Assembly: GCA_927407015.1 (NCBI GenBank)
Contig: CAKMJT010000057.1
Coordinates: 1-64,000 of the forward strand
Length of the DNA stretch: 64,000 bases
DNA from: an uncultured Proteiniphilum sp.
Lineage (GTDB): Bacteria > Bacteroidota > Bacteroidia > Bacteroidales > Dysgonomonadaceae
Reading direction: 5' to 3'
Part shown: positions 1 to 64,000 of the stretch, one piece after another
How the letters are laid out: every line of letters starts with the position of its first letter
Position numbering within the stretch: position 1 is the stretch's first letter
Translations under genes and position numbers: made by a program
Notes under the pieces: model-generated
The model's input: the letters and a program-made list of their open reading frames with translations, nothing else
Database searches by the model: none
Told to the model about the DNA's origin: nothing

Positions 1-1
1 C

Positions 2-108
2 AAGAAAACGCCAACTACTGCGTTATTCTCGTTTTTGAAGCAGTCATTTACGAATAGTAAACTCCTTAGCTTCAAAAACTTCGAAAGCCTTGTATTTGAC
101 GCTTTCTT
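2..108. repeat. Long imperfect inverted repeat upstream of rubrerythrin
   Basis: GTTTTTGAAGC (31-41) is perfectly complementary to GCTTCAAAAAC (69-79). Outward the arms stay partly complementary as far as AAGAAAACG (2-10) against CGCTTTCTT (100-108), giving arms of about 40 nt around a 27 nt loop. Positions 1-57 can also be read as the open tail of a reading frame ending in TAG, so the left arm might be the end of an upstream gene. No coding assignment is possible from so little sequence. Confidence 0.5.
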
Positions 109-170
109 ATCAAAGACTGAAAATAACTTAGTTTTCTTTCATGCACTAAATAATTAAAAAGAATGATAAG

Positions 171-785
171 ATGAAAAAGTATTTGTTTTTTATGTTAGCT
201 CTCGGAGCTGTGTTTATGTTTGTAAGCTGTAATCAGAAACCCGTTAAGACGATTGCAGACCTGAAAGAGGGAATCAAAGGAGAAACCACGGCAAGTGCCA
301 AGTATGCCGCTTTTGCACAAAAAGCCAGGGAAGAAGGCAACGACACTATCGCCAAACTTTTCGATGCCGCATCGAAAGCCGAATCCTTACATGCTGCCAA
401 TCACACCAAGGTGTTGGAAAAACTGGGTGAAAAAATGGAACCTTTCACGCCCCAATTCGAAGTTAAAACAACGGCCGAGAACCTTCAGGCTGCCATCGAT
501 GGGGAGACCTATGAGGAAACAACCATGTATCCCGGATTTATGAAAGATGCAGAAGCCGAAAATGTACCCGATGCCGTGAAATCATTTACGTGGGCAAAGG
601 ATACGGAAAAGAAGCACGAATCATTTTATAAAAATGCGCTGGCTGCCTTGCAGGCAGGCGACGAAAGTACACTGCCTCCCGGTTACGAAGTTTGCCCCGT
701 TTGCGGTAACACTTACGACGAAGGTAACGTGGACGAAAAATGTGCCTTCTGCCAGACTTCGCGTGACAGTTTCGAGAAGATTTGA
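171..785 (+). CDS. Exported rubrerythrin-family lipoprotein
   Basis: A 204-residue rubrerythrin-type diiron protein, a family that reduces hydrogen peroxide in anaerobes. The ferritin-like part shows the expected ligand pattern: a Glu in GETTASAKY, ExxH in ESLHAANH, a second Glu in GETYEETTMY and ExxH in EKKHESFY. The C-terminus carries a rubredoxin-like iron site, CPVCGNTY then CAFC (about residues 174-195). Unusually, the N-terminus is a lipoprotein signal: MKK, a hydrophobic stretch, then the lipobox FVSC with Cys20 as the likely lipidated residue. Most rubrerythrins are cytoplasmic, so this one probably sits on the periplasmic face of a membrane (inference). It is monocistronic and followed by a terminator at 811-839. 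Family assignment is firm; location is predicted. Confidence 0.93.
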   Translation: MKKYLFFMLALGAVFMFVSCNQKPVKTIADLKEGIKGETTASAKYAAFAQKAREEGNDTIAKLFDAASKAESLHAANHTKVLEKLGEKMEPFTPQFEVKTTAENLQAAIDGETYEETTMYPGFMKDAEAENVPDAVKSFTWAKDTEKKHESFYKNALAALQAGDESTLPPGYEVCPVCGNTYDEGNVDEKCAFCQTSRDSFEKI

Positions 786-810
786 AGGAACGGAAATTTC
801 AGATTTAGAG

Positions 811-839
811 GGTTGTTCTTCCAGGGACAACCTTTTTTT
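811..839 (+). terminator. Rho-independent terminator after rubrerythrin
   Basis: An 8-bp stem with one wobble pair, GGTTGTTC against GGACAACC, with loop TTCCAG, followed directly by seven T residues. It starts 25 nt after the stop codon. Confidence 0.88.
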
Positions 840-992
840 GTCTCTTCGCAACTCCGATATCCTCACACATTAAGCTATGGGATTCAATGTTCATTACAAG
901 CCGCGGGAATGCTTATGCAGTATTCAGGGGATGCAGACCACCCTCAGCTGGAAGCCTTTGCCGGCGAAAAAAGTTCAGGAATTCGGTAAAAA

Positions 993-2015
993 TCAATAAG
1001 TTAACCCGAACTCTTTCGCGAGCAGTGTGTATGCTTTCTTTCGGGCTTCCATTTCGGCATAACCATTCACCAGAAAGATCTCATCCACCTCGGTTTTCTT
1101 TGCCCAGTCGTGCAGTTGTTCAGCCACTTTCCCGGGGGTGCCGATCACAAATTTCGACAACTGCTGTTCCCGGATAGCCTTTTCCTGCAGGGTATACGAA
1201 TAGTCATTTGCCTCTTTACTGGTGGGAAAGACGTTGAATCGTTTCCCGGTAGCCAGCATCGTCCACATCAGCAGGGCTGGGGCCGCGAGATATTGCGCCT
1301 CCTCCTCGGTTTCGGCGGTAAAGACACTGATTGACAGCATGCTTTTCGGTTCGCTGTAATATTTGGAGGGTCGGAAATTTTTGCGGTAATACTTCAACAC
1401 CGGTACTGCCATCTCTGCATTGATCTGTCCGGCAAAGACAAATCCGAGCCCTTTATCCAGCGCGAACTGCACGCCGCCGCTGCTCGAGCCCAGCATGAAG
1501 ATCCGGGGGGTGAGCGATGGATCGGGGTTGGCAATCACATTGGCAAAAGGATGCTTTTCGGGTAAGTCGTGACCGAAATAACCAAGCAGGTCGTTCAGTT
1601 GTTCGGGGAAAGTGTCCTCTTTGATTGCCTCCCACGAACGGCGTAGTGCAAAGGCTGTCCTGCCGTCTGTTCCCGGCGCACGGCCTATGCCCAGATCTAT
1701 GCGTCCGGGATGAAGTGCTTCGAGCATCGAGAAACGTTCAGCCACACTCAAAGCACTGTGGTTGGGAAGCATCACCCCGCCGCTGCCCACACGGATGCGT
1801 TCAGTTTTTGAGGCCACATGTGCGATCATAATCTCGGGAAACATGCTCATCAGTGCCACGCTGTTGTGGTGCTCGGCAAACCAATAGCGGTGATAACCCA
1901 GTTTCTCGGCCAGTTGTGCAATCCTGGTTGAGTTGTGCAACACATCGCCGGGTGATGAATCATTTTCCGTATAATAGGCCAGATCGAGTATGGAGAGCTT
2001 TAAATTATTTGTCAT
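993..2015 (-). CDS. Luciferase-like monooxygenase (LLM class flavin-dependent oxidoreductase)
   Basis: A 340-residue protein of the bacterial luciferase superfamily: FMN- or F420-dependent TIM-barrel oxidoreductases. It resembles the single-subunit MsnO8/YhbW-type group. Supporting segments are LSILDLAYY at the N-terminus, the RYWFAEHHN stretch after strand two, SGGVMLPNHS, and LGIGRAPGTD in the middle. The physiological substrate cannot be read from sequence. It is transcribed convergently with the rubrerythrin gene, and its ATG at 2015 faces the hutU promoter region. Length is normal for the group, and nothing suggests truncation. Confidence 0.88.
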   Translation of the reverse strand: MTNNLKLSILDLAYYTENDSSPGDVLHNSTRIAQLAEKLGYHRYWFAEHHNSVALMSMFPEIMIAHVASKTERIRVGSGGVMLPNHSALSVAERFSMLEALHPGRIDLGIGRAPGTDGRTAFALRRSWEAIKEDTFPEQLNDLLGYFGHDLPEKHPFANVIANPDPSLTPRIFMLGSSSGGVQFALDKGLGFVFAGQINAEMAVPVLKYYRKNFRPSKYYSEPKSMLSISVFTAETEEEAQYLAAPALLMWTMLATGKRFNVFPTSKEANDYSYTLQEKAIREQQLSKFVIGTPGKVAEQLHDWAKKTEVDEIFLVNGYAEMEARKKAYTLLAKEFGLTY

Positions 2016-2104
2016 GTTTGGTTTTATTTATCTCAATAAACCACATTGTCTGGTGTTTTGTTCAAAAGCAGAGGTATCGTCTTTTAATATAACCTCCATC
2101 GATG

Positions 2105-2159
2105 AATGTTCAACTTACATTAGAAAATGTTCATTTTCCCAGGAAAATCAGTATTTTTG
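2105..2159 (+). promoter_or_regulatory. hutU promoter with direct-repeat operator candidate
   Basis: TATTTTTG at 2152-2159 fits the TAnnTTTG -7 box. Upstream, AATGTTCA occurs twice in direct orientation (2105-2112 and 2126-2133), exactly 21 bp apart, which is two helical turns. The second copy covers the expected -33 position, where no good TTTG is present. This suggests regulator-dependent initiation. Confidence 0.55.
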
Positions 2160-2202
2160 TCACAGGATTGCTGATCTGCTTTTCGCCTTAAAATAAACAG
2201 TT

Positions 2203-4185
2203 ATGCAAATAACCTTACCCAAAGAGCTGACACATTTTCCTGTTTTTCAGAAGGATATCCGACGTGCGCCGGATCGTGGTTACCGGCTCACGGAAGCACA
2301 GACAGTGACTGCATTGAAGAATGCGTTGCGATACATTCCTCCTGAGCTGCATCGCCGGCTGGCACCTGAGTTTCTGGAGGAACTGCGAACCCGTGGTCGT
2401 ATCTACGGCTACCGCTTTCGCCCCGAAGGCGATCTGCGGGCCAAACCGATTGACCAGTACCTTGGGAACTGTATCGAGGGAAAGGCTTTTCAGGTAATGA
2501 TCGACAACAATCTCTCTTTCGATATCGCACTCTATCCCTATGAGCTGGTCACCTACGGCGAGACGGGGCAGGTGTGTCAGAACTGGATGCAGTACCGGCT
2601 GATCAAAAAATATCTGGAGGTAATGACTCAGGAGCAGACGCTGGTAGTGGAGAGCGGGCACCCCCTGGGACTCTTCCGTTCGAAGCCGGAGGCACCGCGT
2701 GTGATGATCACCAACTCGATGATGGTGGGGATGTTCGATAACCAGGCCGACTGGGAGATTGCCGCACAGATGGGTGTGGCCAACTACGGGCAGATGACCG
2801 CCGGCGGATGGATGTATATCGGTCCCCAGGGCATCGTGCACGGTACCTTTAACACGCTGCTGAATGCAGGTCGCCTGAAACTGGGCATTCCGCACAACGA
2901 AGACCTCAGGGGGCATCTTTTTGTCTCCTCCGGATTGGGTGGCATGAGCGGCGCACAGCCCAAGGCGGCTGACATCGCGGGGGCGGTATCCGTTATTGCC
3001 GAGGTGGATGGCTCTCGCATAGAAACCCGACGGCAACAGGGATGGGTGCAGCGCGTTACGGACGACAAGCAGCAGGCGTTCGACCTGGCCCGGGAGGCGA
3101 TAAGTCGCAAGGAGCCACTATCAATTGCTTACCATGGAAATATTGTGGATCTGCTGGAATATGCAGAGAAAATGAAGATTCATATAGAATTGCTGAGCGA
3201 CCAGACTTCGTGTCATGAACCCTACACGGGCGGTTACTGTCCTGCCGGCATCACCTATGAGGAGCGTACACGCCTGCTGCATAAGGATCGGGATACTTTT
3301 CGTACACTGGTGGACGAGTCACTGCGGCGTCATTATGCCGTGATTAAGAAATTGGTAACCCGAGGCACTTACTTTTTTGATTACGGTAACTCGTTTATGA
3401 AAGCGATCTACGATGCAGGCGTGAAGGAGATATCCCGCAATGGGATTAATGAGAAGGATGGCTTCATCTGGCCTTCCTACGTGGAGGATATCATGGGCCC
3501 CGAGCTGTTCGACTATGGCTACGGTCCCTTCCGGTGGGTATGCCTGAGCGGCTGTCACGACGATCTGATTAAAACCGATCGGGCGGCGATGGCGTGCATC
3601 GATCCCGACCGGCTGGGACAGGACCGCGACAACTGGGTCTGGATACGCGATGCGGAGAAATACAACCTGGTGGTGGGCACGCAGGCACGCATCCTCTACC
3701 AGGATGCGGAGGGACGGCTGAAGATTGCACTGCGCTTTAATGAGATGGTGCGCAACGGTGAGATTGGCCCGGTGATGCTGGGGCGCGATCACCATGATGT
3801 GAGTGGCACCGACTCCCCCTTCAGGGAGACGGCCAATATTAAAGATGGCAGCAACGTGATGGCCGATATGGCGGTGCAGTGCTTCGCCGGCAATGCCGCA
3901 CGTGGCATGAGCATGGTGGCCCTCCATAACGGTGGTGGCGTAGGCATCGGTAAAGCGATCAACGGCGGCTTTGGGATGGTACTCGACGGCAGCGAAAGGG
4001 TGGATGATATCCTCCGCTCCGCCATGATGTGGGACGTGATGGGCGGCGTGGCCCGTCGCGCCTGGGCACGCAACGGACACGCGATCAGTACTGCCCGGGA
4101 GTTCAATCAGAACTGTCCGGAGCAGTACCATATTACTGAACCTTTTCTGGTGGACGAGGAGTTGTTGAAGAATATATTTAGATAG
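2203..4185 (+). CDS. hutU: Urocanate hydratase
   Basis: Urocanase, the second step of histidine degradation: urocanate plus water gives 4-imidazolone-5-propionate, with a tightly bound NAD+ acting as electrophile. At 660 residues it belongs to the long form common in Bacteroidetes rather than the roughly 555-residue proteobacterial form. Recognisable stretches are SGLGGMSGAQPKAA (the dinucleotide-binding region), TSCHEPYTGGYCPAG, the cysteine-containing VCLSGCHDDL near the active site, and NGGGVGIGKAINGGFG near the C-terminus. It is the first gene of the hut cluster. A 183-nt gap with inverted repeats separates it from ftcD, so the latter may have an additional promoter. Confidence 0.96.
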   Translation: MQITLPKELTHFPVFQKDIRRAPDRGYRLTEAQTVTALKNALRYIPPELHRRLAPEFLEELRTRGRIYGYRFRPEGDLRAKPIDQYLGNCIEGKAFQVMIDNNLSFDIALYPYELVTYGETGQVCQNWMQYRLIKKYLEVMTQEQTLVVESGHPLGLFRSKPEAPRVMITNSMMVGMFDNQADWEIAAQMGVANYGQMTAGGWMYIGPQGIVHGTFNTLLNAGRLKLGIPHNEDLRGHLFVSSGLGGMSGAQPKAADIAGAVSVIAEVDGSRIETRRQQGWVQRVTDDKQQAFDLAREAISRKEPLSIAYHGNIVDLLEYAEKMKIHIELLSDQTSCHEPYTGGYCPAGITYEERTRLLHKDRDTFRTLVDESLRRHYAVIKKLVTRGTYFFDYGNSFMKAIYDAGVKEISRNGINEKDGFIWPSYVEDIMGPELFDYGYGPFRWVCLSGCHDDLIKTDRAAMACIDPDRLGQDRDNWVWIRDAEKYNLVVGTQARILYQDAEGRLKIALRFNEMVRNGEIGPVMLGRDHHDVSGTDSPFRETANIKDGSNVMADMAVQCFAGNAARGMSMVALHNGGGVGIGKAINGGFGMVLDGSERVDDILRSAMMWDVMGGVARRAWARNGHAISTAREFNQNCPEQYHITEPFLVDEELLKNIFR

Positions 4186-4259
4186 AAATGTATCAATCAA
4201 CACCATATTTCCTTTAAAGACGTTTATTCACACAATCTGCAATGTAAATCGGGATGATT

Positions 4260-4343
4260 CCGTTTCATTTGCAGCAATAACGGATATCAGATGTTTGAAT
4301 GAAACGGTTATGAGAATGATTTACAATTTATGGCGGTTTTCAT
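4260..4343. repeat. Alternating inverted copies of a CCGTTTCATT motif upstream of ftcD
   Basis: CCGTTTCATT (4260-4269) and its exact complement AATGAAACGG (4298-4307) form a 10-bp inverted repeat with a 28-nt spacer. A third, weaker copy, GGTTTTCATTCAA, lies near 4332-4344 in the original orientation. Centres are about 36-38 nt apart. They could be regulator sites or RNA arms; the sequence alone does not decide. Confidence 0.45.
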
Positions 4344-4368
4344 TCAATCAAACAGAACATAATGAATT

Positions 4369-5265
4369 ATGAATAAAATTATGGAATGTGTTCCCAACTT
4401 CAGTGTGGGACGTGACATCAACAAAGTAGAGCAGATTGCCGACACGTTTCGTGGAAAAGAAGGTGTGAAGCTACTGGATTACAGCAGCGATGCCGATCAT
4501 AACCGTTCGGTGATCACTGCCGCGGGAGAACCCGAAGCATTGAAGCGTGCAGTGATGGAAGCCATCGGCAAGGCGGTGGAGCTGATTGATCTTACACAGC
4601 ATCAGGGACAGCATCCCCGCATGGGTGCTGTGGATGTGGTACCCTTTATCCCGATCAAAAATGTGACGATGGACGAGGTGGTGGCCCTGTCGAAAGAGGT
4701 GGCACAAAAGGTGGCTGAGAAGTACCACCTCCCGGTGTTCCTCTACGAGAAGTCGGCTACATCCCCTCACCGTGAGAACCTGGCAGCTGTCCGCAAAGGA
4801 GAGTTCGAAGGTCTGACGGAGAAAATGAGACAACCGGAGTGGTGGCCCGATTTTGGTCCGGCGGAACGCCATCCCACTGCCGGTGCCGTGGCTATTGGTG
4901 CACGGATGCCGCTGGTGGCCTACAACGTGAACCTGGGGACCGACAACCTGGAGATCGCCATTGCCATCGCCAAAAAAGTACGTTTCGTGGGTGGTGGTCT
5001 GCGTTATTGTAAAGCGATGGGTATCTCTCTGGAAGAGAGGGGCATCACACAGGTATCCATGAACCTGACAGATTTTACCAGAACAGCCATATACCGTGCA
5101 CATGAGCTGGTGCGCATGGAGGCAAAGCGATACGGTGTACCTGTCGTGGGTGCCGAAGTGATTGGTCTGGTGCCGATGGAGGCACTGGCAGAAACGGCAG
5201 CCTATTATCTGGGACTGGAAAACTTCTCTATGCAGCAGGTGCTTGAAACGAAACTGATGGAATAG
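4369..5265 (+). CDS. ftcD: Glutamate formimidoyltransferase
   Basis: Transfers the formimino group of formiminoglutamate to tetrahydrofolate, releasing glutamate; this is the folate-dependent end of histidine degradation. The 298 residues correspond only to the transferase half of the mammalian bifunctional FTCD. The start region NKIMECVPNFSVGRD is highly typical, as are the LLDYSSDADHNRSV and HQGQHPRMGAVDVVPF stretches. The cyclodeaminase half is a separate gene at 7213. Two in-frame ATGs exist (4369 and 4381); the first is preferred because it keeps the conserved NKIMECVPNFS beginning. No hutG or hutF is seen, so formimino transfer to folate is the only route visible here. Confidence 0.95.
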   Translation: MNKIMECVPNFSVGRDINKVEQIADTFRGKEGVKLLDYSSDADHNRSVITAAGEPEALKRAVMEAIGKAVELIDLTQHQGQHPRMGAVDVVPFIPIKNVTMDEVVALSKEVAQKVAEKYHLPVFLYEKSATSPHRENLAAVRKGEFEGLTEKMRQPEWWPDFGPAERHPTAGAVAIGARMPLVAYNVNLGTDNLEIAIAIAKKVRFVGGGLRYCKAMGISLEERGITQVSMNLTDFTRTAIYRAHELVRMEAKRYGVPVVGAEVIGLVPMEALAETAAYYLGLENFSMQQVLETKLME

Positions 5266-5270
5266 GGTGC

Positions 5271-5861
5271 ATGAACTGGATAGAACTCATTGCTGTCGTC
5301 TTTGGTGTGCTCAGCGTCTGGTATGCCCGTAAGGAGAATATACGGGTATTTCCCTTCGGAATCATCAATGTATCCGTATACATCTACATATGCATTGCCG
5401 CGCAGTTGTATGCCAATGCAGGAATCAATGTGGTCTACCTGGCTACGAACATCTACGGATGGTACAGGTGGTCGCACGTAGGTGAGAATAGTTTAAAACT
5501 GCAGATTAGTCGAAATACCACCGGTCAGAATATCCTATCCTGGGTCTCGGTCGCAGTGATCTATCTGTCAGTTTTCTTGCTGTTGCGCTGGGTAAACAGA
5601 TCGGATATGGATTATCGGGAATCATATCTTCCCTGGATCGATTCATTCAACACCTCCTTCTTCCTGATTGCCACCATTCTGATGGCAGTAAAGAAACTGG
5701 AGAACTGGCAGTTCTGGATCATCGGTAATATCGTCTCCATACCCATCTATGCATCACAGGGATTGTACCTTACTGGAATCCAGTATACGATCTTTCTGGT
5801 GCTGGCTATCCTGGGATGGAGGGAGTGGAAAGCAAAAGAAAAACGGAATCACGATGGGTAA
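5271..5861 (+). CDS. pnuC: PnuC-family nicotinamide riboside (NAD precursor) transporter
   Basis: A 196-residue membrane protein of the PnuC family, facilitators that import nicotinamide riboside or, in related branches, other vitamins such as thiamine. The N-terminal segment with VFGVLSVWYARKENIRVFP and the NVVYLATNIYGWYRW block are typical, followed by several more hydrophobic helices. It starts 5 nt after ftcD and its stop overlaps the hutI start by 8 bp, so it is translated as part of the hut operon. PnuC is not a standard hut gene. A link to the NAD+ cofactor of urocanase is possible but is my inference. Substrate specificity within the family cannot be decided here. Confidence 0.87.
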   Translation: MNWIELIAVVFGVLSVWYARKENIRVFPFGIINVSVYIYICIAAQLYANAGINVVYLATNIYGWYRWSHVGENSLKLQISRNTTGQNILSWVSVAVIYLSVFLLLRWVNRSDMDYRESYLPWIDSFNTSFFLIATILMAVKKLENWQFWIIGNIVSIPIYASQGLYLTGIQYTIFLVLAILGWREWKAKEKRNHDG

Positions 5862-7092
5862 CATCATCATCAGAAACGCTGCACAGGTGGTTACCTGCAG
5901 CGGTTTCAGGGGTAAACGCGGGCGGGATATGTCCGACCTGCAGGTGATCGAACACGGGACGGTGATCGTCACCGGCGGGATCATCTCTCACGTCCTGCAC
6001 CCCGGAGAACCGATACCGGTGAATGAACAGGAGTACGAGGTCATTCACGCTGAAGGGAAAGCACTGCTGCCCGGCTTCGTAGACCCCCATACCCATTTCG
6101 TCTTCGGGGGATACCGGGAGGAGGAGTTCTCTTGGCGGATGCGGGGTGACAGCTACCTGGAGATCATGCATCGCGGTGGTGGCATCATGAACACGACCAC
6201 TGCCACCCGTGCCGCTACGGAAGAGGAACTGACAGCGTCAGGTCGGCAACGTCTCGATGCGATGATGCACCTGGGCATCACCACCGTGGAGGGCAAGAGC
6301 GGCTATGGCCTCGACAGGGAGACAGAGCTGAAGCAGCTACGGGTGATGGAGCGGCTCAGTGAGACTCACCCGATGGATGTGGTACCCACCTTTATGGGAG
6401 CACATGCTATCCCCGCCGGGTGGAAAGGGAGAGAAGATGCATTTATTGATTTTAATATCAGAGAGATGTTTCCCCTGGTAGCGCAGGAGAAGCTGGCGGA
6501 GAGTGTCGATATCTTCTGTGAGAAGGATGTCTTCACACAGGAACAATCGCGCCGTTACTTGCTGGCGGCTCGCGACCATGGCTTCCTGCTGAAGATACAT
6601 GCCGATGAGATTATCCAGATGGGAGGTGCTGAGTTGGCGGCTGAGCTGCACTGTCTCTCTGCCGATCATCTGCTGCAGGCCTCTGATGCCGGCATCCATG
6701 CCCTGGCCGAAACGGGTGTGGTGGCTACGCTCCTGCCTCTTACCGCCTTCTCATTGCGTGGACCCTATGCACGCGGACGCGAGATGATTGATGCGGGCTG
6801 TATCGTGGCGTTGGCCACCGATTTCAATCCCGGCAGTTCGTTTACTGCCTCGGTACCGCTGCTCTTCGCCCTGGCCTGCATCTATATGCAGCTGACACCT
6901 GAGGAGGCAGTGACCGCATTCACCCTCAACAGCGCCGCAGCGATCAACCGTGCCGGCAGTATCGGCAGTATCGATGTGGGTAAGCAGGGTGATCTGGTGC
7001 TCTTGCAATTTCCTTCCTACAAGTTCCTGCCTTACCATGTGGGGATGAATATCGTGGAGACGGTGATAAAACGAGGGGAAATCGTGATTTAA
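5854..7092 (+). CDS. hutI: Imidazolonepropionase
   Basis: Third enzyme of histidine degradation: 4-imidazolone-5-propionate to N-formiminoglutamate. It is a metal-dependent amidohydrolase of 412 residues, the usual length. Metal ligands are visible as the HTH of DPHTHFVFGGYREEEF, a His in LLKIHADEI, a later His in LSADHL, and an Asp in ATDFNPGSS. The reading frame stays open upstream to 5749, but the start at 5854 (MGNIIIRNAAQV) gives the family-typical N-terminus and a short 8-bp overlap with pnuC, consistent with translational coupling. It lies downstream of hutU and ftcD and upstream of the cyclodeaminase and hutH. Confidence 0.95.
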   Translation: MGNIIIRNAAQVVTCSGFRGKRGRDMSDLQVIEHGTVIVTGGIISHVLHPGEPIPVNEQEYEVIHAEGKALLPGFVDPHTHFVFGGYREEEFSWRMRGDSYLEIMHRGGGIMNTTTATRAATEEELTASGRQRLDAMMHLGITTVEGKSGYGLDRETELKQLRVMERLSETHPMDVVPTFMGAHAIPAGWKGREDAFIDFNIREMFPLVAQEKLAESVDIFCEKDVFTQEQSRRYLLAARDHGFLLKIHADEIIQMGGAELAAELHCLSADHLLQASDAGIHALAETGVVATLLPLTAFSLRGPYARGREMIDAGCIVALATDFNPGSSFTASVPLLFALACIYMQLTPEEAVTAFTLNSAAAINRAGSIGSIDVGKQGDLVLLQFPSYKFLPYHVGMNIVETVIKRGEIVI

Positions 7093-7124
7093 TGTGCAAT
7101 ATGCTCATATGATATATGCTGAGA

Positions 7125-7207
7125 TATTAATACAAACCGCTGCAGGTGCAAATTTTGATTCTGAAGAACTGCCCGCTGCACGCTAATCGCTAACCTATTA
7201 ATACAAA
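7125..7207. repeat. 12-bp direct repeat bracketing a 59-nt spacer
   Basis: TATTAATACAAA occurs at 7125-7136 and again at 7196-7207, just before the cyclodeaminase start. The 59 nt between them contain a low-complexity tail of the form CGCTGCACGCTAATCGCTAAC, built of GCT/GCTAA units. The arrangement resembles a small inserted spacer flanked by a target duplication, or slipped-strand duplication. No terminal inverted repeats are evident. Confidence 0.55.
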
Positions 7208-7212
7208 TAATA

Positions 7213-7887
7213 ATGAAACTACAGGATTTAACGTTAAAGGAGTTTCTGGAAAAGACCGCTGACAATGAGGCTGTACCCGGGGGAGGGTGTGCATCGGCAC
7301 TGAACGCCGCCATCGCCTCAGCACTGGGAGAGATGGTGGCTAATCTGACCATCGGGAAAAAGAAGTATGCCGATGTGGAGGAGCGGATGAGAGAGCTGGC
7401 AGAAGAAATGTCTGCTTACCGAAGCCGGTTTGTAAATGATATCGACCGTGATGCAGATGCCTACCATTTGGTGATGGACGCTTACAGGCTGCCCAGAGAG
7501 AGTGGGGGAGAGATAAAACTACGCGACGAAAAGATTCAGGAGGCGATGAAGATCGCTTCACTGGTACCCATGGAGGTGGCTGAACGGGCAGGCAACCTGC
7601 TTGAGATCATCTCTTACATTGTCAGCAATGGGAACAGGAACGCTGTAACCGACGGACTGGTGGGGGTGATGACATGCCGTACCGCTATCATGGGTGCCCT
7701 GCTCAACGTGCGCATCAATCTGAATGGTATCAGCGATGCGCGTTTTGTCGGGGAATTGACCGGGAAGTGCGACAGGATAGAAAAAATGGCGCTCGCGAAA
7801 GAGGAGGAGCTGATCCGGTGGGTGAAAACACATATGGAGAAGCAGATGATTGTAACAGGACATAAACAAGAGTCAGGGAATCAATGA
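7213..7887 (+). CDS. Cyclodeaminase/cyclohydrolase family protein (formimino-THF cyclodeaminase)
   Basis: A 224-residue, mainly helical protein matching the C-terminal half of mammalian FTCD and clostridial FchA. It converts 5-formimino-tetrahydrofolate to 5,10-methenyl-tetrahydrofolate plus ammonia. The diagnostic loop PGGGCASALNAAIASALGEM is at residues 22-41, followed by a long charged helical region. Together with the separate ftcD it completes the folate branch of histidine degradation, feeding one-carbon units. It lies 120 nt after hutI, behind a direct-repeat spacer, and 84 nt before hutH. Confidence 0.92.
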   Translation: MKLQDLTLKEFLEKTADNEAVPGGGCASALNAAIASALGEMVANLTIGKKKYADVEERMRELAEEMSAYRSRFVNDIDRDADAYHLVMDAYRLPRESGGEIKLRDEKIQEAMKIASLVPMEVAERAGNLLEIISYIVSNGNRNAVTDGLVGVMTCRTAIMGALLNVRINLNGISDARFVGELTGKCDRIEKMALAKEEELIRWVKTHMEKQMIVTGHKQESGNQ

Positions 7888-7971
7888 TTTCTACGGAGGA
7901 CACACATGGAGTAAAGTATCACAAATGGGTGAAAAAACCATACTACACACTGAACATTAACCACAGCATAA

Positions 7972-9471
7972 ATGAAAAATATCTATTACATCGGAAAAGA
8001 AAATCTGACCATTGAAGATCTGGAATGGATCATCACCGGAAATATAAAGGTGGAACTGGCTCCTGAAGCCAAAGAGCGAATACAGAAATGCAGGGACTAC
8101 CTGGACAGGAAGATGGAAACGCAGACAGAACCAATCTATGGTATCACCACCGGATTCGGCTCTCTCTGCAATCATACCATCCCGAATGATGACCTGAGCA
8201 CTCTCCAGGAGAATCTGGTGAAGTCACATGCCTGTAGTGTGGGTGAAGAGGTTACACCGCTGATCGTCAAGCTGATGTTCCTGCTGAAGGCACACGCGCT
8301 TTCCCTGGGTTATAGCGGGGTGCAGGTGGTCACCGTCCAGCGGATGCTCGATCTGTTCAACAACGATATCCTGCCTGTTGTCTATGACAAGGGCTCACTG
8401 GGTGCCTCGGGTGATCTGGCACCGTTGGCCAACCTTTTCCTGCCGCTGATAGGGGTGGGTGATGTCTATTATAAGGGACAGAAATGTGATATCAGCATGG
8501 TGCTCGATGAGTTTGGCTGGAGTCCTGTCAGACTGAAAAGCAAGGAGGGGCTGGCACTGCTCAACGGGACGCAGTTCATGTCGGCACACGGCGTCTATGC
8601 TGTCATGAAGGCGGAGCGACTCTCCCGGCGCGCCGATCTGATAGCAGCCATCTCGCTCGATGCTTACGACGGTCATATCGAGCCGTTCGATGAACGACTG
8701 CATATGCTGCGTCCACACCCGGGACAACTGGCGACCAGCCGGAACATCCGCAGGTTCCTGGAAGGGAGTGAGCTCATCACCCGGGAGAAGAATCATCTGC
8801 AGGATCCTTATTCCTTTCGTTGTGTACCACAGGTGCATGGGGCGACGAAAGATGCGCTCACCTATGCGAAACAGGTAGTGGTGACTGAGATCAACTCGGT
8901 GACCGATAACCCCACCATCTTCCCTGAGGATGACAGGATCATCTCCGGTGGTAACTTCCACGGCCAGCCGCTCGCCATCACCTTCGATTTTCTGGCCATC
9001 GCACTGGCGGAGTTGGGTAATATCTCCGAACGTCGCACGGCACAGCTGATCCTCGGCAAGCGCGATCTTCCCGAATTCCTGGTGGTCAGCCCGGGGCTGA
9101 ACTCCGGCTTCATGATCCCCCAGTATGTGGCTGCATCGGTGGTGAGCCAGAACAAGATGTTCTGTTACGCCGCCAGCACCGATTCCATTGTCTCTTCGAA
9201 CGGACAGGAGGATCATGTGAGTATGGGAGCCACCTCGGCCATCAAACTGCTGAAGGTGATGGACAACCTGGATATCATCCTCTCCATTGAGCTGATGAAC
9301 GCCGCCCAGGCACTGGAGTTCCGACGCCCCTTCAAATCATCGCCCCTCATCGAGAAAACCGTCAGGGCCTATCGCAAGGAAGTGCCTTTTATCAATGAAG
9401 ATATAGTGATGTACAAGGAGATCCGTAAAACGGTGGCATTCCTGAACAGACTGGAAACAGAGACATGCTGA
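7972..9471 (+). CDS. hutH: Histidine ammonia-lyase
   Basis: First enzyme of the pathway: L-histidine to urocanate plus ammonia. The 499-residue protein carries the MIO signature GSLGASGDLAPLA, in which Ala145-Ser146-Gly147 (8404-8412) cyclise to the catalytic methylidene-imidazolone. Other typical stretches are YGITTGFGSL near residue 50 and the SVTDNPTIF and NFHGQP blocks in the C-terminal half. The first pathway enzyme is encoded last among the hut genes. A multi-drug-like but probably solute-specific MFS carrier follows 153 nt later. Confidence 0.96.
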   Translation: MKNIYYIGKENLTIEDLEWIITGNIKVELAPEAKERIQKCRDYLDRKMETQTEPIYGITTGFGSLCNHTIPNDDLSTLQENLVKSHACSVGEEVTPLIVKLMFLLKAHALSLGYSGVQVVTVQRMLDLFNNDILPVVYDKGSLGASGDLAPLANLFLPLIGVGDVYYKGQKCDISMVLDEFGWSPVRLKSKEGLALLNGTQFMSAHGVYAVMKAERLSRRADLIAAISLDAYDGHIEPFDERLHMLRPHPGQLATSRNIRRFLEGSELITREKNHLQDPYSFRCVPQVHGATKDALTYAKQVVVTEINSVTDNPTIFPEDDRIISGGNFHGQPLAITFDFLAIALAELGNISERRTAQLILGKRDLPEFLVVSPGLNSGFMIPQYVAASVVSQNKMFCYAASTDSIVSSNGQEDHVSMGATSAIKLLKVMDNLDIILSIELMNAAQALEFRRPFKSSPLIEKTVRAYRKEVPFINEDIVMYKEIRKTVAFLNRLETETC

Positions 9472-9577
9472 AGTACAGAAGATATTTTACTATGGCGAAA
9501 AAAGGCTTATTGGTGGTTGAATGAATAAAATATGTAAATTTGTTGAACGGTGATGCGGAAAATTATTCAGTTGACGT

Positions 9578-9585
9578 TATCTTTG
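9578..9585 (+). promoter_or_regulatory. -7 promoter box upstream of the MFS gene
   Basis: TATCTTTG matches TAnnTTTG and lies 39 nt before the ATG at 9625. No well-spaced TTTG is seen upstream, so strength and independence from the hut operon are uncertain. Confidence 0.4.
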
Positions 9586-9624
9586 CGCATTCGATAAGTC
9601 AATTACAGTTTAAAATAACAAGAA

Positions 9625-11016
9625 ATGGTAGAAAAAATCAGGAAATCGCTCAGAGATTCTGCAGCGGCACGGTGGTCTGCACTCTTTATTGTCTCTTTCA
9701 CAATGTTGTGCGGCTATTTTTTAACGGATATCATGGCCCCGCTGGCAGGACTGCTCGAGGGTCAGCTCGGATGGTCACGTGCCGATTACGGCACATTCAC
9801 CAGCTCTTACGGATGGTTCAACGTCTTCCTGCTAATGCTCATCTTTGGCGGTATCATCCTCGACAAGCTGGGGGTCCGCATGACGGGTATGGGTGCTACC
9901 GCCGTGATGGTGATAGGTACGGCCATCAAATACTGGGCGGTATCGACCGGTTCACTGGATGGACAGACACTATTCGGCCTGGATGCCCAGGTGCTGTGGG
10001 CGAGCATTGGTTTTGCCACTTTTGCCATCGGTGTGGAGGTAGCCGGTATCACCGTCTCGAAGATCATCGTGAAGTGGTTCAAGGGTAAGGAGCTGGCCAC
10101 CGCCATGGGGATGGAGATGGCCATGGCCAGGATTGGTACCGCGATGGCGCTGGGATTCTCCGTGCCCATCGCCAAAGCCACTGGGGTGATCGATGTTTCC
10201 CGTCCTGTATTGGTAGCGCTGATCGGGTTGTGTATCGGATTAATTGCATTCATTGTCTATGTGATGATGGACAAGAAGCTGGAAGCATCGGAAGCAACCG
10301 GTGAGATCATCGTGAAGAACCCGGAAGATGAATTCAGACTCTCTGATATCGGAAAAATATTGGGTAACAAGGGATGGTGGTACATTGCCATTCTCTGTGT
10401 TCTGTTTTACTCGGCCGTGTTTCCTTTCCTGAAGTATGCAACTGACCTGATGGTGAATAAGTTCGGTGTAAAGGAAGACCTGGCCGGATTGATCCCCATG
10501 CTGCTGCCTTTCGGAAACATATTGCTGACCCCTCTCTTTGGCGGTATCTATGATAAAAAGGGCAAAGGAGCAACGATTATGATTATCGGATCCATCCTGC
10601 TGATCCTTGTACATGCCCTCTTCTCGGTGCCGGGGTTGAACAGCTGGATCTTCGCAATGGTACTGGTGGTCGTGCTGGGTATCGCCTTCTCGCTGGTACC
10701 TTCTGCCATGTGGCCCTCCGTACCCAAGATCGTTCCCGAAAAACGGCTGGGTACTGCCTACTCGCTGATTTTCTGGGTACAGAACTGGGGATTGATGGGT
10801 GTTCCGCTATTGATCGGCTGGGTGCTGGAGAAGTACTGCGTGACAGGACAAACGGTGCGCGACGGACTGACCGTGACCACCTACGATTATACCCTGCCGA
10901 TGTTGATCTTCACCTGTTTCGGTATCCTTGCATTGCTGTTTGCCTTCCTGCTCAAAGCAGAGGATAAGAAGAAAGGGTACGGGCTTGAATCACCCAATAT
11001 CCAGCACCTGTCGTAA
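9625..11016 (+). CDS. MFS transporter, NarK/OFA-like
   Basis: A 463-residue major facilitator with about 12 hydrophobic helices. Segments include the MFS loop motif GGIILDKLGVRMTG after helix 2, a charged central loop near residues 215-245, and FGGIYDKKGKG in the second half. The pattern resembles nitrate/oxalate-type MFS carriers rather than amino-acid permeases. Its position right after hutH suggests uptake or export of a histidine-pathway compound (histidine, urocanate, formiminoglutamate), but this is inference from position only. It is followed by a 170-nt gap holding a 7-bp stem (TCCGGTG/CACCGGA, 11142-11166) and then the convergent VIT gene. Confidence 0.82.
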   Translation: MVEKIRKSLRDSAAARWSALFIVSFTMLCGYFLTDIMAPLAGLLEGQLGWSRADYGTFTSSYGWFNVFLLMLIFGGIILDKLGVRMTGMGATAVMVIGTAIKYWAVSTGSLDGQTLFGLDAQVLWASIGFATFAIGVEVAGITVSKIIVKWFKGKELATAMGMEMAMARIGTAMALGFSVPIAKATGVIDVSRPVLVALIGLCIGLIAFIVYVMMDKKLEASEATGEIIVKNPEDEFRLSDIGKILGNKGWWYIAILCVLFYSAVFPFLKYATDLMVNKFGVKEDLAGLIPMLLPFGNILLTPLFGGIYDKKGKGATIMIIGSILLILVHALFSVPGLNSWIFAMVLVVVLGIAFSLVPSAMWPSVPKIVPEKRLGTAYSLIFWVQNWGLMGVPLLIGWVLEKYCVTGQTVRDGLTVTTYDYTLPMLIFTCFGILALLFAFLLKAEDKKKGYGLESPNIQHLS

Positions 11017-11186
11017 GATGGAAATGTAATGGTGATCCACACACTGCTGTAGTGACTTTATCCGAAAGAAATCGTGTAGCAGATGAAACAGGAGAAAGCG
11101 TTGCCCTCACGAGCAGCGCTTCTTCATGAGCAGACGAGGATTCCGGTGTCTATGCTTTTCACCGGATATGATTGAAAAACGCTCAC

Positions 11187-11900
11187 TTATATATTTACAC
11201 CAAAAATATACCCCACAAGGGCAGATAACCCCATAGCCACAGTACCCCATATTACAATCCGTAACACACTCTTTTTTATTTGCGAACCTCCTGTTTTGGC
11301 AGATACTGCGCCCAGTACAGCAAGAGCTATAATTGTAAAAGCGTATAATGAATACACCATATTGGATAAAGGGGTAAACAGTACAACCAAAAGAGGCAGC
11401 ACTCCTCCGGCCAGAAAAGAGGCACAGGAAGCCAGGGAAGCCTGAACAGGATTAGCCTGGCTCATTTCGTTGATGCCCAGTTCATCTCTCACATGAGCAC
11501 TCAGCGCATCTTTTTCCGTCAATTCTTTGGCAACCAACAATGCCGTTTCTTTTTGTAAGCCGCGTCTCTCATATATTTCTGACAAAATCTTTAATTCTAC
11601 ATCGGGCATATCGTTTAATTCCTGTCTCTCTCTTTCGATATCCGCTTTTTCGATATCAGTTTGTGAACTGACGGATACATACTCACCGGCAGCCATTGAA
11701 ATTGCACCGGCTACCAAACCGGCAACGGCTGCCAGTAAAATAGGAGCTCTTTCTGAATTTGCAGCTGCAACACCAATGGCAAGACTTGAAATAGAGATTA
11801 TTCCGTCATTTGCCCCTAAAACAGCGGCTCTGAGCCAATTACTACGGCCTATAAAATGATTGTCTAAATAGTTGTCAATGGTAATTGTCTTAGTTCCCAT
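11187..11900 (-). CDS. VIT1/CCC1-family iron/manganese transporter
   Basis: A 237-residue membrane protein of the VIT1/CCC1 type; plant and yeast members move Fe2+ or Mn2+ out of the cytoplasm. The N-terminal helix signature RAAVLGANDGIISISSL and the following AGAISMAAGEYVSVSSQ are diagnostic. A central charged helical segment (about residues 80-145, with ERERQELNDMPDVELKIL) corresponds to the cytosolic metal-binding domain, and three more hydrophobic helices close the protein. The product probably protects against metal excess. It lies 62 nt downstream of the hemolysin-III gene on the same strand and may share its transcript. Confidence 0.9.
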   Translation of the reverse strand: MGTKTITIDNYLDNHFIGRSNWLRAAVLGANDGIISISSLAIGVAAANSERAPILLAAVAGLVAGAISMAAGEYVSVSSQTDIEKADIERERQELNDMPDVELKILSEIYERRGLQKETALLVAKELTEKDALSAHVRDELGINEMSQANPVQASLASCASFLAGGVLPLLVVLFTPLSNMVYSLYAFTIIALAVLGAVSAKTGGSQIKKSVLRIVIWGTVAMGLSALVGYIFGVNI

Positions 11901-11962
11901 TGTTTATTAATTTTAAGTTGTTATTTAATAAAATAATTATCAGTATTTTACGATTGTTCATT

Positions 11963-12619
11963 TTATAACGGAATCAGGTATGCCGCGTAGATATGGCTGG
12001 CCAGTCCCAGTAGTACGAAGAGATGAAAAACGGCATGGGCAAACTCTTTTTTTGCAATGGTGTAGATTGCCGCCCCTGCGATATAGAAAATACCTCCTGC
12101 TACGATCCAGTAAACGATTTCCATGGAATTGTTTGTCCCGGCTACCTCGATGATAGGTCGGAAGGCGATCAGCACGATCAGTCCCATCGTCACATAAGAA
12201 ATGGTTTTCAGGTGACTGTTTCTCCTGAGAGGTCGGAAGCTGAGGGTGATTCCCACGACAGCGATCAACCAGACCAGTGAAAAGAGCAGCCATCCCCAGA
12301 ATTGTTCCTCACGCAACAGGATGAGTGTGAAAGGGGAATAGCTGGCCGCTATCAGCAGGTATATGCTGGCGTGGTCGAAATGGCGCAGCCTGGCTTTCAG
12401 TGCCCGCTCCTGCACATAATGGTACAAGGTGGAGGAACCCATACAGGTGATCATCCCGAACCCAAAAAGGGCATAGGCAAATAGTGCCCAGCCATCTTCC
12501 GCAATGATTGCCTTGCGCAACAGGAGCATAGTAGCCGTGATACTTATCAGCAGTGCCAGGCCGTGCGTCAGGTAGTTGGCTCTCTCCTCACGGAGGGTAT
12601 AGAATTTTTCTAATGACAT
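11963..12619 (-). CDS. trhA: Hemolysin III / TrhA (PAQR-type) membrane protein
   Basis: A 218-residue seven-helix membrane protein of the HlyIII/PAQR superfamily. Characteristic features are EERANYLTHGLAL at the N-terminus, SSTLYHYV after helix 2, LRHFDHASIYLLIAASYSPF, and the His-containing HAVFHLFVLLGLASHIYAA near the end; these His and Asp/Ser residues form the conserved zinc-site pattern. Despite the name, the family is not a dedicated haemolysin; bacterial members have been tied to membrane energetics and lipid homeostasis. It is upstream of the VIT gene on the same strand. Confidence 0.92.
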   Translation of the reverse strand: MSLEKFYTLREERANYLTHGLALLISITATMLLLRKAIIAEDGWALFAYALFGFGMITCMGSSTLYHYVQERALKARLRHFDHASIYLLIAASYSPFTLILLREEQFWGWLLFSLVWLIAVVGITLSFRPLRRNSHLKTISYVTMGLIVLIAFRPIIEVAGTNNSMEIVYWIVAGGIFYIAGAAIYTIAKKEFAHAVFHLFVLLGLASHIYAAYLIPL

Positions 12620-12717
12620 AAGAGTTATAATTTAATTTTCAACGTTACTTCCCGGTTCCCTTCCGACCGGGTCTGTTTCTCAAACTGTTGTGCGGTTGTA
12701 CAAGTCATGTCGTTCCA

Positions 12718-12725
12718 CAAAATTA
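12718..12725 (-). promoter_or_regulatory. -7 promoter box upstream of the hemolysin-III gene
   Basis: Read on the minus strand this is TAATTTTG, matching TAnnTTTG. It would give a leader of about 90 nt containing a small CCCGGT/ACCGGG stem (12651-12671). No clear -33 element is seen. Confidence 0.45.
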
Positions 12726-12789
12726 AAAAATTATTCGTTCTTTTATGGAATTTGTGCTGTAATTGTATCTATCAGACAGAACATTCAAA

Positions 12790-13112
12790 CAGCTATTCAT
12801 GGATGCCCCGTTCTCGTAGCGGCCCGGCTTGATGTCTGTCTGAAGCCTGACCTGAGGATGCTGGAGGAGGTCACTGTGGTAGCCTTCGGCAGTCAGAAGC
12901 GGGAGACTCTTGTGGGTTCTATTACCGAACGGGTTATCATGGTCAACGACAGGTCGCGCAGGTCCCCCATACATCCTCCCTTTCTGCGTGAAAATACAGA
13001 AGAGTATGAAACATTCAGCGAGAACCGGTTGAAAGAATACCTGCCAAAAAGTCATATTTCTTCCTTTGGCAAAGATTTTGACCAAATCCCGTTGGAAATC
13101 TGTGATTCGTGA
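12790..13112 (+). pseudogene. Remnant of a TonB-plug/vWA-type surface protein gene
   Basis: The reading frame contains LDVCLKPDLRMLEEVTVVAF followed by GSQKRETLVGSI. This is the junction between a carboxypeptidase-like beta-sandwich and the TonB-plug-like motif (LEEVVVVGYGTQK) found in Bacteroidetes outer-membrane proteins. Shortly after comes NTEEYETFSENRLKEY followed by SSFGKDFD, which resembles the NTEEY...PLSTFSIDVD start of vWA (YfbK-like) proteins. Signal peptide, most of the sandwich domain and the whole vWA domain are missing, and the match fades at a stop at 13112. I read it as an internally deleted, decayed copy of a vWA protein gene. The family name rests on remembered motifs, not a search. 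Confidence 0.55.
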
Positions 13113-13218
13113 ATGCAGAAAAAGAAAGAACAGGGCTGTGCTAACATTATGCTTCGGTACTTTGTTGATAGGATAAGATCATTCACTGCATGAAATCAGA
13201 TTTCAATGATAACGATAT

Positions 13219-13235
13219 AAAAAAGGAGTCTTATG
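13219..13235 (+). promoter_or_regulatory. Shine-Dalgarno-like site of clpB
   Basis: AGGAG lies about 5-6 nt before the ATG at 13233. Clear Shine-Dalgarno sites are rare among the genes of this window, so this one supports the chosen start and high-level translation of clpB. Confidence 0.55.
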
Positions 13236-15824
13236 AATTTCAATAATTTTACCATAAAGGCGCAGGAGGCGGTACAGAAGGCGATCGATCTGGCGCAGGG
13301 CAACAGCCAGCAGATGATTGAACCGGCACACCTGCTCAAGGGGGTGATGCTGGTGGGAGAGAACGTGACCAGCTTTCTTTTTCAGAAGCTGGGTGTCAAC
13401 GTACGCCAATTGGAAACGGTACTCGACCGTGAGATTGAGTCCTACCCCCGTGTATCGGGCGGTGATCCGATGCTGAGCCGTGAGACCAACGCTGTGCTAC
13501 AGAAGGCGGCCGACTTCACGAGCAAGATGGGCGATCAGTTTGTGTCGATTGAACATCTGCTGATGGCAGTGCTCAACGAGAAGAACACGGCCTCGCAGAT
13601 GATGAAGGATGCCGGCATCTCGCTAAATCAGCTGCAGCAGGCAATTGAGGAGCTGCGCAAAGGGGAGAAGGTGACCAGCCAGTCGGCTGAGGAGACCTAC
13701 CAGTCGCTGGGCAAGTACGCCGTCAACCTCACCGAGCGGGCCCGCAACGGCAAGCTCGATCCGGTGATCGGCCGCGACGAGGAGATACGCCGTGTGCTGC
13801 AGATCCTGAGCCGCCGCACCAAGAACAACCCCATCCTCATCGGTGAGCCGGGGACGGGAAAGACCGCCATCGCCGAAGGGCTGGCGTTCCGCATTGTGCG
13901 TGGCGACGTACCCGAGAACCTGAAAAGCAAGCAGATCTACTCCCTCGATATGGGGGCACTGATCGCCGGCGCGAAATACAAGGGGGAGTTCGAAGAACGG
14001 CTGAAAGCGGTCATCAATGAGGTGGTGAAGGCGGAAGGAGAGATCATTCTCTTTATCGACGAGATCCATACCCTGGTGGGTGCCGGCAAGAGCGAGGGGG
14101 CGATGGATGCTGCCAATATCCTGAAGCCTGCACTGGCACGGGGTGAGCTGCGTGCCATCGGTGCCACCACGCTCGATGAGTATCAGAAGTATTTTGAAAA
14201 AGACAAGGCGTTGGAGCGCCGTTTCCAGACCGTGACGGTGGATGAACCCAATGAGTCGGACAGCATCTCCATCCTCCGCGGACTGAAGGAGCGGTATGAG
14301 AACCACCATAAGGTACGTATCATGGATGAGGCGATCATCGCTGCTGTGCAGCTGTCGCACCGATACATCACCGACCGATTCCTGCCCGACAAGGCGATCG
14401 ACCTGATGGACGAGGCGGCAGCGAAGCTGCGCATGGAGGTGGACTCCGTACCGGAGGAGCTGGATGAGATCATGCGCCGTGTGAAGCAGCTCGAGATTGA
14501 ACGGGAGGCGATCCGTCGTGAGAACGACCAGGCCAAAGAGGAGTTGCTGACCAGACAGATAGAGGATCTGAAGGCCGAAGAGTCGGAGTACAAGGCCAAG
14601 TGGCAGTCGGAGAAAGAGCTGATCAACAGGATACAGCAGCAGAAGATCGATATTGAGGATGCCAGGTTTGAGGCGGAGCGTGCCGAACGGGAAGGTGACT
14701 ACGGCAAGGTGGCCGAGTTGCGTTATGGTAAGATCAAGGAGAAGGAGAACGAGATAGCATCATTGCAGCAGGAACTGCATGAACGGCAGGGTGGCCGCGC
14801 CATGATCAAGGAGGAGGTGGATGCGGAGGATATCGCCGACGTGGTATCACGCTGGACAGGTATCCCAGTGAACAAGATGCTGCAGAGCGAGCGTGAGAAG
14901 CTGCTGCACCTAGAGGATGAGTTACACCGTCGTGTGATTGGACAGGAGGAAGCCATCACGGCTGTCTCCGATGCCGTACGGCGCAACCGTGCCGGGCTGA
15001 GCGACCCGAAACGGCCCATCGGCTCCTTCATCTTCCTCGGTACCACGGGGGTGGGGAAGACAGAGCTGGCCAAGGCGCTGGCAGAGTACCTGTTCGACGA
15101 TGAGAACATGATGACCCGCATCGATATGAGCGAGTACCAGGAGAAGTTCAGCGCGACACGCCTGATAGGTGCCCCTCCGGGATATGTGGGGTATGACGAG
15201 GGGGGACAGCTGACGGAGGCGATCCGTCGCAAGCCCTACTCGGTGGTGCTGTTCGATGAGATTGAGAAGGCACATCCCGACGTGTTCAACATCCTGCTGC
15301 AGGTGCTGGATGACGGGCGGCTGACAGACAACAAGGGGAGGGTGGTGAACTTCAAGAACACCATCATCATCATGACCTCCAATATGGGGTCGGCGTTGAT
15401 ACGTGAGCACTTCGAGAAGATCACACCTGTGAACCGCGAAGAGATCGTGGAGCATACGAAGAATCTGGTGCTGAACCTGCTGAAGCAGACCATTCGTCCT
15501 GAGTTTTTGAACCGTATCGATGATATCATCATGTTTGCTCCGCTTAAGGAAGAAGAGATTACACAAATAGTTCGTTTGCAGCTGGAAGGTGTGCGCCGGA
15601 TGCTGGCAGAGAATGGTATTGAGTTGAAATATAGTGACGAGGCAGTGAAGAGCATCTCACAGGCCGGTTTCGATCCCGAATTCGGGGCACGGCCGGTGAA
15701 GAGGGTGATACAGCGCAAGGTGCTGAACCAGCTCTCCAAAGATCTGCTTGCCGGTACAGTCGATAAATCGAAACCGATCATCATCGATGCGATCGACGAT
15801 ACGGTGTTCTTCAGAAATGTTTGA
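13233..15824 (+). CDS. clpB: ATP-dependent disaggregase ClpB
   Basis: Hsp100 chaperone that extracts polypeptides from aggregates with DnaK. At 863 residues it is full length. Order: Clp N-domain (1-145), first AAA domain with Walker A GEPGTGKT at 204-211, a long coiled-coil middle domain (about 400-525, rich in E, K, R), and second AAA domain with Walker A GTTGVGKT at 603-610. The closing D2-small domain follows. The middle coiled coil and the absence of a ClpP-binding loop separate ClpB from ClpA/C. It is monocistronic, preceded by the decayed vWA-like gene and followed by convergent trkA. Stress regulation is usual for the family, but no heat-shock element is obvious here. Confidence 0.97.
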
Positions 15825-15829
15825 GTTGA

Positions 15830-15935
15830 GATTTCAGATGTAGAAATGTTGAAATGAAAAGTGAAAACCAACAGCTTATAACTTACAACTTACAGGTGAT
15901 CGCTGAAAGCTGACCGCTGACCAAGAACATCATTT
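15830..15935. repeat. Intergenic low-complexity micro-repeats between clpB and trkA
   Basis: The 119-nt gap contains AACTTACAACTTACA, then runs of a heptamer of the form GCTGAAA/GCTGACC (GCTGAAAGCTGACCGCTGACC, split here by variants). Similar GCT-rich tails occur before the cyclodeaminase gene and right after carB. They look like slippage-derived spacer DNA of a type I associate with Bacteroidetes intergenic regions. Confidence 0.5.
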
Positions 15936-15943
15936 CCCGGGGT

Positions 15944-17281
15944 CTAATTAAACAGGCTTTCTATGCTTTTCAGCGATTTATTCAGGAAGAATACCACCAC
16001 CTGATCGTAAGGCTCTATCATTGTATCACCGTCGACAAGCATCGGCTCACCGTTTCTGATGAGTGCGCCGAACGTGATATCGGGTGGCAGATTCAGATTC
16101 TTGATCAGCTTTTTTGTCACCTTCGAATTGGGCTTGGCAGTCACCTCTCCCACATTCGCATCGGCAACAGTGAGACTCTTGATGTTGGAAGCATCGGCTT
16201 TCAGCAGCAGTTCATAAATCTTGCTGGCAGCAATCAGCTTTTTGTTGATGACTGTCCCGATATCGAAACGCTCTGCCATCGATATATAATCGATATTTTC
16301 CACCTCGGCGACCGTTTTTCTGACGCCGTACTGCTTCGCCATCATACACCCCAGAATGTTGGCTTCAGAGTTAGCGGTGAGTGCCAGAAAAGCATCGGTT
16401 TCGGTGATTCCCTCGCGCAGTAGAAATTCGGTGTTTCTTCCATCCTCCACAAAGACGGTGACATTGGGTGGAGCCATCTCTACCAGCATTTCTGCGCGTT
16501 CCCGGTCTTGTTCAATAATCTTAATGCTGACGTTCTGGGGAAGTTGCTGTATCGTTCGCATCGTGATGCGGCTTCCACCCATGAACATGATCTTTTTGGC
16601 CTCAAACGATTTCTTTCCCATTATCTCCGGCAATGCATCAATATGTTTCCGCAGTGTGGTGAAATACAAAATATCGTTTGCCAGAACCTGATCACTTCCT
16701 TTCGGGATCAGCGTATGTGAATTACGTTTGATAGCAACCAGGTGAAACCGTTTGTTGTCCTGCATTAAATCATACAGGTATTTATTGACGATGGGTGCAT
16801 TGTCCCTCACTTTGGCGGCGGCAAGAATCACCGTACCGTTACATAACTCCCACCAGAAACGTGTCCAGGGTGTTTTGAGCGACATGGCTATCTCACGTGC
16901 TGCGATCAGTTCCGGATAAATCATGGAATGGATACCCAGCTTTTCGAAAAATACCGTATTCTTGGGCAGCAGGTATTCGAAATTATCTATCCGGGCAAGC
17001 GTTTTTTTAGCACCCAGATTGGATGCGAGCATACAGGAGGTGATATTTTTGGACTCTTCGGGTGTCACGCCGATATACAAATCGGCATTTGCCGTACCTG
17101 CCTCGGTCAGATCCCTGAGTGAGGTGCAGTTTCCAATATAGGTAAGCACATCTGAGTTATCCCGTATGAGGGCGAGCCGGTCCTTGTCGGCATCCATGAG
17201 AGTGATATCGTGATTCTCCTGTCCGAGTAGTTTTGCAAGGTGTGTACCTACTGCACCAGCACCGGCTATTAAAATTTTCAT
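15944..17281 (-). CDS. trkA: Trk potassium uptake regulatory protein TrkA
   Basis: Cytoplasmic NAD(H)-binding gating subunit of the Trk potassium uptake system. The 445 residues contain two RCK units. The first begins MKILIAGAGAVGTHLAKLLG, a Rossmann GxGxxG with an acidic residue after strand two (LMDAD). The second has MFMGGSRITMRTIQQLP and a more degenerate nucleotide loop. Each is followed by an RCK-C domain. Its partner TrkH is encoded about 38 kb away at 55005. trkA starts 18 nt after the dxs stop on the same strand, so both are probably co-transcribed. Confidence 0.95.
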   Translation of the reverse strand: MKILIAGAGAVGTHLAKLLGQENHDITLMDADKDRLALIRDNSDVLTYIGNCTSLRDLTEAGTANADLYIGVTPEESKNITSCMLASNLGAKKTLARIDNFEYLLPKNTVFFEKLGIHSMIYPELIAAREIAMSLKTPWTRFWWELCNGTVILAAAKVRDNAPIVNKYLYDLMQDNKRFHLVAIKRNSHTLIPKGSDQVLANDILYFTTLRKHIDALPEIMGKKSFEAKKIMFMGGSRITMRTIQQLPQNVSIKIIEQDRERAEMLVEMAPPNVTVFVEDGRNTEFLLREGITETDAFLALTANSEANILGCMMAKQYGVRKTVAEVENIDYISMAERFDIGTVINKKLIAASKIYELLLKADASNIKSLTVADANVGEVTAKPNSKVTKKLIKNLNLPPDITFGALIRNGEPMLVDGDTMIEPYDQVVVFFLNKSLKSIESLFN

Positions 17282-17299
17282 TGATTGCGTTGCAATTAA

Positions 17300-19273
17300 T
17301 TATTTGATGATCAAACGATCGGGTATGATTTCGATGGAATCGGCCGATGTAGCGGATGATGGCGGAATCGATTGATCGGCTTTCATCTCTTCATACACTT
17401 TGGTGATCTGTTTAAGAATACCGCTTGCATCTATACCGGTAATCTGCTGCAGTTCAGGGATGGAGCCGTGTGTGACAAATTCATCGGGGAAGCCTATCCT
17501 GTGTACCTGAATGTCGTGGAGGTTGTTATCGGACAAAAATTCGATAACGGCACTCCCCAGGCCGCCGGTGATAACCCCGTTTTCGACGGTAATGATCTGT
17601 TTGAATTTCCTGGCTATTTTCCTGAGGAGCTCTTCATCGATCGGCTTCAGGAAAACCATATCGTAATGTGCTACGCTGATTCCCATTTTTTCAGCCTCTG
17701 TAATGGCTTTCGCTGCGTTATTGCCGATAGCGCCCAGGGAGAGCAGAGCGATATCTTTCCCCTTTTTTAGCTTCCTTCCTTTGCCGATTGGGAGTATCTG
17801 TGGTTCGTTCTGCCATTCCTGAATCTCGCCCTGGCCGCGGGGATAACGGATGACGAACGGTCCTTCGTTACCGTAAACGGCGGTGTGCATCAGGTTGCGG
17901 AGCTCATGTTCGTTGTAGGGAGCTGCAATCACCAGGTGGGGAACCGGCCGCATGTAGGCCAGATCGAATACACCGTGATGCGTGGGGCCATCAGGGCCCA
18001 CCAGTCCTGCTCTGTCGAGACACATGATGACTTTCAGCTTCTGAAGAGCTACATCATGAATCACCTGGTCGTAGGCACGCTGCATGAAGGAGGAGTAAAT
18101 ATTGCAGAATGGGATCAGTCCCTCTTTGGCCATTCCCGCAGAGAAGGTGACTGCATGTGCTTCGGCAATGCCTACATCGAAGGCTCTGTCAGGGAACTCT
18201 TCCATCATATAGGTCATGGAACAGCCGGTAGGCATGGCGGGTGTGACACCTACAATCCTGTCGTTTTTCTTCGCCATCTCCACCAGGGTGTGTCCGAAAA
18301 CATCCTGATAAAGCTGTGGCTGATTTTTCTGGTTTTTGACAAACCGTTCTCCGGTCTCTTTGTTAAACAAGCCGGGCGCATGCCAGATGGTTGCTGCTTT
18401 TTCCGCAGGTTTATACCCTTTGCCTTTCACCGTTTTAATATGGAGCAGTTTCGGCCCTTGCATGTCTCGAATGTTTGTCAGTATACGGATGAGCCCCCGT
18501 AAGTCGTGGCCGTCCACCGGGCCGAAATAACGGATGTTAAATCCCTCAAAGAGGTTCTGTTCCTTGGTGATCAACGATTTCATGCTGTTGTTGAACCGCA
18601 GCACAATATTTTTATCTTTCTCCGAGATCAGGTTACGGCGCTTGAACCCCTGATAAACCGTGTTCCGAAACCGATTGTATTTGGATGAGGTGGTCAGTTT
18701 CACCAGATAGTCCTGTATACCCCCCACATTATTATCGATTGACATGTTATTGTCGTTCAGTATAATCAGCAGGTTATTGGGCTGTGAGCAGACATTGTTG
18801 AGCCCTTCATAGGCCAGCCCGCCAGTCATGGAGCCATCACCGATGATGGCCACCACATGACGGTCGACTTCTTTGTTAATTGTTGCTGCAACAGCCATGC
18901 CCAGTGCAGCAGAGATGGAGGTGGAGGCATGACCGGCTATAAATGTATCATATTCGCTCTCTTTGGGATTGGTGAATCCGGACAGTCCCCCAAGTTTACG
19001 GTTGGTCGAAAAGAGGTCGCGGCGGCCGGTAAGTATCTTGTGGCTGTAGGCCTGGTGCCCTACGTCCCACACAAGCCGGTCGTAAGGTGTCTGATACAGA
19101 TAATGAAGAGCCACTGTCAACTCCACTGTTCCCAGGCTCGAGCCAAAATGGCCGGGATTCAGTGAAAGTTGTTCGATGATGAATTCTCTCAGATCGTCAC
19201 AAACCGTTTCCAGTTGTTCGATGCTAAGCTTCTTCAGATCATCGGGGCTGTTTATCTCCTGCAAATATTTCAT
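17300..19273 (-). CDS. dxs: 1-deoxy-D-xylulose-5-phosphate synthase
   Basis: Thiamine-diphosphate enzyme that condenses pyruvate and glyceraldehyde-3-phosphate, the first step of the MEP isoprenoid pathway. Family stretches include [20 protein letters not shown], the ThDP/Mg site [16 protein letters not shown] with NDNNMSI, and [20 protein letters not shown]. The start [10 protein letters not shown] at 19273 is preferred over the longer open frame to 19366, since a TAnnTTTG box lies between them. The 657-residue length is slightly above usual because of a Ser/Ala-rich C-terminal tail of about 25 residues. It precedes trkA. Confidence 0.96.
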
Positions 19274-19294
19274 ATGATTAAAACTATTTATTTT

Positions 19295-19302
19295 CAAAGG
19301 TA
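19295..19302 (-). promoter_or_regulatory. -7 promoter box of dxs-trkA
   Basis: TACCTTTG on the minus strand matches TAnnTTTG, 22 nt before the dxs ATG at 19273. It excludes the longer upstream starts for dxs. No -33 at standard spacing is evident. Confidence 0.5.
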
Positions 19303-19390
19303 TCATATGGAACTCGCAATTATCATGTGTCCGGGTGAGAACGGTTCTCATGCTCGTTTCATACAATTATATTATTCTCTAGGATCGTCT

Positions 19391-21592
19391 TTAATTGGCC
19401 ATGTCAGAGAAGAACTTAATTCGCACCAGTCGTATCTCCGTATCCGTGTAATCGGGGAGCTCCACCTGGGCTGTTTCCAGATCATCTGTTTCAGCCTCTT
19501 TAAAATAGGAGTATACATCCTGCAGCACATCCTGATCCATTACTTCATTGAGGAAATAATCGATGTTTATTTTCGTGCCGGAGTAGACAATGGCTTCCAC
19601 CTCCGACAACATTTCATTGAAATCGATTCCCTTGGATTCCGCCAGATCATCTAGTGCCACCTTGCGGTCGATAGCCTGAACAATGGATACTTTTAACTTC
19701 GACTTGTTGGCGACCGTTTTCACGCGAAGGTCTTCGGGACGCGTAATATCGTTTTCTTCGACATGTTTCCTGATCAGATCCACAAATTCCTTCCCGTATC
19801 TTTTTGCCTTTCCGGCACCAACACCGGGGATATTCTGCAACTCTTCAAGCGTGATGGGATAGGAGGTTGCCATCGCCTCGAGCGAGGAGGGCTGAAAAAT
19901 TACATAGGGGGGAACGTTCAGTTTTTTGGACAGTTTCTTTCTCAGGTCCTTCATCATGGAGAACAGGACAGGGTCTGCCGCACCGCCGCTCCCGCCGGAT
20001 GAAGCCAGCACATCTGAATCATCACTTTCCAGATCGGATATATCGTCCTCGTCCTCATCATCTTTTGTGATCTTAAATGAGACAGGATTTTTCAGGAAAT
20101 CTTTACCTTTTTTGGTGATTTTGAGAATACCGTAGTTTTCGATCTCCTTTTTCAGATAATTATCGAGCAGCGCCTGCCGGATGAGTGCCTCCCAGGTACT
20201 TGCCTCTTCGTCCGATCCTGATCCGAACTCTTCCATTTCGTTGTGTCCGTAGGTTTCAATATCGGATGATTCTTTTCCGATGAGGAAATCGACCAGGTAG
20301 TCGGTTTTTTGTTTTTCCTTAAGAGAAATAATCGCTTCTAGTACAGTAATGAGTAATTCTTTCGCTTCCACTTTTTTCTTGGGATTTAAACAATTATCAC
20401 AATGTTCACAATTGGGGTCGTTATAGTCTTCGCCAAAGTAGTGCAACAGCATCTTTCTCCGGCATACTGATGTCTCTGCGTAGGCTGCTGTTTCCAGCAG
20501 CAGTTGTTTGCCTATTTCCTGTTCCGAAACGGGCTTACCTTGCATGAAACGTTCCAGTTTCTGCAGGTCTTTGCGGGAATAGAATGCGATACATCTGCCT
20601 TCACCGCCGTCGCGGCCGGCACGGCCTGTCTCCTGGTAATACCCTTCCAGGCTTTTGGGTATATCGTAATGGATCACGTAACGCACATCGGGCTTATCGA
20701 TTCCCATTCCAAAGGCGATGGTTGCCACGATCACATCGGCCTGTTCCATCAGGAATGCATCCTGGTTGTTGCTGCGGCTGGCGGCATCCATACCGGCATG
20801 GTAGGGCAGTGCCTTTATATCGTTGGCCTGCAGGATCCCGGTAAAATCATCCACTTTCTTACGGCTTAAACAATAGACAATACCCGATTTTCTTCCCTGC
20901 GAGAGAATGAATCGGATGATCTCCCGGTCTATCTGTTCGTTCTTGTTCCTCACCTCATAATAGAGGTTGGGACGGTTAAAGGACGACTTGAAGACCGCAG
21001 CCTTGTTCATCCCGAGGTTTTTCTGAATATCGTGTTGCACCTTGGGTGTTGCCGTGGCCGTGAGGGCTATGATCGGCCGGGCGCATATCTCACCGATGAT
21101 GGGTCTGATTCTCCGGTATTCGGGACGGAAATCGTGTCCCCACTCGGAGATACAGTGTGCTTCGTCAACCGCGTAGAAGGATATTTGGATATTTCGCAGG
21201 AACTCAACGTTCTCCATTTTGGTGAGTGATTCCGGAGCCACATAAAGCATCTTTGTTTTCCCGGAAAGGACATCTTTCTTCACCTCTTCAATCTCCTGTT
21301 TATTAAGAGAGGAGTTCAGGAAATGGGCTATGCCGTCTTCTTCACCATAGCTGCGCATGGCGTCGACCTGATTCTTCATGAGTGCGATGAGAGGCGATAT
21401 GATGATGGCCGTGCCCTCCATCAACAGCGCGGGTAGCTGATAACACAGTGATTTTCCCCCTCCGGTAGGCATCAATACAAAGGTGTCATTCCCGGATAAG
21501 ATACTGTCTATAATGGCTTCCTGATTGCCTTTAAACGTATCGAACCCGAAATATTTCTTTAACCCCCTGTAAAGTATAACTTGTTTTTCCAT
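19391..21592 (-). CDS. recQ: ATP-dependent DNA helicase RecQ
   Basis: 3'-5' superfamily 2 helicase for recombination and fork repair. Order: helicase core with Walker A MPTGGGKSLCYQLPA (about residues 40-55), DEAH box in YAVDEAHCISEWGHDFRPEY, and motif VI GYYQETGRAGRDG. Then comes an RQC region with zinc cysteines (C-x-x-K..., NCEHCDNC), and an HRDC domain with LEELQNIPGVGAGKAKRYG. At 733 residues it is longer than the roughly 610 of E. coli, with an acidic linker (DDEDEDDISDLESDDSD) and a C-terminal extension, as in other Bacteroidetes. ATG 21592 is preferred to GTG 21604. It is preceded by its own promoter. Confidence 0.96.
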   Translation of the reverse strand: MEKQVILYRGLKKYFGFDTFKGNQEAIIDSILSGNDTFVLMPTGGGKSLCYQLPALLMEGTAIIISPLIALMKNQVDAMRSYGEEDGIAHFLNSSLNKQEIEEVKKDVLSGKTKMLYVAPESLTKMENVEFLRNIQISFYAVDEAHCISEWGHDFRPEYRRIRPIIGEICARPIIALTATATPKVQHDIQKNLGMNKAAVFKSSFNRPNLYYEVRNKNEQIDREIIRFILSQGRKSGIVYCLSRKKVDDFTGILQANDIKALPYHAGMDAASRSNNQDAFLMEQADVIVATIAFGMGIDKPDVRYVIHYDIPKSLEGYYQETGRAGRDGGEGRCIAFYSRKDLQKLERFMQGKPVSEQEIGKQLLLETAAYAETSVCRRKMLLHYFGEDYNDPNCEHCDNCLNPKKKVEAKELLITVLEAIISLKEKQKTDYLVDFLIGKESSDIETYGHNEMEEFGSGSDEEASTWEALIRQALLDNYLKKEIENYGILKITKKGKDFLKNPVSFKITKDDEDEDDISDLESDDSDVLASSGGSGGAADPVLFSMMKDLRKKLSKKLNVPPYVIFQPSSLEAMATSYPITLEELQNIPGVGAGKAKRYGKEFVDLIRKHVEENDITRPEDLRVKTVANKSKLKVSIVQAIDRKVALDDLAESKGIDFNEMLSEVEAIVYSGTKINIDYFLNEVMDQDVLQDVYSYFKEAETDDLETAQVELPDYTDTEIRLVRIKFFSDMAN

Positions 21593-21639
21593 TGAGAGAA
21601 TCACCCTGCGATAAAAACGTTGTCACCGAAAGGCTGACA

Positions 21640-21670
21640 CAAAATTAAAAAAGTATTTCATATTTCCAAT
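21640..21670 (-). promoter_or_regulatory. recQ promoter
   Basis: On the minus strand, ATTG (21667-21670) is followed after 19 nt by TAATTTTG (21640-21647). This matches TTTG-N19-TAnnTTTG with one mismatch in the -33 box. The start codon is about 48 nt downstream. Confidence 0.6.
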
Positions 21671-21729
21671 AACAATATAACAATACGAGATAAATCTGTT
21701 TATCCGACTTTGTTGATTCACCGAAAACA

Positions 21730-21746
21730 CCTTCGATGCCCGAAGG
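21730..21746 (-). terminator. Possible terminator downstream of clpX
   Basis: CCTTCG/CGAAGG stem with a 5-nt loop in the 388-nt gap between recQ and clpX; on the minus strand it is followed by TGTTTTC. A second hairpin, TTTTTTCG/CGAAAAAA (21879-21898), lies closer to clpX. Apart from these and the recQ promoter I see nothing in this gap. The short open frame at 21830-22030 has no credible coding character. Confidence 0.3.
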
Positions 21747-21980
21747 AGCATCTGTTAACTCTGATTATTTGTTTTCACCTGAGCGATACAGGGTAAATAC
21801 ACTTCTAAGTTAATTGATAAAAACAAAATTTGCGCAAAGAACCTGTTAAATGTGTATATTTTCCTGTTTTCCACGCTATTTTTTCGGCCACGAAAAAAAC
21901 GCAAGACGAGCATGCGTTTTCAACATTCTGCCGTATGATGACTGCCGGCGGGTGGATAATTAACCAGGAAGAGATGTCAT

Positions 21981-23222
21981 TCAGGCTACTCTCAACTGAT
22001 GGAGATCTGAATTCTCCAGTTGATGGGTAGCGTATTTTCGGGTTACGAGCAGTTTTTTCTTCTCTTCAGAGGGCAGGGTAAACATGGCGTCAATCATGAT
22101 GGCTTCCACGATGGAACGCAGTCCGCGGGCCCCCAGTTTGAATTCAATGGCTTTATCCACGATATATTCATATGCATCCTGTTCGAATGAGAGTGCTACA
22201 CCATCCATCTCAAACAGTTTCTGATATTGTCTGATGATGGAGTTCTTCGGTTCAACCAGGATACGCAGTAAGGCATCCCTGTCGAGCGGTTCCAGGTAGG
22301 TAAGGATGGGAAGCCGGCCGATGATCTCCGGTATCAGGCCAAACGATTTCAGATCGAGTGGCGTGATGTACTTCATCAGGTTGTCTCTGTCGATATTCAT
22401 CTTTTCGTTGCTGGCTGCATATCCTACCACACGGGTATTGAGGCGCTGCGCAATTTTTTTCTCGATACCGTCAAAAGCACCCCCGCAAATAAACAATATG
22501 TTCTTGGTGTTCACCGCAATCATACGTTGTTCGGGATGTTTACGTCCTCCCTGCGGCGGCACGTTCACCACGGAGCCTTCGAGCAGCTTCAGCAATCCCT
22601 GCTGCACACCTTCACCACTCACGTCGCGGGTGATGGAGGGATTGTCGCTCTTTCGGGCGATTTTATCAATCTCATCGATGAATACGATACCCCTCTCTGC
22701 CGCATTCACATCGTAATCGGCTACCTGAAGCAACCGGGTGAGAATACTTTCAATATCCTCTCCCACATAACCTGCTTCGGTGAGCACTGTCGCATCCACA
22801 ATCGTAAATGGGACGTGCAACATCTTTGCAATGGTTCTTGCCAACAGTGTTTTGCCCGTTCCGGTAGCACCGACCATGATGATATTCGATTTCTCAATCT
22901 CTACCTCATCTTTCACATTCTTCTGCAAAATACGTTTGTAGTGATTGTAAACTGATACCGACAGGAAACGTTTTGCATTGTCCTGCTTGATGACGTACTG
23001 GTCCAGAAACTCCTTGATCTGAGCCGGCTTTGGGAGTGAAGAAAGGGAGATGCCAATATCTGTCTTCTCGGAACCTTTGAATGAGTCATTGACGATTTCG
23101 TGCGCCTGCTCTGCACACATATCACAGATATAACCCGTCATACCTGAAATAAGCAGATTGACCTCCTGTTCGCTTCTTCCGCAAAAACTGCAATGATTGC
23201 TGCTGTTCGCTTTTTTTGCCAT
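21981..23222 (-). CDS. clpX: ATP-dependent Clp protease ATPase subunit ClpX
   Basis: AAA+ unfoldase that feeds substrates to ClpP. The 413 residues begin with the zinc-binding domain (CSFCGRSE, then [11 protein letters not shown]; four Cys). The AAA domain follows, with Walker A GATGTGKT (about residue 117) and Walker [10 protein letters not shown]. Then come the ClpP-contact loop region ([13 protein letters not shown] in place of the common IGF tripeptide area) and the small domain [13 protein letters not shown]. It lies 69 nt after clpP, itself after tig, forming the conserved tig-clpP-clpX order. Confidence 0.97.
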
Positions 23223-23291
23223 ATCTACTGGTTGTTATACAGAGTAATTTTGTTCAGATTTCCATCCCTTCCCCAGTCCGTTACCGGAGGA

Positions 23292-23966
23292 TTACTTTTT
23301 GATCAGGACATCGTCAACCATGCCATATTCTTTTGCCTCAGCGGCAGTCATCCAGAAATCGCGGTCGGAATCGCGGGCTACTTCCTCGATGGGCTTTCCG
23401 GAGTGTTTGGAAATGATGGAATAGAGCTCCTGTTTTATTTTCTCTATTTCACGATATGTGATCTCAATATCGGAAGCTTGTCCCTGCACCCCTCCCAGCG
23501 GCTGATGAATCATCACACGGGAGTGGGTGAGTGCAAAACGTTTCTTTTCATTGCCGGCCACCAGCAGTACAGCTGCCATGGATGCGGCAATACCGGTACA
23601 GATGGTAGATACACTGCTCGAGATGAACTGCATGGTGTCATAGATACCGTAACCGGCATATACTGATCCTCCTGGAGAGTTGATATAGATGGAAATATCT
23701 TTTCCCGGATCAGAGGAATCCAGATAGAGCAGCTGTGCCTGAATCACGTTGGCGGTATAATCGTCGATACCGGTTCCCAGGAAGATAATGCGATCCATCA
23801 TCAGGCGGGAGAAAACATCCATCTGAGCTACGTTGAGCTGGCGTTCCTCGATAATCGTGGGGGAGATGTATCCGCCGCCCTGACTGGTTATATTCATATA
23901 ACTGTCTAATCTGGAGCCACTCATACCCAGATGTTTTACCGCGTATTTTCTAAAATCGTTGTCCAT
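23292..23966 (-). CDS. clpP: ATP-dependent Clp protease proteolytic subunit
   Basis: Serine peptidase that forms the tetradecameric degradation chamber. The catalytic triad is visible: Ser in GIAASMAAVLL, His in HSRVMIHQPLGG, Asp in DSDRDFWM. The ISIYINSPGGSVYAG oxyanion-hole strand is conserved. The frame is open further upstream, but MDNDFRKYAVKHLG (ATG at 23966) is the N-terminus typical of Bacteroidales ClpP; ATG 23984 is a possible alternative six codons earlier. The product is about 224 residues. It is encoded between tig and clpX, its unfoldase. Confidence 0.95.
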   Translation of the reverse strand: MDNDFRKYAVKHLGMSGSRLDSYMNITSQGGGYISPTIIEERQLNVAQMDVFSRLMMDRIIFLGTGIDDYTANVIQAQLLYLDSSDPGKDISIYINSPGGSVYAGYGIYDTMQFISSSVSTICTGIAASMAAVLLVAGNEKKRFALTHSRVMIHQPLGGVQGQASDIEITYREIEKIKQELYSIISKHSGKPIEEVARDSDRDFWMTAAEAKEYGMVDDVLIKK

Positions 23967-24137
23967 AATTTTTTTTTCATTCATTGAACCTGGTTTGTTA
24001 AAACCTATCGTTGCAAATAGAGTGCCATAATATAAAGGAACAAAGGATTCTTTCACCTGTTTGCTGAACAAAAATAGTACAAATAAGTGAATTGTGTCAT
24101 GAAAACCTGAAAAACTCTGCTCATTCAACCAAAGAAA

Positions 24138-25577
24138 TTATTCTCCGGCAGTGCCTGATTCATCCGCAACGGCATCATCTGCCGTGTCATCCTGATGTTG
24201 CTCTCCATGCTGATGTGAATGCTTGTGCATCAGATCGTTAAAATCTTTCGATGAGATCTCTTTTTCCAATACGGTCACATTCTCTTTCAGCCATTGGATG
24301 ATCTTATCTTCAGTCGCTCTTTCCACCAGATTTTGTACACTCTCCTCCTTTTCGAGCAGGCTCTTGGTGTAGTTCTGCAACACGTCTGCCGGGAGATTGG
24401 TCATCCCGTACTGGGCAAACTGTGCTTTTGCCACTTCGGCAGCCAGTGCCTCAATATCCTGATACTCTACTTTGAGCTCATTCTCTTCCGTGATCTTTTG
24501 TTTGGCGATGTGGAACTTAAGGTCCTCCAATATCTTAGGATAATCCTCTTCAACCTGTCCGGCCGTTCTCTCCTCACTCGATTCCAGCAGCCAGCGTTTC
24601 AGAAACGCGTCGGGGAATTGCACCTCTTTCATCTTTTCTACGATGATATCGCGTGCCTCGTGTATAAAAAGGTGGTCGGTGTCAGGTTTGAACTGATTAC
24701 TCAGCTCAGCCTCCACCTTATTCCTGAATTCCTCTTCGGTTGATACAACGCCTTCGCCGAGTACACGGTCGAACAGCTCCTGATTCAACGTTGCTTCCTG
24801 GTAACGGGTTACCTCCCTGATGTCGAAACGAAAATCACTGTTGATATCTGCCACCTTATCTTTCGTGGTCTGCAGCAAGGATGCCACTTCGGCTTCATTG
24901 TTGTCGTAGGCCGTTTTCGGATTGAAAACCACGCTTTCTCCCACTTTGGCACCGATAAAACGGTTCCTGACTGTTTCATCTTTCAGGTAGGAGGGCATCA
25001 GGATCGCGTTTTCGATCACCTGGCCGTTTTCAACAACTTCACCCTCTCTCACTTCCGTGAGTGTTCCCTTGATCAAATCGGTATCTTTTGCTGCTTCTTC
25101 TACTGAGACATAGGTGCCGTAATTCTGTTTGTAGGCATCCATCTGTTTGTCGAGAAGGTCAGCTTCCAGTTTCACCCTATAGCTGGTCAGTTCGGTATTT
25201 TTGTCCAACACCAGGTCGAATGCGGGTGTGAGTGCCACATCGAAATAGAATTTCAGGATCTCATCCTTTTCCAGATCGACCCGTTTTTCTTCACTGTCAT
25301 CGGAGATGGGTTCACCGAGAATCTTCAGGTTGTTCTCCCGTATAAAATGAGTCAGTTCATCCGTTACAATCTTATTGACCTCGTCAACCAGCACGGCTTT
25401 ACCGTACATCTTCTGGATGACGCTTTTGGGTACTTTACCCTGACGGAAACCTGGTATATTCGCTTTCTGGCGAAATTGATTCAGTGACTTATCTACTTTT
25501 TCCTGATAGTCGGTTTTTTCCAGTTCAATGACGATAGTACCGTTGACATCGTTTGTTTTATTCAGTGTTGACTTCAT
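24138..25577 (-). CDS. tig: Trigger factor
   Basis: Ribosome-associated chaperone for nascent chains. The N-terminal ribosome-binding domain is clear, with NIPGFRQGKVPKSVIQKMYG carrying the GFR-type signature near residues 41-60. A PPIase-like middle region and a long helical C-terminal arm domain (about 260-440) follow. The 479 residues end in a tail rich in His, Gln and Asp (HKHSHQHGEQHQDD...), beyond the usual C-terminus, which could bind metal ions. It is first gene of tig-clpP-clpX and has a textbook promoter at 25651-25681. Confidence 0.94.
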   Translation of the reverse strand: MKSTLNKTNDVNGTIVIELEKTDYQEKVDKSLNQFRQKANIPGFRQGKVPKSVIQKMYGKAVLVDEVNKIVTDELTHFIRENNLKILGEPISDDSEEKRVDLEKDEILKFYFDVALTPAFDLVLDKNTELTSYRVKLEADLLDKQMDAYKQNYGTYVSVEEAAKDTDLIKGTLTEVREGEVVENGQVIENAILMPSYLKDETVRNRFIGAKVGESVVFNPKTAYDNNEAEVASLLQTTKDKVADINSDFRFDIREVTRYQEATLNQELFDRVLGEGVVSTEEEFRNKVEAELSNQFKPDTDHLFIHEARDIIVEKMKEVQFPDAFLKRWLLESSEERTAGQVEEDYPKILEDLKFHIAKQKITEENELKVEYQDIEALAAEVAKAQFAQYGMTNLPADVLQNYTKSLLEKEESVQNLVERATEDKIIQWLKENVTVLEKEISSKDFNDLMHKHSHQHGEQHQDDTADDAVADESGTAGE

Positions 25578-25650
25578 TAGAATGAATGATTTGTTTTTGT
25601 TGAAAGTGGGTATATTCCAACCGATTGAAACATTTTTTAAAATAAGAGTG

Positions 25651-25681
25651 CAAAATTAGTGTTATTCTTCCAATATGCAAA
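25651..25681 (-). promoter_or_regulatory. tig-clpP-clpX promoter
   Basis: On the minus strand, TTTG (25678-25681) is followed after exactly 19 nt by TAATTTTG (25651-25658). This is a complete match to the Bacteroidetes consensus TTTG-N19-TAnnTTTG and the best promoter in the window. Confidence 0.8.
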
Positions 25682-25745
25682 AAAATATTTCATTTGTCCC
25701 GGTCAATCCTGCTCACTTCCGGCAGGTGATTTGCAAATATTCTGC

Positions 25746-25753
25746 TATCTTTG
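25746..25753 (+). promoter_or_regulatory. -7 promoter box of the CPBP protease gene
   Basis: TATCTTTG, consensus. Transcription should start about 7 nt later, which leaves ATG 25772, not 25751, as the first usable start codon. Confidence 0.55.
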
Positions 25754-25771
25754 CAGTCCAAAATAGAAGAA

Positions 25772-26656
25772 ATGCGACGAATTCTGACATCAGCCACTCC
25801 GGGAACCAAAATTGCCTTCCTGTTTCTGTTTTTGCTGACAGGAGTCATCACAGCCGGTGCATTGAGTCATTTTATCCTGATGGTACCCGGTCCGGATAAC
25901 GGAGACGAACTGTATTCCATCTACGTGATATCAGCCTTGCAATCGCTTTTCTCGATTGCAATGCCTGCATTTTTAGTGACCGCCATGACTCATTCCAGGC
26001 CGATGCACTACCTGAAGATTGAAAAAAGCGAAAAGATGACACAGAAAGTGATCTTCGCCCTGTTGTTGTTTGTCTTCTCCTATCTGTGTGCTTCCTTTCT
26101 GTCGCAATGGAACAGCGGTATGGTCCTCCCGAAGTCGATGAGTGGGTTAGAGCAAATGATGCGATCAATGGAAGATGCGGCGATGGAAACCACCGACCTG
26201 TTGATGTCTGTGGACACCATCGGGGGGTTGTTGTTGAATCTGCTGATCGTAGCAGGATTTGCGGCTTTCTCGGAAGAGTTGTTCTTTCGCGGGGCACTGC
26301 AGCAGTTCCTGCAGGAGAGGTTTCAAAGCGGGCATGCTGCCGTGTGGCTGACGGCGCTGATCTTTAGTCTGGTGCACTTTCAGTTCTATGGCTTTCTCCC
26401 CAGGCTTTTTCTGGGTGCGTTGCTCGGCTATCTCTTTCTGTATACGCAGAACCTGTGGATACCCGTTATTTTTCATTTCATCAACAATGCAACAGTCATC
26501 GTACTTCACTTTTTCTGGGGGGATGCTGAGTGGTTCATAAAAATGGAAGAGATACCGATTACTCCCTCATTCACGCTGGGAGCCATCGTCAGCGCAATGC
26601 TCACCTTTCTGCTGTTTTGGATGTATGGCCAAAGAAACACGAAAACAATGCAATAG
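25772..26656 (+). CDS. CPBP-family intramembrane glutamic endopeptidase
   Basis: A 294-residue membrane protease of the CPBP (CAAX/Abi, Rce1-like) family. The three signatures are present in the C-terminal half: EELFFRGALQQFL (EExxxR), HFQFYGFLPRLFLGALLGY (FxxxH-type second motif) and HFINNATVIVL (HxxxN). About eight hydrophobic segments are seen. Family members process prenylated proteins or act in bacteriocin self-immunity and signalling; the target here is unknown. The start follows from the promoter position. A DUF3109 gene begins 22 nt after its stop. Confidence 0.9.
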   Translation: MRRILTSATPGTKIAFLFLFLLTGVITAGALSHFILMVPGPDNGDELYSIYVISALQSLFSIAMPAFLVTAMTHSRPMHYLKIEKSEKMTQKVIFALLLFVFSYLCASFLSQWNSGMVLPKSMSGLEQMMRSMEDAAMETTDLLMSVDTIGGLLLNLLIVAGFAAFSEELFFRGALQQFLQERFQSGHAAVWLTALIFSLVHFQFYGFLPRLFLGALLGYLFLYTQNLWIPVIFHFINNATVIVLHFFWGDAEWFIKMEEIPITPSFTLGAIVSAMLTFLLFWMYGQRNTKTMQ

Positions 26657-26678
26657 AAAGCAAAAACGATCGCATAAA

Positions 26679-27248
26679 ATGATACAGATACAGCAAACAT
26701 TACTGTCAGATGATATTTTTGAGGAACGATTTATCTGTGACCTCTGTAAGTGTAAGGGCCAGTGTTGTGTTGATGGTGAATCGGGTGCACCACTGACGCC
26801 GGAAGAGTATGAACAGATCAAAGAGATCCTGCCCTTCATCCGGAACGATCTGTCACCCGGTGCAAACGCGCTGATTGAAGCACAGGGTATAGCCTATACC
26901 GATAACGACGGAGAGCTGGTTACTTCCATCATCAACGGTGAAGAGTGCGTCTTCACCTGGTTCGATGCCGACGGTGTGTGTAAATGTGTGATTGATACCG
27001 CTTTCAGGGAAGGACGAATCAACGTGCAGAAGCCGGTATCCTGCCATCTTTACCCCATCAGGCTGACAGAATATGCCGATTTTACAGCGGTCAACTATCA
27101 TCGCTGGTCGGTATGTGAACCTGCCGTGAAACTGGGCAGAAAAGAAGGTCTGCCGCTCTATCGTTTTCTGAGGGAGCCTTTGATTCGGAAATTCGGGAAA
27201 GTGTGGTATGACGAAGTGTGTAAAGCCGCTGCATTACTGAAGAAATAG
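26679..27248 (+). CDS. DUF3109 family protein
   Basis: A 189-residue protein of a family of unknown function common in Bacteroidetes. It is rich in conserved cysteines: CDLCKCKGQCC near the N-terminus, VCKCVIDTAF in the middle, SCHLYPIR and WSVCEPA later. This spacing recalls YkgJ-type Fe-S or zinc cluster proteins, so a metal cluster is likely (inference). ATG 26679 is chosen because it yields the usual short N-terminus before the first Cys cluster; an open frame extends to 26625, overlapping the protease gene. It is probably co-transcribed with the CPBP gene. Confidence 0.85.
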   Translation: MIQIQQTLLSDDIFEERFICDLCKCKGQCCVDGESGAPLTPEEYEQIKEILPFIRNDLSPGANALIEAQGIAYTDNDGELVTSIINGEECVFTWFDADGVCKCVIDTAFREGRINVQKPVSCHLYPIRLTEYADFTAVNYHRWSVCEPAVKLGRKEGLPLYRFLREPLIRKFGKVWYDEVCKAAALLKK

Positions 27249-27321
27249 TGAAGACAGGAAAAAGGCAGCCCCCGGGTTGTTCTGATTCTATGGTGACGAT
27301 TTCATTTTTTAAGCGAATAAC

Positions 27322-27353
27322 TTTCGCTATCTGAAATCTTTGTTTTATTTTTG
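27322..27353 (+). promoter_or_regulatory. tetR promoter
   Basis: TTTC (27322-27325), 20 nt spacer, TATTTTTG (27346-27353): consensus -7 and a one-mismatch -33. Confidence 0.6.
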
Positions 27354-27376
27354 CACACATATATATATAATGTGCA
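27352..27376. promoter_or_regulatory. Candidate TetR operator
   Basis: TGCACA (27352-27357) and TGTGCA (27371-27376) form a perfect inverted repeat around a 13-nt AT core containing five TA steps. It overlaps the end of the -7 box and the expected transcription start, and ends 7 nt before the tetR start codon. That is the classical place for autorepression. Confidence 0.6.
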
Positions 27377-27382
27377 GATAAA

Positions 27383-27973
27383 GTGGACCCAGCCATCTCG
27401 AAAACAAAGAAGAATTTAATTGACGTAGCCCGGCAGCTTTTTGCAAAAAAAGGGGTTGAGAATACCACCATGAACGATATTGCTGAAGCGTCTCAACGGG
27501 GCAGACGTACGTTGTATACTTACTTCAGCAGTAAGAGCGATATTTATAAAGCAGTGATCGAGACGGAGCTGAACGTGCTCTATAGTAAGCTGGAGGAGGT
27601 GATCAAACGTGATATACCCGCTGACGAGAAATTGATCATGCTGGCATTTACCCGGCTGGGTGCCATCAAAGAGGTCGTTACCCGCAACGGAACATTACGG
27701 GCTGATTTCTTCAGGGATATCTGGCAGGTGGAGAATGTACGTAAAGAGTTCGACAAGAAAGAGATTCATTATCTGGAAACCATTATCCTGGATGGATGCG
27801 ACAAGGGGATTTTTACACTGAAAGATGTAAGGCAAACAGCTGTAATATTGCACTACGCGTTTAAAGGTCTGGAGGTGCCCACTATCCGTGGTACCATGAA
27901 GTTCGACTACAACAAAACGGAAGATAGGGATATTATAGCCAATTTATTATTCAAAGGGTTATATACCAAATAG
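27383..27973 (+). CDS. TetR/AcrR-family transcriptional regulator
   Basis: A 196-residue regulator. The N-terminal helix-turn-helix reads KNLIDVARQLFAKKGVENTT followed by MNDIAEASQRGRRTLYTYF, typical TetR_N with the conserved Y-x-Y-F recognition end. The C-terminal ligand domain is helical and not diagnostic. The best start is GTG at 27383; the nearby ATG at 27370 runs into a stop after three codons. A palindrome over its start site suggests autoregulation. It lies directly upstream of the fabG-type gene, separated by one leader repeat, so lipid or fatty-acid control is a reasonable guess, no more. Confidence 0.88.
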   Translation: MDPAISKTKKNLIDVARQLFAKKGVENTTMNDIAEASQRGRRTLYTYFSSKSDIYKAVIETELNVLYSKLEEVIKRDIPADEKLIMLAFTRLGAIKEVVTRNGTLRADFFRDIWQVENVRKEFDKKEIHYLETIILDGCDKGIFTLKDVRQTAVILHYAFKGLEVPTIRGTMKFDYNKTEDRDIIANLLFKGLYTK

Positions 27974-27993
27974 ATATTTTTTAAAGTAATCGT

Positions 27994-28077
27994 ATGAAAC
28001 GAGCAGGACAAACGTACACTGATGGTCCTGAATATCACGTGTTCCATACACCATAATGAGAAAAATAAAATAGTTGT
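27994..28077 (+). repeat. Leader repeat, single copy before fabG
   Basis: An 84-nt unit from ATGAAACGAGCA to the base before the fabG ATG. It contains GTTCCATACACCATAATG at 28041-28058, identical over 18 nt to the copy at 30430-30447. An A-rich stretch and the next ATG follow 19 nt later. In this copy the initial ATG opens a 20-codon frame starting MKRAG and ending at the TAA inside the conserved block. Family of four in the window. Confidence 0.8.
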
Positions 28078-28824
28078 ATGAAGTTATTAGAAGGAAAAAC
28101 AGCACTTGTCACCGGCGCAGCCCGTGGAATAGGTAAAGCCATTGCGTTGAAATTCGCTTCGGAAGGAGCCAACATCGCTTTCACAGATCTGACGATAGAT
28201 GCAACAGGCGAAGCAACCGAGCACGAGATTGCGGCATTGGGCGTGCAATGTAAGGGGTATGCCTCCAACGCTGCCAATTTTGAGGAGACACACAAAGTTA
28301 TCGATCAGATCATGCAGGATTTTGGCAGGATTGATATCCTGATCAACAACGCCGGTATTACCAAAGACGGTTTGATGATGAGAATGAGCGAGCAGCAGTG
28401 GGATGCGGTAATCAACGTGAACCTGAAATCGGCTTTCAATTTTATTCATGCGGTCACACCCGTGATGATGCGTCAGAAATCGGGGAGCATCGTGAACATG
28501 AGCTCCGTTGTGGGAGTATCGGGAAATGCAGGTCAGGCAAACTATTCCGCATCTAAAGCAGGGATGATCGGCCTGGCCAAATCGGTGGCAAAAGAGCTGG
28601 GTTCGAGAGGTATCCGGGCGAATGCCATTGCTCCGGGATTCATCATTACCGAAATGACCGGTGCACTTTCGGAAGAAGTACGCAACGAATGGGCAAAACA
28701 AATCCCATTGCGGCGTGGGGGCACACCGGAGGATGTTGCGAATGTAGCACTTTTTCTTGCTTCCGACCTCTCTTCGTATGTGAGCGGACAGGTGATCAAT
28801 GTCTGCGGCGGGATGAATACCTGA
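28078..28824 (+). CDS. fabG: 3-oxoacyl-ACP reductase (SDR family)
   Basis: Short-chain dehydrogenase of 248 residues, most like FabG, which reduces 3-oxoacyl-ACP with NADPH in fatty-acid elongation. The cofactor motif TGAARGIGKAIAL is at residues 12-24, and NNAGI follows strand four (residue 90). The catalytic tetrad is Asn in NVNLKSAFN, Ser in MSSVVG, and YSASK with Tyr and Lys. The C-terminal GFIITEMT and SDLSSYVSGQVINVCGGM are family-typical. It follows tetR and one leader repeat. Confidence 0.92.
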   Translation: MKLLEGKTALVTGAARGIGKAIALKFASEGANIAFTDLTIDATGEATEHEIAALGVQCKGYASNAANFEETHKVIDQIMQDFGRIDILINNAGITKDGLMMRMSEQQWDAVINVNLKSAFNFIHAVTPVMMRQKSGSIVNMSSVVGVSGNAGQANYSASKAGMIGLAKSVAKELGSRGIRANAIAPGFIITEMTGALSEEVRNEWAKQIPLRRGGTPEDVANVALFLASDLSSYVSGQVINVCGGMNT

Positions 28825-28899
28825 TCGGAATAAAGACAATAAAAGTGTTCCGTTGCATCGGATCTGATTTACCGGACGCGAAAAAAGAATAATTTTTTT

Positions 28900-28927
28900 G
28901 GAGGCACAGGGTTATCTTTGTGCCTCC
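28900..28927. promoter_or_regulatory. -7 box inside a perfect palindrome, upstream of the RluA-type gene
   Basis: TATCTTTG (28913-28920) is a consensus -7 box for the gene starting at 28960. It lies within a stem-forming sequence, GGAGGCACA (28900-28908) and TGTGCCTCC (28919-28927), a perfect 9-bp inverted repeat with a 10-nt loop. There is no T-run on the proper side for a terminator of fabG. An operator or a 5' RNA stem at the transcript start is possible. Confidence 0.5.
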
Positions 28928-28959
28928 GGTATTTTGAAGACATCCTATCGATTGAAAGA

Positions 28960-29643
28960 ATGACAGTATTATACGAGGATAACCATATCATTGTCGTCAA
29001 CAAGGCGCCCTCCGAAATCGTGCAGGGAGACAAAACAGGCGATAAGCCGTTGTCGGAGATGGTAAAGGAGTATCTGAAAGAGAAGTACAACAAACCGGGC
29101 AACGTTTTTTGCGGGGTGACACACCGTCTCGACCGGCCTACAAGCGGGGTGGTGGTGTTTGCCCGGACCAGCAAGGCTCTTTCCCGTCTCAACGACATGT
29201 TTCGTGACGGGGAGGTGGATAAAACCTACTGGGCGGTGGTGAAAAACAAGCCTCCAAAAATGGAGGATACGCTGATCCATTATCTGATCAAGAATGAGCA
29301 GAACAATAAGTCAACCGCTCATGACCGTGAAAAACCGCACACCAAGAAAGCAGTGTTGCACTACAGGCTGATCCACGCCTCACAAAACTATTTCCTGCTG
29401 GAGATCGCCCTGGAGACGGGAAGGCATCATCAGATCCGTTGTCAACTTGCGAAGATAGGATGCCCTATCAAGGGTGACCTGAAATACGGAGCAGAGCGCT
29501 CCAACCCTGACGGCAGCATCAGCCTGCATGCACGTTCCATCACTTTTATACATCCTGTGTCGGGAGAGCAGATAAAGGTGATTGCCCCCGTACCGGATGA
29601 GAAGCTCTGGACAGCATTTGAAGAGGCAGTGAGCAGGGATTGA
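28960..29643 (+). CDS. RluA-family pseudouridine synthase
   Basis: Isomerises uridine to pseudouridine in rRNA or tRNA. The 227-residue protein has the family motif HRLDRPTSGVVVFARTSKAL with catalytic Asp (about residue 52), an early VNKAP loop, and ETGRHHQIRCQLAKIGCPIKGDLKYG. It lacks an N-terminal S4 domain, so it is the short RluA/C-type form; target site unknown. ATG 28960 (MTVLYEDNHIIVVNK) is chosen over the open frame to 28918 because the promoter box overlaps the latter. It is convergent with arfB, with 11 nt between stops. Confidence 0.92.
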   Translation: MTVLYEDNHIIVVNKAPSEIVQGDKTGDKPLSEMVKEYLKEKYNKPGNVFCGVTHRLDRPTSGVVVFARTSKALSRLNDMFRDGEVDKTYWAVVKNKPPKMEDTLIHYLIKNEQNNKSTAHDREKPHTKKAVLHYRLIHASQNYFLLEIALETGRHHQIRCQLAKIGCPIKGDLKYGAERSNPDGSISLHARSITFIHPVSGEQIKVIAPVPDEKLWTAFEEAVSRD

Positions 29644-29654
29644 AGCCGGCTCGT

Positions 29655-30065
29655 CTAACCTTCGAAGCGTCCCCCTCGGTTTTTTTTCTTCTCGCTGATC
29701 TGTTTTTTCCTTTCCAGTCTTTTTTTGACAGATGCAGCAGTAGGTCTGGTGGATTTTCTTTTTTTGACCGGTTGCAGTGCTCTTTCGATGAGGTTTTCAA
29801 ACTTACGGATCACCGCCTTTCTGTTCATCAGCTGACTTCGCTCCGTTTCGCTTGTCAACTGCAAAATCCCCTCCTTGCTTATTCTGTTTCTCAATTTCTC
29901 TGCAAGCACCTTCTTTTGTGCGTCGGAGAGTATCTCTGAGTTGGAAATATCGAACGATAGCAAGACCTTTGTCTCGACCTTATTTACTTTCTGTCCCCCG
30001 CTGCCACTGCTGCGTGCAGTGGCAAAGGAACATTCCCCGATCAGTTTTTCAAAGTCAGGTGCCAT
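29655..30065 (-). CDS. arfB: Alternative ribosome-rescue factor ArfB (YaeJ)
   Basis: Peptidyl-tRNA hydrolase that frees stalled non-stop ribosomes. The 136 residues comprise a single RF-1-like catalytic domain with the GGQ motif in SSGSGGQKVNKVETKV (about residues 19-34) and a basic, Lys/Arg-rich C-terminal tail (KKRLERKKQISEKKK). That tail enters the empty mRNA channel in the E. coli protein. It lacks codon-recognition domains, separating it from PrfA/B. The frame is open to 30203, but ATG 30065 gives the family-length product. Confidence 0.93.
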   Translation of the reverse strand: MAPDFEKLIGECSFATARSSGSGGQKVNKVETKVLLSFDISNSEILSDAQKKVLAEKLRNRISKEGILQLTSETERSQLMNRKAVIRKFENLIERALQPVKKRKSTRPTAASVKKRLERKKQISEKKKNRGGRFEG

Positions 30066-30232
30066 ATAGCCTTTCTGTGAGAGATGGATAGGCAAAGATA
30101 CGCTTTTTGTGAATTCAGGCGACACATAGAACCGTATATATGAAAAAGGACGGTAGATTAGAATAACTGGTGGGACAGCGCGTTTGAAAAAATCCCGATT
30201 CAACGGGAGAGATGGACATTTAATCTATTTCA

Positions 30233-30264
30233 TTTTCCAATTTTGCATAAAAACTGTACATTTG
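30233..30264 (+). promoter_or_regulatory. Promoter for the leader-repeat transcript and nucleotidyltransferase
   Basis: TTTC (30233-30236), 20-nt spacer, TACATTTG (30257-30264). Consensus -7 and one-mismatch -33. Predicted start about 30271, giving a leader of roughly 290 nt that carries three tandem repeats. Apart from these features I see nothing in the 494-nt gap after arfB. Confidence 0.6.
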
Positions 30265-30296
30265 CTGAAGAAACAAAAATCATTTCCTATAAATCG

Positions 30297-30380
30297 ATGA
30301 AACGAGTCAAAACATCACTCCACTCAGGAACTGTTTTGATCGCAGGTTCCGGACACTTCGATCCATAACAGCATGATAGG
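30297..30380 (+). repeat. Leader repeat, divergent tandem copy 1
   Basis: 84 nt from ATGAAACGAGTC to the next unit. It has GTTCC at the expected offset (30346-30350) and a degenerate remainder (CCATAACAGCATGATAGG). Its frame is MKRVKTSLHSGTVL... ending at TAA after 28 codons. Confidence 0.6.
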
Positions 30381-30468
30381 ATGAAACGAGCATTGAAACA
30401 GTTACACGCAAAAACATGATTTTATGCGAGTTCCATACACCATAATGTGAAAAGATAAAAATAATCGG
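30381..30468 (+). repeat. Leader repeat, tandem copy 2
   Basis: 88 nt starting ATGAAACGAGCA, with GTTCCATACACCATAATG (30430-30447) identical to the copy before fabG, then GTGAAAAGATAAAAAT and the next ATG. Its initial frame stops after 12 codons (MKRALKQLHAKT). Confidence 0.8.
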
Positions 30469-30559
30469 ATGAAACGGGCATGATCAACGTTCACACCCGG
30501 GAGCATGAACCAATACGGGTTCCATACGACTCTAATGTAAAAGAATAAAATATTATCAA
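30469..30559 (+). repeat. Leader repeat, tandem copy 3
   Basis: 91 nt starting ATGAAACGGGCA, with GTTCCATACGACTCTAATG (30519-30537) and an A-rich stretch before the ATG of the nucleotidyltransferase. Its initial frame stops after four codons (MKRA). A small stem GAACC/GGTTC precedes the conserved block. Confidence 0.75.
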
Positions 30560-31462
30560 ATGAAACCTACTTTATTTGTACTGGCAGCAGGAATGGGAAG
30601 CCGTTACGGCGGCCTGAAACAATTGGATGGTCTGGGCCCGGGCGGCGAGACTATTATGGATTACTCTATTTACGACGCGGTAAACGCCGGCTTCGGCAAA
30701 CTAGTCTTCGTGATCCGGAAATCGTTTGAAGAAGATTTCAGAGAAAAGATCGTGAGAAAGTACGAAAAAAAGATTCCTGTTGAACTGGTTTTTCAGGAAC
30801 TGGATAAACTGCCTGATGGTTTCACACCACATCCCGAAAGGGTGAAACCGTGGGGTACCAACCACGCGGTGATGATGGGGAAAGAGGTGATTCAGGAACC
30901 GTTCGCGGTGATCAACGCCGACGATTTCTACGGAAGAGAGAGCTTCAGCGTACTGGCCGATTACTTAAAAACCCTTGAAAATAGCGAAAACAGCTATTGC
31001 ATGGTCGGCTACCGCGTGGGAAACACATTGTCCGAAAGTGGTACCGTGGCACGCGGCGTCTGTGAGGCAGACGAAAGCGGTAACCTTACCGGCGTTGTGG
31101 AACGTACGCAGGTGATGCATATGGACGGCAAGGTGAGCTACAAGGATGAAGACGACCGGTGGGTGGCTATCGACGACAACACACCCGTATCAATGAACAT
31201 GTGGGGTTTCACACCCGATTATTTCCGCTATTCTGATGATTACTTCGTGAACTTCCTGAAAGAGAACGCGGCAAACCTCAGGGCTGAGTTTTTTATCCCC
31301 TTGCTGGTCAATCATCTTATTGTGAGCGGACTTGTCACCGTGAAAGTGCTGGATACCCCCTCCAAATGGTTTGGCGTAACCTATGCCGAAGATCGTCCCG
31401 CGGTTGTCGCAAAACTGAAGAATCTGGCAGATAGCGGGACCTATCCTTCTCCGCTGTGGTAA
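30560..31462 (+). CDS. Sugar-phosphate nucleotidyltransferase family protein
   Basis: A 300-residue GT-A-fold NTP transferase. The signature LAAGMGSRYGGLKQLDGLGP (residues 8-27) is the nucleotide-binding loop. NADDFYGRESF near residue 115 holds the metal-binding Asp pair, and WGTNHAVMMGKE matches the base-contact region. It most resembles glucose-1-phosphate-type transferases but has a distinct C-terminal half without a left-handed helix, so the sugar and nucleotide are unknown. It is preceded by three tandem leader repeats and followed 35 nt later by a CorC-type gene. Confidence 0.85.
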   Translation: MKPTLFVLAAGMGSRYGGLKQLDGLGPGGETIMDYSIYDAVNAGFGKLVFVIRKSFEEDFREKIVRKYEKKIPVELVFQELDKLPDGFTPHPERVKPWGTNHAVMMGKEVIQEPFAVINADDFYGRESFSVLADYLKTLENSENSYCMVGYRVGNTLSESGTVARGVCEADESGNLTGVVERTQVMHMDGKVSYKDEDDRWVAIDDNTPVSMNMWGFTPDYFRYSDDYFVNFLKENAANLRAEFFIPLLVNHLIVSGLVTVKVLDTPSKWFGVTYAEDRPAVVAKLKNLADSGTYPSPLW

Positions 31463-31497
31463 CACACTGAGAAGATGTTTCACCCAACAGTCAGACT

Positions 31498-32811
31498 ATG
31501 TGGACAGATATCATCATTATTCTCTTACTGATCCTGCTGAACGGTTTTTTTGCCCTGTCGGAGATTGCTATTGTTTCGGCAAGGAAAAACAAACTGGAAA
31601 CGGAGCGCAAAAAAGGAATAAAAGGTGCCAAACGCGCATTGAAACTGCGTTCCGATCCCGATAATTTTCTTTCATCCGTACAGGTAGGGATTACCCTCAT
31701 AGGCATCATCAACGGTGCCTACGGGGGACAGGCATTTGCCGGTTATCTGGTGCCTTTCTTCGGACAATTTGCCGCCACTGCTCCCTTTGCCGATGCCATC
31801 TCCATGGTGATCGTGGTTTTTCTGATTACCTATCTCTCCATCGTGATAGGAGAGCTGGTGCCAAAGACCATCGCGCTGAACAGCCCGGAGAAGATGGCCA
31901 TTACTGTGGCACCCACTATTTACGGGGTAAGCATCCTCTTCTATCCGTTCGTAAGACTGCTGGCTATTTCTACGAGCCTGGTCAACAGACTCATCGGGTT
32001 AAAACCCAGGGACGAAGTAGTCTCTGAGATGGAGTTGCGTGCCATGTTGAAAACAGCATCACACGAAGGAATAATAGATGCCGAAGAGAATATCATCCAT
32101 GAACAGGTTTTCTATTTTTCCGATAAGCGCGCCATCCATCTGATGACGCACCGTACCGATGTGGAGTGGGTGGATATTGATAAAGGCAGGGAAGAGGTCA
32201 TTCAGGATCTGCTTCACACAAAACACAGCAAGATACTTGCCTGCAGGAAAAGAATAGATGAGTTCGTGGGAATCATCTCCATGAGGGATTTTCTGCTGCG
32301 GCTGAATAATGGTGCTCCCTTTATGATAGAAGAGCTCATCATGGAGCCTATTATTGTACCCAATACGCTCCGTGCAAAGAAAGTGCTGGAGAATTTCAAG
32401 AACAACCATAAGTTCGTGGCTGTGGTGGTTGATGAGTATGGAAGTCTCGATGGCATCATCACCGTGCACGATATTTTTGAGAATCTGGTGGGTGCCATAC
32501 CGGAAGAGACCGATGATGCGTCGGCTGAACCCCTCATCTTCATCCGTGACGACCACTCAGCACTGGTAAGCGGTGAGGCACCCATTGAAATACTGACGCA
32601 GCTGGACGATGATTTTATCGTCGATTTCGACAGAATAGACTATTCCACTGTCGCCGGTTTTGTATTCGAGTGCATCAATAAAATACCCTATATAGGGGAT
32701 AAATTTGAATACGATAACCTCCTGTTTGAAATTGTGGACATTGACGGAAACAAAATTGATAAAGTTCTCGTAACAAAAAAGATAAAAGGAACGGATGAGA
32801 TCATCATTTGA
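31498..32811 (+). CDS. Hemolysin C/CorC (CNNM-type) transporter family protein
   Basis: A 437-residue membrane protein. Order: DUF21/CNNM transmembrane domain (1-190, beginning MWTDIIIILLLILLNGFFAL then SEIAIVSARKNKLE), two CBS domains (about 205-330, with MRDFLLRL and VVVDEYGSLDGIITVHDIFE), and a C-terminal CorC_HlyC domain (about 345-430, with DDDFIVDFDRIDYSTVAGFV). The family handles Mg2+ or Co2+ efflux; haemolysin activity is not generally established. It probably shares a transcript with the nucleotidyltransferase. Confidence 0.92.
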   Translation: MWTDIIIILLLILLNGFFALSEIAIVSARKNKLETERKKGIKGAKRALKLRSDPDNFLSSVQVGITLIGIINGAYGGQAFAGYLVPFFGQFAATAPFADAISMVIVVFLITYLSIVIGELVPKTIALNSPEKMAITVAPTIYGVSILFYPFVRLLAISTSLVNRLIGLKPRDEVVSEMELRAMLKTASHEGIIDAEENIIHEQVFYFSDKRAIHLMTHRTDVEWVDIDKGREEVIQDLLHTKHSKILACRKRIDEFVGIISMRDFLLRLNNGAPFMIEELIMEPIIVPNTLRAKKVLENFKNNHKFVAVVVDEYGSLDGIITVHDIFENLVGAIPEETDDASAEPLIFIRDDHSALVSGEAPIEILTQLDDDFIVDFDRIDYSTVAGFVFECINKIPYIGDKFEYDNLLFEIVDIDGNKIDKVLVTKKIKGTDEIII

Positions 32812-32899
32812 ATAATAACAACGGTTGAGATGCGGATGAAGAGGTTTCTTTTCGTCGACTGGTCATCGCTGAAATTGAATGTTAATTAACGGGATTTAT

Positions 32900-32955
32900 G
32901 TTGTATAACACAATTTATTTTTAGGTTGTACCGAAAATCTGTGTTAATTTTACAC
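32900..32955. promoter_or_regulatory. Candidate operators of the galactose operon
   Basis: GTTGTATAACAC (32900-32911) and the near-palindrome GTGTTAATTTTACAC (32941-32955) share GTGTTA in opposite orientation, 59-114 nt before the galM ATG. They may be sites for the Nudix-type regulator encoded at the end of the cluster. No fully matching -7 box is evident nearby. Confidence 0.35.
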
Positions 32956-33013
32956 CAAATTTAGTAAAAGATCAATCTTCATCCAAATCTTAATTTTAAA
33001 CCAAGAAAATTAC

Positions 33014-34087
33014 ATGAACAAAATGTATAGCAAATCCGGTTTGCAGGTCGAAGCTTTTGAGGAAATCGTAGATGGCAAGCAAACCGGGTTATACACACTG
33101 ACAAACCAAACCGGAACCGAAGTGACCTTCACCAATTACGGAGCAAAGATTGTATCACTGATGGTGCCAGATCAAAACGGAATACTGACCGATGTCGTCC
33201 TGGGACATCCCTCTATCGGGGAGTATCTTACTTCTGAAGAACCCTATTTCGGTGCACTGTGTGGCAGAACGGGAAACAGAATTGCCAACGGCCGCTTCAC
33301 ACTTGAGGGTAAAGCGTATCAGCTTGCCGTGAACAACGGACCCAACTCCCTTCACGGAGGACTGAAAGGATTCAATGCCGTGGTGTGGGAGGTGAAAAAA
33401 ATGACTGCCAACAGCATCGAGATGTATTATCTCTCTGTTGATGGTGAAGAGGGTTTTCCCGGCAATCTCTCCGTGACAGTTACCTATACGCTCACGGATG
33501 ACAACGCGCTGGATATCCACTATAAAGCGACTACCGACAAGACGACGATTCTGAATCTGACCAATCACTCCTATTTCAACCTGTCGGGACAGGGAGATCC
33601 ATCAATCGGTGACCACCTGCTGGTCCTCAACGCGGATTACTATCTGCCTACCGATGATACGGCTATTCCTTACGGTGATGCTGCACCGGTGAAAGGGACA
33701 CCGATGGATTTTACCGAACCGCATACCATAGGAGAACGGATCGATGATGAATTTGAGCAATTGAAATTCGGACACGGATATGATCATACCTTCATTTTGA
33801 ACAAGAACAGGGTTGATGAATATGCCTACGCAGGTATCTGCGAATCCCCCAAAACAGGGATCAAAATGGAAATATATACCACGGAACCGGGCGTGCAGGT
33901 TTATACCGGTAACTGGATGACCGGTAATTTTGCCGCCAAACAGGGCAGACATTATCCCCGGAGGTCGGCTGTCTGCTTCGAGACACAACACTATCCTGAC
34001 AGCATTAATAAACCTGATTACCCTTCAGTGATCCTGCGGCCTGATGAACTGTTCACTTCCAGAACGACATACAAGTTTTTTGTCTGA
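33014..34087 (+). CDS. galM: Galactose mutarotase (aldose 1-epimerase)
   Basis: Interconverts alpha and beta galactose before phosphorylation. The 357 residues show FTNYGAKIVSLMVPD near the N-terminus, GALCGRTGNRIANG, and NGPNSLHGGLKGF with a catalytic-region His. LTNHSYFNLSG carries the second conserved His. GVQVYTGNW and CFETQHYPDSIN near the C-terminus contain the family Glu/Gln residues. No signal peptide is evident, so it is cytoplasmic. It is first in galM-transporter-galK. Confidence 0.95.
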   Translation: MNKMYSKSGLQVEAFEEIVDGKQTGLYTLTNQTGTEVTFTNYGAKIVSLMVPDQNGILTDVVLGHPSIGEYLTSEEPYFGALCGRTGNRIANGRFTLEGKAYQLAVNNGPNSLHGGLKGFNAVVWEVKKMTANSIEMYYLSVDGEEGFPGNLSVTVTYTLTDDNALDIHYKATTDKTTILNLTNHSYFNLSGQGDPSIGDHLLVLNADYYLPTDDTAIPYGDAAPVKGTPMDFTEPHTIGERIDDEFEQLKFGHGYDHTFILNKNRVDEYAYAGICESPKTGIKMEIYTTEPGVQVYTGNWMTGNFAAKQGRHYPRRSAVCFETQHYPDSINKPDYPSVILRPDELFTSRTTYKFFV

Positions 34088-34136
34088 AAATGGAGATAAT
34101 TTTCTATTATAATAACAATTAATTAACGTATAAAAA

Positions 34137-35510
34137 ATGACAAACAATCAAAACAAAAACATCGTTGCCATTGTCACGATGATGTTCCTCTTTGCGATGA
34201 TTTCATTTGTAACCAATCTTGCAGCACCAATTGGTGTGATATGGAGCAATACATTTGAAGGATCCAACTTCTTGGGAATGTTGGGAAACATGATGAACTT
34301 CGCGGCCTATCTTTTCATGGGTATTCCTGCCGGTAAACTACTGACAAAAATTGGCTACAAAAAAACAGCACTCCTGGCTATTGCCGTTGGTTTCGTTGGG
34401 GTATTCACTCAGTACCTGTCGGGTGGTGTTGATGCCAGCAGCACCTTTATAACACTCCCAGTAAACTTTGTGGTTTATCTGTTGGGCGCATTTATCGCCG
34501 GTTTTTCCGTATGTATGCTTAACACGGTGGTCAATCCGATGCTGAACCTGCTTGGTGGCGGCGGAAACAAAGGAAATCAGCTGATACAGGTGGGTGGTAC
34601 ATTCAACTCTCTTGCCGGTACATTAACGCCCATGCTGGTAGGTGCTCTGATTGGGACTGTCTCGAGGGATACAGCTATCTCAGATGTGAATACTGTGTTG
34701 TTTATTGCTTTGGGTGTGTTTGCCGCTGCATTTATCATTCTCTCATTTATTCCCATCAGCGATCCTGAACAGCAAAGATCGAACAAGGCCGTCGTCTTTG
34801 AAAGAAGTCCGTGGGCATTTCGTCATTTTGTGCTGGGCACAATTGCCATCTTCATTTATGTGGGTGTGGAGATTGGTATACCGGGAACGCTGAATTTTTA
34901 CCTCTCCAATATTACCGACAAGGGTGCCGGCCTGGATCCTTCCAATGCTGCCACCATCGGTGGATTTGTCGCCGGAACCTATTGGTTCCTGATGCTGATT
35001 GGCCGTTTCATCGGAAGCATCGTGGGAGGAAAAGTGTCCAGTAAACTGATGTTGTCATTTGTGTCTGCATTAGCTATGGTATTCATCGTTATCGCTATTG
35101 TCTCTCCCAAAACAGTTACAACCCTGATGCCCGTTTTCACCGGTTCATCGTTTGCCATGACACAGGTTCCGCTCAGCGCACTGCTTCTCGTACTCTGCGG
35201 TTTCTGTACATCCATCATGTGGGGAAGTATCTTCAACCTGGCTGTGGAAGGACTCGGTAAATACACAAAAGCAGCTTCCGGTATCTTTATGATGATGGTT
35301 GTAGGTGGTGGTATCATCCCGTTAATTCAGAACTGGCTTGCGGATCAATCGACCTACATGATATCCTACATTGTTCCATTGGCAGGTCTTGCTTATTTGC
35401 TTTATTATGCCCTGATAGGTTCGAAGAATGTGAATACAGACATCACTGTTATCGACAACGACGAAATCCCATTGGATACCGTACCTCAGAGTATTCCCGT
35501 GGAAGACTAA
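34137..35510 (+). CDS. MFS sugar transporter (glucose/galactose type)
   Basis: A 457-residue carrier with 12 predicted helices, in the FHS-like sugar MFS group. FMGIPAGKLLTKIGYKK (about residues 60-77) is the loop after helix 2, NPMLNLLGGGGNKGNQ the conserved region after helix 4, and GRFIGSIVGGKVSS the equivalent in the second half. Its position between galM and galK makes galactose the likely substrate (inference). No periplasmic or outer-membrane partner is in the cluster. Confidence 0.88.
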   Translation: MTNNQNKNIVAIVTMMFLFAMISFVTNLAAPIGVIWSNTFEGSNFLGMLGNMMNFAAYLFMGIPAGKLLTKIGYKKTALLAIAVGFVGVFTQYLSGGVDASSTFITLPVNFVVYLLGAFIAGFSVCMLNTVVNPMLNLLGGGGNKGNQLIQVGGTFNSLAGTLTPMLVGALIGTVSRDTAISDVNTVLFIALGVFAAAFIILSFIPISDPEQQRSNKAVVFERSPWAFRHFVLGTIAIFIYVGVEIGIPGTLNFYLSNITDKGAGLDPSNAATIGGFVAGTYWFLMLIGRFIGSIVGGKVSSKLMLSFVSALAMVFIVIAIVSPKTVTTLMPVFTGSSFAMTQVPLSALLLVLCGFCTSIMWGSIFNLAVEGLGKYTKAASGIFMMMVVGGGIIPLIQNWLADQSTYMISYIVPLAGLAYLLYYALIGSKNVNTDITVIDNDEIPLDTVPQSIPVED

Positions 35511-35532
35511 CATTTTCTTAATTGTATTTAAT

Positions 35533-36681
35533 ATGACTAAAAACGAAATAATATCCATCTTTCAACAAAAATTTGGAAATGACACCCCCGAGGTGTATAC
35601 CTCCCCCGGACGCATCAACCTGATCGGCGAGCACACCGACTATAACGGCAGCTTTGTCTTCCCTGGAGCAATCGATAAGGGAATGATCGCTGCCATCCGT
35701 TTCAACGGTACCAACAAGGTGAGAGCCTACGCCATCGACCTGGACGAGAGTGCCGAGTTCGGACTCGAAGAGAACGATCTCCCTAAAGAAGGCTGGGCGA
35801 AATATCTCTTCGGTGTATGCCGTGAGATCATCAAGAGAGGTGGCACAGTCCAGGCGTTCGACACCGTTTTTTCGGGTGATGTGCCACTGGGGGCGGGGAT
35901 GTCTTCCTCTGCCGCACTGGAGAGCACCTATGCTTTCGCACTGAACGATATGCTGAACCTAGGCATTGATCTGTTCGAGCTTGCACGTATCGGACAAAGC
36001 ACCGAACACAATTATGTGGGTGTGAAGTGCGGTATCATGGATCAGTTCGCTTCCCTCTTTGGAAAGAAGGGTCATCTGATCCGCCTCGACACCAAAACGA
36101 TGGGTTATGCCTATTTCCCCTTCGATCCCGCAGGCTATAGGCTGGTGCTGCTGGATACGGCGGTGAAGCATGAACTGGCATCGTCTGCCTATAACAAACG
36201 CCGTGAATCGTGCGAACATGCGGCGAGAACCATCGCCAAACGTCACCCCGAGGTGGAGTATCTGCGGGATGCCTCTCTGGAGATGCTGCATGAGGTGAAG
36301 GAGGAGATCTCTGCCGAAGACTTTATGAGGGCTCAGTATGTGATTGAAGAGACACAGCGCGTAAGGGATGTGAGTGATGCCCTTGAGCGTGGTGATTATA
36401 AAACGGTCGGCGAGAAGATGTACGAAACACACCACGGCATGAGCAAGCTCTATGAGGTAAGCTGCGAAGAACTTGATTTTCTTAACGATGTGGCCCGTGA
36501 GCATGGTGTCACCGGTTCACGTGTGATGGGAGGCGGCTTTGGCGGCTGTACCATTAATCTGGTGAAAGATGCGTTATATGACTCATTCGTCACGGATGCA
36601 AAAAAACAGTTCGAAGCGAAATACGGTCATGAGCCGAAAGTGTACGACGTGGTCATCAGCGACGGCGCACGCAAGCTATAA
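35533..36681 (+). CDS. galK: Galactokinase
   Basis: Phosphorylates galactose at O1. GHMP kinase of 382 residues with the galactokinase signature GRINLIGEHTDYNGSFVFP (about 25-43), the phosphate loop PLGAGMSSSAALE (about 119-131), the base-region segment KCGIMDQFAS and the third GHMP motif GSRVMGGGFGGCTI. It is cytoplasmic, third in the galactose operon, and followed by a terminator at 36702-36746. Confidence 0.97.
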   Translation: MTKNEIISIFQQKFGNDTPEVYTSPGRINLIGEHTDYNGSFVFPGAIDKGMIAAIRFNGTNKVRAYAIDLDESAEFGLEENDLPKEGWAKYLFGVCREIIKRGGTVQAFDTVFSGDVPLGAGMSSSAALESTYAFALNDMLNLGIDLFELARIGQSTEHNYVGVKCGIMDQFASLFGKKGHLIRLDTKTMGYAYFPFDPAGYRLVLLDTAVKHELASSAYNKRRESCEHAARTIAKRHPEVEYLRDASLEMLHEVKEEISAEDFMRAQYVIEETQRVRDVSDALERGDYKTVGEKMYETHHGMSKLYEVSCEELDFLNDVAREHGVTGSRVMGGGFGGCTINLVKDALYDSFVTDAKKQFEAKYGHEPKVYDVVISDGARKL

Positions 36682-36701
36682 CTCAATTCATACCTATATT
36701 G

Positions 36702-36746
36702 GCTGGAAGCAGGTACACAACGGGGTATCCCGCTTCCAGCTTTCTT
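36702..36746 (+). terminator. Terminator after galK
   Basis: GCTGGAAGC (36702-36710) pairs perfectly with GCTTCCAGC (36732-36740), with a small inner GGG/CCC stem, followed by TTTCTT. It precedes the regulator gene by 20 nt, so the regulator is expressed by read-through or its own promoter. Confidence 0.7.
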
Positions 36747-36766
36747 AACCACATAAATACCTTGTA

Positions 36767-37465
36767 ATGAACACGTTGGCACCTTATTACCAAAACAATG
36801 CTTATTTTCTGATTGCGGTGGATTGCATTATCTTTGGCTTTCGGGAAAAAGAACTTCACCTGTTGATCACCCGTCGTCCTGTGGAACCGCTGAAAAACGA
36901 ATGGTCACTCATGGGCGGATTTATGGAGGAGAATGAGAGCCTCACACAAGCAGCGGAGAAAGTGTTGTACCGTTACACTCAACAGGAAAACATCTATATG
37001 GAACAAGTGGGGGCCTACGGAGAAGTAGACCGTGACTCCGGCGACAGGGTGATATCGGTCGCATTCTACGCGCTGGTGCAGATAGAGAAGTTCAACACCC
37101 TGCTGGCACGAAAGTTTGATGCCCGGTGGATCAATGTCAAAGAACTGCCACAGCTTGTCTTTGATCATAACGTGATGGTCCGCAATGCACTGACACTGCT
37201 ACAGTACAAGGTTTCCACTGAACCTGTCATATTTCATTTCTTCGATGACAAATTTACACTTCCCGCCTTGCAGGACCTCTACGAAGCAATCTATCAGATG
37301 CCCCTGGATAAACGGAACTTCCGCAAGAAACTGGCTACGATGGATCTGCTCGATAAGCTGGAGATCAAAGACAAGGGGAGCTCCAAACGGGGTGCTTTCT
37401 ACTACTCCTTCAACAATGAGAGATACGAAGCTTTTTTGAAAGAGGGGAAACGATTCTCCCTATGA
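36767..37465 (+). CDS. Nudix-domain transcriptional regulator (NrtR/AraR-like)
   Basis: A 232-residue protein: Nudix-fold domain (residues 10-145), then a winged helix (about 150-225, with LQDLYEAIYQMPLDKRNFRK and KGSSKRGAFYYSF). In the Nudix box, the expected REUXEEXG end is replaced: GGFMEENESLTQAAEKVLYR continues as YTQQEN, so the catalytic glutamates are missing and hydrolysis is unlikely. This matches NrtR-like regulators, which use the Nudix fold to sense ligands; in Bacteroides one member (AraR) controls arabinose genes. Here the neighbouring galactose operon is the natural target (inference). Confidence 0.85.
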   Translation: MNTLAPYYQNNAYFLIAVDCIIFGFREKELHLLITRRPVEPLKNEWSLMGGFMEENESLTQAAEKVLYRYTQQENIYMEQVGAYGEVDRDSGDRVISVAFYALVQIEKFNTLLARKFDARWINVKELPQLVFDHNVMVRNALTLLQYKVSTEPVIFHFFDDKFTLPALQDLYEAIYQMPLDKRNFRKKLATMDLLDKLEIKDKGSSKRGAFYYSFNNERYEAFLKEGKRFSL

Positions 37466-37538
37466 GACCGGACTGATGCCTGCTCAGGTCATTGCACCTG
37501 GTGCCGGAATAAGATTAGACCGACATGCCCGCTTTGAT

Positions 37539-38240
37539 TTAGTTGTTGAGATAATAGTTCACGGTAGTCACTACCCGTACGTTCTTGAGGAAAGGGGTAT
37601 TGGCATCGCGGTCGGAAATGGTGAACTGTCCCTGAGATGCGTCACGTATCTTGCCCAGCTTACTGCCGGAATCGATGGCAAATTTCTCTGCAGAAAGTCG
37701 CGCATTCTTCGTGGCTTCTTCAATCATTTGTGGCTTGATGTCGTTCAACCCCGTAAATTCATAGAGGGTATTATATCGAAAATCACCCCCGGTGATCGCC
37801 ACTCCCTGTTTCAGTAGTTCCGTCTGTTCCGCAATCAGCTTGCGTACTTTCGGCACATCGACCGATGTGACGGTGATAACCGATGTGGCATTGTAGCGGT
37901 ATTGAGGTGCCTGAGCGGAATAGCGTTCCGCCTCCATGTCGATAATCTCCGGGGGAGCAATGCTGATCTCCTCCTGCGTGATACCGTTCGCTTTCAGAAA
38001 GGCGACAATGGTATTGTTCTTCAGCTGTATATTGTTGTAGAGGGTCAACAGATCATTTCCCAGATCTTTGTACATCAACGGCCATACCACCTTGTCGGCT
38101 GTCACCTCCATCTCGGCCAGCCCTTTCACACTTACAATGCGGTCTCTGTCTTTGAAATTGCTTATTCCATTGTTAATCATGAATCCAATCACACACAATC
38201 CAACCGCCATAATCAGCGCCTCAATAATCCAGTTTTTCAT
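37539..38240 (-). CDS. SIMPL-domain protein (DUF541)
   Basis: A 233-residue envelope protein. One N-terminal hydrophobic helix (WIIEALIMAVGLCVIGFMI) acts as an anchor or signal. The SIMPL domain follows, recognisable from VSVKGLAEMEVTADKV, the NNTIVAFLKANGITQEEISI block and the end segment LGKIRDASQGQFTISD. SIMPL proteins include E. coli YggE and the oxidative-stress-related group; the function is poorly defined. It is monocistronic. Confidence 0.88.
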   Translation of the reverse strand: MKNWIIEALIMAVGLCVIGFMINNGISNFKDRDRIVSVKGLAEMEVTADKVVWPLMYKDLGNDLLTLYNNIQLKNNTIVAFLKANGITQEEISIAPPEIIDMEAERYSAQAPQYRYNATSVITVTSVDVPKVRKLIAEQTELLKQGVAITGGDFRYNTLYEFTGLNDIKPQMIEEATKNARLSAEKFAIDSGSKLGKIRDASQGQFTISDRDANTPFLKNVRVVTTVNYYLNN

Positions 38241-38472
38241 TTTTTTTCATTAGTTGATTCAACGTTATAAACAATTTCAAGTTCAATATGTTTGAAGAAT
38301 AATGCTTCCTGTGGAAAAACAACTCCCTCTGCCGGATGCATAAGCCAGCCTGTCATCCAAAATATTTGTATGAAGCTGTAGGGTAACACACCCACGGACC
38401 AGGGATTGGTATATTGGGAAAAAAAGTATCAATTTGACCCAGATGATTTTTTATATAGAAAGATTAGTAATC

Positions 38473-38667
38473 ATGACACGACTGAAAAAGAGAACAGCCA
38501 CCATTTTAGCGACGTTGGCCGGAATATTATTAGCTGCCGCCTACATCCTGTTCGGAGCCTGGAAAGGCTGGGAATATATACTGGGTTTCTTTCCCATCAT
38601 CACCATCGTGGTAGTGATCGTGGGTGTCGTCTTATGGATTTTAGACATGAGCAATATGAAGAGCTGA
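38473..38667 (+). CDS. Small two-helix membrane protein
   Basis: A predicted 64-residue protein: basic start MTRLKKR, then two hydrophobic helices (about residues 8-29 and 33-57) separated by GAWKGWEY. The frame is open upstream to 38434, with an earlier ATG at 38443. Length and composition are credible for a small inner-membrane protein, but I recognise no family. The 232-nt upstream gap shows no clear promoter. Confidence 0.5.
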   Translation: MTRLKKRTATILATLAGILLAAAYILFGAWKGWEYILGFFPIITIVVVIVGVVLWILDMSNMKS

Positions 38668-38719
38668 GGGTGATCACCGCAATGGAGTGTCATGAAGTCC
38701 GTTTGTTGTCAGGAACGGT

Positions 38720-39733
38720 TTACTTTTTTAAAATTTGGTTGTATACATCAATATACCGCTTCGTCATGATCTCCTGGCTGAAGTGTTGCTCAACATGCTC
38801 TCTGCAGTTGCGGCGGCTGACGGTGTCTATCATTTTAATCTTCTCAATGGCTTCCTCACTGTTCTCTGCCAGGAAGCCGTTCTCGCCATCACTGATCAGC
38901 TCGGGCATGCTCCCCTTGTTGAACGCTACTACCGGGGTGCCGCAGGCCATCGCCTCCACGACCGAGAGGCCGAAAGGCTCACTGAAGCTGATCGGATGAA
39001 GCAGCAGCCGGGCATTGCCCAGCAGACTGTCCCGTCTCTCATCTCCTATACTACCGATATATTCAATCTTTCCCTCTTTTAAAAAAGGGTTCACATGGAT
39101 GTTGAAGTAATCCTCATCCTGAATGATCCCGGCAATGATTAAACGCATATCCAGTGCCTGCGCAATCTCCACCGCCTCTCTGGTCCCCTTGTCGGGGTGG
39201 ATACGGCCGTAATAGAGCATATAATCTCCCTTTGGATCGGCATTATATGTGAAGTTGCCTGTATCAATGCCGTGGTGGATGGTGGCGATGTAATCGAGTT
39301 CGGGTGAACGGTCTGCATCACTGATTGACACATAGTGGGTATGACGATTGTACTTTTGATAGACCGGAAGGATACGCGGCGACGAGAAACCGTGAATAGT
39401 CGTCACGACCGGTGTATCGGTGAATCCCGAATAGGTCAGGGGTAGAAAATCGAACTGGTTATGGATTATGTCAAACTCACCGGCGTGATCGAAGCAGTGG
39501 GAGATATGCAGACACTCCCACACCTTGGCGTCGATACTCCGGTCCTCCTCATATCCCCTGGGACAGACCGATCTCAATGTGGCTGACGTCACTGAATTGG
39601 CAGTAGCGAAAAGAGTTACCTCGATCCCATTTCTTACCAACTCCTCGGTCAGCAGGGACGTGACCAGCTCCCATGGACCGTAGTGTTCGGGAGGTGTGCG
39701 CCAGGCGATGGGGGAGAGCATTGCAATTTTCAT
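38720..39733 (-). CDS. Family 4 glycosyltransferase
   Basis: A 337-residue GT-B retaining glycosyltransferase of the GT4 type. The N-terminus (KIAMLSPIAWRTPPEHYGPW) is characteristic of a small subgroup acting beside GH130 enzymes. The C-terminal nucleotide-sugar site has YYGRIHPDKGTREAVEIA and the E-x7-E motif EPFGLSVVEAMACGTPVVAF (about residues 251-270). There is no signal or membrane helix, so it is cytoplasmic. It follows the GH130 gene by 3 nt, the last of a three-gene operon. The donor is unknown; mannose is suggested by the GH130 neighbour (inference). Confidence 0.9.
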   Translation of the reverse strand: MKIAMLSPIAWRTPPEHYGPWELVTSLLTEELVRNGIEVTLFATANSVTSATLRSVCPRGYEEDRSIDAKVWECLHISHCFDHAGEFDIIHNQFDFLPLTYSGFTDTPVVTTIHGFSSPRILPVYQKYNRHTHYVSISDADRSPELDYIATIHHGIDTGNFTYNADPKGDYMLYYGRIHPDKGTREAVEIAQALDMRLIIAGIIQDEDYFNIHVNPFLKEGKIEYIGSIGDERRDSLLGNARLLLHPISFSEPFGLSVVEAMACGTPVVAFNKGSMPELISDGENGFLAENSEEAIEKIKMIDTVSRRNCREHVEQHFSQEIMTKRYIDVYNQILKK

Positions 39734-39736
39734 TTC

Positions 39737-41179
39737 TTATTTCTTCATTTCCTCCAGCAACTCATCCAGGTGGATGGTGGCAAAGGTAGTCATCACGTCC
39801 CCGATGGCATAGGGCAGCACCAGGGTACGGTTCACGACCATCGCCCCACAGGTGTAGATTACATTGGGGACATATCCGTTGCTCTCTTCTTTCGAGGGTG
39901 AGAGCAACGGCTCTTTCAACCGTCCGATCACCTTCAACGGATCTTCCTTATCGAGCAGCAGTGCTCCCAGCGAATAGGTTCTGACAGGTCCCACACCATG
40001 TGTGATCACCAGCCACCCCTCTTCAATCTCGATGGGTGAGCCGCAGTTGCCTATCTGTATCAGCTCCCACTCGTAGGTCGGTTTCAGCAACGGCTGATAA
40101 TCATACCAGAAATAGAGATTATCCGATTTCATGAGATAGAGCGATTCATTATCCTGACGCCCCAGCATCATGTAGCTCCCGTCGATCTTCCTGGGAAAAA
40201 GGGCCATCCCCTTGTTACTTACTGCCGGACCATTCAGCGTGGAGATTCTGAACTTCTTGAAGTCTTCAGTCTCCAGCATCTCCGGCATGATGGTCTTCCC
40301 ATTGTAAGCTGTGAAGGTAGCGTAATAGGTAATGCGCTGATCATCGTGGATGAACCGTACAAAACGGGCATCCTCCAGCCCGTTGCTCTGCGAGGGTGAG
40401 GCCGGGTAGATGGCCCGTTCGGAAATATTTTCCGTGGGAAAATACAGCGAGAAGTTAGAGAGTGCCAGCGACCGGATATTGTTCATTGAGGCCTCCAGCT
40501 CTTCCGTGCTGACGGTGATATTCTCCTTGAAGGTTCGGTTGATGACTTTCGTGAGTTCCTCGTAGGAGAACTCATCAGGCATGCCTTCCAGCAATGGCCT
40601 GTTCAAACTGGTCAGTATACCCAGCTCATGTGCTTTCTTGATGAACGACTTCTTCTCGTAAAAATGCTGGGTACGCTCCGGCTCGTAGATGACGGGAGAA
40701 TTATCCGCGACGGTGATATGACAATCGGCATCGATTTCTCCTTCCATGAAGGTGATGGAGGAGATATGTCCCTCTCCGACAGCCCTGAGGCTGATGATAA
40801 ACCGGAGCACTCCCTCTTTGTCCTGCACGGGATGAGGTACGATGGAAGGATTAAAGAGCGCGGTAGATTCCAGCGCATATTGCTGGGTGAAGAATGAACC
40901 AATGAATCGTTTATCCTCATCGGTCAGCTCCATATTTGTGGGGATGCGGTGCTCGATGTGTCCGTAATGTTTCAGAAATATCTGTCGGAATGTCTCCGCA
41001 GGTACTTCTATCCTTTCATAGATGCTTTCGAGGATACGATGACGTTCACTTTGCGGGATGGAGAATGTTCTTAACAGGATATGGTCGACCTGTGACTTGC
41101 GCCCCGGTATAAAGGGGCGGACCAGTGTCCGCCTCGAGGAGGGTACTATTTGAATGGGATGTCGGTACATTTGTATCAT
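39737..41179 (-). CDS. Glycoside hydrolase family 130 (mannoside phosphorylase type)
   Basis: A 480-residue protein of family GH130, whose characterised members are phosphorylases or hydrolases of beta-mannosides. The key motif GLEDARF is at residues 267-273; its Asp is the proton donor in the family. Propeller-blade segments NPSIVPHP with ISLRAVGEGHIS, SNKGMALFPRKIDGSYMML, and GSPIEIEEGWLVITHGVGP are visible. About 100 N-terminal residues and an insertion before the ED motif make it longer than the usual 320-400. ATG 41179 overlaps the upstream stop as ATGA (coupled translation); ATG 41170 is an alternative. No signal peptide is seen. Confidence 0.88.
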   Translation of the reverse strand: MIQMYRHPIQIVPSSRRTLVRPFIPGRKSQVDHILLRTFSIPQSERHRILESIYERIEVPAETFRQIFLKHYGHIEHRIPTNMELTDEDKRFIGSFFTQQYALESTALFNPSIVPHPVQDKEGVLRFIISLRAVGEGHISSITFMEGEIDADCHITVADNSPVIYEPERTQHFYEKKSFIKKAHELGILTSLNRPLLEGMPDEFSYEELTKVINRTFKENITVSTEELEASMNNIRSLALSNFSLYFPTENISERAIYPASPSQSNGLEDARFVRFIHDDQRITYYATFTAYNGKTIMPEMLETEDFKKFRISTLNGPAVSNKGMALFPRKIDGSYMMLGRQDNESLYLMKSDNLYFWYDYQPLLKPTYEWELIQIGNCGSPIEIEEGWLVITHGVGPVRTYSLGALLLDKEDPLKVIGRLKEPLLSPSKEESNGYVPNVIYTCGAMVVNRTLVLPYAIGDVMTTFATIHLDELLEEMKK

Positions 41180-43407
41180 ACCAGTAAATTGTTTTTGTTG
41201 CGAAGATAGAAAGAAATACTCATCAGTGACATCAGCCATGAGATAGTTGACTCGGCCCCCTGGTTCAGGTTTACACCGGACGAATGGAGACCGTCGCGAC
41301 AGCCGCCCGTGGCAAAATCATACAGAGGCTGTCCGCAGTCGTTCTCCCCGGTGAACCAGTAAAACGCCTTCAGGGCATAATCGGCATAGGTGCCGTCCTT
41401 CACGTACTCCTCAGCCTGCAGACAGGCATCAATCATGCCATTGGCTTCGAGTGGCTGCTGATCGAAGGTAACCTTTCCCTGGGGGGTGAGCCACCCGTTG
41501 TTGCCTATAGGGGAAAAAATACCGTTGATGAACTGTTTCTCAATCAACCAGTCCAGCACCTTCAATCCCCGTTGTATCAGAGGTTCCTCTTTTAGCAGCA
41601 TCCCTGCATGAATCATGGCGTGAGGAATACGGCTGTTGGAGTAGCTCACCTTGTCATCGAACCAAAGCCATTCCTCATCGATGGTCCTGTCAAACAGGGT
41701 GAACAGTTTCTTTGTGCATTGTGCAAGTCTCTCAATCATGGCAGGCTCCTCATGCACTTTGGCGTGATGGGACAACCCCAGTGCAACATATGACAAAGCT
41801 CGGGGGTGTGTAAGCGTATCTGCCGATGCCAGGACTTTCTCAAACAGGTAGTTGGAGTGATGATAAAAGTTGCATACATTGGTGTAGGCAGAGGTGTATC
41901 CCAGGGCCCACGCCGTTCGGCCAATACTGTCTTCCGACCCCTCCTTGTCCAGCCACTGTCTCTCATAGTTCATGAAATTTCTGAACTTCCCCGTCACCGG
42001 ATTATAGGCGTAATCGATGAACGACAAGTAAATACTGGTGAGGCGATTCACTTCATCCACATCCTGCACCTCGTTCTGCAGCATCACCGACAAGAGCAGT
42101 GCCCTGGCATTGTCGTCGGTACAATAACCATGATTGCGGTCAGGTACATTGAATTTGGCATGTTGCAGGATTCCTGTGTAGTCCGTCAGCACACGTAGAT
42201 GATCCATCTTGATGGGAGGGAGGACAAACTTCGATTCAATGACCGGTGCCGGCTCAGAGAGGGCCCTGATGTTGTCCTCCACAATTATGTGATCAACCAG
42301 ATCATAATATTGCTGACTGATCATTGGCCAATAACATTCTTTGGCCAGGGTGAATGCATTTTGTGCGATGGTTTTTCGTTTCTCCTCATCGGATAGAAGA
42401 TCATTAATCTTTTCACTCAGCTCTTCTGAATCCCTGAAGCCGAACAACAACCCCCTCTCATCGGCAAGCATCTCCCTGGCATACCAAAAGGGAGTGGAAA
42501 TGATGGGTTTGGCCGCACCCATGGTATATATGAGTGTCCCAGACGAGATCTGTTTTTCTCCCAGATAAGGAATCACATAAATGTCACACAGTCCCAGGTA
42601 ACTAAACAGCTCATCGTTGCTGACAAACCGATTGATAAAGATCACATTCTTTTCCAGCTGCAGCTTGTTCACGAGCCTGATAAGCATGAGCCTGTAATCC
42701 TCCCCCTCATGCTTCACCACGTGAGGGTGGGTAGCCCCCAGAACGATATAGACCGTGTTGGGATGTTTCTTCACCACCTCCGGTAACGCATTGATAACTA
42801 CCTCAATGGATTTGTTCCGGGAGAGAAGTCCAAAGGTCAGCAGCACCATTTTATTCTCCACTCCCAGCTTCTTCCTGAGGCTGTCGACATCTTTGGGTAC
42901 ATATTGATGTACCCCGTGATGGATATGTACACACTCCGATGGAGGGATACCATACACTGTTTGTAGCAGTTCTATCCCTTTCCGGGAGATACATACCAGT
43001 TTCTGTGAGATGTTAGCCAGCTCATTGATCACCCTTCTCTGGTTTTCCGTGGGATCGTCGAGTATAGTATGCAGTGTAGTGATGACGGGGATGCGCAGAC
43101 GCTTCAGCAGCTGAATAAGGTGTATGCCGTCCTTACCGCCATAGATGCCGAACTCATGCTGTACGATCACTGCATCGAAGTTGTTCGAATTCAGATATTC
43201 AGCAGCGCTGATGTAGGATGCCATCACGTTCTGCTCAATCTCACACACTACATCACCGGGATAATCATAGCGGTACAAACCGTCATTCATGGCAACCACC
43301 GCAGTGGTAACACCATTCTCCCTGAATCCCTCGTTTAAATCTTTTGTAAATGTGGCTATACCACATTGCCGGGGTGGGTAATTCCCAATTATTGCGATCT
43401 TGTTCAT
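41176..43407 (-). CDS. Two-domain glycosyltransferase (GT4 plus C-terminal helical domain)
   Basis: A 743-residue protein. Residues 1 to about 375 are a GT4 domain: GNYPPRQCGIATFTKDL at the start, FGLLSRNKSIEVVINALP in the second lobe, and SSGTLIYTMGAAKPIISTPF near the donor site. From about 385 to the end lies a mainly helical region with HGYCTDDNARALLLSVM, DSIGRTAWALGY and WLTPQGKVTFDQQPLEANGM. This resembles alpha/alpha-barrel glycosidase-like folds, but no known catalytic pair can be named. It is first gene of the GT-GH130-GT operon and translationally coupled to the GH130 gene. Confidence 0.85.
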   Translation of the reverse strand: MNKIAIIGNYPPRQCGIATFTKDLNEGFRENGVTTAVVAMNDGLYRYDYPGDVVCEIEQNVMASYISAAEYLNSNNFDAVIVQHEFGIYGGKDGIHLIQLLKRLRIPVITTLHTILDDPTENQRRVINELANISQKLVCISRKGIELLQTVYGIPPSECVHIHHGVHQYVPKDVDSLRKKLGVENKMVLLTFGLLSRNKSIEVVINALPEVVKKHPNTVYIVLGATHPHVVKHEGEDYRLMLIRLVNKLQLEKNVIFINRFVSNDELFSYLGLCDIYVIPYLGEKQISSGTLIYTMGAAKPIISTPFWYAREMLADERGLLFGFRDSEELSEKINDLLSDEEKRKTIAQNAFTLAKECYWPMISQQYYDLVDHIIVEDNIRALSEPAPVIESKFVLPPIKMDHLRVLTDYTGILQHAKFNVPDRNHGYCTDDNARALLLSVMLQNEVQDVDEVNRLTSIYLSFIDYAYNPVTGKFRNFMNYERQWLDKEGSEDSIGRTAWALGYTSAYTNVCNFYHHSNYLFEKVLASADTLTHPRALSYVALGLSHHAKVHEEPAMIERLAQCTKKLFTLFDRTIDEEWLWFDDKVSYSNSRIPHAMIHAGMLLKEEPLIQRGLKVLDWLIEKQFINGIFSPIGNNGWLTPQGKVTFDQQPLEANGMIDACLQAEEYVKDGTYADYALKAFYWFTGENDCGQPLYDFATGGCRDGLHSSGVNLNQGAESTISWLMSLMSISFYLRNKNNLLV

Positions 43408-43670
43408 TGTATATGGGTTAAATTGATATGCTGCCTTTCCGGCAAAGTTTCATTGAATAAAATGATATTAGTTAAACAGTCGAAACCGATTTAGTTTTGT
43501 TAAAAATATAGAAACGTTATTATTTCATGTTGATATGAGATGAAACGAACAGCAACCCCGTTCTTAAACTGGATGATGCATAAATCTGTCATCTGCCGCT
43601 CTAGCGCACTGAACCTGTCATATCCCGTGGCCGGATCCTCCGGAATTGTTTTATCCGAAAAGGCCAAACA

Positions 43671-43703
43671 GTTGTGGTGTTTCTTTTTTTTTTTTTATCT
43701 TTG
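43671..43703 (+). promoter_or_regulatory. carAB promoter with 13-T spacer tract
   Basis: GTTG (43671-43674), 21-nt spacer, TATCTTTG (43696-43703). The spacer contains a run of 13 consecutive T directly before the -7 box, joined to TTTC upstream. Nothing else is evident in the 343-nt gap except a small CCGGA/TCCGG stem near 43631; the 81-codon open frame from 43540 contains the poly-T and is not credible. Confidence 0.65.
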
Positions 43704-43750
43704 TATCCTAATATCAAAAAGGTTCAATTCATCAAAACAATATAGGCATT

Positions 43751-44821
43751 ATGCACAGAGACAAACCGGTGCGGTTGATCCTTGAAAACGGGATGGTTTT
43801 TCACGGACGATCGTTTGGAGCTGAAAAGGCAACATCGGGGGAAGTGGTTTTCAATACGGCCATGGTCGGTTACCCCGAGAGCCTGACAGACCCCTCCTAC
43901 GAAGGACAGATTTTAACACTCACATATCCCATTATCGGAAATTACGGAGTTCCCGCCCACAGCGAAACAAACGGAATTTCCGATTTTTTTGAGTCCGAAC
44001 GTATCCATGTGAACGGCCTTATCGTGCAGGATTATTCTGAAGACTATTCACACTGGAACAGCGAGAAGAGCCTGAGCGACTGGCTCCGGAAGGAAGAGAT
44101 CCCCGGCATCTATGGCATCGATACCCGCATGCTGACCAAGATACTGCGGGAAAAAGGATCCATGCTGGGCAAGATTGTGTATGACGGGGCGAATGAGGTC
44201 GGTTTTTACGATCCCGAGAGCGAGAATCTGGTGGCAAAAGTGAGCTGCAAAGAGCCTATTGAATACAACTACGGAGAGAAAAAAGTAGTGCTGATCGACT
44301 GTGGTGCGAAGTTGAATATCGTACGGGAGTTGATCAGGCAACAGATACATCTGATCCGTGTTCCGTGGAATTACGATTTCAGCACGATCGATTATGACGG
44401 GCTGTGTATCTCCAACGGACCGGGTAACCCCGATTATTGCGAAATCACCGTAGACAATATCCGTAAGGCGATGCTGCGGGAAAAACCTGTCTTTGGTATC
44501 TGCATGGGAAACCAGTTATTGGCAAAGGCCGCCGGTGCTGATATCTATAAACTGAAATACGGCCATCGAAGCCATAATCAACCCGTACGGAGGGTGGGGA
44601 GCAATGCCTGCTTCATTACCTCACAAAATCACGGGTATGCGGTGAATGAATCGCTCCTGGGTGAGGAGTGGCAACCCTGGTTCATCAACATGAACGACGG
44701 CACCAACGAGGGAATTCGCCATAAGACAAAACCTTTTTACTCGGTACAGTTTCACCCGGAAGCTACCGGCGGTCCTACCGATACCCGGTTTTTCTTTGAA
44801 GATTTTGTGAAGATGCTTTAA
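43751..44821 (+). CDS. carA: Carbamoyl-phosphate synthase small subunit
   Basis: Glutaminase subunit supplying ammonia to CarB for carbamoyl phosphate (pyrimidine and arginine synthesis). The 356 residues have the CPSase small-chain domain first (ENGMVFHGRSFG, GEVVFNTAMVGYPESLTDPS), then a class I amidotransferase with nucleophile Cys in FGICMGNQLLAKAAG and the His-Glu pair in QFHPEATGGP. CarB follows 8 nt downstream. The promoter at 43671-43703 contains a homopolymer tract. Confidence 0.97.
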   Translation: MHRDKPVRLILENGMVFHGRSFGAEKATSGEVVFNTAMVGYPESLTDPSYEGQILTLTYPIIGNYGVPAHSETNGISDFFESERIHVNGLIVQDYSEDYSHWNSEKSLSDWLRKEEIPGIYGIDTRMLTKILREKGSMLGKIVYDGANEVGFYDPESENLVAKVSCKEPIEYNYGEKKVVLIDCGAKLNIVRELIRQQIHLIRVPWNYDFSTIDYDGLCISNGPGNPDYCEITVDNIRKAMLREKPVFGICMGNQLLAKAAGADIYKLKYGHRSHNQPVRRVGSNACFITSQNHGYAVNESLLGEEWQPWFINMNDGTNEGIRHKTKPFYSVQFHPEATGGPTDTRFFFEDFVKML

Positions 44822-44829
44822 CGAATAAA

Positions 44830-47800
44830 ATGCAAAGAATGGATAACAAAAATTCAATTCAACAAGATAGTATCCCGGGAGGTGCAGCCGGCATGAAAGT
44901 GAAGAAAGCCCTTATCCTCGGCTCGGGAGCACTGAAGATTGGAGAGGCGGGTGAGTTCGACTACTCCGGATCGCAGGCACTCAAGGCATTGCGCGAGGAG
45001 GGCGTGGAGACCATCCTTATCAACCCCAACATCGCTACCGTGCAGACCTCTGAAGGGTCGGCCGACAAAATCTATTTCCTTCCCGTGACACCTTATTTTG
45101 TGGAGAAGGTGATTGCCCGCGAGCGTCCCGACGGCATCCTGCTGGCCTTCGGCGGACAGACTGCACTGAATTGCGGTGTTGCCCTTTATCAATCGGGTGT
45201 GTTTGAAAAATATGACGTGAAGGTATTGGGAACGCCGGTACAGGCGATCATGGATACGGAGGACCGCGATCTGTTTGTGAAGAAGCTCGATCAAATCGGA
45301 GTGAAGACCATCCAAAGCTTTGCCGTCTCCACGATGGCCGATGCACTGCAAGCTGCCGACACACTGGGTTTTCCCATCATCGTGCGGGCTGCCTATGCTC
45401 TCGGCGGGCTGGGGTCCGGTTTCTGCAACAATGAAGAGGAGCTGAAGGCTCTCGCCGGCAAGGCGTTTAACTACTCCGGCCAGCTGCTGATAGAGAAGTC
45501 GCTGAAAGGGTGGAAGGAGATTGAGTATGAGGTGGTACGTGACCGCTACGACAACTGCATCACTGTCTGCAACATGGAGAACTTCGACCCGCTCGGCATC
45601 CACACCGGCGAAAGCATCGTGGTGGCTCCTTCGCAGACGCTCACCAACAGCGAGTATCACAAGCTGCGGGAACTGTCCATCAAAATTATACGCCATATCG
45701 GTATCGTGGGAGAGTGCAACGTGCAGTACGCCTTCGACCCGGAATCGGAAGACTACCGCGTAATCGAGGTAAACGCCCGCCTGAGCCGTTCCTCGGCACT
45801 GGCCTCCAAGGCGACCGGCTACCCGCTGGCATTTGTCGCAGCAAAACTGGGACTGGGATATGGGCTCTTTGATCTGAAGAACGCTGTCACGAGATCGACC
45901 AGCGCCTTCTTTGAGCCGGCACTCGACTATATCGTGGTAAAGATTCCCCGCTGGGATCTGGGTAAGTTTAACGGCGTCTCCAAAGAGATAGGCTCCAGCA
46001 TGAAGTCGGTGGGTGAGATCATGGCCATCGGCCGCACCTTTGAGGAAGCCATTCAGAAAGGCCTTCGCATGATCGGACTGGGAATGCACGGTTTTGTGGA
46101 GAACGAGGAGCTGAAAATCGATGATATCGACAAGGCCCTCCATGAGCCGACCGATCAACGTGTCTTCGTGATCAGCAAGGCATTTCGTAAAGGTTACACG
46201 GTAGATCAGATCCATGAGCTGACAAAAATCGACAAATGGTTTCTCCGAAAACTCTACCATATAATTCTGACAGCGGAATCGCTGGAAGCATATACCCCTG
46301 AAACGGTTGGCTTCGGTAAAGAAGCAAACAGGGATTTCGATGAGATACTCAGGATTGCCAAGCAACAGGGCTTCTCCGATTTCCAGATTGCCAGGGCCAT
46401 CTGGAAAGAGCAGGCAGATGAGGAGAGTTCACGGATTATCCGTGCCTACAGAAAGAAACAAGGTCTTCTTCCGGTGGTGAAGCAGATAGATACGCTGGCA
46501 GCGGAGTATCCCGCGCAGACAAACTACCTCTACCTCACCTACAACGGATCGGAGAACGATGTACATTACCTGGGTGACCACCGCTCGGTGATCGTCCTGG
46601 GGTCGGGGGCCTACCGTATCGGCTCGTCGGTGGAGTTCGACTGGTGCTCGGTGAACGCGCTGACCACCGTCCGCAGGGAAGGATACCGCTCCGTGATGAT
46701 CAACTACAACCCGGAAACGGTATCGACCGATTACGATATGTGCGACAGGCTCTATTTCGATGAACTGTCGTACGAAAGGGTGATGGATATCATTGAGCTG
46801 GAGAACCCGCATGGCGTGATCGTCTCGGTAGGGGGACAGATACCCAACAACCTGGCCGTGAAGCTCGATAATGCGGGGGTGCACATCCTGGGTACCTCAG
46901 CCAAAAGCATCGATAACGCTGAAGACCGTCACAAGTTCTCCACCATGCTCGACAGGCTGCATATCGACCAGCCCCGCTGGAAGGAGCTCACTACACTGGA
47001 TGATATTCACCGGTTCGTGGATGAGGTGGGCTTCCCGCTGCTGGTAAGGCCTTCCTATGTGCTCTCGGGTGCGGCGATGAATGTCTGTTCCAACCGAGAT
47101 GAGCTGGAGCGTTTCCTCACGCTGGCCACCGAGGTGTCGCGCAAATACCCGGTCGTTGTTTCTGAATTTATTGAGGAGGCCAAAGAGATTGAAATGGATG
47201 CGGTTGCTCAGAATGGAGAACTGGTGATTTACGCCATCTCCGAACATGTGGAGTTTGCCGGTGTTCACTCCGGCGATGCTACTATTCAGTTTCCGCCGCA
47301 AAAGATTTATGTGGAGACAGTGCGCCGTATTAAGCAAATTACACGGGAGATTGCCAAAGCCCTGAATATCTCAGGGCCATTCAATATTCAGTATCTTGCC
47401 AAAGATAACGATATCAAGGTGATTGAATGCAACCTGCGTGCCTCCCGCTCATTTCCTTTTGTTTCTAAGGTACTAAAAATCAATTTCATTGAGCTATCTA
47501 CGAAAGTAATGCTTGAGATGCCGGTAGAGAAGCCGGAGAAATCGGCTTTCGAGCTCGATTATGTAGGGATAAAAGCCTCACAGTTCTCCTTTACCCGCTT
47601 GCAGAAAGCCGATCCGGTGCTTGGGGTGGATATGGCATCGACCGGTGAGGTAGGGGCCATCGGTACCCATTTCGATGATGCACTGCTCACCTCGATGCTG
47701 GCTGTAGGTTATCGCATCCCCGAAAAAAATATCATGGTCTCCTCCGGAGGGACTAAATCGAAGGTGGATCTGCTGGATGCCTGCCGACTCTTGCAGCAAA

Positions 47801-48129
47801 AAGGATATAAACTTTTCGCAACCGGAGGCACACATAAGTTCCTGACGGAAAACGGTGTAGAGAGTACTTTCGTCGCCTGGCCGGATGATGAGGCAGCAGT
47901 GTTGAAAGTGGATGAATTGATTGCCGGCAAGCAATTCGATCTGGTGATCAACATCCCCAAGAACCTGACGGAACGGGAGCTGACCAACGGTTACAAGATC
48001 CGTCGCGGCGCCATCGACTACAATATACCCCTCATCACCAACGCACGTCTGGCCAGTGCCTTTATCAAGGCCTTCTGCCGGATATCGCAGGATGATATTG
48101 AGATAAAGCACTGGGGAGAGTATAAATAA
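44830..48129 (+). CDS. carB: Carbamoyl-phosphate synthase large subunit
   Basis: Makes carbamoyl phosphate from bicarbonate, ammonia and two ATP. The 1099 residues contain the usual tandem ATP-grasp halves: the first begins SGALKIGEAGEFDYSGSQAL, the second GSGAYRIGSSVEFDWCSVNA (about residue 590). The C-terminal MGS-like allosteric domain (about 960-1099) includes SSGGTKSKVDLLDACRLLQQ. The first 20 residues, before MKVKKALILG, are an unconserved extension; ATG 44893 is an alternative start. Slightly longer than E. coli CarB (1073). Confidence 0.96.
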   Translation: MQRMDNKNSIQQDSIPGGAAGMKVKKALILGSGALKIGEAGEFDYSGSQALKALREEGVETILINPNIATVQTSEGSADKIYFLPVTPYFVEKVIARERPDGILLAFGGQTALNCGVALYQSGVFEKYDVKVLGTPVQAIMDTEDRDLFVKKLDQIGVKTIQSFAVSTMADALQAADTLGFPIIVRAAYALGGLGSGFCNNEEELKALAGKAFNYSGQLLIEKSLKGWKEIEYEVVRDRYDNCITVCNMENFDPLGIHTGESIVVAPSQTLTNSEYHKLRELSIKIIRHIGIVGECNVQYAFDPESEDYRVIEVNARLSRSSALASKATGYPLAFVAAKLGLGYGLFDLKNAVTRSTSAFFEPALDYIVVKIPRWDLGKFNGVSKEIGSSMKSVGEIMAIGRTFEEAIQKGLRMIGLGMHGFVENEELKIDDIDKALHEPTDQRVFVISKAFRKGYTVDQIHELTKIDKWFLRKLYHIILTAESLEAYTPETVGFGKEANRDFDEILRIAKQQGFSDFQIARAIWKEQADEESSRIIRAYRKKQGLLPVVKQIDTLAAEYPAQTNYLYLTYNGSENDVHYLGDHRSVIVLGSGAYRIGSSVEFDWCSVNALTTVRREGYRSVMINYNPETVSTDYDMCDRLYFDELSYERVMDIIELENPHGVIVSVGGQIPNNLAVKLDNAGVHILGTSAKSIDNAEDRHKFSTMLDRLHIDQPRWKELTTLDDIHRFVDEVGFPLLVRPSYVLSGAAMNVCSNRDELERFLTLATEVSRKYPVVVSEFIEEAKEIEMDAVAQNGELVIYAISEHVEFAGVHSGDATIQFPPQKIYVETVRRIKQITREIAKALNISGPFNIQYLAKDNDIKVIECNLRASRSFPFVSKVLKINFIELSTKVMLEMPVEKPEKSAFELDYVGIKASQFSFTRLQKADPVLGVDMASTGEVGAIGTHFDDALLTSMLAVGYRIPEKNIMVSSGGTKSKVDLLDACRLLQQKGYKLFATGGTHKFLTENGVESTFVAWPDDEAAVLKVDELIAGKQFDLVINIPKNLTERELTNGYKIRRGAIDYNIPLITNARLASAFIKAFCRISQDDIEIKHWGEYK

Positions 48130-48192
48130 GCTATCAGCAGCTGACACATGGGTTTCAGCTCGAACCGTAGGAAATCGGTTGTAATTCCCTGA

Positions 48193-48291
48193 GGTTTCGA
48201 TGAAGCCATCAAGCAGGTACCGGGAAAAGAATATTTCATCGATAAACTGTGGGACGAATATCAGGCATTTCTCACCCAAACTAAAGGGTGA
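48193..48291 (+). pseudogene. Isolated C-terminal coding remnant after carB
   Basis: Between stop codons at 48190-48192 and 48289-48291, a 32-codon frame reads GFDEAIKQVPGKEYFIDK then LWDEYQAFLTQTKG. It has no start codon and is ended by a stem-loop. Amphipathic, protein-like composition suggests the last part of a deleted gene rather than chance, but I do not recognise the family. Confidence 0.35.
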
Positions 48292-48308
48292 AAAAACTGT
48301 TCACCTTT
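48287..48308 (+). terminator. Weak terminator after carB and the coding remnant
   Basis: GGTGAA (48287-48292) pairs with TTCACC (48300-48305), followed by TTTAT. An overlapping alternative stem TCACCC/GGGTGA (48272-48291) exists. Weak by itself. Confidence 0.4.
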
Positions 48309-48433
48309 ATGATCATCATAACTCAAAAAAGAAATGGTATAGTCGTTTGGACTGTCAAAATTTAATATCAAAAAGTGTTTTTTCGACATTTTTATACAAA
48401 AGAATGGAATCATTGATACCGGAATCATAATTT

Positions 48434-48464
48434 TTAGTATATTTACGGCTTATTTGTAGATTTG
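48434..48464 (+). promoter_or_regulatory. Promoter of the oxidoreductase cluster
   Basis: TTAG (48434-48437), 19-nt spacer, TAGATTTG (48457-48464). Consensus -7 with one mismatch in the -33 box, 55 nt before the ATG at 48520. Confidence 0.6.
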
Positions 48465-48519
48465 TATTTAATTGAAAGTAATATACCTGATAATTTAATT
48501 TCACATCAAAAGAAAACTT

Positions 48520-49992
48520 ATGTCATCAAAAATTTCAAGAAGAAAATTTCTGGAAGCGGGAGCATTTGCAGCTGCCGGATTAACCATTGTACCCTCATCG
48601 GTACTTGGTAAGAGTATGGGACACATGGCACCGAGTGACAAACTCAATATTGCCGGAGTAGGTGTCGGAGGAATGGGTTTTGCTAACCTGAAGAATCTGG
48701 AAAGCCAGAACATCGTCGGACTTGCTGATGTAGACTGGAAATACAGTCAGCGTGTCTTCGATTACTTCCCCAAAGCAAAGAAATACTATGACTACAGAAA
48801 AATGTATGATGAGTTGGGTAAGAGCATCGATGCCGTTGTGGTGGCTACGGCCGACCATACACACGCCATTATTGCTGCAGAGGCTATGACCATGGGTAAG
48901 CACGTCTATGTGCAGAAACCACTCACACACAGTGTCTATGAATCACGTCTGTTGACCAAACTGGCGAAGAAACACAAGCTGGCAACCAGCATGGGAAACC
49001 AGGGCTCCTCGGGTCCAGGTGTCCGTCAGGTGATCGACTGGATCAGTGATGGTCAGATAGGTGAAGTGACGAAAGTAGAGGCTTTCACCGACAGGCCCAT
49101 CTGGCCGCAGGGACTGATGACCCCCAAACAGGCTGATCCTGTGCCTTCCACCCTGAACTGGGATCTGTTCATCGGGCCGGCCAACAAACGCCCCTTCAAT
49201 GAGATCTATCATCCCTGGAACTGGCGCGGATGGTGGGATTTCGGTACCGGCGCCCTTGGTGACATGGCCTGCCATATCCTTCATCCCGTATTCAAAGGAC
49301 TGAACCTGGGTTATCCGACCAGGGTACAGGGTTCTTCGACCATGTTGCTGACCGATTGTGCACCCAATGCACAGATGGTGAAGTATATCTTCCCGCAGCG
49401 CAACAATCTTCCCAAGGTAGCGATGCCCGAAGTGGAAGTATTCTGGTACGACGGAGGACTTGCACCGATGCGTCCCGAAGGTGTTCCTGCCGGTAAGAAC
49501 CTGAACGATCAGGGGGGTGGTGTGATTTTCCATGGGACAAAAGACACCCTCATCTGCGGATGCTATGGTGTGAATCCGTGGCTGGTATCGGGCCGCAAGC
49601 CTAATTCACCCAAGACACAACGCGAGGTGACCCTTTCACACGAGCTGGACTGGGTACGTGCCTGCAAGGAATCACCCGAAAACCGTGTTGAAACAGCTTC
49701 TCCCTTCGCTGAAGCAGGACCGTTCAATGAGATGGTTGTCATGGGTGTTCTTGGTGTCAGACTACAGTCGTTGAATCAGGAGCTGCATTGGGACGGTGAC
49801 AACATGAAGTTCACCAACATCCCGTCAGATGCAACCATACGTTCCATCATTGAAGACGGTTTCAAGATCACCGACGGTCACCCCACCTTCAACAAGACAT
49901 GGACAGAACCGGTGAACGCCATTGAATATGCGAACGAAATGATCAAGCATAGCTATAAAAACGGCTGGAAACTGCCGGAAATGCCGAAGTAA
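48520..49992 (+). CDS. Gfo/Idh/MocA-family oxidoreductase, Tat-exported
   Basis: A 490-residue dehydrogenase. The N-terminus SKISRRKFLEAGAFAAAGLT is a twin-arginine export signal, so the enzyme probably acts in the periplasm with prebound nucleotide (inference). The Rossmann motif GVGVGGMGFANL follows at about 44-55. KHVYVQKPLTHS corresponds to the EKP catalytic-lysine motif with Gln instead of Glu. NWRGWWDFGTGALGDMACH is the family C-domain signature with a conserved Asp and His. Related proteins oxidise sugar hydroxyls at C3. With DUF1080 and isomerase neighbours it may generate or remove 3-keto sugars. Confidence 0.9.
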   Translation: MSSKISRRKFLEAGAFAAAGLTIVPSSVLGKSMGHMAPSDKLNIAGVGVGGMGFANLKNLESQNIVGLADVDWKYSQRVFDYFPKAKKYYDYRKMYDELGKSIDAVVVATADHTHAIIAAEAMTMGKHVYVQKPLTHSVYESRLLTKLAKKHKLATSMGNQGSSGPGVRQVIDWISDGQIGEVTKVEAFTDRPIWPQGLMTPKQADPVPSTLNWDLFIGPANKRPFNEIYHPWNWRGWWDFGTGALGDMACHILHPVFKGLNLGYPTRVQGSSTMLLTDCAPNAQMVKYIFPQRNNLPKVAMPEVEVFWYDGGLAPMRPEGVPAGKNLNDQGGGVIFHGTKDTLICGCYGVNPWLVSGRKPNSPKTQREVTLSHELDWVRACKESPENRVETASPFAEAGPFNEMVVMGVLGVRLQSLNQELHWDGDNMKFTNIPSDATIRSIIEDGFKITDGHPTFNKTWTEPVNAIEYANEMIKHSYKNGWKLPEMPK

Positions 49993-50005
49993 AAATGATC
50001 AAAAT

Positions 50006-50048
50006 AAGGGAATAGCGGTGATCTCGCTTCATCGGTATTCCCTTTCTT
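50006..50048 (+). terminator. Intercistronic hairpin after the oxidoreductase gene
   Basis: AAGGGAATA (50006-50014) pairs perfectly with TATTCCCTT (50036-50044), followed by TCTTTC. It could act as a partial terminator or an mRNA-stabilising stem between the two genes. Confidence 0.5.
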
Positions 50049-50084
50049 TCCCAGAGATATCAGTTTAATTAAAAGAAAATAGTT

Positions 50085-50864
50085 ATGAAAAAAGTTTTTT
50101 ACCCGCTTAGTTTACTCATTTTATCCGGAATGATTTTTATGTCTTGTACGAACGCAAACAAACAATCGAGTGCTGCCGGCACTGCTTCTGATTCAACAGT
50201 AGTTGCTGCTGCTGACGAAGGATGGATCACCCTTTTCAACGGAACCGATTTCACCGGCTGGAAAGGATATAACCGTACCGACATGCCGTCGGCCTGGACC
50301 ATTGAAGATGGGGCCATCAAAATCAACGGATCAGGCATGGGTGAAGCCGGGGCCAAGGATGGCGGAGATATCATCTACGATCAGAAATTCAAGAACTTCG
50401 AGCTTACCTTCGAATGGAAAGTGTCTGAAGGTGGTAACAGCGGTGTCTTCTATCTCGCTCAGGAAGTAGAAGGAAAACCCATGTACGAATCAGCTCCCGA
50501 ATACCAGATTCTGGATAACGAGAGACATCCGGATGCAAAATTAGGCAAGAACAACAACCGTCAGTCGGCTTCACTGTATGACCTGGTACCGGCTGTTCCC
50601 CAGAACGCCAAACCTGCCGGAGAATGGAATACCGGTGGTATCATGGTATACAAGGGTACCGTCGTTCATTCTCAGAATGGTGAGAACGTAGTCGAATATC
50701 ATTTGTGGACCGATGCCTGGAAAGAGATGGTTGCCAACAGCAAGTTCAAAGACTGGCCAAACTTCCTTAACGCAGGTGGAGAAAATCAGGAAGGATATAT
50801 CGGATTGCAGGATCATGGCGATGATGTGTGGTTCAGGAACATCAAGATTAAAGTATTGGATTAA
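50085..50864 (+). CDS. DUF1080 (3-keto-disaccharide hydrolase domain) lipoprotein
   Basis: A 259-residue lipoprotein: signal with lipobox FMSC (Cys at about residue 21), a Ser/Ala-rich linker, then one DUF1080 beta-sandwich. Family marks are ITLFNGTDFTGWKGY at the domain start, GGDIIYDQKFKNFELTFEWK, GGNSGVFY, and GYIGLQDHGDDVWFRNIKIK at the end. Some DUF1080 proteins have been shown to cleave 3-keto-glycosides, hence the newer domain name. It probably sits on the envelope, acting with the exported oxidoreductase upstream and the lipoprotein isomerase downstream. The precise substrate is unknown. Confidence 0.9.
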   Translation: MKKVFYPLSLLILSGMIFMSCTNANKQSSAAGTASDSTVVAAADEGWITLFNGTDFTGWKGYNRTDMPSAWTIEDGAIKINGSGMGEAGAKDGGDIIYDQKFKNFELTFEWKVSEGGNSGVFYLAQEVEGKPMYESAPEYQILDNERHPDAKLGKNNNRQSASLYDLVPAVPQNAKPAGEWNTGGIMVYKGTVVHSQNGENVVEYHLWTDAWKEMVANSKFKDWPNFLNAGGENQEGYIGLQDHGDDVWFRNIKIKVLD

Positions 50865-50882
50865 CAATCATCTAACAAAAAA

Positions 50883-50910
50883 GATATTTCCACTTTTGGG
50901 TGGAAATATC
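50883..50910. terminator. Strong hairpin between the DUF1080 and isomerase genes
   Basis: GATATTTCCAC (50883-50893) and GTGGAAATATC (50900-50910) form a perfect 11-bp stem with a 6-nt loop. It is preceded by AAAAAA and followed by CTTAAAAAAAC, so it has the U-run only on the minus strand. On the plus strand it is more likely a processing or stabilising stem. Confidence 0.5.
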
Positions 50911-50927
50911 CTTAAAAAAACAGTATA

Positions 50928-51824
50928 ATGAAAAAATATTCAATGTTACTCAGTGCTGCACTTCTTTGCAGCTTGTCCCTATTCTCCGGCTGCAACCAGG
51001 GCCAGAAAAAAGAGGAAGCCCCCGCGGAAGCAAAAAAAGAAATTTATCTGCAGTTATACTCGGTACGCGATGATATCAAGGCGGATTATGCCGGTACCAT
51101 TGCCAAGGTGGCAGAGATAGGATATACCGGTGTGGAAGCGGCCGGTTACAGCGACGGTCAGTTCTACGGTATGGCTCCTGCCGATTTCAAAAAATCAATC
51201 GAGGATGCCGGGATGGAAGTGTTGTCTTCACATGCCGGGAGACCGTTGGCAGAACCGGCAGCCGACACCAACTGGGACGAGACATGGGCATGGTGGGATA
51301 CCGCTATTCAGGCACACAAAGATGCCGGGATGAAGTATCTGGTCGTTGCCTGGATACCGACCCCCAAAACACTGGTCGACTTGCAGGCTTACTGTGATTA
51401 TTTCAACCAGATTGGAGAGAAATGTAATGCTGCAGGTCTTCGTTTCGGATATCACAACCACAATTTCGAATTCAAAGAAATTGAAGGGGAACTGATGTAT
51501 GATTACATGCTTACCCATACCGATCCTGCCAAAGTTTTCTTCCAGATGGACGTATATTGGTTAGGCGAAGGAGGTAAGAACCCGGTCGACTATTTCAACA
51601 CCTACCCGGGGCGTTTCGAGCTCCTTCACATCAAGGATGAACTGGAACTGGGCAAAAGCGGCAAGGTTGATTTTGAAAGTATCTACAACAATGCAGAGAA
51701 AGCCGGTGCCAAATACATGGTGGTGGAAGTGGAGAGATATACCGGAACACCTTTCGAAGGCGTGAAGGAAAGCTACGACTATTTGAACAACGCTCCTTTT
51801 GTAAAAGAGAACTATTCCAAATAG
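50928..51824 (+). CDS. Sugar phosphate isomerase/epimerase-like lipoprotein
   Basis: A 298-residue xylose-isomerase-like TIM-barrel protein with a lipoprotein signal (lipobox FSGC, Cys at about residue 22). Recognisable segments: EIYLQLYSVRDDIKADYAGT at the first strand, EIGYTGVEAAGY, GYHNHNFEFKEIEG with metal-ligand His and Glu, and FQMDVYWLGEGG. A secreted isomerase-fold protein cannot act on cytoplasmic phosphates; in this setting it may be a 3-keto-sugar isomerase, epimerase or lyase (inference). It is third gene of the cluster, ending in a strong terminator. Confidence 0.87.
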   Translation: MKKYSMLLSAALLCSLSLFSGCNQGQKKEEAPAEAKKEIYLQLYSVRDDIKADYAGTIAKVAEIGYTGVEAAGYSDGQFYGMAPADFKKSIEDAGMEVLSSHAGRPLAEPAADTNWDETWAWWDTAIQAHKDAGMKYLVVAWIPTPKTLVDLQAYCDYFNQIGEKCNAAGLRFGYHNHNFEFKEIEGELMYDYMLTHTDPAKVFFQMDVYWLGEGGKNPVDYFNTYPGRFELLHIKDELELGKSGKVDFESIYNNAEKAGAKYMVVEVERYTGTPFEGVKESYDYLNNAPFVKENYSK

Positions 51825-51850
51825 CTCAATCATTCAGCGCAATGAGAATG

Positions 51851-51878
51851 ACCCCGATCTTTTTGGACCGGGGTTTTT
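51851..51878 (+). terminator. Terminator after the isomerase gene
   Basis: ACCCCG (51851-51856) pairs with CGGGGT (51869-51874), followed by a T-run. A second perfect 8-bp inverted repeat, CGTTTTTG/CAAAAACG (51886-51893 and 51903-51910), lies just beyond. Confidence 0.7.
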
Positions 51879-51954
51879 CCTTAGTCGTTTTTGCCAAGGC
51901 TTCAAAAACGGCAAGAGAACGGAATGCCCCGATAACAGCTTAAAAACCTGATAT

Positions 51955-53313
51955 ATGATGTCCACACCTTTCATCCTCTTTATCATTGTTTCGGCCGTGG
52001 CTCTTTTACTGTTCATGGTACTCAGGCTGAAGATCAGCGCATTTATCGCGTTGCTGATCACTGCCATATACGTGGGCATCGTTGCAGGGATGCCACTGGA
52101 TGGTGTGCTGAACGCCATTCAGGAAGGGATGGGCGGTACACTCGGTTTTGTGGCTACGGTGGTGGGGCTGGGAGCCATCTTCGGGCAGATGCTGGAGAGC
52201 TCGGGTGGGGCAGAGTCGCTGGCACGCCATCTGATTAAAAAATTTGGCATTAAACGGGCTCCCTGGGCGATGACCCTCACCGGTTTTCTGGTGGCAATCC
52301 CCATTTTCTTCGATGTGGGGTTTATCATCCTGGTGCCGATCATCTACGCGCTGGCACGCGATACGAAGCGTTCGCTGCTCTATTATGCCATACCGCTGCT
52401 GGCCGGCCTGGCGGTGACCCACAGCTTCATCCCTCCCACGCCGGGGCCGGTGGCTGTGGCCGACATCCTCAATGCCCAGCTGGGGTGGGTGATTCTTATG
52501 GGAACCATTCTGGGCATTCCTGTTGCCATCATCGCCGGACCCTTATTTGGTGCCTATATCTCCAAAAAAATCTATCTTGCACCACCCTTCGATTTCGAAA
52601 AGAGCATGAATGAAACACAGGAGAAGGAACTGCCTTCCTTCACCGCCATTGCTGTGATGATCTTTATTCCTCTCTTTCTGATTCTATTGAACACTGTCAC
52701 CGGTCTGGCTGTATCGAAGGAGTGGATCCGTCAGTCTGTCTGGACCAACATCATCGAGTTTATCGGACATCCTTTCACGGCGCTGATTATCGCCACGCTG
52801 GCAGCGATCTATTTCCTCTGTATCAGAAGAGGGATGAAGAAGCAGGAAATACTTGATCTCAGTACGAAAGCCCTTGGCCCTGCCGGCATTATCATCCTGA
52901 TAACAGGTGCCGGTGGCGTACTCAAGCAGGTGCTAATCGACAGCGGGATGGGACAGATGATGGCCGAGTCGATGGCCGGCTCCGTACTGCCTCCCATTAT
53001 ACTGGCATGGCTGCTCGCCGCGGTGGTAAGGGTGATACAGGGATCAGCGACCGTAGCCATGATTACCGCCGCAGGGATCATTGCTCCCGTCATCGCCCTG
53101 CTCGGACTGAATGATCCGCAGCGGGCGCTGGTGGTGATCGCCATCTCCTCGGGAGCCACCCTGCTGTCGCATGTGAACGACAGCGGCTTCTGGCTGGTCG
53201 GGAAATATCTGGGGATGAACGAGAAGCAGACACTGCAGAGCTGGACGGTCATGGAATCGATCATCGCCGTCACCGGACTGGCATTTACGCTGCTGGCAAG
53301 CTTGTTTTTTTAA
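51955..53313 (+). CDS. GntP-family gluconate/sugar-acid permease
   Basis: A 452-residue proton symporter with about 12-14 hydrophobic helices. GntP hallmarks are ISAFIALLITAIYVGI, GLGAIFGQMLESSGGAESLA, IPIFFDVGFIILVPI and the C-terminal GATLLSHVNDSGFWLVGKYL. The family imports gluconate and related hexonates. It follows the three cluster genes after a terminator and a 76-nt gap, so it may have separate transcription. A sugar-acid product of the oxidoreductase pathway is a plausible substrate (inference). Confidence 0.93.
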   Translation: MMSTPFILFIIVSAVALLLFMVLRLKISAFIALLITAIYVGIVAGMPLDGVLNAIQEGMGGTLGFVATVVGLGAIFGQMLESSGGAESLARHLIKKFGIKRAPWAMTLTGFLVAIPIFFDVGFIILVPIIYALARDTKRSLLYYAIPLLAGLAVTHSFIPPTPGPVAVADILNAQLGWVILMGTILGIPVAIIAGPLFGAYISKKIYLAPPFDFEKSMNETQEKELPSFTAIAVMIFIPLFLILLNTVTGLAVSKEWIRQSVWTNIIEFIGHPFTALIIATLAAIYFLCIRRGMKKQEILDLSTKALGPAGIIILITGAGGVLKQVLIDSGMGQMMAESMAGSVLPPIILAWLLAAVVRVIQGSATVAMITAAGIIAPVIALLGLNDPQRALVVIAISSGATLLSHVNDSGFWLVGKYLGMNEKQTLQSWTVMESIIAVTGLAFTLLASLFF

Positions 53314-53361
53314 AAAAAAATAACGCATCTGGCCGTAAATAGCTGATTGCGTTATAGTTTG

Positions 53362-53432
53362 TTGTCCCACTAGGATTCGAACCTGGACTGGCTGAACCAA
53401 AATCAGATGTGCTACCATTACACCATGGGACA
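53362..53432 (-). tRNA. tRNA-Gln (UUG)
   Basis: On the minus strand the acceptor arms TGTCCCA and TGGGACA pair over 7 bp, with A as discriminator base. The D-arm region GTGTAATGGTAGCAC, anticodon loop TTTTGGT (anticodon TTG) and T-arm with GGTTCGAATCC are all present. Length 71 nt; CCA is not encoded. It lies between the GntP gene and tyrS. Confidence 0.95.
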
Positions 53433-53600
53433 ATCCTTAACTGCTTCGTGAAAAGCAATGCAAAAGTAGCACAATAATTTTAACGTGCCAAATTCTTTGG
53501 CCTGTTTTTAATGGATCAAGCTGCACCCATCGAGCCGGTTCGCGACAGAAGCGAGGTTAAAGGAGATTATTCGCTTGCTGCTGTGGAATTGCTTTTCATG

Positions 53601-54893
53601 CTATTCCACAATCAGCAGGTAATAATTCTTCTTCCCGCGTTGGGCCAGGATGTATTTATCGCCGATCAGATGCGGGAGGCCGATGGTTTCATCGAACAAC
53701 GCCAGCTTCTCCTTGTTGATCATCACGCCGCCGGCCTGCACCGTCTTGCGCATCTCACCCTTGGAGGGAAAGACTGCAGCATCGTCAGTGAGCAGGTCGA
53801 CTGCCCTGATGCCTGCGGAAAGCCTGTCTCTGGAGACAGTAAACCGGGGAACACCTTCGAATACCTGCAGGAAGGTGGTTTCATTGATGGAACGCAATGT
53901 ATCGGAAGTCGATTTTCCGAAAAGAATCTGTGAGGCATTGACTGCCATTTCGTAGTTCTCTTGTGAATGGACCATCACGGTTACCTCTTCTGCCAGCCGT
54001 TTCTGAAGCGGACGCAAATGGGGTGCCGACTGCTGTTCGGCAACGAGTGCCGCTATTTCTTCTTGGGAGAGTGAGGTGAATATCTTGATGTATTTCTCGG
54101 CATCGGCATCACTCACGTTGAGCCAGAACTGGTAAAACTGATAGGGAGAGGTATATCGCGAATCAAGCCATACGTTGCCACTCTCGGTCTTGCCGAACTT
54201 ACCCCCATCGGCTTTCGTGATAAGAGGACATACGAGTGCATAGGCTTCACCACCTTCCACACGACGGATCAGCTCCGTTCCGGTGGTGATATTGCCCCAC
54301 TGGTCCGATCCGCCTACCTGCAAACGAACTCCCATTTCGCGGTAGAGGTGCAGGAAATCGTACCCCTGCAGCAGCTGATAGGAGAACTCGGTGAACGACA
54401 TGCCTTCGCTCGATTCACCGCTCAGTCGTTTCTTCACGGAGTCCTTCGCCATCATATAGTTTACGGTGATGTGCTTGCCGATATCGCGAATGAAGGAGAG
54501 AAAGGAGTAATCCTTCATCCAGTCGTAGTTGTTCACCAGAATAGCTTTATTGGGAAGGTCACTTTCAAAATCGAGGAACCGGGCCAGCTGCTTTTTGATA
54601 GCATCCTGGTTGTGGCGCAGCGTCTCCTCATCGAGCAGATTGCGCTCTGCCGACTTCATGGAGGGATCGCCGATCATGCCGGTGGCACCGCCCACCAACG
54701 CCACCGGTGTGTGTCCGGAGCGCTGCAGGTGCTTGAGCATCATCACCCCCACCAGGTGGCCGATATGCAGGGAGTCGGCTGTGGGATCTATTCCCAGGTA
54801 TCCTGCCGTCTGCTCTTTCATTAACAGCTCTTCCGTGCCGGGCATCACACCGTGAACCATGCCACGCCAGCGGAGTTCTTCCACAAAATTCAT
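53601..54893 (-). CDS. tyrS: Tyrosyl-tRNA synthetase
   Basis: Class I synthetase that charges tRNA-Tyr. The 430 residues begin [20 protein letters not shown] (an in-frame ATG one codon earlier, 54896, is equally possible). The HIGH motif is in [13 protein letters not shown] (about residues 37-49), the KMSKS equivalent is KFGKTESG (about 230), and the C-terminal S4 RNA-binding domain covers roughly 365-430 ([20 protein letters not shown]). A TATCTTTG box at 54933-54940 (minus strand) marks its promoter. Confidence 0.96.
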
Positions 54894-54932
54894 CATCTTA
54901 AAACGTTTCTAATTCGATTTGTAAAAAGTATG

Positions 54933-54940
54933 CAAAGATA
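54933..54940 (-). promoter_or_regulatory. -7 promoter box of tyrS
   Basis: TATCTTTG on the minus strand, consensus, about 40 nt before the start codon. No clear -33 element. Confidence 0.5.
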
Positions 54941-55004
54941 ATAAAAATCATCGGGACGGGGAGCAGTACCTTCGAATTATGGAAGATAAGAGAGGAGGGC
55001 AGGT

Positions 55005-56450
55005 TTATTTCTTCCCGCCCAGCATCATAAAGAGAGCAAACACGTTCATGATCTCCAGACGCCCCAGCAGCATATTGGCCGAGAGCAGGTATTTTGCCGC
55101 ATCGGGCAGATGTGCATAGTTACCGAACGAGCTCACATCGCCGAATCCCGGTCCCACATTACCGATGGTGGCAATCGATGCCGAAAAGGCAGTCATCCCG
55201 TCTACTCCCATAGCAGAAAGCAACAGTGTGGTGACGGAGAAAGTAAGGATATAGAGCACGATAAATACCATGATCTGTAACTCTAAATCGTGTTCAATGG
55301 CTTTCTTGTTCATTCTCACGGCGTAGATCCCTTCGGGATGAATAATGAGTTTAAGCTGTTTCTTCACGGAGGAGAAGAATAGATAAATGCGGTCGAATTT
55401 GAGACCACCCGATGTGGAACCGACCATACCGCACTGGATGGTGTAATAGCAGAGTAGAAGGATGGAGAAAATCGGCCAAACAGAGGTATCAGCGGTGACA
55501 AGACCGGTCGTACTGGCTAGTGAGATAACCTGAAAAGAAGCGTATCGGAGCGATTCCCAGAAGTCAAATATTTTTTCGTGTGTGAGCTGCAATGTAATTA
55601 AAATGATCCCGATGAACATCACAATTACATAGGACCGAACCGGAAGAGAGGTGAATATATTTTGTTTCTGTCTGGTGATGGTCAGGAAAATTAATCCGAA
55701 GTGCAGACTGCTCAACAGCATGAAAAACATGATCACTATCTCCATCCATGGGTTTTGAAATGCTGCGACACTCAGATTTCTCGTCGAAAACCCGGAGGTG
55801 GCAACGGTTGAGAAGGAATGGCTGAGGGCATCAAAAAAGCTCATCCCAAGCATTTTCAACAAGATTGTCTCTAAGATGATCAGGCTGAAATAAACTGTTG
55901 TAATGATGCGGATGATATGTCTCGATCTTATCCGGAAACTCATCTTCGACAGGTCGGATACCTCTGAACGATAAAAGCTCGCTTGAACTCCTTTTTTTTC
56001 GGGTAGTACCAGCAATACAAACAGGATGATACCAACACCGCCGATAAATGAAGTCGATATTCGCCAGAAAAGTAATCCCTTGGGTAGCGCTTCCACATCA
56101 TTTAAAATGCTGGCCCCGGTCGTTGTATATCCCGATACGCTTTCAAATAGTGCATTGACAAGTGTGAACTCACCACCCCAGATATAGAAGGGGATCATCC
56201 CGATGAAACAGGTGATAATCCATCCCAGTACGCTGATGGCAAGTCCTTCCTGGAAGGAGATCTCCTCTATTTTTTCGACGAATATCTGTGGAAAACCTCC
56301 CAGGATGGCCGTTAAGACAGCGCTAAACAAGAGGGCATTTAATGAGTTTTCTTTCTGGACATATGATATCATTGCCGAGATAAAAAGAAACAAAGCATTA
56401 AACAACAATATGTAACCCAGATATTTGATTACAACTTTTTTCCGTACCAT
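55005..56450 (-). CDS. trkH: Trk-type potassium uptake protein TrkH
   Basis: Membrane channel subunit for K+ uptake, working with the NAD-binding TrkA (encoded at 15944). The 481 residues contain four pore-type repeats; filter-like sequences include ESVSGYTTTGASIL, FSTVATSGFSTRN, SLASTTGLVT and ATIGNVGPGFGD. It starts 6 nt after the upstream sensor-like gene, forming a two-gene operon. Confidence 0.94.
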   Translation of the reverse strand: MVRKKVVIKYLGYILLFNALFLFISAMISYVQKENSLNALLFSAVLTAILGGFPQIFVEKIEEISFQEGLAISVLGWIITCFIGMIPFYIWGGEFTLVNALFESVSGYTTTGASILNDVEALPKGLLFWRISTSFIGGVGIILFVLLVLPEKKGVQASFYRSEVSDLSKMSFRIRSRHIIRIITTVYFSLIILETILLKMLGMSFFDALSHSFSTVATSGFSTRNLSVAAFQNPWMEIVIMFFMLLSSLHFGLIFLTITRQKQNIFTSLPVRSYVIVMFIGIILITLQLTHEKIFDFWESLRYASFQVISLASTTGLVTADTSVWPIFSILLLCYYTIQCGMVGSTSGGLKFDRIYLFFSSVKKQLKLIIHPEGIYAVRMNKKAIEHDLELQIMVFIVLYILTFSVTTLLLSAMGVDGMTAFSASIATIGNVGPGFGDVSSFGNYAHLPDAAKYLLSANMLLGRLEIMNVFALFMMLGGKK

Positions 56451-56456
56451 ATGTCT

Positions 56457-57236
56457 TTATTCAGTGACGTTGTCTCTCTTCTTAAGAAGCCTATATATCA
56501 GGTTGTTAATCTCTTCCTCCAGTGTCTTGAATTCATCTTGTGAAGAAATATGTGCATTCAACCGACCCTTCTCCGGATAAAATTCTTTTATACTGTTGAT
56601 AAGCTTCTTGATCGGATGGCTGAAATAGATGGCTATGAAGAAGTTGAATAATAGGACGAAGATGACGGCCGCAGCGATAGAAACGATGGCAGGCATCATG
56701 GCCCTGCGCGATTTTTCTTTCACGATACCCGATTGCCTGTACATCTGGTCCTGGTTCAACGCCATCAGGTAGTTGATCGCTTTTTTTGTATTGAAGAACA
56801 GCGTCTGCGTCTCCATTTCAAATCTGTTTTTTCCTTCACCAAGACTACTCCCATCGTCCACTATCTTGAGGACGGAGGTATGGTAAAGATCATAAGCCTG
56901 GATAATTGCCGAGATATATTCTGGTTCTTCTGCTTCAGTAATGTTTGAATCTGTTTCCGATATCGCCTTTCTGATGGTGGAATCTGAGTGATGGATAGCT
57001 TCCATTCCGGAATCTCTGTCACCGATCAACCACAGCAGGATGCCGTTATTTTCCCGTTCCAGCGCATCCGCCATTTTTTTTGCCGATTCAATGGACTGAT
57101 AATTATTCTTCAAAACCTTGTCCACCGAATCTCCTATATTACTGAACTCAAAGATAGACATGATGCCTGCTCCCAGCAGCATGAAAATAAGAAGGGTAAA
57201 ACTGAGTAAAATTTTTATTTTAAGCGATTTGATCAT
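56457..57236 (-). CDS. Sensor-like membrane protein with HAMP domain and no output module
   Basis: A 259-residue protein: first membrane helix (about 8-29), a periplasmic helical region of about 140 residues resembling a four-helix-bundle ligand domain, a second membrane helix (about 185-207), then a HAMP-like segment (SHPIKKLINSIKEF) and a short coil ending at DNVTE. No kinase, cyclase or methyl-accepting region follows. Start ATG 57236 is favoured since a TACCTTTG box (57276-57283) lies over the longer frame. It is upstream of and coupled to trkH, so it may tune potassium uptake, or it may be the surviving front half of a sensor kinase. Both are inference. Confidence 0.8.
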   Translation of the reverse strand: MIKSLKIKILLSFTLLIFMLLGAGIMSIFEFSNIGDSVDKVLKNNYQSIESAKKMADALERENNGILLWLIGDRDSGMEAIHHSDSTIRKAISETDSNITEAEEPEYISAIIQAYDLYHTSVLKIVDDGSSLGEGKNRFEMETQTLFFNTKKAINYLMALNQDQMYRQSGIVKEKSRRAMMPAIVSIAAAVIFVLLFNFFIAIYFSHPIKKLINSIKEFYPEKGRLNAHISSQDEFKTLEEEINNLIYRLLKKRDNVTE

Positions 57237-57275
57237 AGGGTCTCTTTTAACGAAACAAAAATCTTTTTCAAGAGG

Positions 57276-57283
57276 CAAAGGTA
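57276..57283 (-). promoter_or_regulatory. -7 promoter box of the sensor-trkH operon
   Basis: TACCTTTG on the minus strand matches TAnnTTTG, 40 nt before ATG 57236. Confidence 0.5.
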
Positions 57284-57323
57284 CCTATTTTTCAGCTTTG
57301 CAGGTTATTTTATATATTTTTTT

Positions 57324-57355
57324 ACAAAAATAGTGGACCCATCGGGCCCACTATT
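57324..57355 (-). terminator. Terminator after the TPR lipoprotein gene
   Basis: On the minus strand AATAGTGG and CCACTATT (8 bp) continue inward through CCC/GGG with a 3-nt loop, and the stem is followed by a T-run. It is 23 nt after the stop codon. Confidence 0.85.
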
Positions 57356-57377
57356 CCATTTTCCTGATAGTTTTTTT

Positions 57378-59078
57378 TTATTTCACCAGCGACATAAACT
57401 CCTGATTGGACCGGTATTTCGCGAATTCCAGGTCGTTGAGAGCCTGTGTGCCGATGGATTTGTCGCGGCTGACAGCTGTACGAAGATTCGATACCACATC
57501 GTTGAAATTGTTGGTCCTGGAGGCAATAATGGCCAGCAGATATGCCGTCGTGGCATCGGGTTGTTCAATGGCCTCGAGCGTCTGCTTTGCTTTATTGTAA
57601 TCTTTCACAAGTAGTTGGGCCAGTCCGGCATTGTTCGAAAGGCTGTTTCCATAGGCGCCTACAGCCTGATTGTAGTTGCCCTGCAGCAGATTGAGCAATC
57701 CCATCGCTTCATCCAGTCCGTTGGCACCGGCCGATCTTCCAAGCAGTTCGTTGGCTGTTTCCAGGTCGTTCTCCATGATAGCCAGCAGCGCCTTATTCAT
57801 GTTAACTTCCGGTGCCGATGGGTTCACCTGGGCAGCGCGGTCGAATGCCTGTCTGGCTTTCGCATAGTTACCCTGTTTGTAGAACATGGTCCCGATATTG
57901 TTCCATCCCCTGTAATCCTTTGAGAAGTTGGCTGTCACATACTGATAGATCCGTTCTTTTTCTTTCTCATCGGCGGTAAGCGAGGAGGCATACAGCAGTT
58001 CCTCCACCGACAGTTCTTTCGGATTGTTTTTCCAGGCTGTCAGGATCTCTTCATCCGATTTGCCGATAATCTCAATATTGGCTGTGATGCGTGAACGGCG
58101 CAGCTGCGGAAGGATAGTTGCAGCCAGATCCTCGAATACATAGGAGATATTCTTGATCTCTCTTTCGCGGGTTTCCGAATCGGGATACATCTCCAGCACA
58201 CGCAGGATCAGCTCCTTGTCCTGCAGGTCGGAAGCAGAAACCATCTGACGGAAACCGTCCCAGTCCTCTGCCGTATACCGGGCATAGACATCGGTATCTA
58301 TATTCCTTTTGCTCAATTCATTCTCCAGATAACTGGAGGTGTTCTTTTCACGCTGAGCGGCCAGTTGTTCGTTGAGGGAAAGGCCCCCGTCGGGCGATGC
58401 ATAGGCCGACACCTCCACGTTGACATTCTGTCGCGGGTCGTTGAAGGCCTGTTCCACACGTCGTTTCCAATCTGTTAAGTCGCTCTTGTTCAGCTCACTC
58501 TGACGCAGGTTGGCCTGCTGGATAACGAACATGATGTTGGCTTCCTGTGCCTCCTTGATGATGCGCTGGAATCCGTCGGGTGCGACCGAAGGTGTGGTGG
58601 TGCGCACGTCGGCCAGGGCAGAGGTGGCGATCACGCCGTCAGCCACTTTCAGGTCGGGGAGGGTGGACTGTTTGTTTTTGATTCTTCCGTCGAAGCGCAG
58701 GTACAGTTCCGACGATAACATGTCGGGACTATAGGGAAACGAGGATGTCATGGTGAAGTTGGCGCCGCTGCCGTGCGGGATGGTCACCCTGTTGCCGGAG
58801 ATACTCTCTCCCTGATAGCTGTAGGGTGTGCCTGCCAGTTCCTTGTCTCCGTACTTCAGGATGGGTGTAACGGTGACGGTCGCGTTTTTGGGGAACCATT
58901 TCTCCGGGAACGTGCCGTTGATGGTCACAGGCACCTGGTTACCCACCGTTTCCATCGGTGAGGGTGTTACGTTAAAATTTTGCTGAGACAGCGGTTTCAG
59001 CTTACTGCTGCATGAAGTGGCAATCAGTGCCACTGCCCATACAAGCATAAGCGATAGATAACGGGATTTTCTTTTCAT
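57378..59078 (-). CDS. OmpA-like/TPR envelope lipoprotein
   Basis: A 566-residue lipoprotein: signal with lipobox ATSC (Cys23), a beta-rich N-terminal region, then an OmpA-C-like segment (about 210-260: VNVEVSAYASPDGGLSLNEQ, then RE...SYLENELSKR). From about 385 onward come tetratricopeptide repeats (GWNNIGTMFYKQGNYAKARQ, APEVNMNKALLAIMEND, AMGLLNLLQGNYNQAVGAYG). OmpA-type regions bind peptidoglycan and TPRs bind proteins, so it is probably an outer-membrane scaffold. It resembles uncharacterised Bacteroidales surface proteins; no specific machinery can be named. A TAAATTTG promoter box lies at 59141-59148. Confidence 0.8.
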   Translation of the reverse strand: MKRKSRYLSLMLVWAVALIATSCSSKLKPLSQQNFNVTPSPMETVGNQVPVTINGTFPEKWFPKNATVTVTPILKYGDKELAGTPYSYQGESISGNRVTIPHGSGANFTMTSSFPYSPDMLSSELYLRFDGRIKNKQSTLPDLKVADGVIATSALADVRTTTPSVAPDGFQRIIKEAQEANIMFVIQQANLRQSELNKSDLTDWKRRVEQAFNDPRQNVNVEVSAYASPDGGLSLNEQLAAQREKNTSSYLENELSKRNIDTDVYARYTAEDWDGFRQMVSASDLQDKELILRVLEMYPDSETREREIKNISYVFEDLAATILPQLRRSRITANIEIIGKSDEEILTAWKNNPKELSVEELLYASSLTADEKEKERIYQYVTANFSKDYRGWNNIGTMFYKQGNYAKARQAFDRAAQVNPSAPEVNMNKALLAIMENDLETANELLGRSAGANGLDEAMGLLNLLQGNYNQAVGAYGNSLSNNAGLAQLLVKDYNKAKQTLEAIEQPDATTAYLLAIIASRTNNFNDVVSNLRTAVSRDKSIGTQALNDLEFAKYRSNQEFMSLVK

Positions 59079-59140
59079 GTTGTGAGAATTTATTTATGAT
59101 TTGTGCTGAATTGATCTGTTTCTCTATGCCTTTGAGCAGG

Positions 59141-59148
59141 CAAATTTA
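59141..59148 (-). promoter_or_regulatory. -7 promoter box of the TPR lipoprotein gene
   Basis: TAAATTTG on the minus strand, consensus; start codon about 63 nt downstream. Confidence 0.5.
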
Positions 59149-59256
59149 TCCATTTTCGAGTAATTAAAAAAATGATATCTCTATATTTAACTCATTTTTC
59201 AGCCTGCGTGAGAGGTGTATTCATTTTCTCCGCTAACTGTTCCAACCAGTTGTTTT

Positions 59257-60378
59257 TTATATCCTGAAACCGAGCTTCCGTAGGTCTTCACTGACGGATG
59301 GGTCCGCATGGACAACGCGGTAGGCGTGATACTCCCTTCGCAAAGGATAGTTCGACCGGAATTGGTAGAACTTTTCAGGTGATTCTTTCAGCGCGGCTGT
59401 TTCCGTCAGGGGATGATAGGTGTGCCAGACAGCATGTGACAGCTGCTGGTCACGCGGCACCTTCTGCAGATCGATGACTGGTTGTTTCGGAGAGGGAATT
59501 TCCAAATAACAGGGTTTGATGTGGAGGCCGAAAAAGGTGTTCAAATTTTCGAGACTCATCCGTGTGGCATTCCACTTGCCGTCGGCAGAGTAACCAGCGA
59601 TATGGGGAGTGGCGATATCCACCCGTTGCAGCAGCTCCCTGTCTATCTCCGGCTCATTCTCCCAGCAGTCGATCACGGCTGCTGAAACAGTTCCTTCCTC
59701 CAGCGCCCTGGTCAGCGCCCGGTTGTCGGTAATCCCTCCGCGGGCTGCATTGATGATCACGGGCTTTTTGGAGAGGGCAGCGAAAAAGGCATCATCGGCC
59801 AGGTGGTAGGTCTGATGGCGTCCTGTTTTGGTCAGAGGGGTATGGAAGGTGATGATATCGGCTTCCTGCCGGATGGTTTCGAGATCGACGAAGGTTGTAC
59901 CATTGTCGTTACCTTCGCTTTCTTCCCGGGGAGGGTCGTTTAACAGCACCCTCATCCCCAGTTTCCTGCAGGCAGCTTCTACCTTGCTGCCCACATTGCC
60001 GACACCAACGATGCCGATGGTTTTCTCTTTCAGCGTGAAATGTTGCTTGTCCGCCAGATACAACAGGGAGGCGGTGACATATTGTCCCACCGAGGCTGCA
60101 TTGCAACCCGGTGCTGTCCTCCAGGCTACACCGTGGGTGTCGCACCAGGCGGTATCGATATGGTCGAAACCGATGGTGGCAGAACATATCAGCTTTACAC
60201 TGCTGCCTGACAGGATCTCTTCACCGAAATGGGTCACCGTACGTACAATCAGTGCATCTTTTTCTTTGATGGTTTCCCGGTTAAACTGGTTTCCGGGCAG
60301 GTATTCCACTTCTCCAAACTGCTCGGCCACCCCCTTCAGGTAGGGGATATGTGCATCAGCCAGTATTTTTAGTTTCAT
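59257..60378 (-). CDS. pdxB: 4-phosphoerythronate dehydrogenase
   Basis: Oxidises 4-phospho-erythronate in the DXP-dependent pyridoxal phosphate pathway. D-2-hydroxyacid dehydrogenase fold of 373 residues (E. coli 378). Marks: ADAHIPYLKGVAEQFGEVEY at the N-terminus, CSATIGFDHIDT, the NAD motif GIVGVGNVGSKVEAACRKLG (about 121-140), NAARGGITDNRAL, and a C-terminal PdxB dimerisation region. It overlaps the nfnB stop by 4 bp (ATGA), so translation is coupled to the bifurcating enzyme. Confidence 0.94.
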   Translation of the reverse strand: MKLKILADAHIPYLKGVAEQFGEVEYLPGNQFNRETIKEKDALIVRTVTHFGEEILSGSSVKLICSATIGFDHIDTAWCDTHGVAWRTAPGCNAASVGQYVTASLLYLADKQHFTLKEKTIGIVGVGNVGSKVEAACRKLGMRVLLNDPPREESEGNDNGTTFVDLETIRQEADIITFHTPLTKTGRHQTYHLADDAFFAALSKKPVIINAARGGITDNRALTRALEEGTVSAAVIDCWENEPEIDRELLQRVDIATPHIAGYSADGKWNATRMSLENLNTFFGLHIKPCYLEIPSPKQPVIDLQKVPRDQQLSHAVWHTYHPLTETAALKESPEKFYQFRSNYPLRREYHAYRVVHADPSVSEDLRKLGFRI

Positions 60379-61847
60379 TGCCGGCTTTTTAAATGTTCAT
60401 CCATCGCCCTGGCGGCTTTCCTGCCGTCGCCCATGGCGAGGATCACCGTAGCTCCGCCGCGGACGATATCGCCTCCGGCAAAGATCATATCATCGGCGGT
60501 CTGCATGGTGTCGTTATTAACGACGATCGTACCCCAGGAGGTCACTTCCATCCCGGAGAATGTCTGCGGGATGAGCGGGTTGGGGGAGACACCCACACTC
60601 ACGATCACTTCATCCACCTCCAGCCAGATGGTATCGCCCTGGATGGCTATGGGACGGCGACGCCCCGACTGATCGGGCTCACCCAGTTCCATCCGCTGCA
60701 GGAGCATCCGCTGTACGCGGCCGCGTTCATCCCCCTCGTAACGCAGGGGGTTGTGCAGTGTGTAGAACTCGATTCCCTCTTCCCTGGCATGTTTGATCTC
60801 CTCCACACGCGCCGGCATCTCTTCCTCCGAACGGCGGTAGACGATCATCGCTCTTTCGGCACCCAGCCTGCGCGCTGTGCGTACCGCATCCATGGCGGTG
60901 TTGCCGCCGCCGATCACGGCCACCATCTTTCCCTGGTAGACAGGCGTGTCACTCTCGGGGTCTGCTGCCTGCATCAGGTTGACACGGGTGAGGTACTCGT
61001 TGCACGACATGATTCCGATCAGGTTCTCACCGGGGATATTCATGAAGTTGGGCAGACCGGCACCGCTGCCAATGAAAATGCCCTTGTAGCCCTCTTCCCT
61101 GAGATCCTCCTGTGAGATGGTCTTACCCACGATACAATTGGTTTCGAACTTCACGCCCATTTTTTTCAGTCCATCGATCTCTATATCCACGATATCGTTG
61201 GGCAGTCGAAATTCGGGGATGCCGTAGCGGAGTACACCGCCCAGCTCATGAAGGGCCTCAAAGACCGTGACATCATAGCCCAGCTTCACCATATCCCCTG
61301 CGAAGGCCAGCCCTGCCGGTCCCGAACCAACGACGGCTATTTTCGTACCGTTGGTGGGTGCTGTCGGCGGAACGGAGATATGACCGCTCAGCCTTTCGTA
61401 GTCGGCAGCAAACCGCTCCAGATGGCCGATGGCTATGGACTCTTTCTTCAGCTTCAGCGTGTAGAAGCACTGGCTCTCACATTGCCGCTCCTGCGGGCAT
61501 ACCCGTCCGCAGACAGCGGGCAGGGCACTGGTCTCCTTCAACGCTTTGGCTGCTTCTAAAAATTCACCCCTTTCGATATTCTTAATAAATTTGGGGATAT
61601 TGATCTCAACGGGACATCCCGTGATACAGGTGGGATCCACGCAATCGAGACAGCGGTGGGATTCGTTCACCGCCATGGCTTCCGTCAGACCCAGGTTTAC
61701 CTCATCGTAGGTGTGGCTGCGCACTTCCGGATCCACTTCCGGCATCTTCACCCGGGGAATGGCTGTACGATCTTTGTTCTTCATCGATTTGCGCAACGCC
61801 TCACGCCATTCCTGTGCCCGCTCCGCCTGTAAGTATTCATTCATCAT
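60375..61847 (-). CDS. nfnB: NfnB-type large subunit (GltD-like) of ferredoxin-NADP oxidoreductase
   Basis: A 490-residue flavo-iron-sulfur protein: N-terminal dicluster ferredoxin domain with CLDCVDPTCITGCPVEI and CGRVCPQERQCESQC (two 4Fe-4S sites), then FAD site VVGSGPAGLAFAGDM (about residues 175-190) and NADPH site VIGGGNTAMDAVRTARRLGA. GltD and NfnB look alike, but no gltB is adjacent and a PyrK-like NfnA gene lies 66 nt upstream, favouring NfnAB: NADH-dependent reduced ferredoxin:NADP+ oxidoreductase, an electron-bifurcating enzyme. ATG 61847 is chosen over a TTG at 61877. Confidence 0.88.
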   Translation of the reverse strand: MMNEYLQAERAQEWREALRKSMKNKDRTAIPRVKMPEVDPEVRSHTYDEVNLGLTEAMAVNESHRCLDCVDPTCITGCPVEINIPKFIKNIERGEFLEAAKALKETSALPAVCGRVCPQERQCESQCFYTLKLKKESIAIGHLERFAADYERLSGHISVPPTAPTNGTKIAVVGSGPAGLAFAGDMVKLGYDVTVFEALHELGGVLRYGIPEFRLPNDIVDIEIDGLKKMGVKFETNCIVGKTISQEDLREEGYKGIFIGSGAGLPNFMNIPGENLIGIMSCNEYLTRVNLMQAADPESDTPVYQGKMVAVIGGGNTAMDAVRTARRLGAERAMIVYRRSEEEMPARVEEIKHAREEGIEFYTLHNPLRYEGDERGRVQRMLLQRMELGEPDQSGRRRPIAIQGDTIWLEVDEVIVSVGVSPNPLIPQTFSGMEVTSWGTIVVNNDTMQTADDMIFAGGDIVRGGATVILAMGDGRKAARAMDEHLKSRQ

Positions 61848-61913
61848 ATCTTCTCTCTCGTCACTATTTTCAGACAACCTAAACTATCTATTCCAATACT
61901 GTTGGCAAATGAT

Positions 61914-62696
61914 TTAATTGTAGGCTTTTAACCTCATCAACATCTCGTCGAAATCTACCTGGTGTGCATCGAACTCAGGTCCGTCGATGCAGACAAATCT
62001 TGTTTTACCGCCTACCGTCACGCGGCATGCACCACACATACCGGTGCCGTCCACCATGATGGTGTTGAGCGATGCCACAGTGGGTACGTCATATTTCTTG
62101 GTCAGCTGCGACACGAATTTCATCATAATGGCCGGACCGATGGTCACACACAGGTCTACTTTTTCCCGTTGGATCACCTTTTCCACGCCTGTGGTGATCA
62201 GTCCTTTCTCTCCGTATGATCCGTCATCGGTCATGATGATCACCTCATCGGAGTTCCTGCTCACCTGTTCCTCCAGGATGATCAGCTCCTTTGTGCGGGC
62301 TGCCAGAACGGAGATAACCCTGTTACCCGCATTCTTCATCGCCTCAATGATGGGCAACATGGGTGCAACACCCACACCGCCACCGGCACAGATCACCGTG
62401 CCGAAGTGTTCAATGTGCGTGGCTTTACCCAGCGGTCCTACCATATCGGTAATGTAGTCGCCTACTTCCAGCTGACACATTTTTTCAGATGATTTACCCA
62501 CGCGTTGAATGACCAGTGTGATGGTGCCTTTCTCCGGATCGGCAGCGGCAATGGTGTAGGGGACTCTTTCACCTTTCCTGCCTACTCTCACAATGACGAA
62601 GTGTCCTGCTCTGCGACTTTTTGCTATCAGGGGTGCTTCCACTTCAAACTTTACTACTTTGTCGGAGAAAGTCTCTTTCCCTACTATTCTGTTCAT
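61914..62696 (-). CDS. nfnA: NfnA-type small subunit (PyrK-like FAD/2Fe-2S protein)
   Basis: A 260-residue ferredoxin-reductase-like protein. Order: FAD-binding barrel (1-100, with AGHFVIVRVGRKGERVPYTI), NAD domain (GTVICAGGGVGVAPMLPIIE), then a 2Fe-2S site DGTGMCGACRVTVGGKTRFV with a third Cys after it. The ligand set Asp-Cys-Cys-Cys, with Asp replacing the first Cys of PyrK, matches NfnA as known from Thermotoga. That supports the bifurcating assignment over dihydroorotate dehydrogenase electron transfer. Promoter box at 62735-62742. Confidence 0.9.
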   Translation of the reverse strand: MNRIVGKETFSDKVVKFEVEAPLIAKSRRAGHFVIVRVGRKGERVPYTIAAADPEKGTITLVIQRVGKSSEKMCQLEVGDYITDMVGPLGKATHIEHFGTVICAGGGVGVAPMLPIIEAMKNAGNRVISVLAARTKELIILEEQVSRNSDEVIIMTDDGSYGEKGLITTGVEKVIQREKVDLCVTIGPAIMMKFVSQLTKKYDVPTVASLNTIMVDGTGMCGACRVTVGGKTRFVCIDGPEFDAHQVDFDEMLMRLKAYN

Positions 62697-62734
62697 TATT
62701 TTCAGGATTTCTGTTTCAATGTAAAATGATCATG

Positions 62735-62742
62735 CAAAAATA
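62735..62742 (-). promoter_or_regulatory. -7 promoter box of nfnA-nfnB-pdxB
   Basis: TATTTTTG on the minus strand, consensus, about 39 nt before the nfnA ATG. Confidence 0.55.
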
Positions 62743-62796
62743 CGATTTTTTTTATTGGTTGCAGGCTTTATTAACGTCTAAAATGAACCTGCTCCC

Positions 62797-62827
62797 TCTG
62801 AAAAATAAAATAAAGTGATTAACTTTG
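62797..62827 (+). promoter_or_regulatory. Promoter of the GT2 pair
   Basis: TCTG (62797-62800), 19-nt spacer, TAACTTTG (62820-62827): consensus -7, one mismatch at -33. Confidence 0.6.
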
Positions 62828-62876
62828 CCGGTCGAATCATTTTAAAACGGGTTCAATCCATAACTGATATATTATT

Positions 62877-63602
62877 TTGAACATACCTCCGTTACATGTT
62901 GTCTTGCCGGTAAAAAATTCCCTTCATTCTGTCGTACTGACGATAGAAGCATTGATGGAATCAACCATAGAGCAGGGGTTCAGCTTAACAGTTTACGATG
63001 ATTACAGCGATCGGGAGATAGCGGACGAACTCGACAGGCTGTCACATTTATATGGTTTCAGGGTAGTACACCTTTCCGATGTCACCACCCATCCCTCTCC
63101 CAACTACCGGCTTGTTTTGCAGATGGCCCAAACCCATGCACTGTCTCAGGGAGCTCATCTGATCATCGTGGAATCGGATGTGGTGGTGAAGAGGGATACG
63201 CTCAGTGAACTATACCGGTATGCCGGTTCGCTGGGTAGTAATCCCGGACTGATTGCGGCGGTCACGGTAGATGATACTGATGTGATCAACTATCCCTATT
63301 TATATGCATCAAGGATAAAAACAGGGGTGGTAGCCACCAGGAAAAGGCTCAGCTTTTGCTGTACGCTGCTTACCAACACCTTTCTTGCAGCTTACGACTT
63401 CAGCTTGCTCGATCCCGCAAAATCATGGTATGATGTCTTTATCAGTCATAAAGCCACGGAAATAGGTTTTCAAAACTACCTGATTACCTCCAGCCGTGTC
63501 GTTCACAGGCCTCACTCCAGCCGTCCGTGGAAGTTATTGAAATATACCCATCCGGTGAAGTATTACTGGAGGAAGTACATCAGGGGGCTGGATAAAATTT
63601 AA
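62877..63602 (+). CDS. Family 2 glycosyltransferase
   Basis: A 241-residue GT-A-type protein. The first strand and loop (HVVLPVKNSLHSVVLTIEAL) and TVYDDYSDREIADEL match GT2 nucleotide binding. IIVESDVVVKRDTL provides an ExD in place of the common DxD, so the metal site is slightly unusual. No membrane helices. No ATG is available: the frame has a stop just upstream and the first Met (residue 27) would remove the first strand, so a TTG at 62877 is taken as start. Probably co-transcribed with the following GT2. Confidence 0.82.
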   Translation: MNIPPLHVVLPVKNSLHSVVLTIEALMESTIEQGFSLTVYDDYSDREIADELDRLSHLYGFRVVHLSDVTTHPSPNYRLVLQMAQTHALSQGAHLIIVESDVVVKRDTLSELYRYAGSLGSNPGLIAAVTVDDTDVINYPYLYASRIKTGVVATRKRLSFCCTLLTNTFLAAYDFSLLDPAKSWYDVFISHKATEIGFQNYLITSSRVVHRPHSSRPWKLLKYTHPVKYYWRKYIRGLDKI

Positions 63603-63611
63603 TGCTGTAAG

Positions 63612-64000
63612 ATGATGGAAGATGTTTTGGTGAGTATCATTATTCCTGCCTATAATGCGGAAAAATATATAGCTGACGCCATTCAGTCGGCCCTGTCCAC
63701 TACGTATCGTCGTTACGAGATCATCGTGGTGAATGATGGTTCTACCGACCGGACACAGGAGATTATCGATGAGCTGGCTTTCCGTTATCCGGTCATCCGC
63801 ACTTTTTATCAGCCTAATGCCGGAGCATCGGCCGCACGCAACCATGCCATCAGGAAATCGAAAGGGACTTATATTTTACCGCTCGACGCGGATAATTTAC
63901 TTGCGCCGGAGTACGTAAGCGAGGCAGTGAAGATATTATCGGAGAACCCCGGAGTGAAGCTGGTGAGCAGTGAAGCGGAATTAATCGGGGAGAAGTCAGG
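63612..64000 (+). CDS. Family 2 glycosyltransferase, N-terminal part (runs off the window)
   Basis: The frame from ATG 63612 is open to the end of the window (129 codons visible). VSIIIPAYNAEKYIADAI, then YEIIVVNDGSTDRTQEII, NAGASAARNHAI and LPLDADN are textbook GT2 segments, including the DxD metal site. It starts 9 nt after the upstream GT2 stop. Acceptor and sugar are unknown; the pair may belong to a polysaccharide or glycoprotein locus beyond the window. Confidence 0.92.
   Translation, partial: MMEDVLVSIIIPAYNAEKYIADAIQSALSTTYRRYEIIVVNDGSTDRTQEIIDELAFRYPVIRTFYQPNAGASAARNHAIRKSKGTYILPLDADNLLAPEYVSEAVKILSENPGVKLVSSEAELIGEKS

Follow-up and report, generated by a model that had tools for sequence, protein, structure and literature searches.

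The repeat units that stand in front of two genes in the window (the whole 64-kb stretch of Proteiniphilum DNA analysed here) belong to a dispersed family of units of ~85-91 nt, wider than first reported. They are probably mobile hairpin elements of Bacteroidota, about 90 nt long, non-coding and non-autonomous, which go into ATGAA(A) sites, for the most part the start codons of genes, in a single orientation. Mobile insertion at ATGAA is very likely; that the unit is a folded circular or single-strand recombination site is offered tentatively. The relevant features of the window are:

19274..19362, minus strand: further full unit, missed earlier, directly before a dxs-like gene (model R3, 72.4 bits, E 1e-11)
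27994..28077, plus strand: unit at the fabG start codon, with a 20-codon frame beginning ATGAAACGAGCA (model R3, 54.5 bits, E 3.1e-8)
28037..28049, plus strand: internal arm ACGTGTTCCATAC of the fabG unit (sequence reading, model R3)
28078..28824, plus strand: fabG-like short-chain dehydrogenase, 248 aa, target gene (ORF, named by sequence resemblance)
30297..30380, plus strand: degenerate first unit of a three-unit array (model R1, 16.2 bits at 30289-30359)
30381..30468, plus strand: second array unit, near consensus (model R3, 65.3 bits, E 2.4e-10)
30469..30559, plus strand: third array unit, abutting the nucleotidyltransferase start codon (model R1, 54.2 bits; no R3 match at E<=1)
30560..31462, plus strand: putative nucleotidyltransferase gene, 300 aa, target gene (ORF, family name from the preliminary description)

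All four units of the preliminary description are present where it placed them, each opening with ATGAAACG, and the 18-nt block that it found identical in two of them, GTTCCATACACCATAATG, is exact at 28041-28058 and 30430-30447, against a chance expectation of 0.08 matches in the window with up to three mismatches. A third such block, GTTCCATACGACTCTAATG, lies at 30519-30537 and ends 22 nt before the gene ATG; the degenerate unit at 30297 is without the CAT of the shared block. The upstream frames of the four units run to 20, 23, 12 and 4 codons, three of them as described earlier and the frame starting at 30297 shorter than the 28 codons then given. The unit missed earlier adjoins the start codon, at 19273, of a 657-aa ORF that we take to be dxs from its N-terminal sequence; the name fabG for the ORF at 28078..28824 is likewise our assumption, from sequence resemblance and the preliminary description.

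A sequence-only covariance-model search of the window's own genome gives 61 matches at E<=0.001 and 77 at E<=1, and the copy number runs from 0 to 90 across 39 genomes of the genus, which is the result of the scan of genome and relatives that had been proposed as a check. A two-part pattern has 11 exact matches in the own genome versus 0 for the backwards pattern. Within a class-wide sample 69 of 395 genomes match, and an architecture scan returns 224 arm-matched units, 190 of them with matched ends, versus 0 in reversed sequence; the pooled scans cover fetched loci chosen for carrying the element, viral-contig loci left out. Viral contigs yield 56 stretches with a 15-base pattern, among them only 2 weak partial model matches at E<=0.1, and zero matches to the two-part pattern. 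Copies precede unrelated-looking genes (named by resemblance) in many genomes, and the family is present in many Bacteroidota and apparently mobile. The preliminary description had held that with no further copies and random divergence of the block the repeat would be a local duplication without function, and this is not what is observed.

Comparison of orthologous sites shows that insertion is clean and falls at the start codon. At empty loci the upstream flank runs to the ATG; at filled loci the unit comes next, after which the gene resumes from ATGAA. Direct ATGAA repeats flank the unit, so that the gene keeps a start codon and its frame. For example, the empty fabG site of genome G026 reads ACCAAATAGATATTTAATAAAATCAT then ATGAAACTA, to be compared with ACCAAATAGATATTTTTTAAAGTAATCGT, the unit and then ATGAAGTTA at the filled site of the own genome. 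Relatives of fabG occur in 37 of the 39 genus genomes, and of 30 fabG loci of the genus, the own genome's among them, 27 are without an R1 match and 3 have one. For seven further targets in up to 12 relatives, R1 matches are found at 6 of 83 loci and at none of the other 77, and in none of the 12 relatives examined does an R1 match lie upstream of the nucleotidyltransferase gene. The fabG copy is common to genomes G012 and G006, which makes at least this insertion an old one and speaks against the proposal; that copy and the copies of the close pair G001/G004 are the only cases seen of orthologous retention, which was discarded as proof of function. The idea in the preliminary description of a small mobile element inserting ahead of start codons is strongly supported by the filled and empty orthologous sites, the variable copy number and the seemingly unrelated targets.

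Among 178 pooled units with no unit following, 127 adjoin an ORF of at least 60 codons, and 49 have only a short ORF behind them. The crude expectation, 204 of 751 noncoding-or-start ATGAA sites, includes element-derived sites and is based on crude ORF calls, and the enrichment at start codons could be a survival bias. The sixth base is A at 175 of 190 right ends versus 72 of the 134 gene starts that read ATGAA and have no unit.

The unit has a conserved, covarying structure. Its left arm (ATG-A-AAC-GA-GC) pairs with an internal arm (GC-GA-GTT-C-CAT), and the stretch following the internal CAT pairs with the bases immediately ahead of the downstream ATG; both pairings covary, draw on one CAT, and are in part mutually exclusive. 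Across 119 units (all 117 named stretches gave 125 pattern matches, 6 of which lacked a right ATGAA and were excluded) the first pair after the internal CAT is A-T in 43, C-G in 40, G-C in 16, T-A in 8 and T-G in 4, with 8 unpaired. At least three contiguous right-hand pairs occur in 93 of these units versus 18 of 119 when the left flank serves as control, and 112 of the 119 have a single possible right end. Compensatory changes, another check proposed earlier, are present: a formal count on 35 aligned rows finds 94.7% of cells paired and both sides changed in 37 cells, values that none of 500 shuffles attained, and slid versions of the alignment give at most 37.4% paired. Two weaker measures are reached by some shuffles (pairs with a double change in 11 of 500, further pair types in 19 of 500), and 6 of the 12 pairs are invariant. 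Double changes in the arms include C-G to T-A, G-C to C-G, and tandem GA to Watson-Crick pairs. The alignment comprises 24 of 25 chosen units less than 80% alike (L295 was unused), the second unit of L228, 5 other-family units and 5 from the own genome; 25 of its rows come from a search with fixed arm letters, and it was similar patterns that first turned up the own-genome rows. The pooled scans required pairing, and their pair types show what occurs, not the frequency of broken pairs. RNAalifold gives no pairs on 17 own-genome copies, probably because the arms are mismatched and copies from the same genome are alike; the structure appears with 85 named copies (80 of the 117 named stretches gave 88 pattern matches, of which 3 lacked a right ATGAA and were excluded). 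In the fabG unit the internal arm has two possible partners, the left ATGAAAC end and the right end ahead of the fabG ATG, and two consensus arm pairs are broken.

The two pairings suggest how such an element might move. The mobile form would be a circle or single strand with its two ATGAA ends joined, at which CNN-ATGAAACGAGC and GCGAGTTCCAT-NNG would make one continuous imperfect hairpin, hence its likening to folded single-strand recombination sites. An enzyme that works on folded single strands, be it a recombinase or a nuclease, would recognise this hairpin and recombine it, at ATGAA, with the ATGAA of the target. The gene's original initiation region would now start a short peptide, often M-K-R-A-stop, and for its own translation the gene would use an A-rich leader that the element brings along, with C at -3. 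A folded single strand recombined through a circle, as in integrons, would be compatible with the covariation. With more reserve, we raise the idea of a new Bacteroidota recombination system of tiny circular cassettes, each a single folded site with its own guide GTTCCATNNG for both ends and for the start-codon target ATGAAA, which might spread through start codons with host proteins left intact while taking over the translation initiation region. Two candidate movers, Y1_Tnp and integron integrase, were sought in the 39 genus genomes, and no fitting enzyme was found; nor was any circle or transposition event seen. If the proposal is true, the units make up a large and apparently undescribed class of mobile elements that land precisely and safely, and they would account for the leader repeats and short upstream ORFs of many Bacteroidota genomes. 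It may have altered the translation initiation of housekeeping genes, which we take to be those for ribosomal protein L31, sucC, dxs and groES. It also raises the question of which enzyme recognises a folded element carrying the complement of its own ends and target, and an insertion system specific for start codons would be useful as a genetic tool.

It is possible, if unlikely, that the unit is instead a cis-regulatory RNA leader, in which the internal CAU pairs with the upstream AUG or the gene AUG and translation of the short frame controls access to the start codon. The partly exclusive use of one CAT and the covarying right-hand pairing on the gene AUG would suit such a leader; that pairing can equally well be read as an mRNA hairpin over the start codon. 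The commonest upstream frame, of 4 codons (72 of 178 non-tandem units), also speaks for it and upholds, as anatomy, the serial upstream ORFs suggested earlier; the best explanation of the short frames is that they are a consequence of insertion. Likewise in its favour, position -3 is C in 179 of 189 units at element ends versus 75 of 428 other starts, where in Flavobacterium, according to PMC6847099, A favours initiation. For four copies from outside the window, folding is somewhat better than in shuffles (z -1.35 to -2.20), whereas the four window copies, each taken singly, fold no better (z 0.22 to -0.82). Against a regulatory leader stand the functionally unrelated-looking downstream genes, the range of copy number among congeners, the orthologs without a unit (most of those examined, at fabG and at the other loci) and the units with only a short ORF behind them. 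Conservation of the unit before functionally related or orthologous genes, as expected of a cis-regulatory regulon, is not seen. Rfam 15 gives a single match at E<=1 in window positions 27000-31500, irrelevant and not within the units, and one irrelevant match at E<=0.5 in 10 loci; with no description of such an element found in open-licence PMC literature, the earlier remark that no known family matches still stands.

The mobile hairpin proposed here resembles attC sites and gene cassettes in its imperfect, mismatched hairpin, its short shared core, and a half-site that would be displaced on integration. That the units are gene-less integron cassettes with a diverged attC site is nevertheless improbable. 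The displaced half-site, imperfect arms, usually conserved mismatch and AAC/GTT triplets are all attC-like, and all 39 genomes have tyrosine recombinases that score below the integron cut-off, but 14 of 14 control genomes have them too. No genome of the 39 has an integron integrase over the TIGR02249 cut-off, and this enzyme was rejected as the mover. The attC boxes have the form RYYYAAC ... GTTRRRY, which the element arms ATGAAAC ... GTTCCAT, compared by eye, do not fit on either strand. The copies lie scattered, for the most part at start codons, with no array platform or array beside an integrase seen and no cargo gene; about 700 nt of L227, which is without a nearby right end, was read for a longer cassette and held nothing convincing. 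A further conserved structured motif that by description can be set beside the element is OTH-22-1, attC-like DNA thought to act in single-stranded form and with no overlap with known attC sites, which, according to PMC8632094, has the RYYYAAC box that the element lacks.

In being short, non-coding, high-copy, hairpin-forming and presumably moved in trans, the units resemble REP elements and RAYT/IS200-IS605-derived palindromes. It is quite improbable that the units are REP-like or IS200/IS605-derived palindromes moved as single strands by a Y1 (RAYT/TnpA) transposase, although they are small, hairpin-bearing and non-autonomous, have one orientation relative to a short target, and carry an internal stretch complementary to both ends. 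Y1 matches occur in three high-copy genomes (two in the own genome, both with internal stops; one partial in G014; two pieces in G023), but Y1_Tnp (PF01797) is found in only 6 of the 39 genus genomes, is absent from G001, G004, G008, G019, G022, G031 and G038, with 51-90 copies each, and no R1 match lies within any of the 10 Y1 loci. Its absence from 33 of 39 genomes, several of them copy-rich, led to its rejection as the mover. By the definition in PMC3733652, REP elements have a short palindrome with a tag, GTAG or CGTC, at its foot; anywhere in the 35 aligned units, GTAG/CTAC occurs in 2 and CGTC/GACG in 4. The element differs further in lying at ATGAA start codons, in leaving the start codon behind, and in having internal sequence that pairs with both ends.

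Other small repeats share some of these properties. Rickettsia palindromic elements are small palindromes inserted into genes that stay readable, but they lie inside reading frames and the present element at the start codon. The Porphyromonas gingivalis MITE of PMC4596501 likewise belongs to the small non-autonomous repeats of Bacteroidota. Unlike MITEs, the element has ends that are direct ATGAA repeats, an internal inverted arm, one orientation and a start-codon target, and the classical combination of terminal inverted repeats with target-site duplication is not seen in it. A gene leader that is not mobile and was merely duplicated in tandem on the spot could account for the three tandem units at 30297-30559, and 11 of 189 pooled units precede another unit, with 4 of 6 adjacent pairs fitting either history, but this history is refuted, and scarcely credible, because copies are dispersed before unrelated-looking genes in many genomes, and the tandem duplication of an RNA element suggested earlier is not the main process, 2 of the 6 adjacent pairs having clearly different matched ends.

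We file the repeat units in the window as copies of an apparently undescribed kind of small non-autonomous mobile element; whether it is a new class depends on its enzyme. Rfam holds nothing relevant to it, no description of it was found in the literature searched, and it lacks a tested defining feature of each of its nearest kinds (REP/IS200 palindromes, attC sites and MITEs). Four units lie where the preliminary description placed them, all opening with ATGAAACG, and two additional candidates were found:

27994-28077, unit
30297-30380, unit
30381-30468, unit
30469-30559, unit
19274-19362, minus strand, extra full unit directly before the dxs-like gene
4299-4378, plus strand, very weak degenerate candidate unit (21.5 bits, E 0.079 with R3, a later structure model), opening ATGAAACGG

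The 18-nt block said to be shared occurs without a mismatch at both 28041 and 30430; chance predicts 0.08 matches with at most 3 mismatches across the whole window. The frame that opens at 30297 is 23 codons long rather than 28. Gene names at element targets are those we presume from resemblance of protein sequences.

A scan of the source genome (GCA_927407015.1; 3.18 Mb, 63 contigs) and its relatives, as proposed in that description, finds further copies. The exact two-part pattern ATGAAACGNGC..GTTCCATAC has 11 matches in the source genome versus 0 for a backwards control, and R1, a sequence model derived from 17 copies, has 61 matches at E<=0.001, rising to 77 at E<=1. R1 also matches 35 of the 39 genus genomes (range 0 to 90 copies; incomplete genomes are among the four that lack a match) and 63 of 101 in the family, where copy counts are lower bounds, few candidates having been scored per genome. 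Counting the source genome each time, the sequence model matches 7 of 395 genomes in a phylum sample, and R3, with ten candidates scored per genome, matches 69 of 395 genomes sampled from the class (39 of 197 genera). The strict two-part pattern occurs in at least 117 stretches of named genomes; among the matches listed, 79 of 80 titles name taxa that we take to be Bacteroidota (e.g. Marinilabilia, Anaerophaga, Thermophagus, Draconibacterium, Parabacteroides, Proteiniphilum), the exception being bacterium BMS3Abin03. The viral contigs searched gave no convincing copy.

Relatives of fabG occur in 37 of the 39 genus genomes. Among 30 such loci compared, the element is present in three (the source genome and the genus members G012 and G006), with no R1 match in the other 27. 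In the alignment, the left flank in the source genome equals the empty-site flank up to the ATG, and the gene begins again from ATGAA past the unit. The fabG insertion common to G012 and G006 (loci L142 and L159) is old, and the G006 copy is altered in both arms (in the consensus, left ATG-A-AAC-GA-GC and internal GC-GA-GTT-C-CAT). By eye, most arm pairs in that copy can still form; their being kept despite changes in both arms is a hint of selection after insertion.

Seven further source-genome targets were checked in up to 12 relatives, with flanks read by eye for two, the L31 and nucleotidyltransferase genes. At the L31 gene, G005 has an empty site, CTATCTTTGCCAACCGAAAATTGAGACGAAAAAAAATAAAAGAT followed directly by ATGAAG, and the source genome shares that promoter-proximal flank and has two units behind it. 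None of the 12 relatives has an R1 match at the nucleotidyltransferase gene of the window. R1 found 6 matches in all among 83 relative loci (the gene start was unrecognised in two, L435 and L439): G026 has four, at endonuclease IV, L31, dxs and sucC (the last weak, 13.2 bits); G008 has one, also at endonuclease IV; and G004 has a truncated unit upstream of sucC (L415), the sole one in opposite orientation. One gene in two species (L046 and L370) carries differing element subfamilies at the same start codon, which suggests independent insertions.

Copies within one genome give no consensus pairs. Across 119 units from the 117 listed named stretches, the bases that follow the internal GTTCCAT form pairs with the ones immediately preceding the downstream ATG (the right end). 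The first pair is A-T in 43, C-G in 40, G-C in 16, T-A in 8, T-G in 4 and unpaired in 8; the second is C-G in 54, T-A in 44, A-T in 12, T-G in 1 and unpaired in 8. At least three contiguous right-end pairs form in 93/119 units versus 18/119 for a left-flank control, a single right end being possible in 112/119. RNAalifold on 85 of these units recovers both this helix and the arm helix, whose inner end also covaries (A-T 49 / C-G 19, T-A 48 / A-T 14). The compensatory changes for which a test had been advised are seen: in 35 chosen rows (arm letters fixed by the search for 25), 94.7% of cells are paired and 37 are double-changed, neither value being reached in 500 shuffles, while two weaker covariation measures were reached by 11 and 19 of the 500. 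Slid registers give at most 37.4% paired.

A scan with free letters, in which pairing was a requirement, returned 224 arm-matched units, including 190 whose ends also match; reversed sequence gave 0. Among the 190, the pair beside the arm mismatch is T-A in 5 and C-G in the other 185. Of these units, 176 retain the tandem GA, and a few (L483, L492, L121) have Watson-Crick or near pairs instead. At the fourth base and its opposite, 176/190 show A.C, and 8 have bases that can pair (A-T or G-T); most units thus keep a mismatch here, though not all.

The covarying right-end bases fall outside the inserted arm. Were the two ATGAA ends joined, these bases would extend the arm exactly (CNN-ATGAAACGAGC against GCGAGTTCCAT-NNG). 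A mobile form that is a circle or a single strand with one folded site would account for the single orientation, the direct repeats of ATGAA and the covariation. This joined-end model gains limited support from arrays, in which unit-specific ends are clear in 2 of 6 adjacent unit pairs and ambiguous in the others. As the mover, a Y1 transposase has matches in the source genome (two, broken), G014 and G023; it was rejected, being found in only 6 of the 39 genus genomes and absent from seven with at least 51 copies. An integron integrase was also rejected, none exceeding the curated cut-off in the 39 genus genomes; weaker tyrosine recombinases occur in all genomes, controls included.

Pooling the scan gives 189 distinct units with matched arms and ends. 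Eleven directly precede another unit; of the remaining 178, 127 adjoin an ORF of 60 codons or more, 49 adjoin a shorter one, and 2 lie at a contig edge. For comparison, a crude ORF call that kept element-derived sites classes 204 of 751 noncoding-or-start ATGAA sites in comparable sequence as starts. Insertions away from starts therefore exist and start codons are over-represented, an excess that may come from targeting or from insertions surviving better at such sites. Immediately after the right ATGAA, 175/190 units have A, versus 72/134 unit-free ATGAA gene starts; a non-A base presumably derives from the gene, in which case the exchange would fall within ATGAA.

After insertion, the gene's former initiation region would open a short frame, which has 4 codons in 72 of the 178 units, and translation of the gene would start from a leader that the element provides. 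Position -3 is C in 179/189 units versus 75/428 other starts (108/119 in the named-stretch set). PMC6847099 reports for Flavobacterium that initiation is favoured by A at -3 and that additional AUGs are rarer than expected close to starts, so lowered expression of the host gene is plausible. An RNA switch between the upstream and gene AUGs is possible.

Several copies depart from the usual form. Four in the source genome (L019, L046, L060, L063) share a loop insert of about 29 nt, ATTACGAAGTAATCGACGTAGTCAATAAT or close to it; they may be a derived subfamily, or the insert may be a second small element nested within them. Three others there (L061, L069, L076) hold an insert like GACTCCGTCGAT..TTCGATT within the GTT/CCAT arm, which is a further small repeat. 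A sister element in G031, G023 and G007 (L089, L093, L096) has the same ends (ATGAAACC ... GGTTCCAT in L089) and a differing interior hairpin (ATGATTAAAATAATCATTAA..); the L089 copy adjoins a groES-like gene, directly upstream. Two source-genome units, L064 and L081, are broken by another short repeat, of TTCGTTAAGCTAAAT.. type, and by eye a short direct repeat is present at the L081 junctions.
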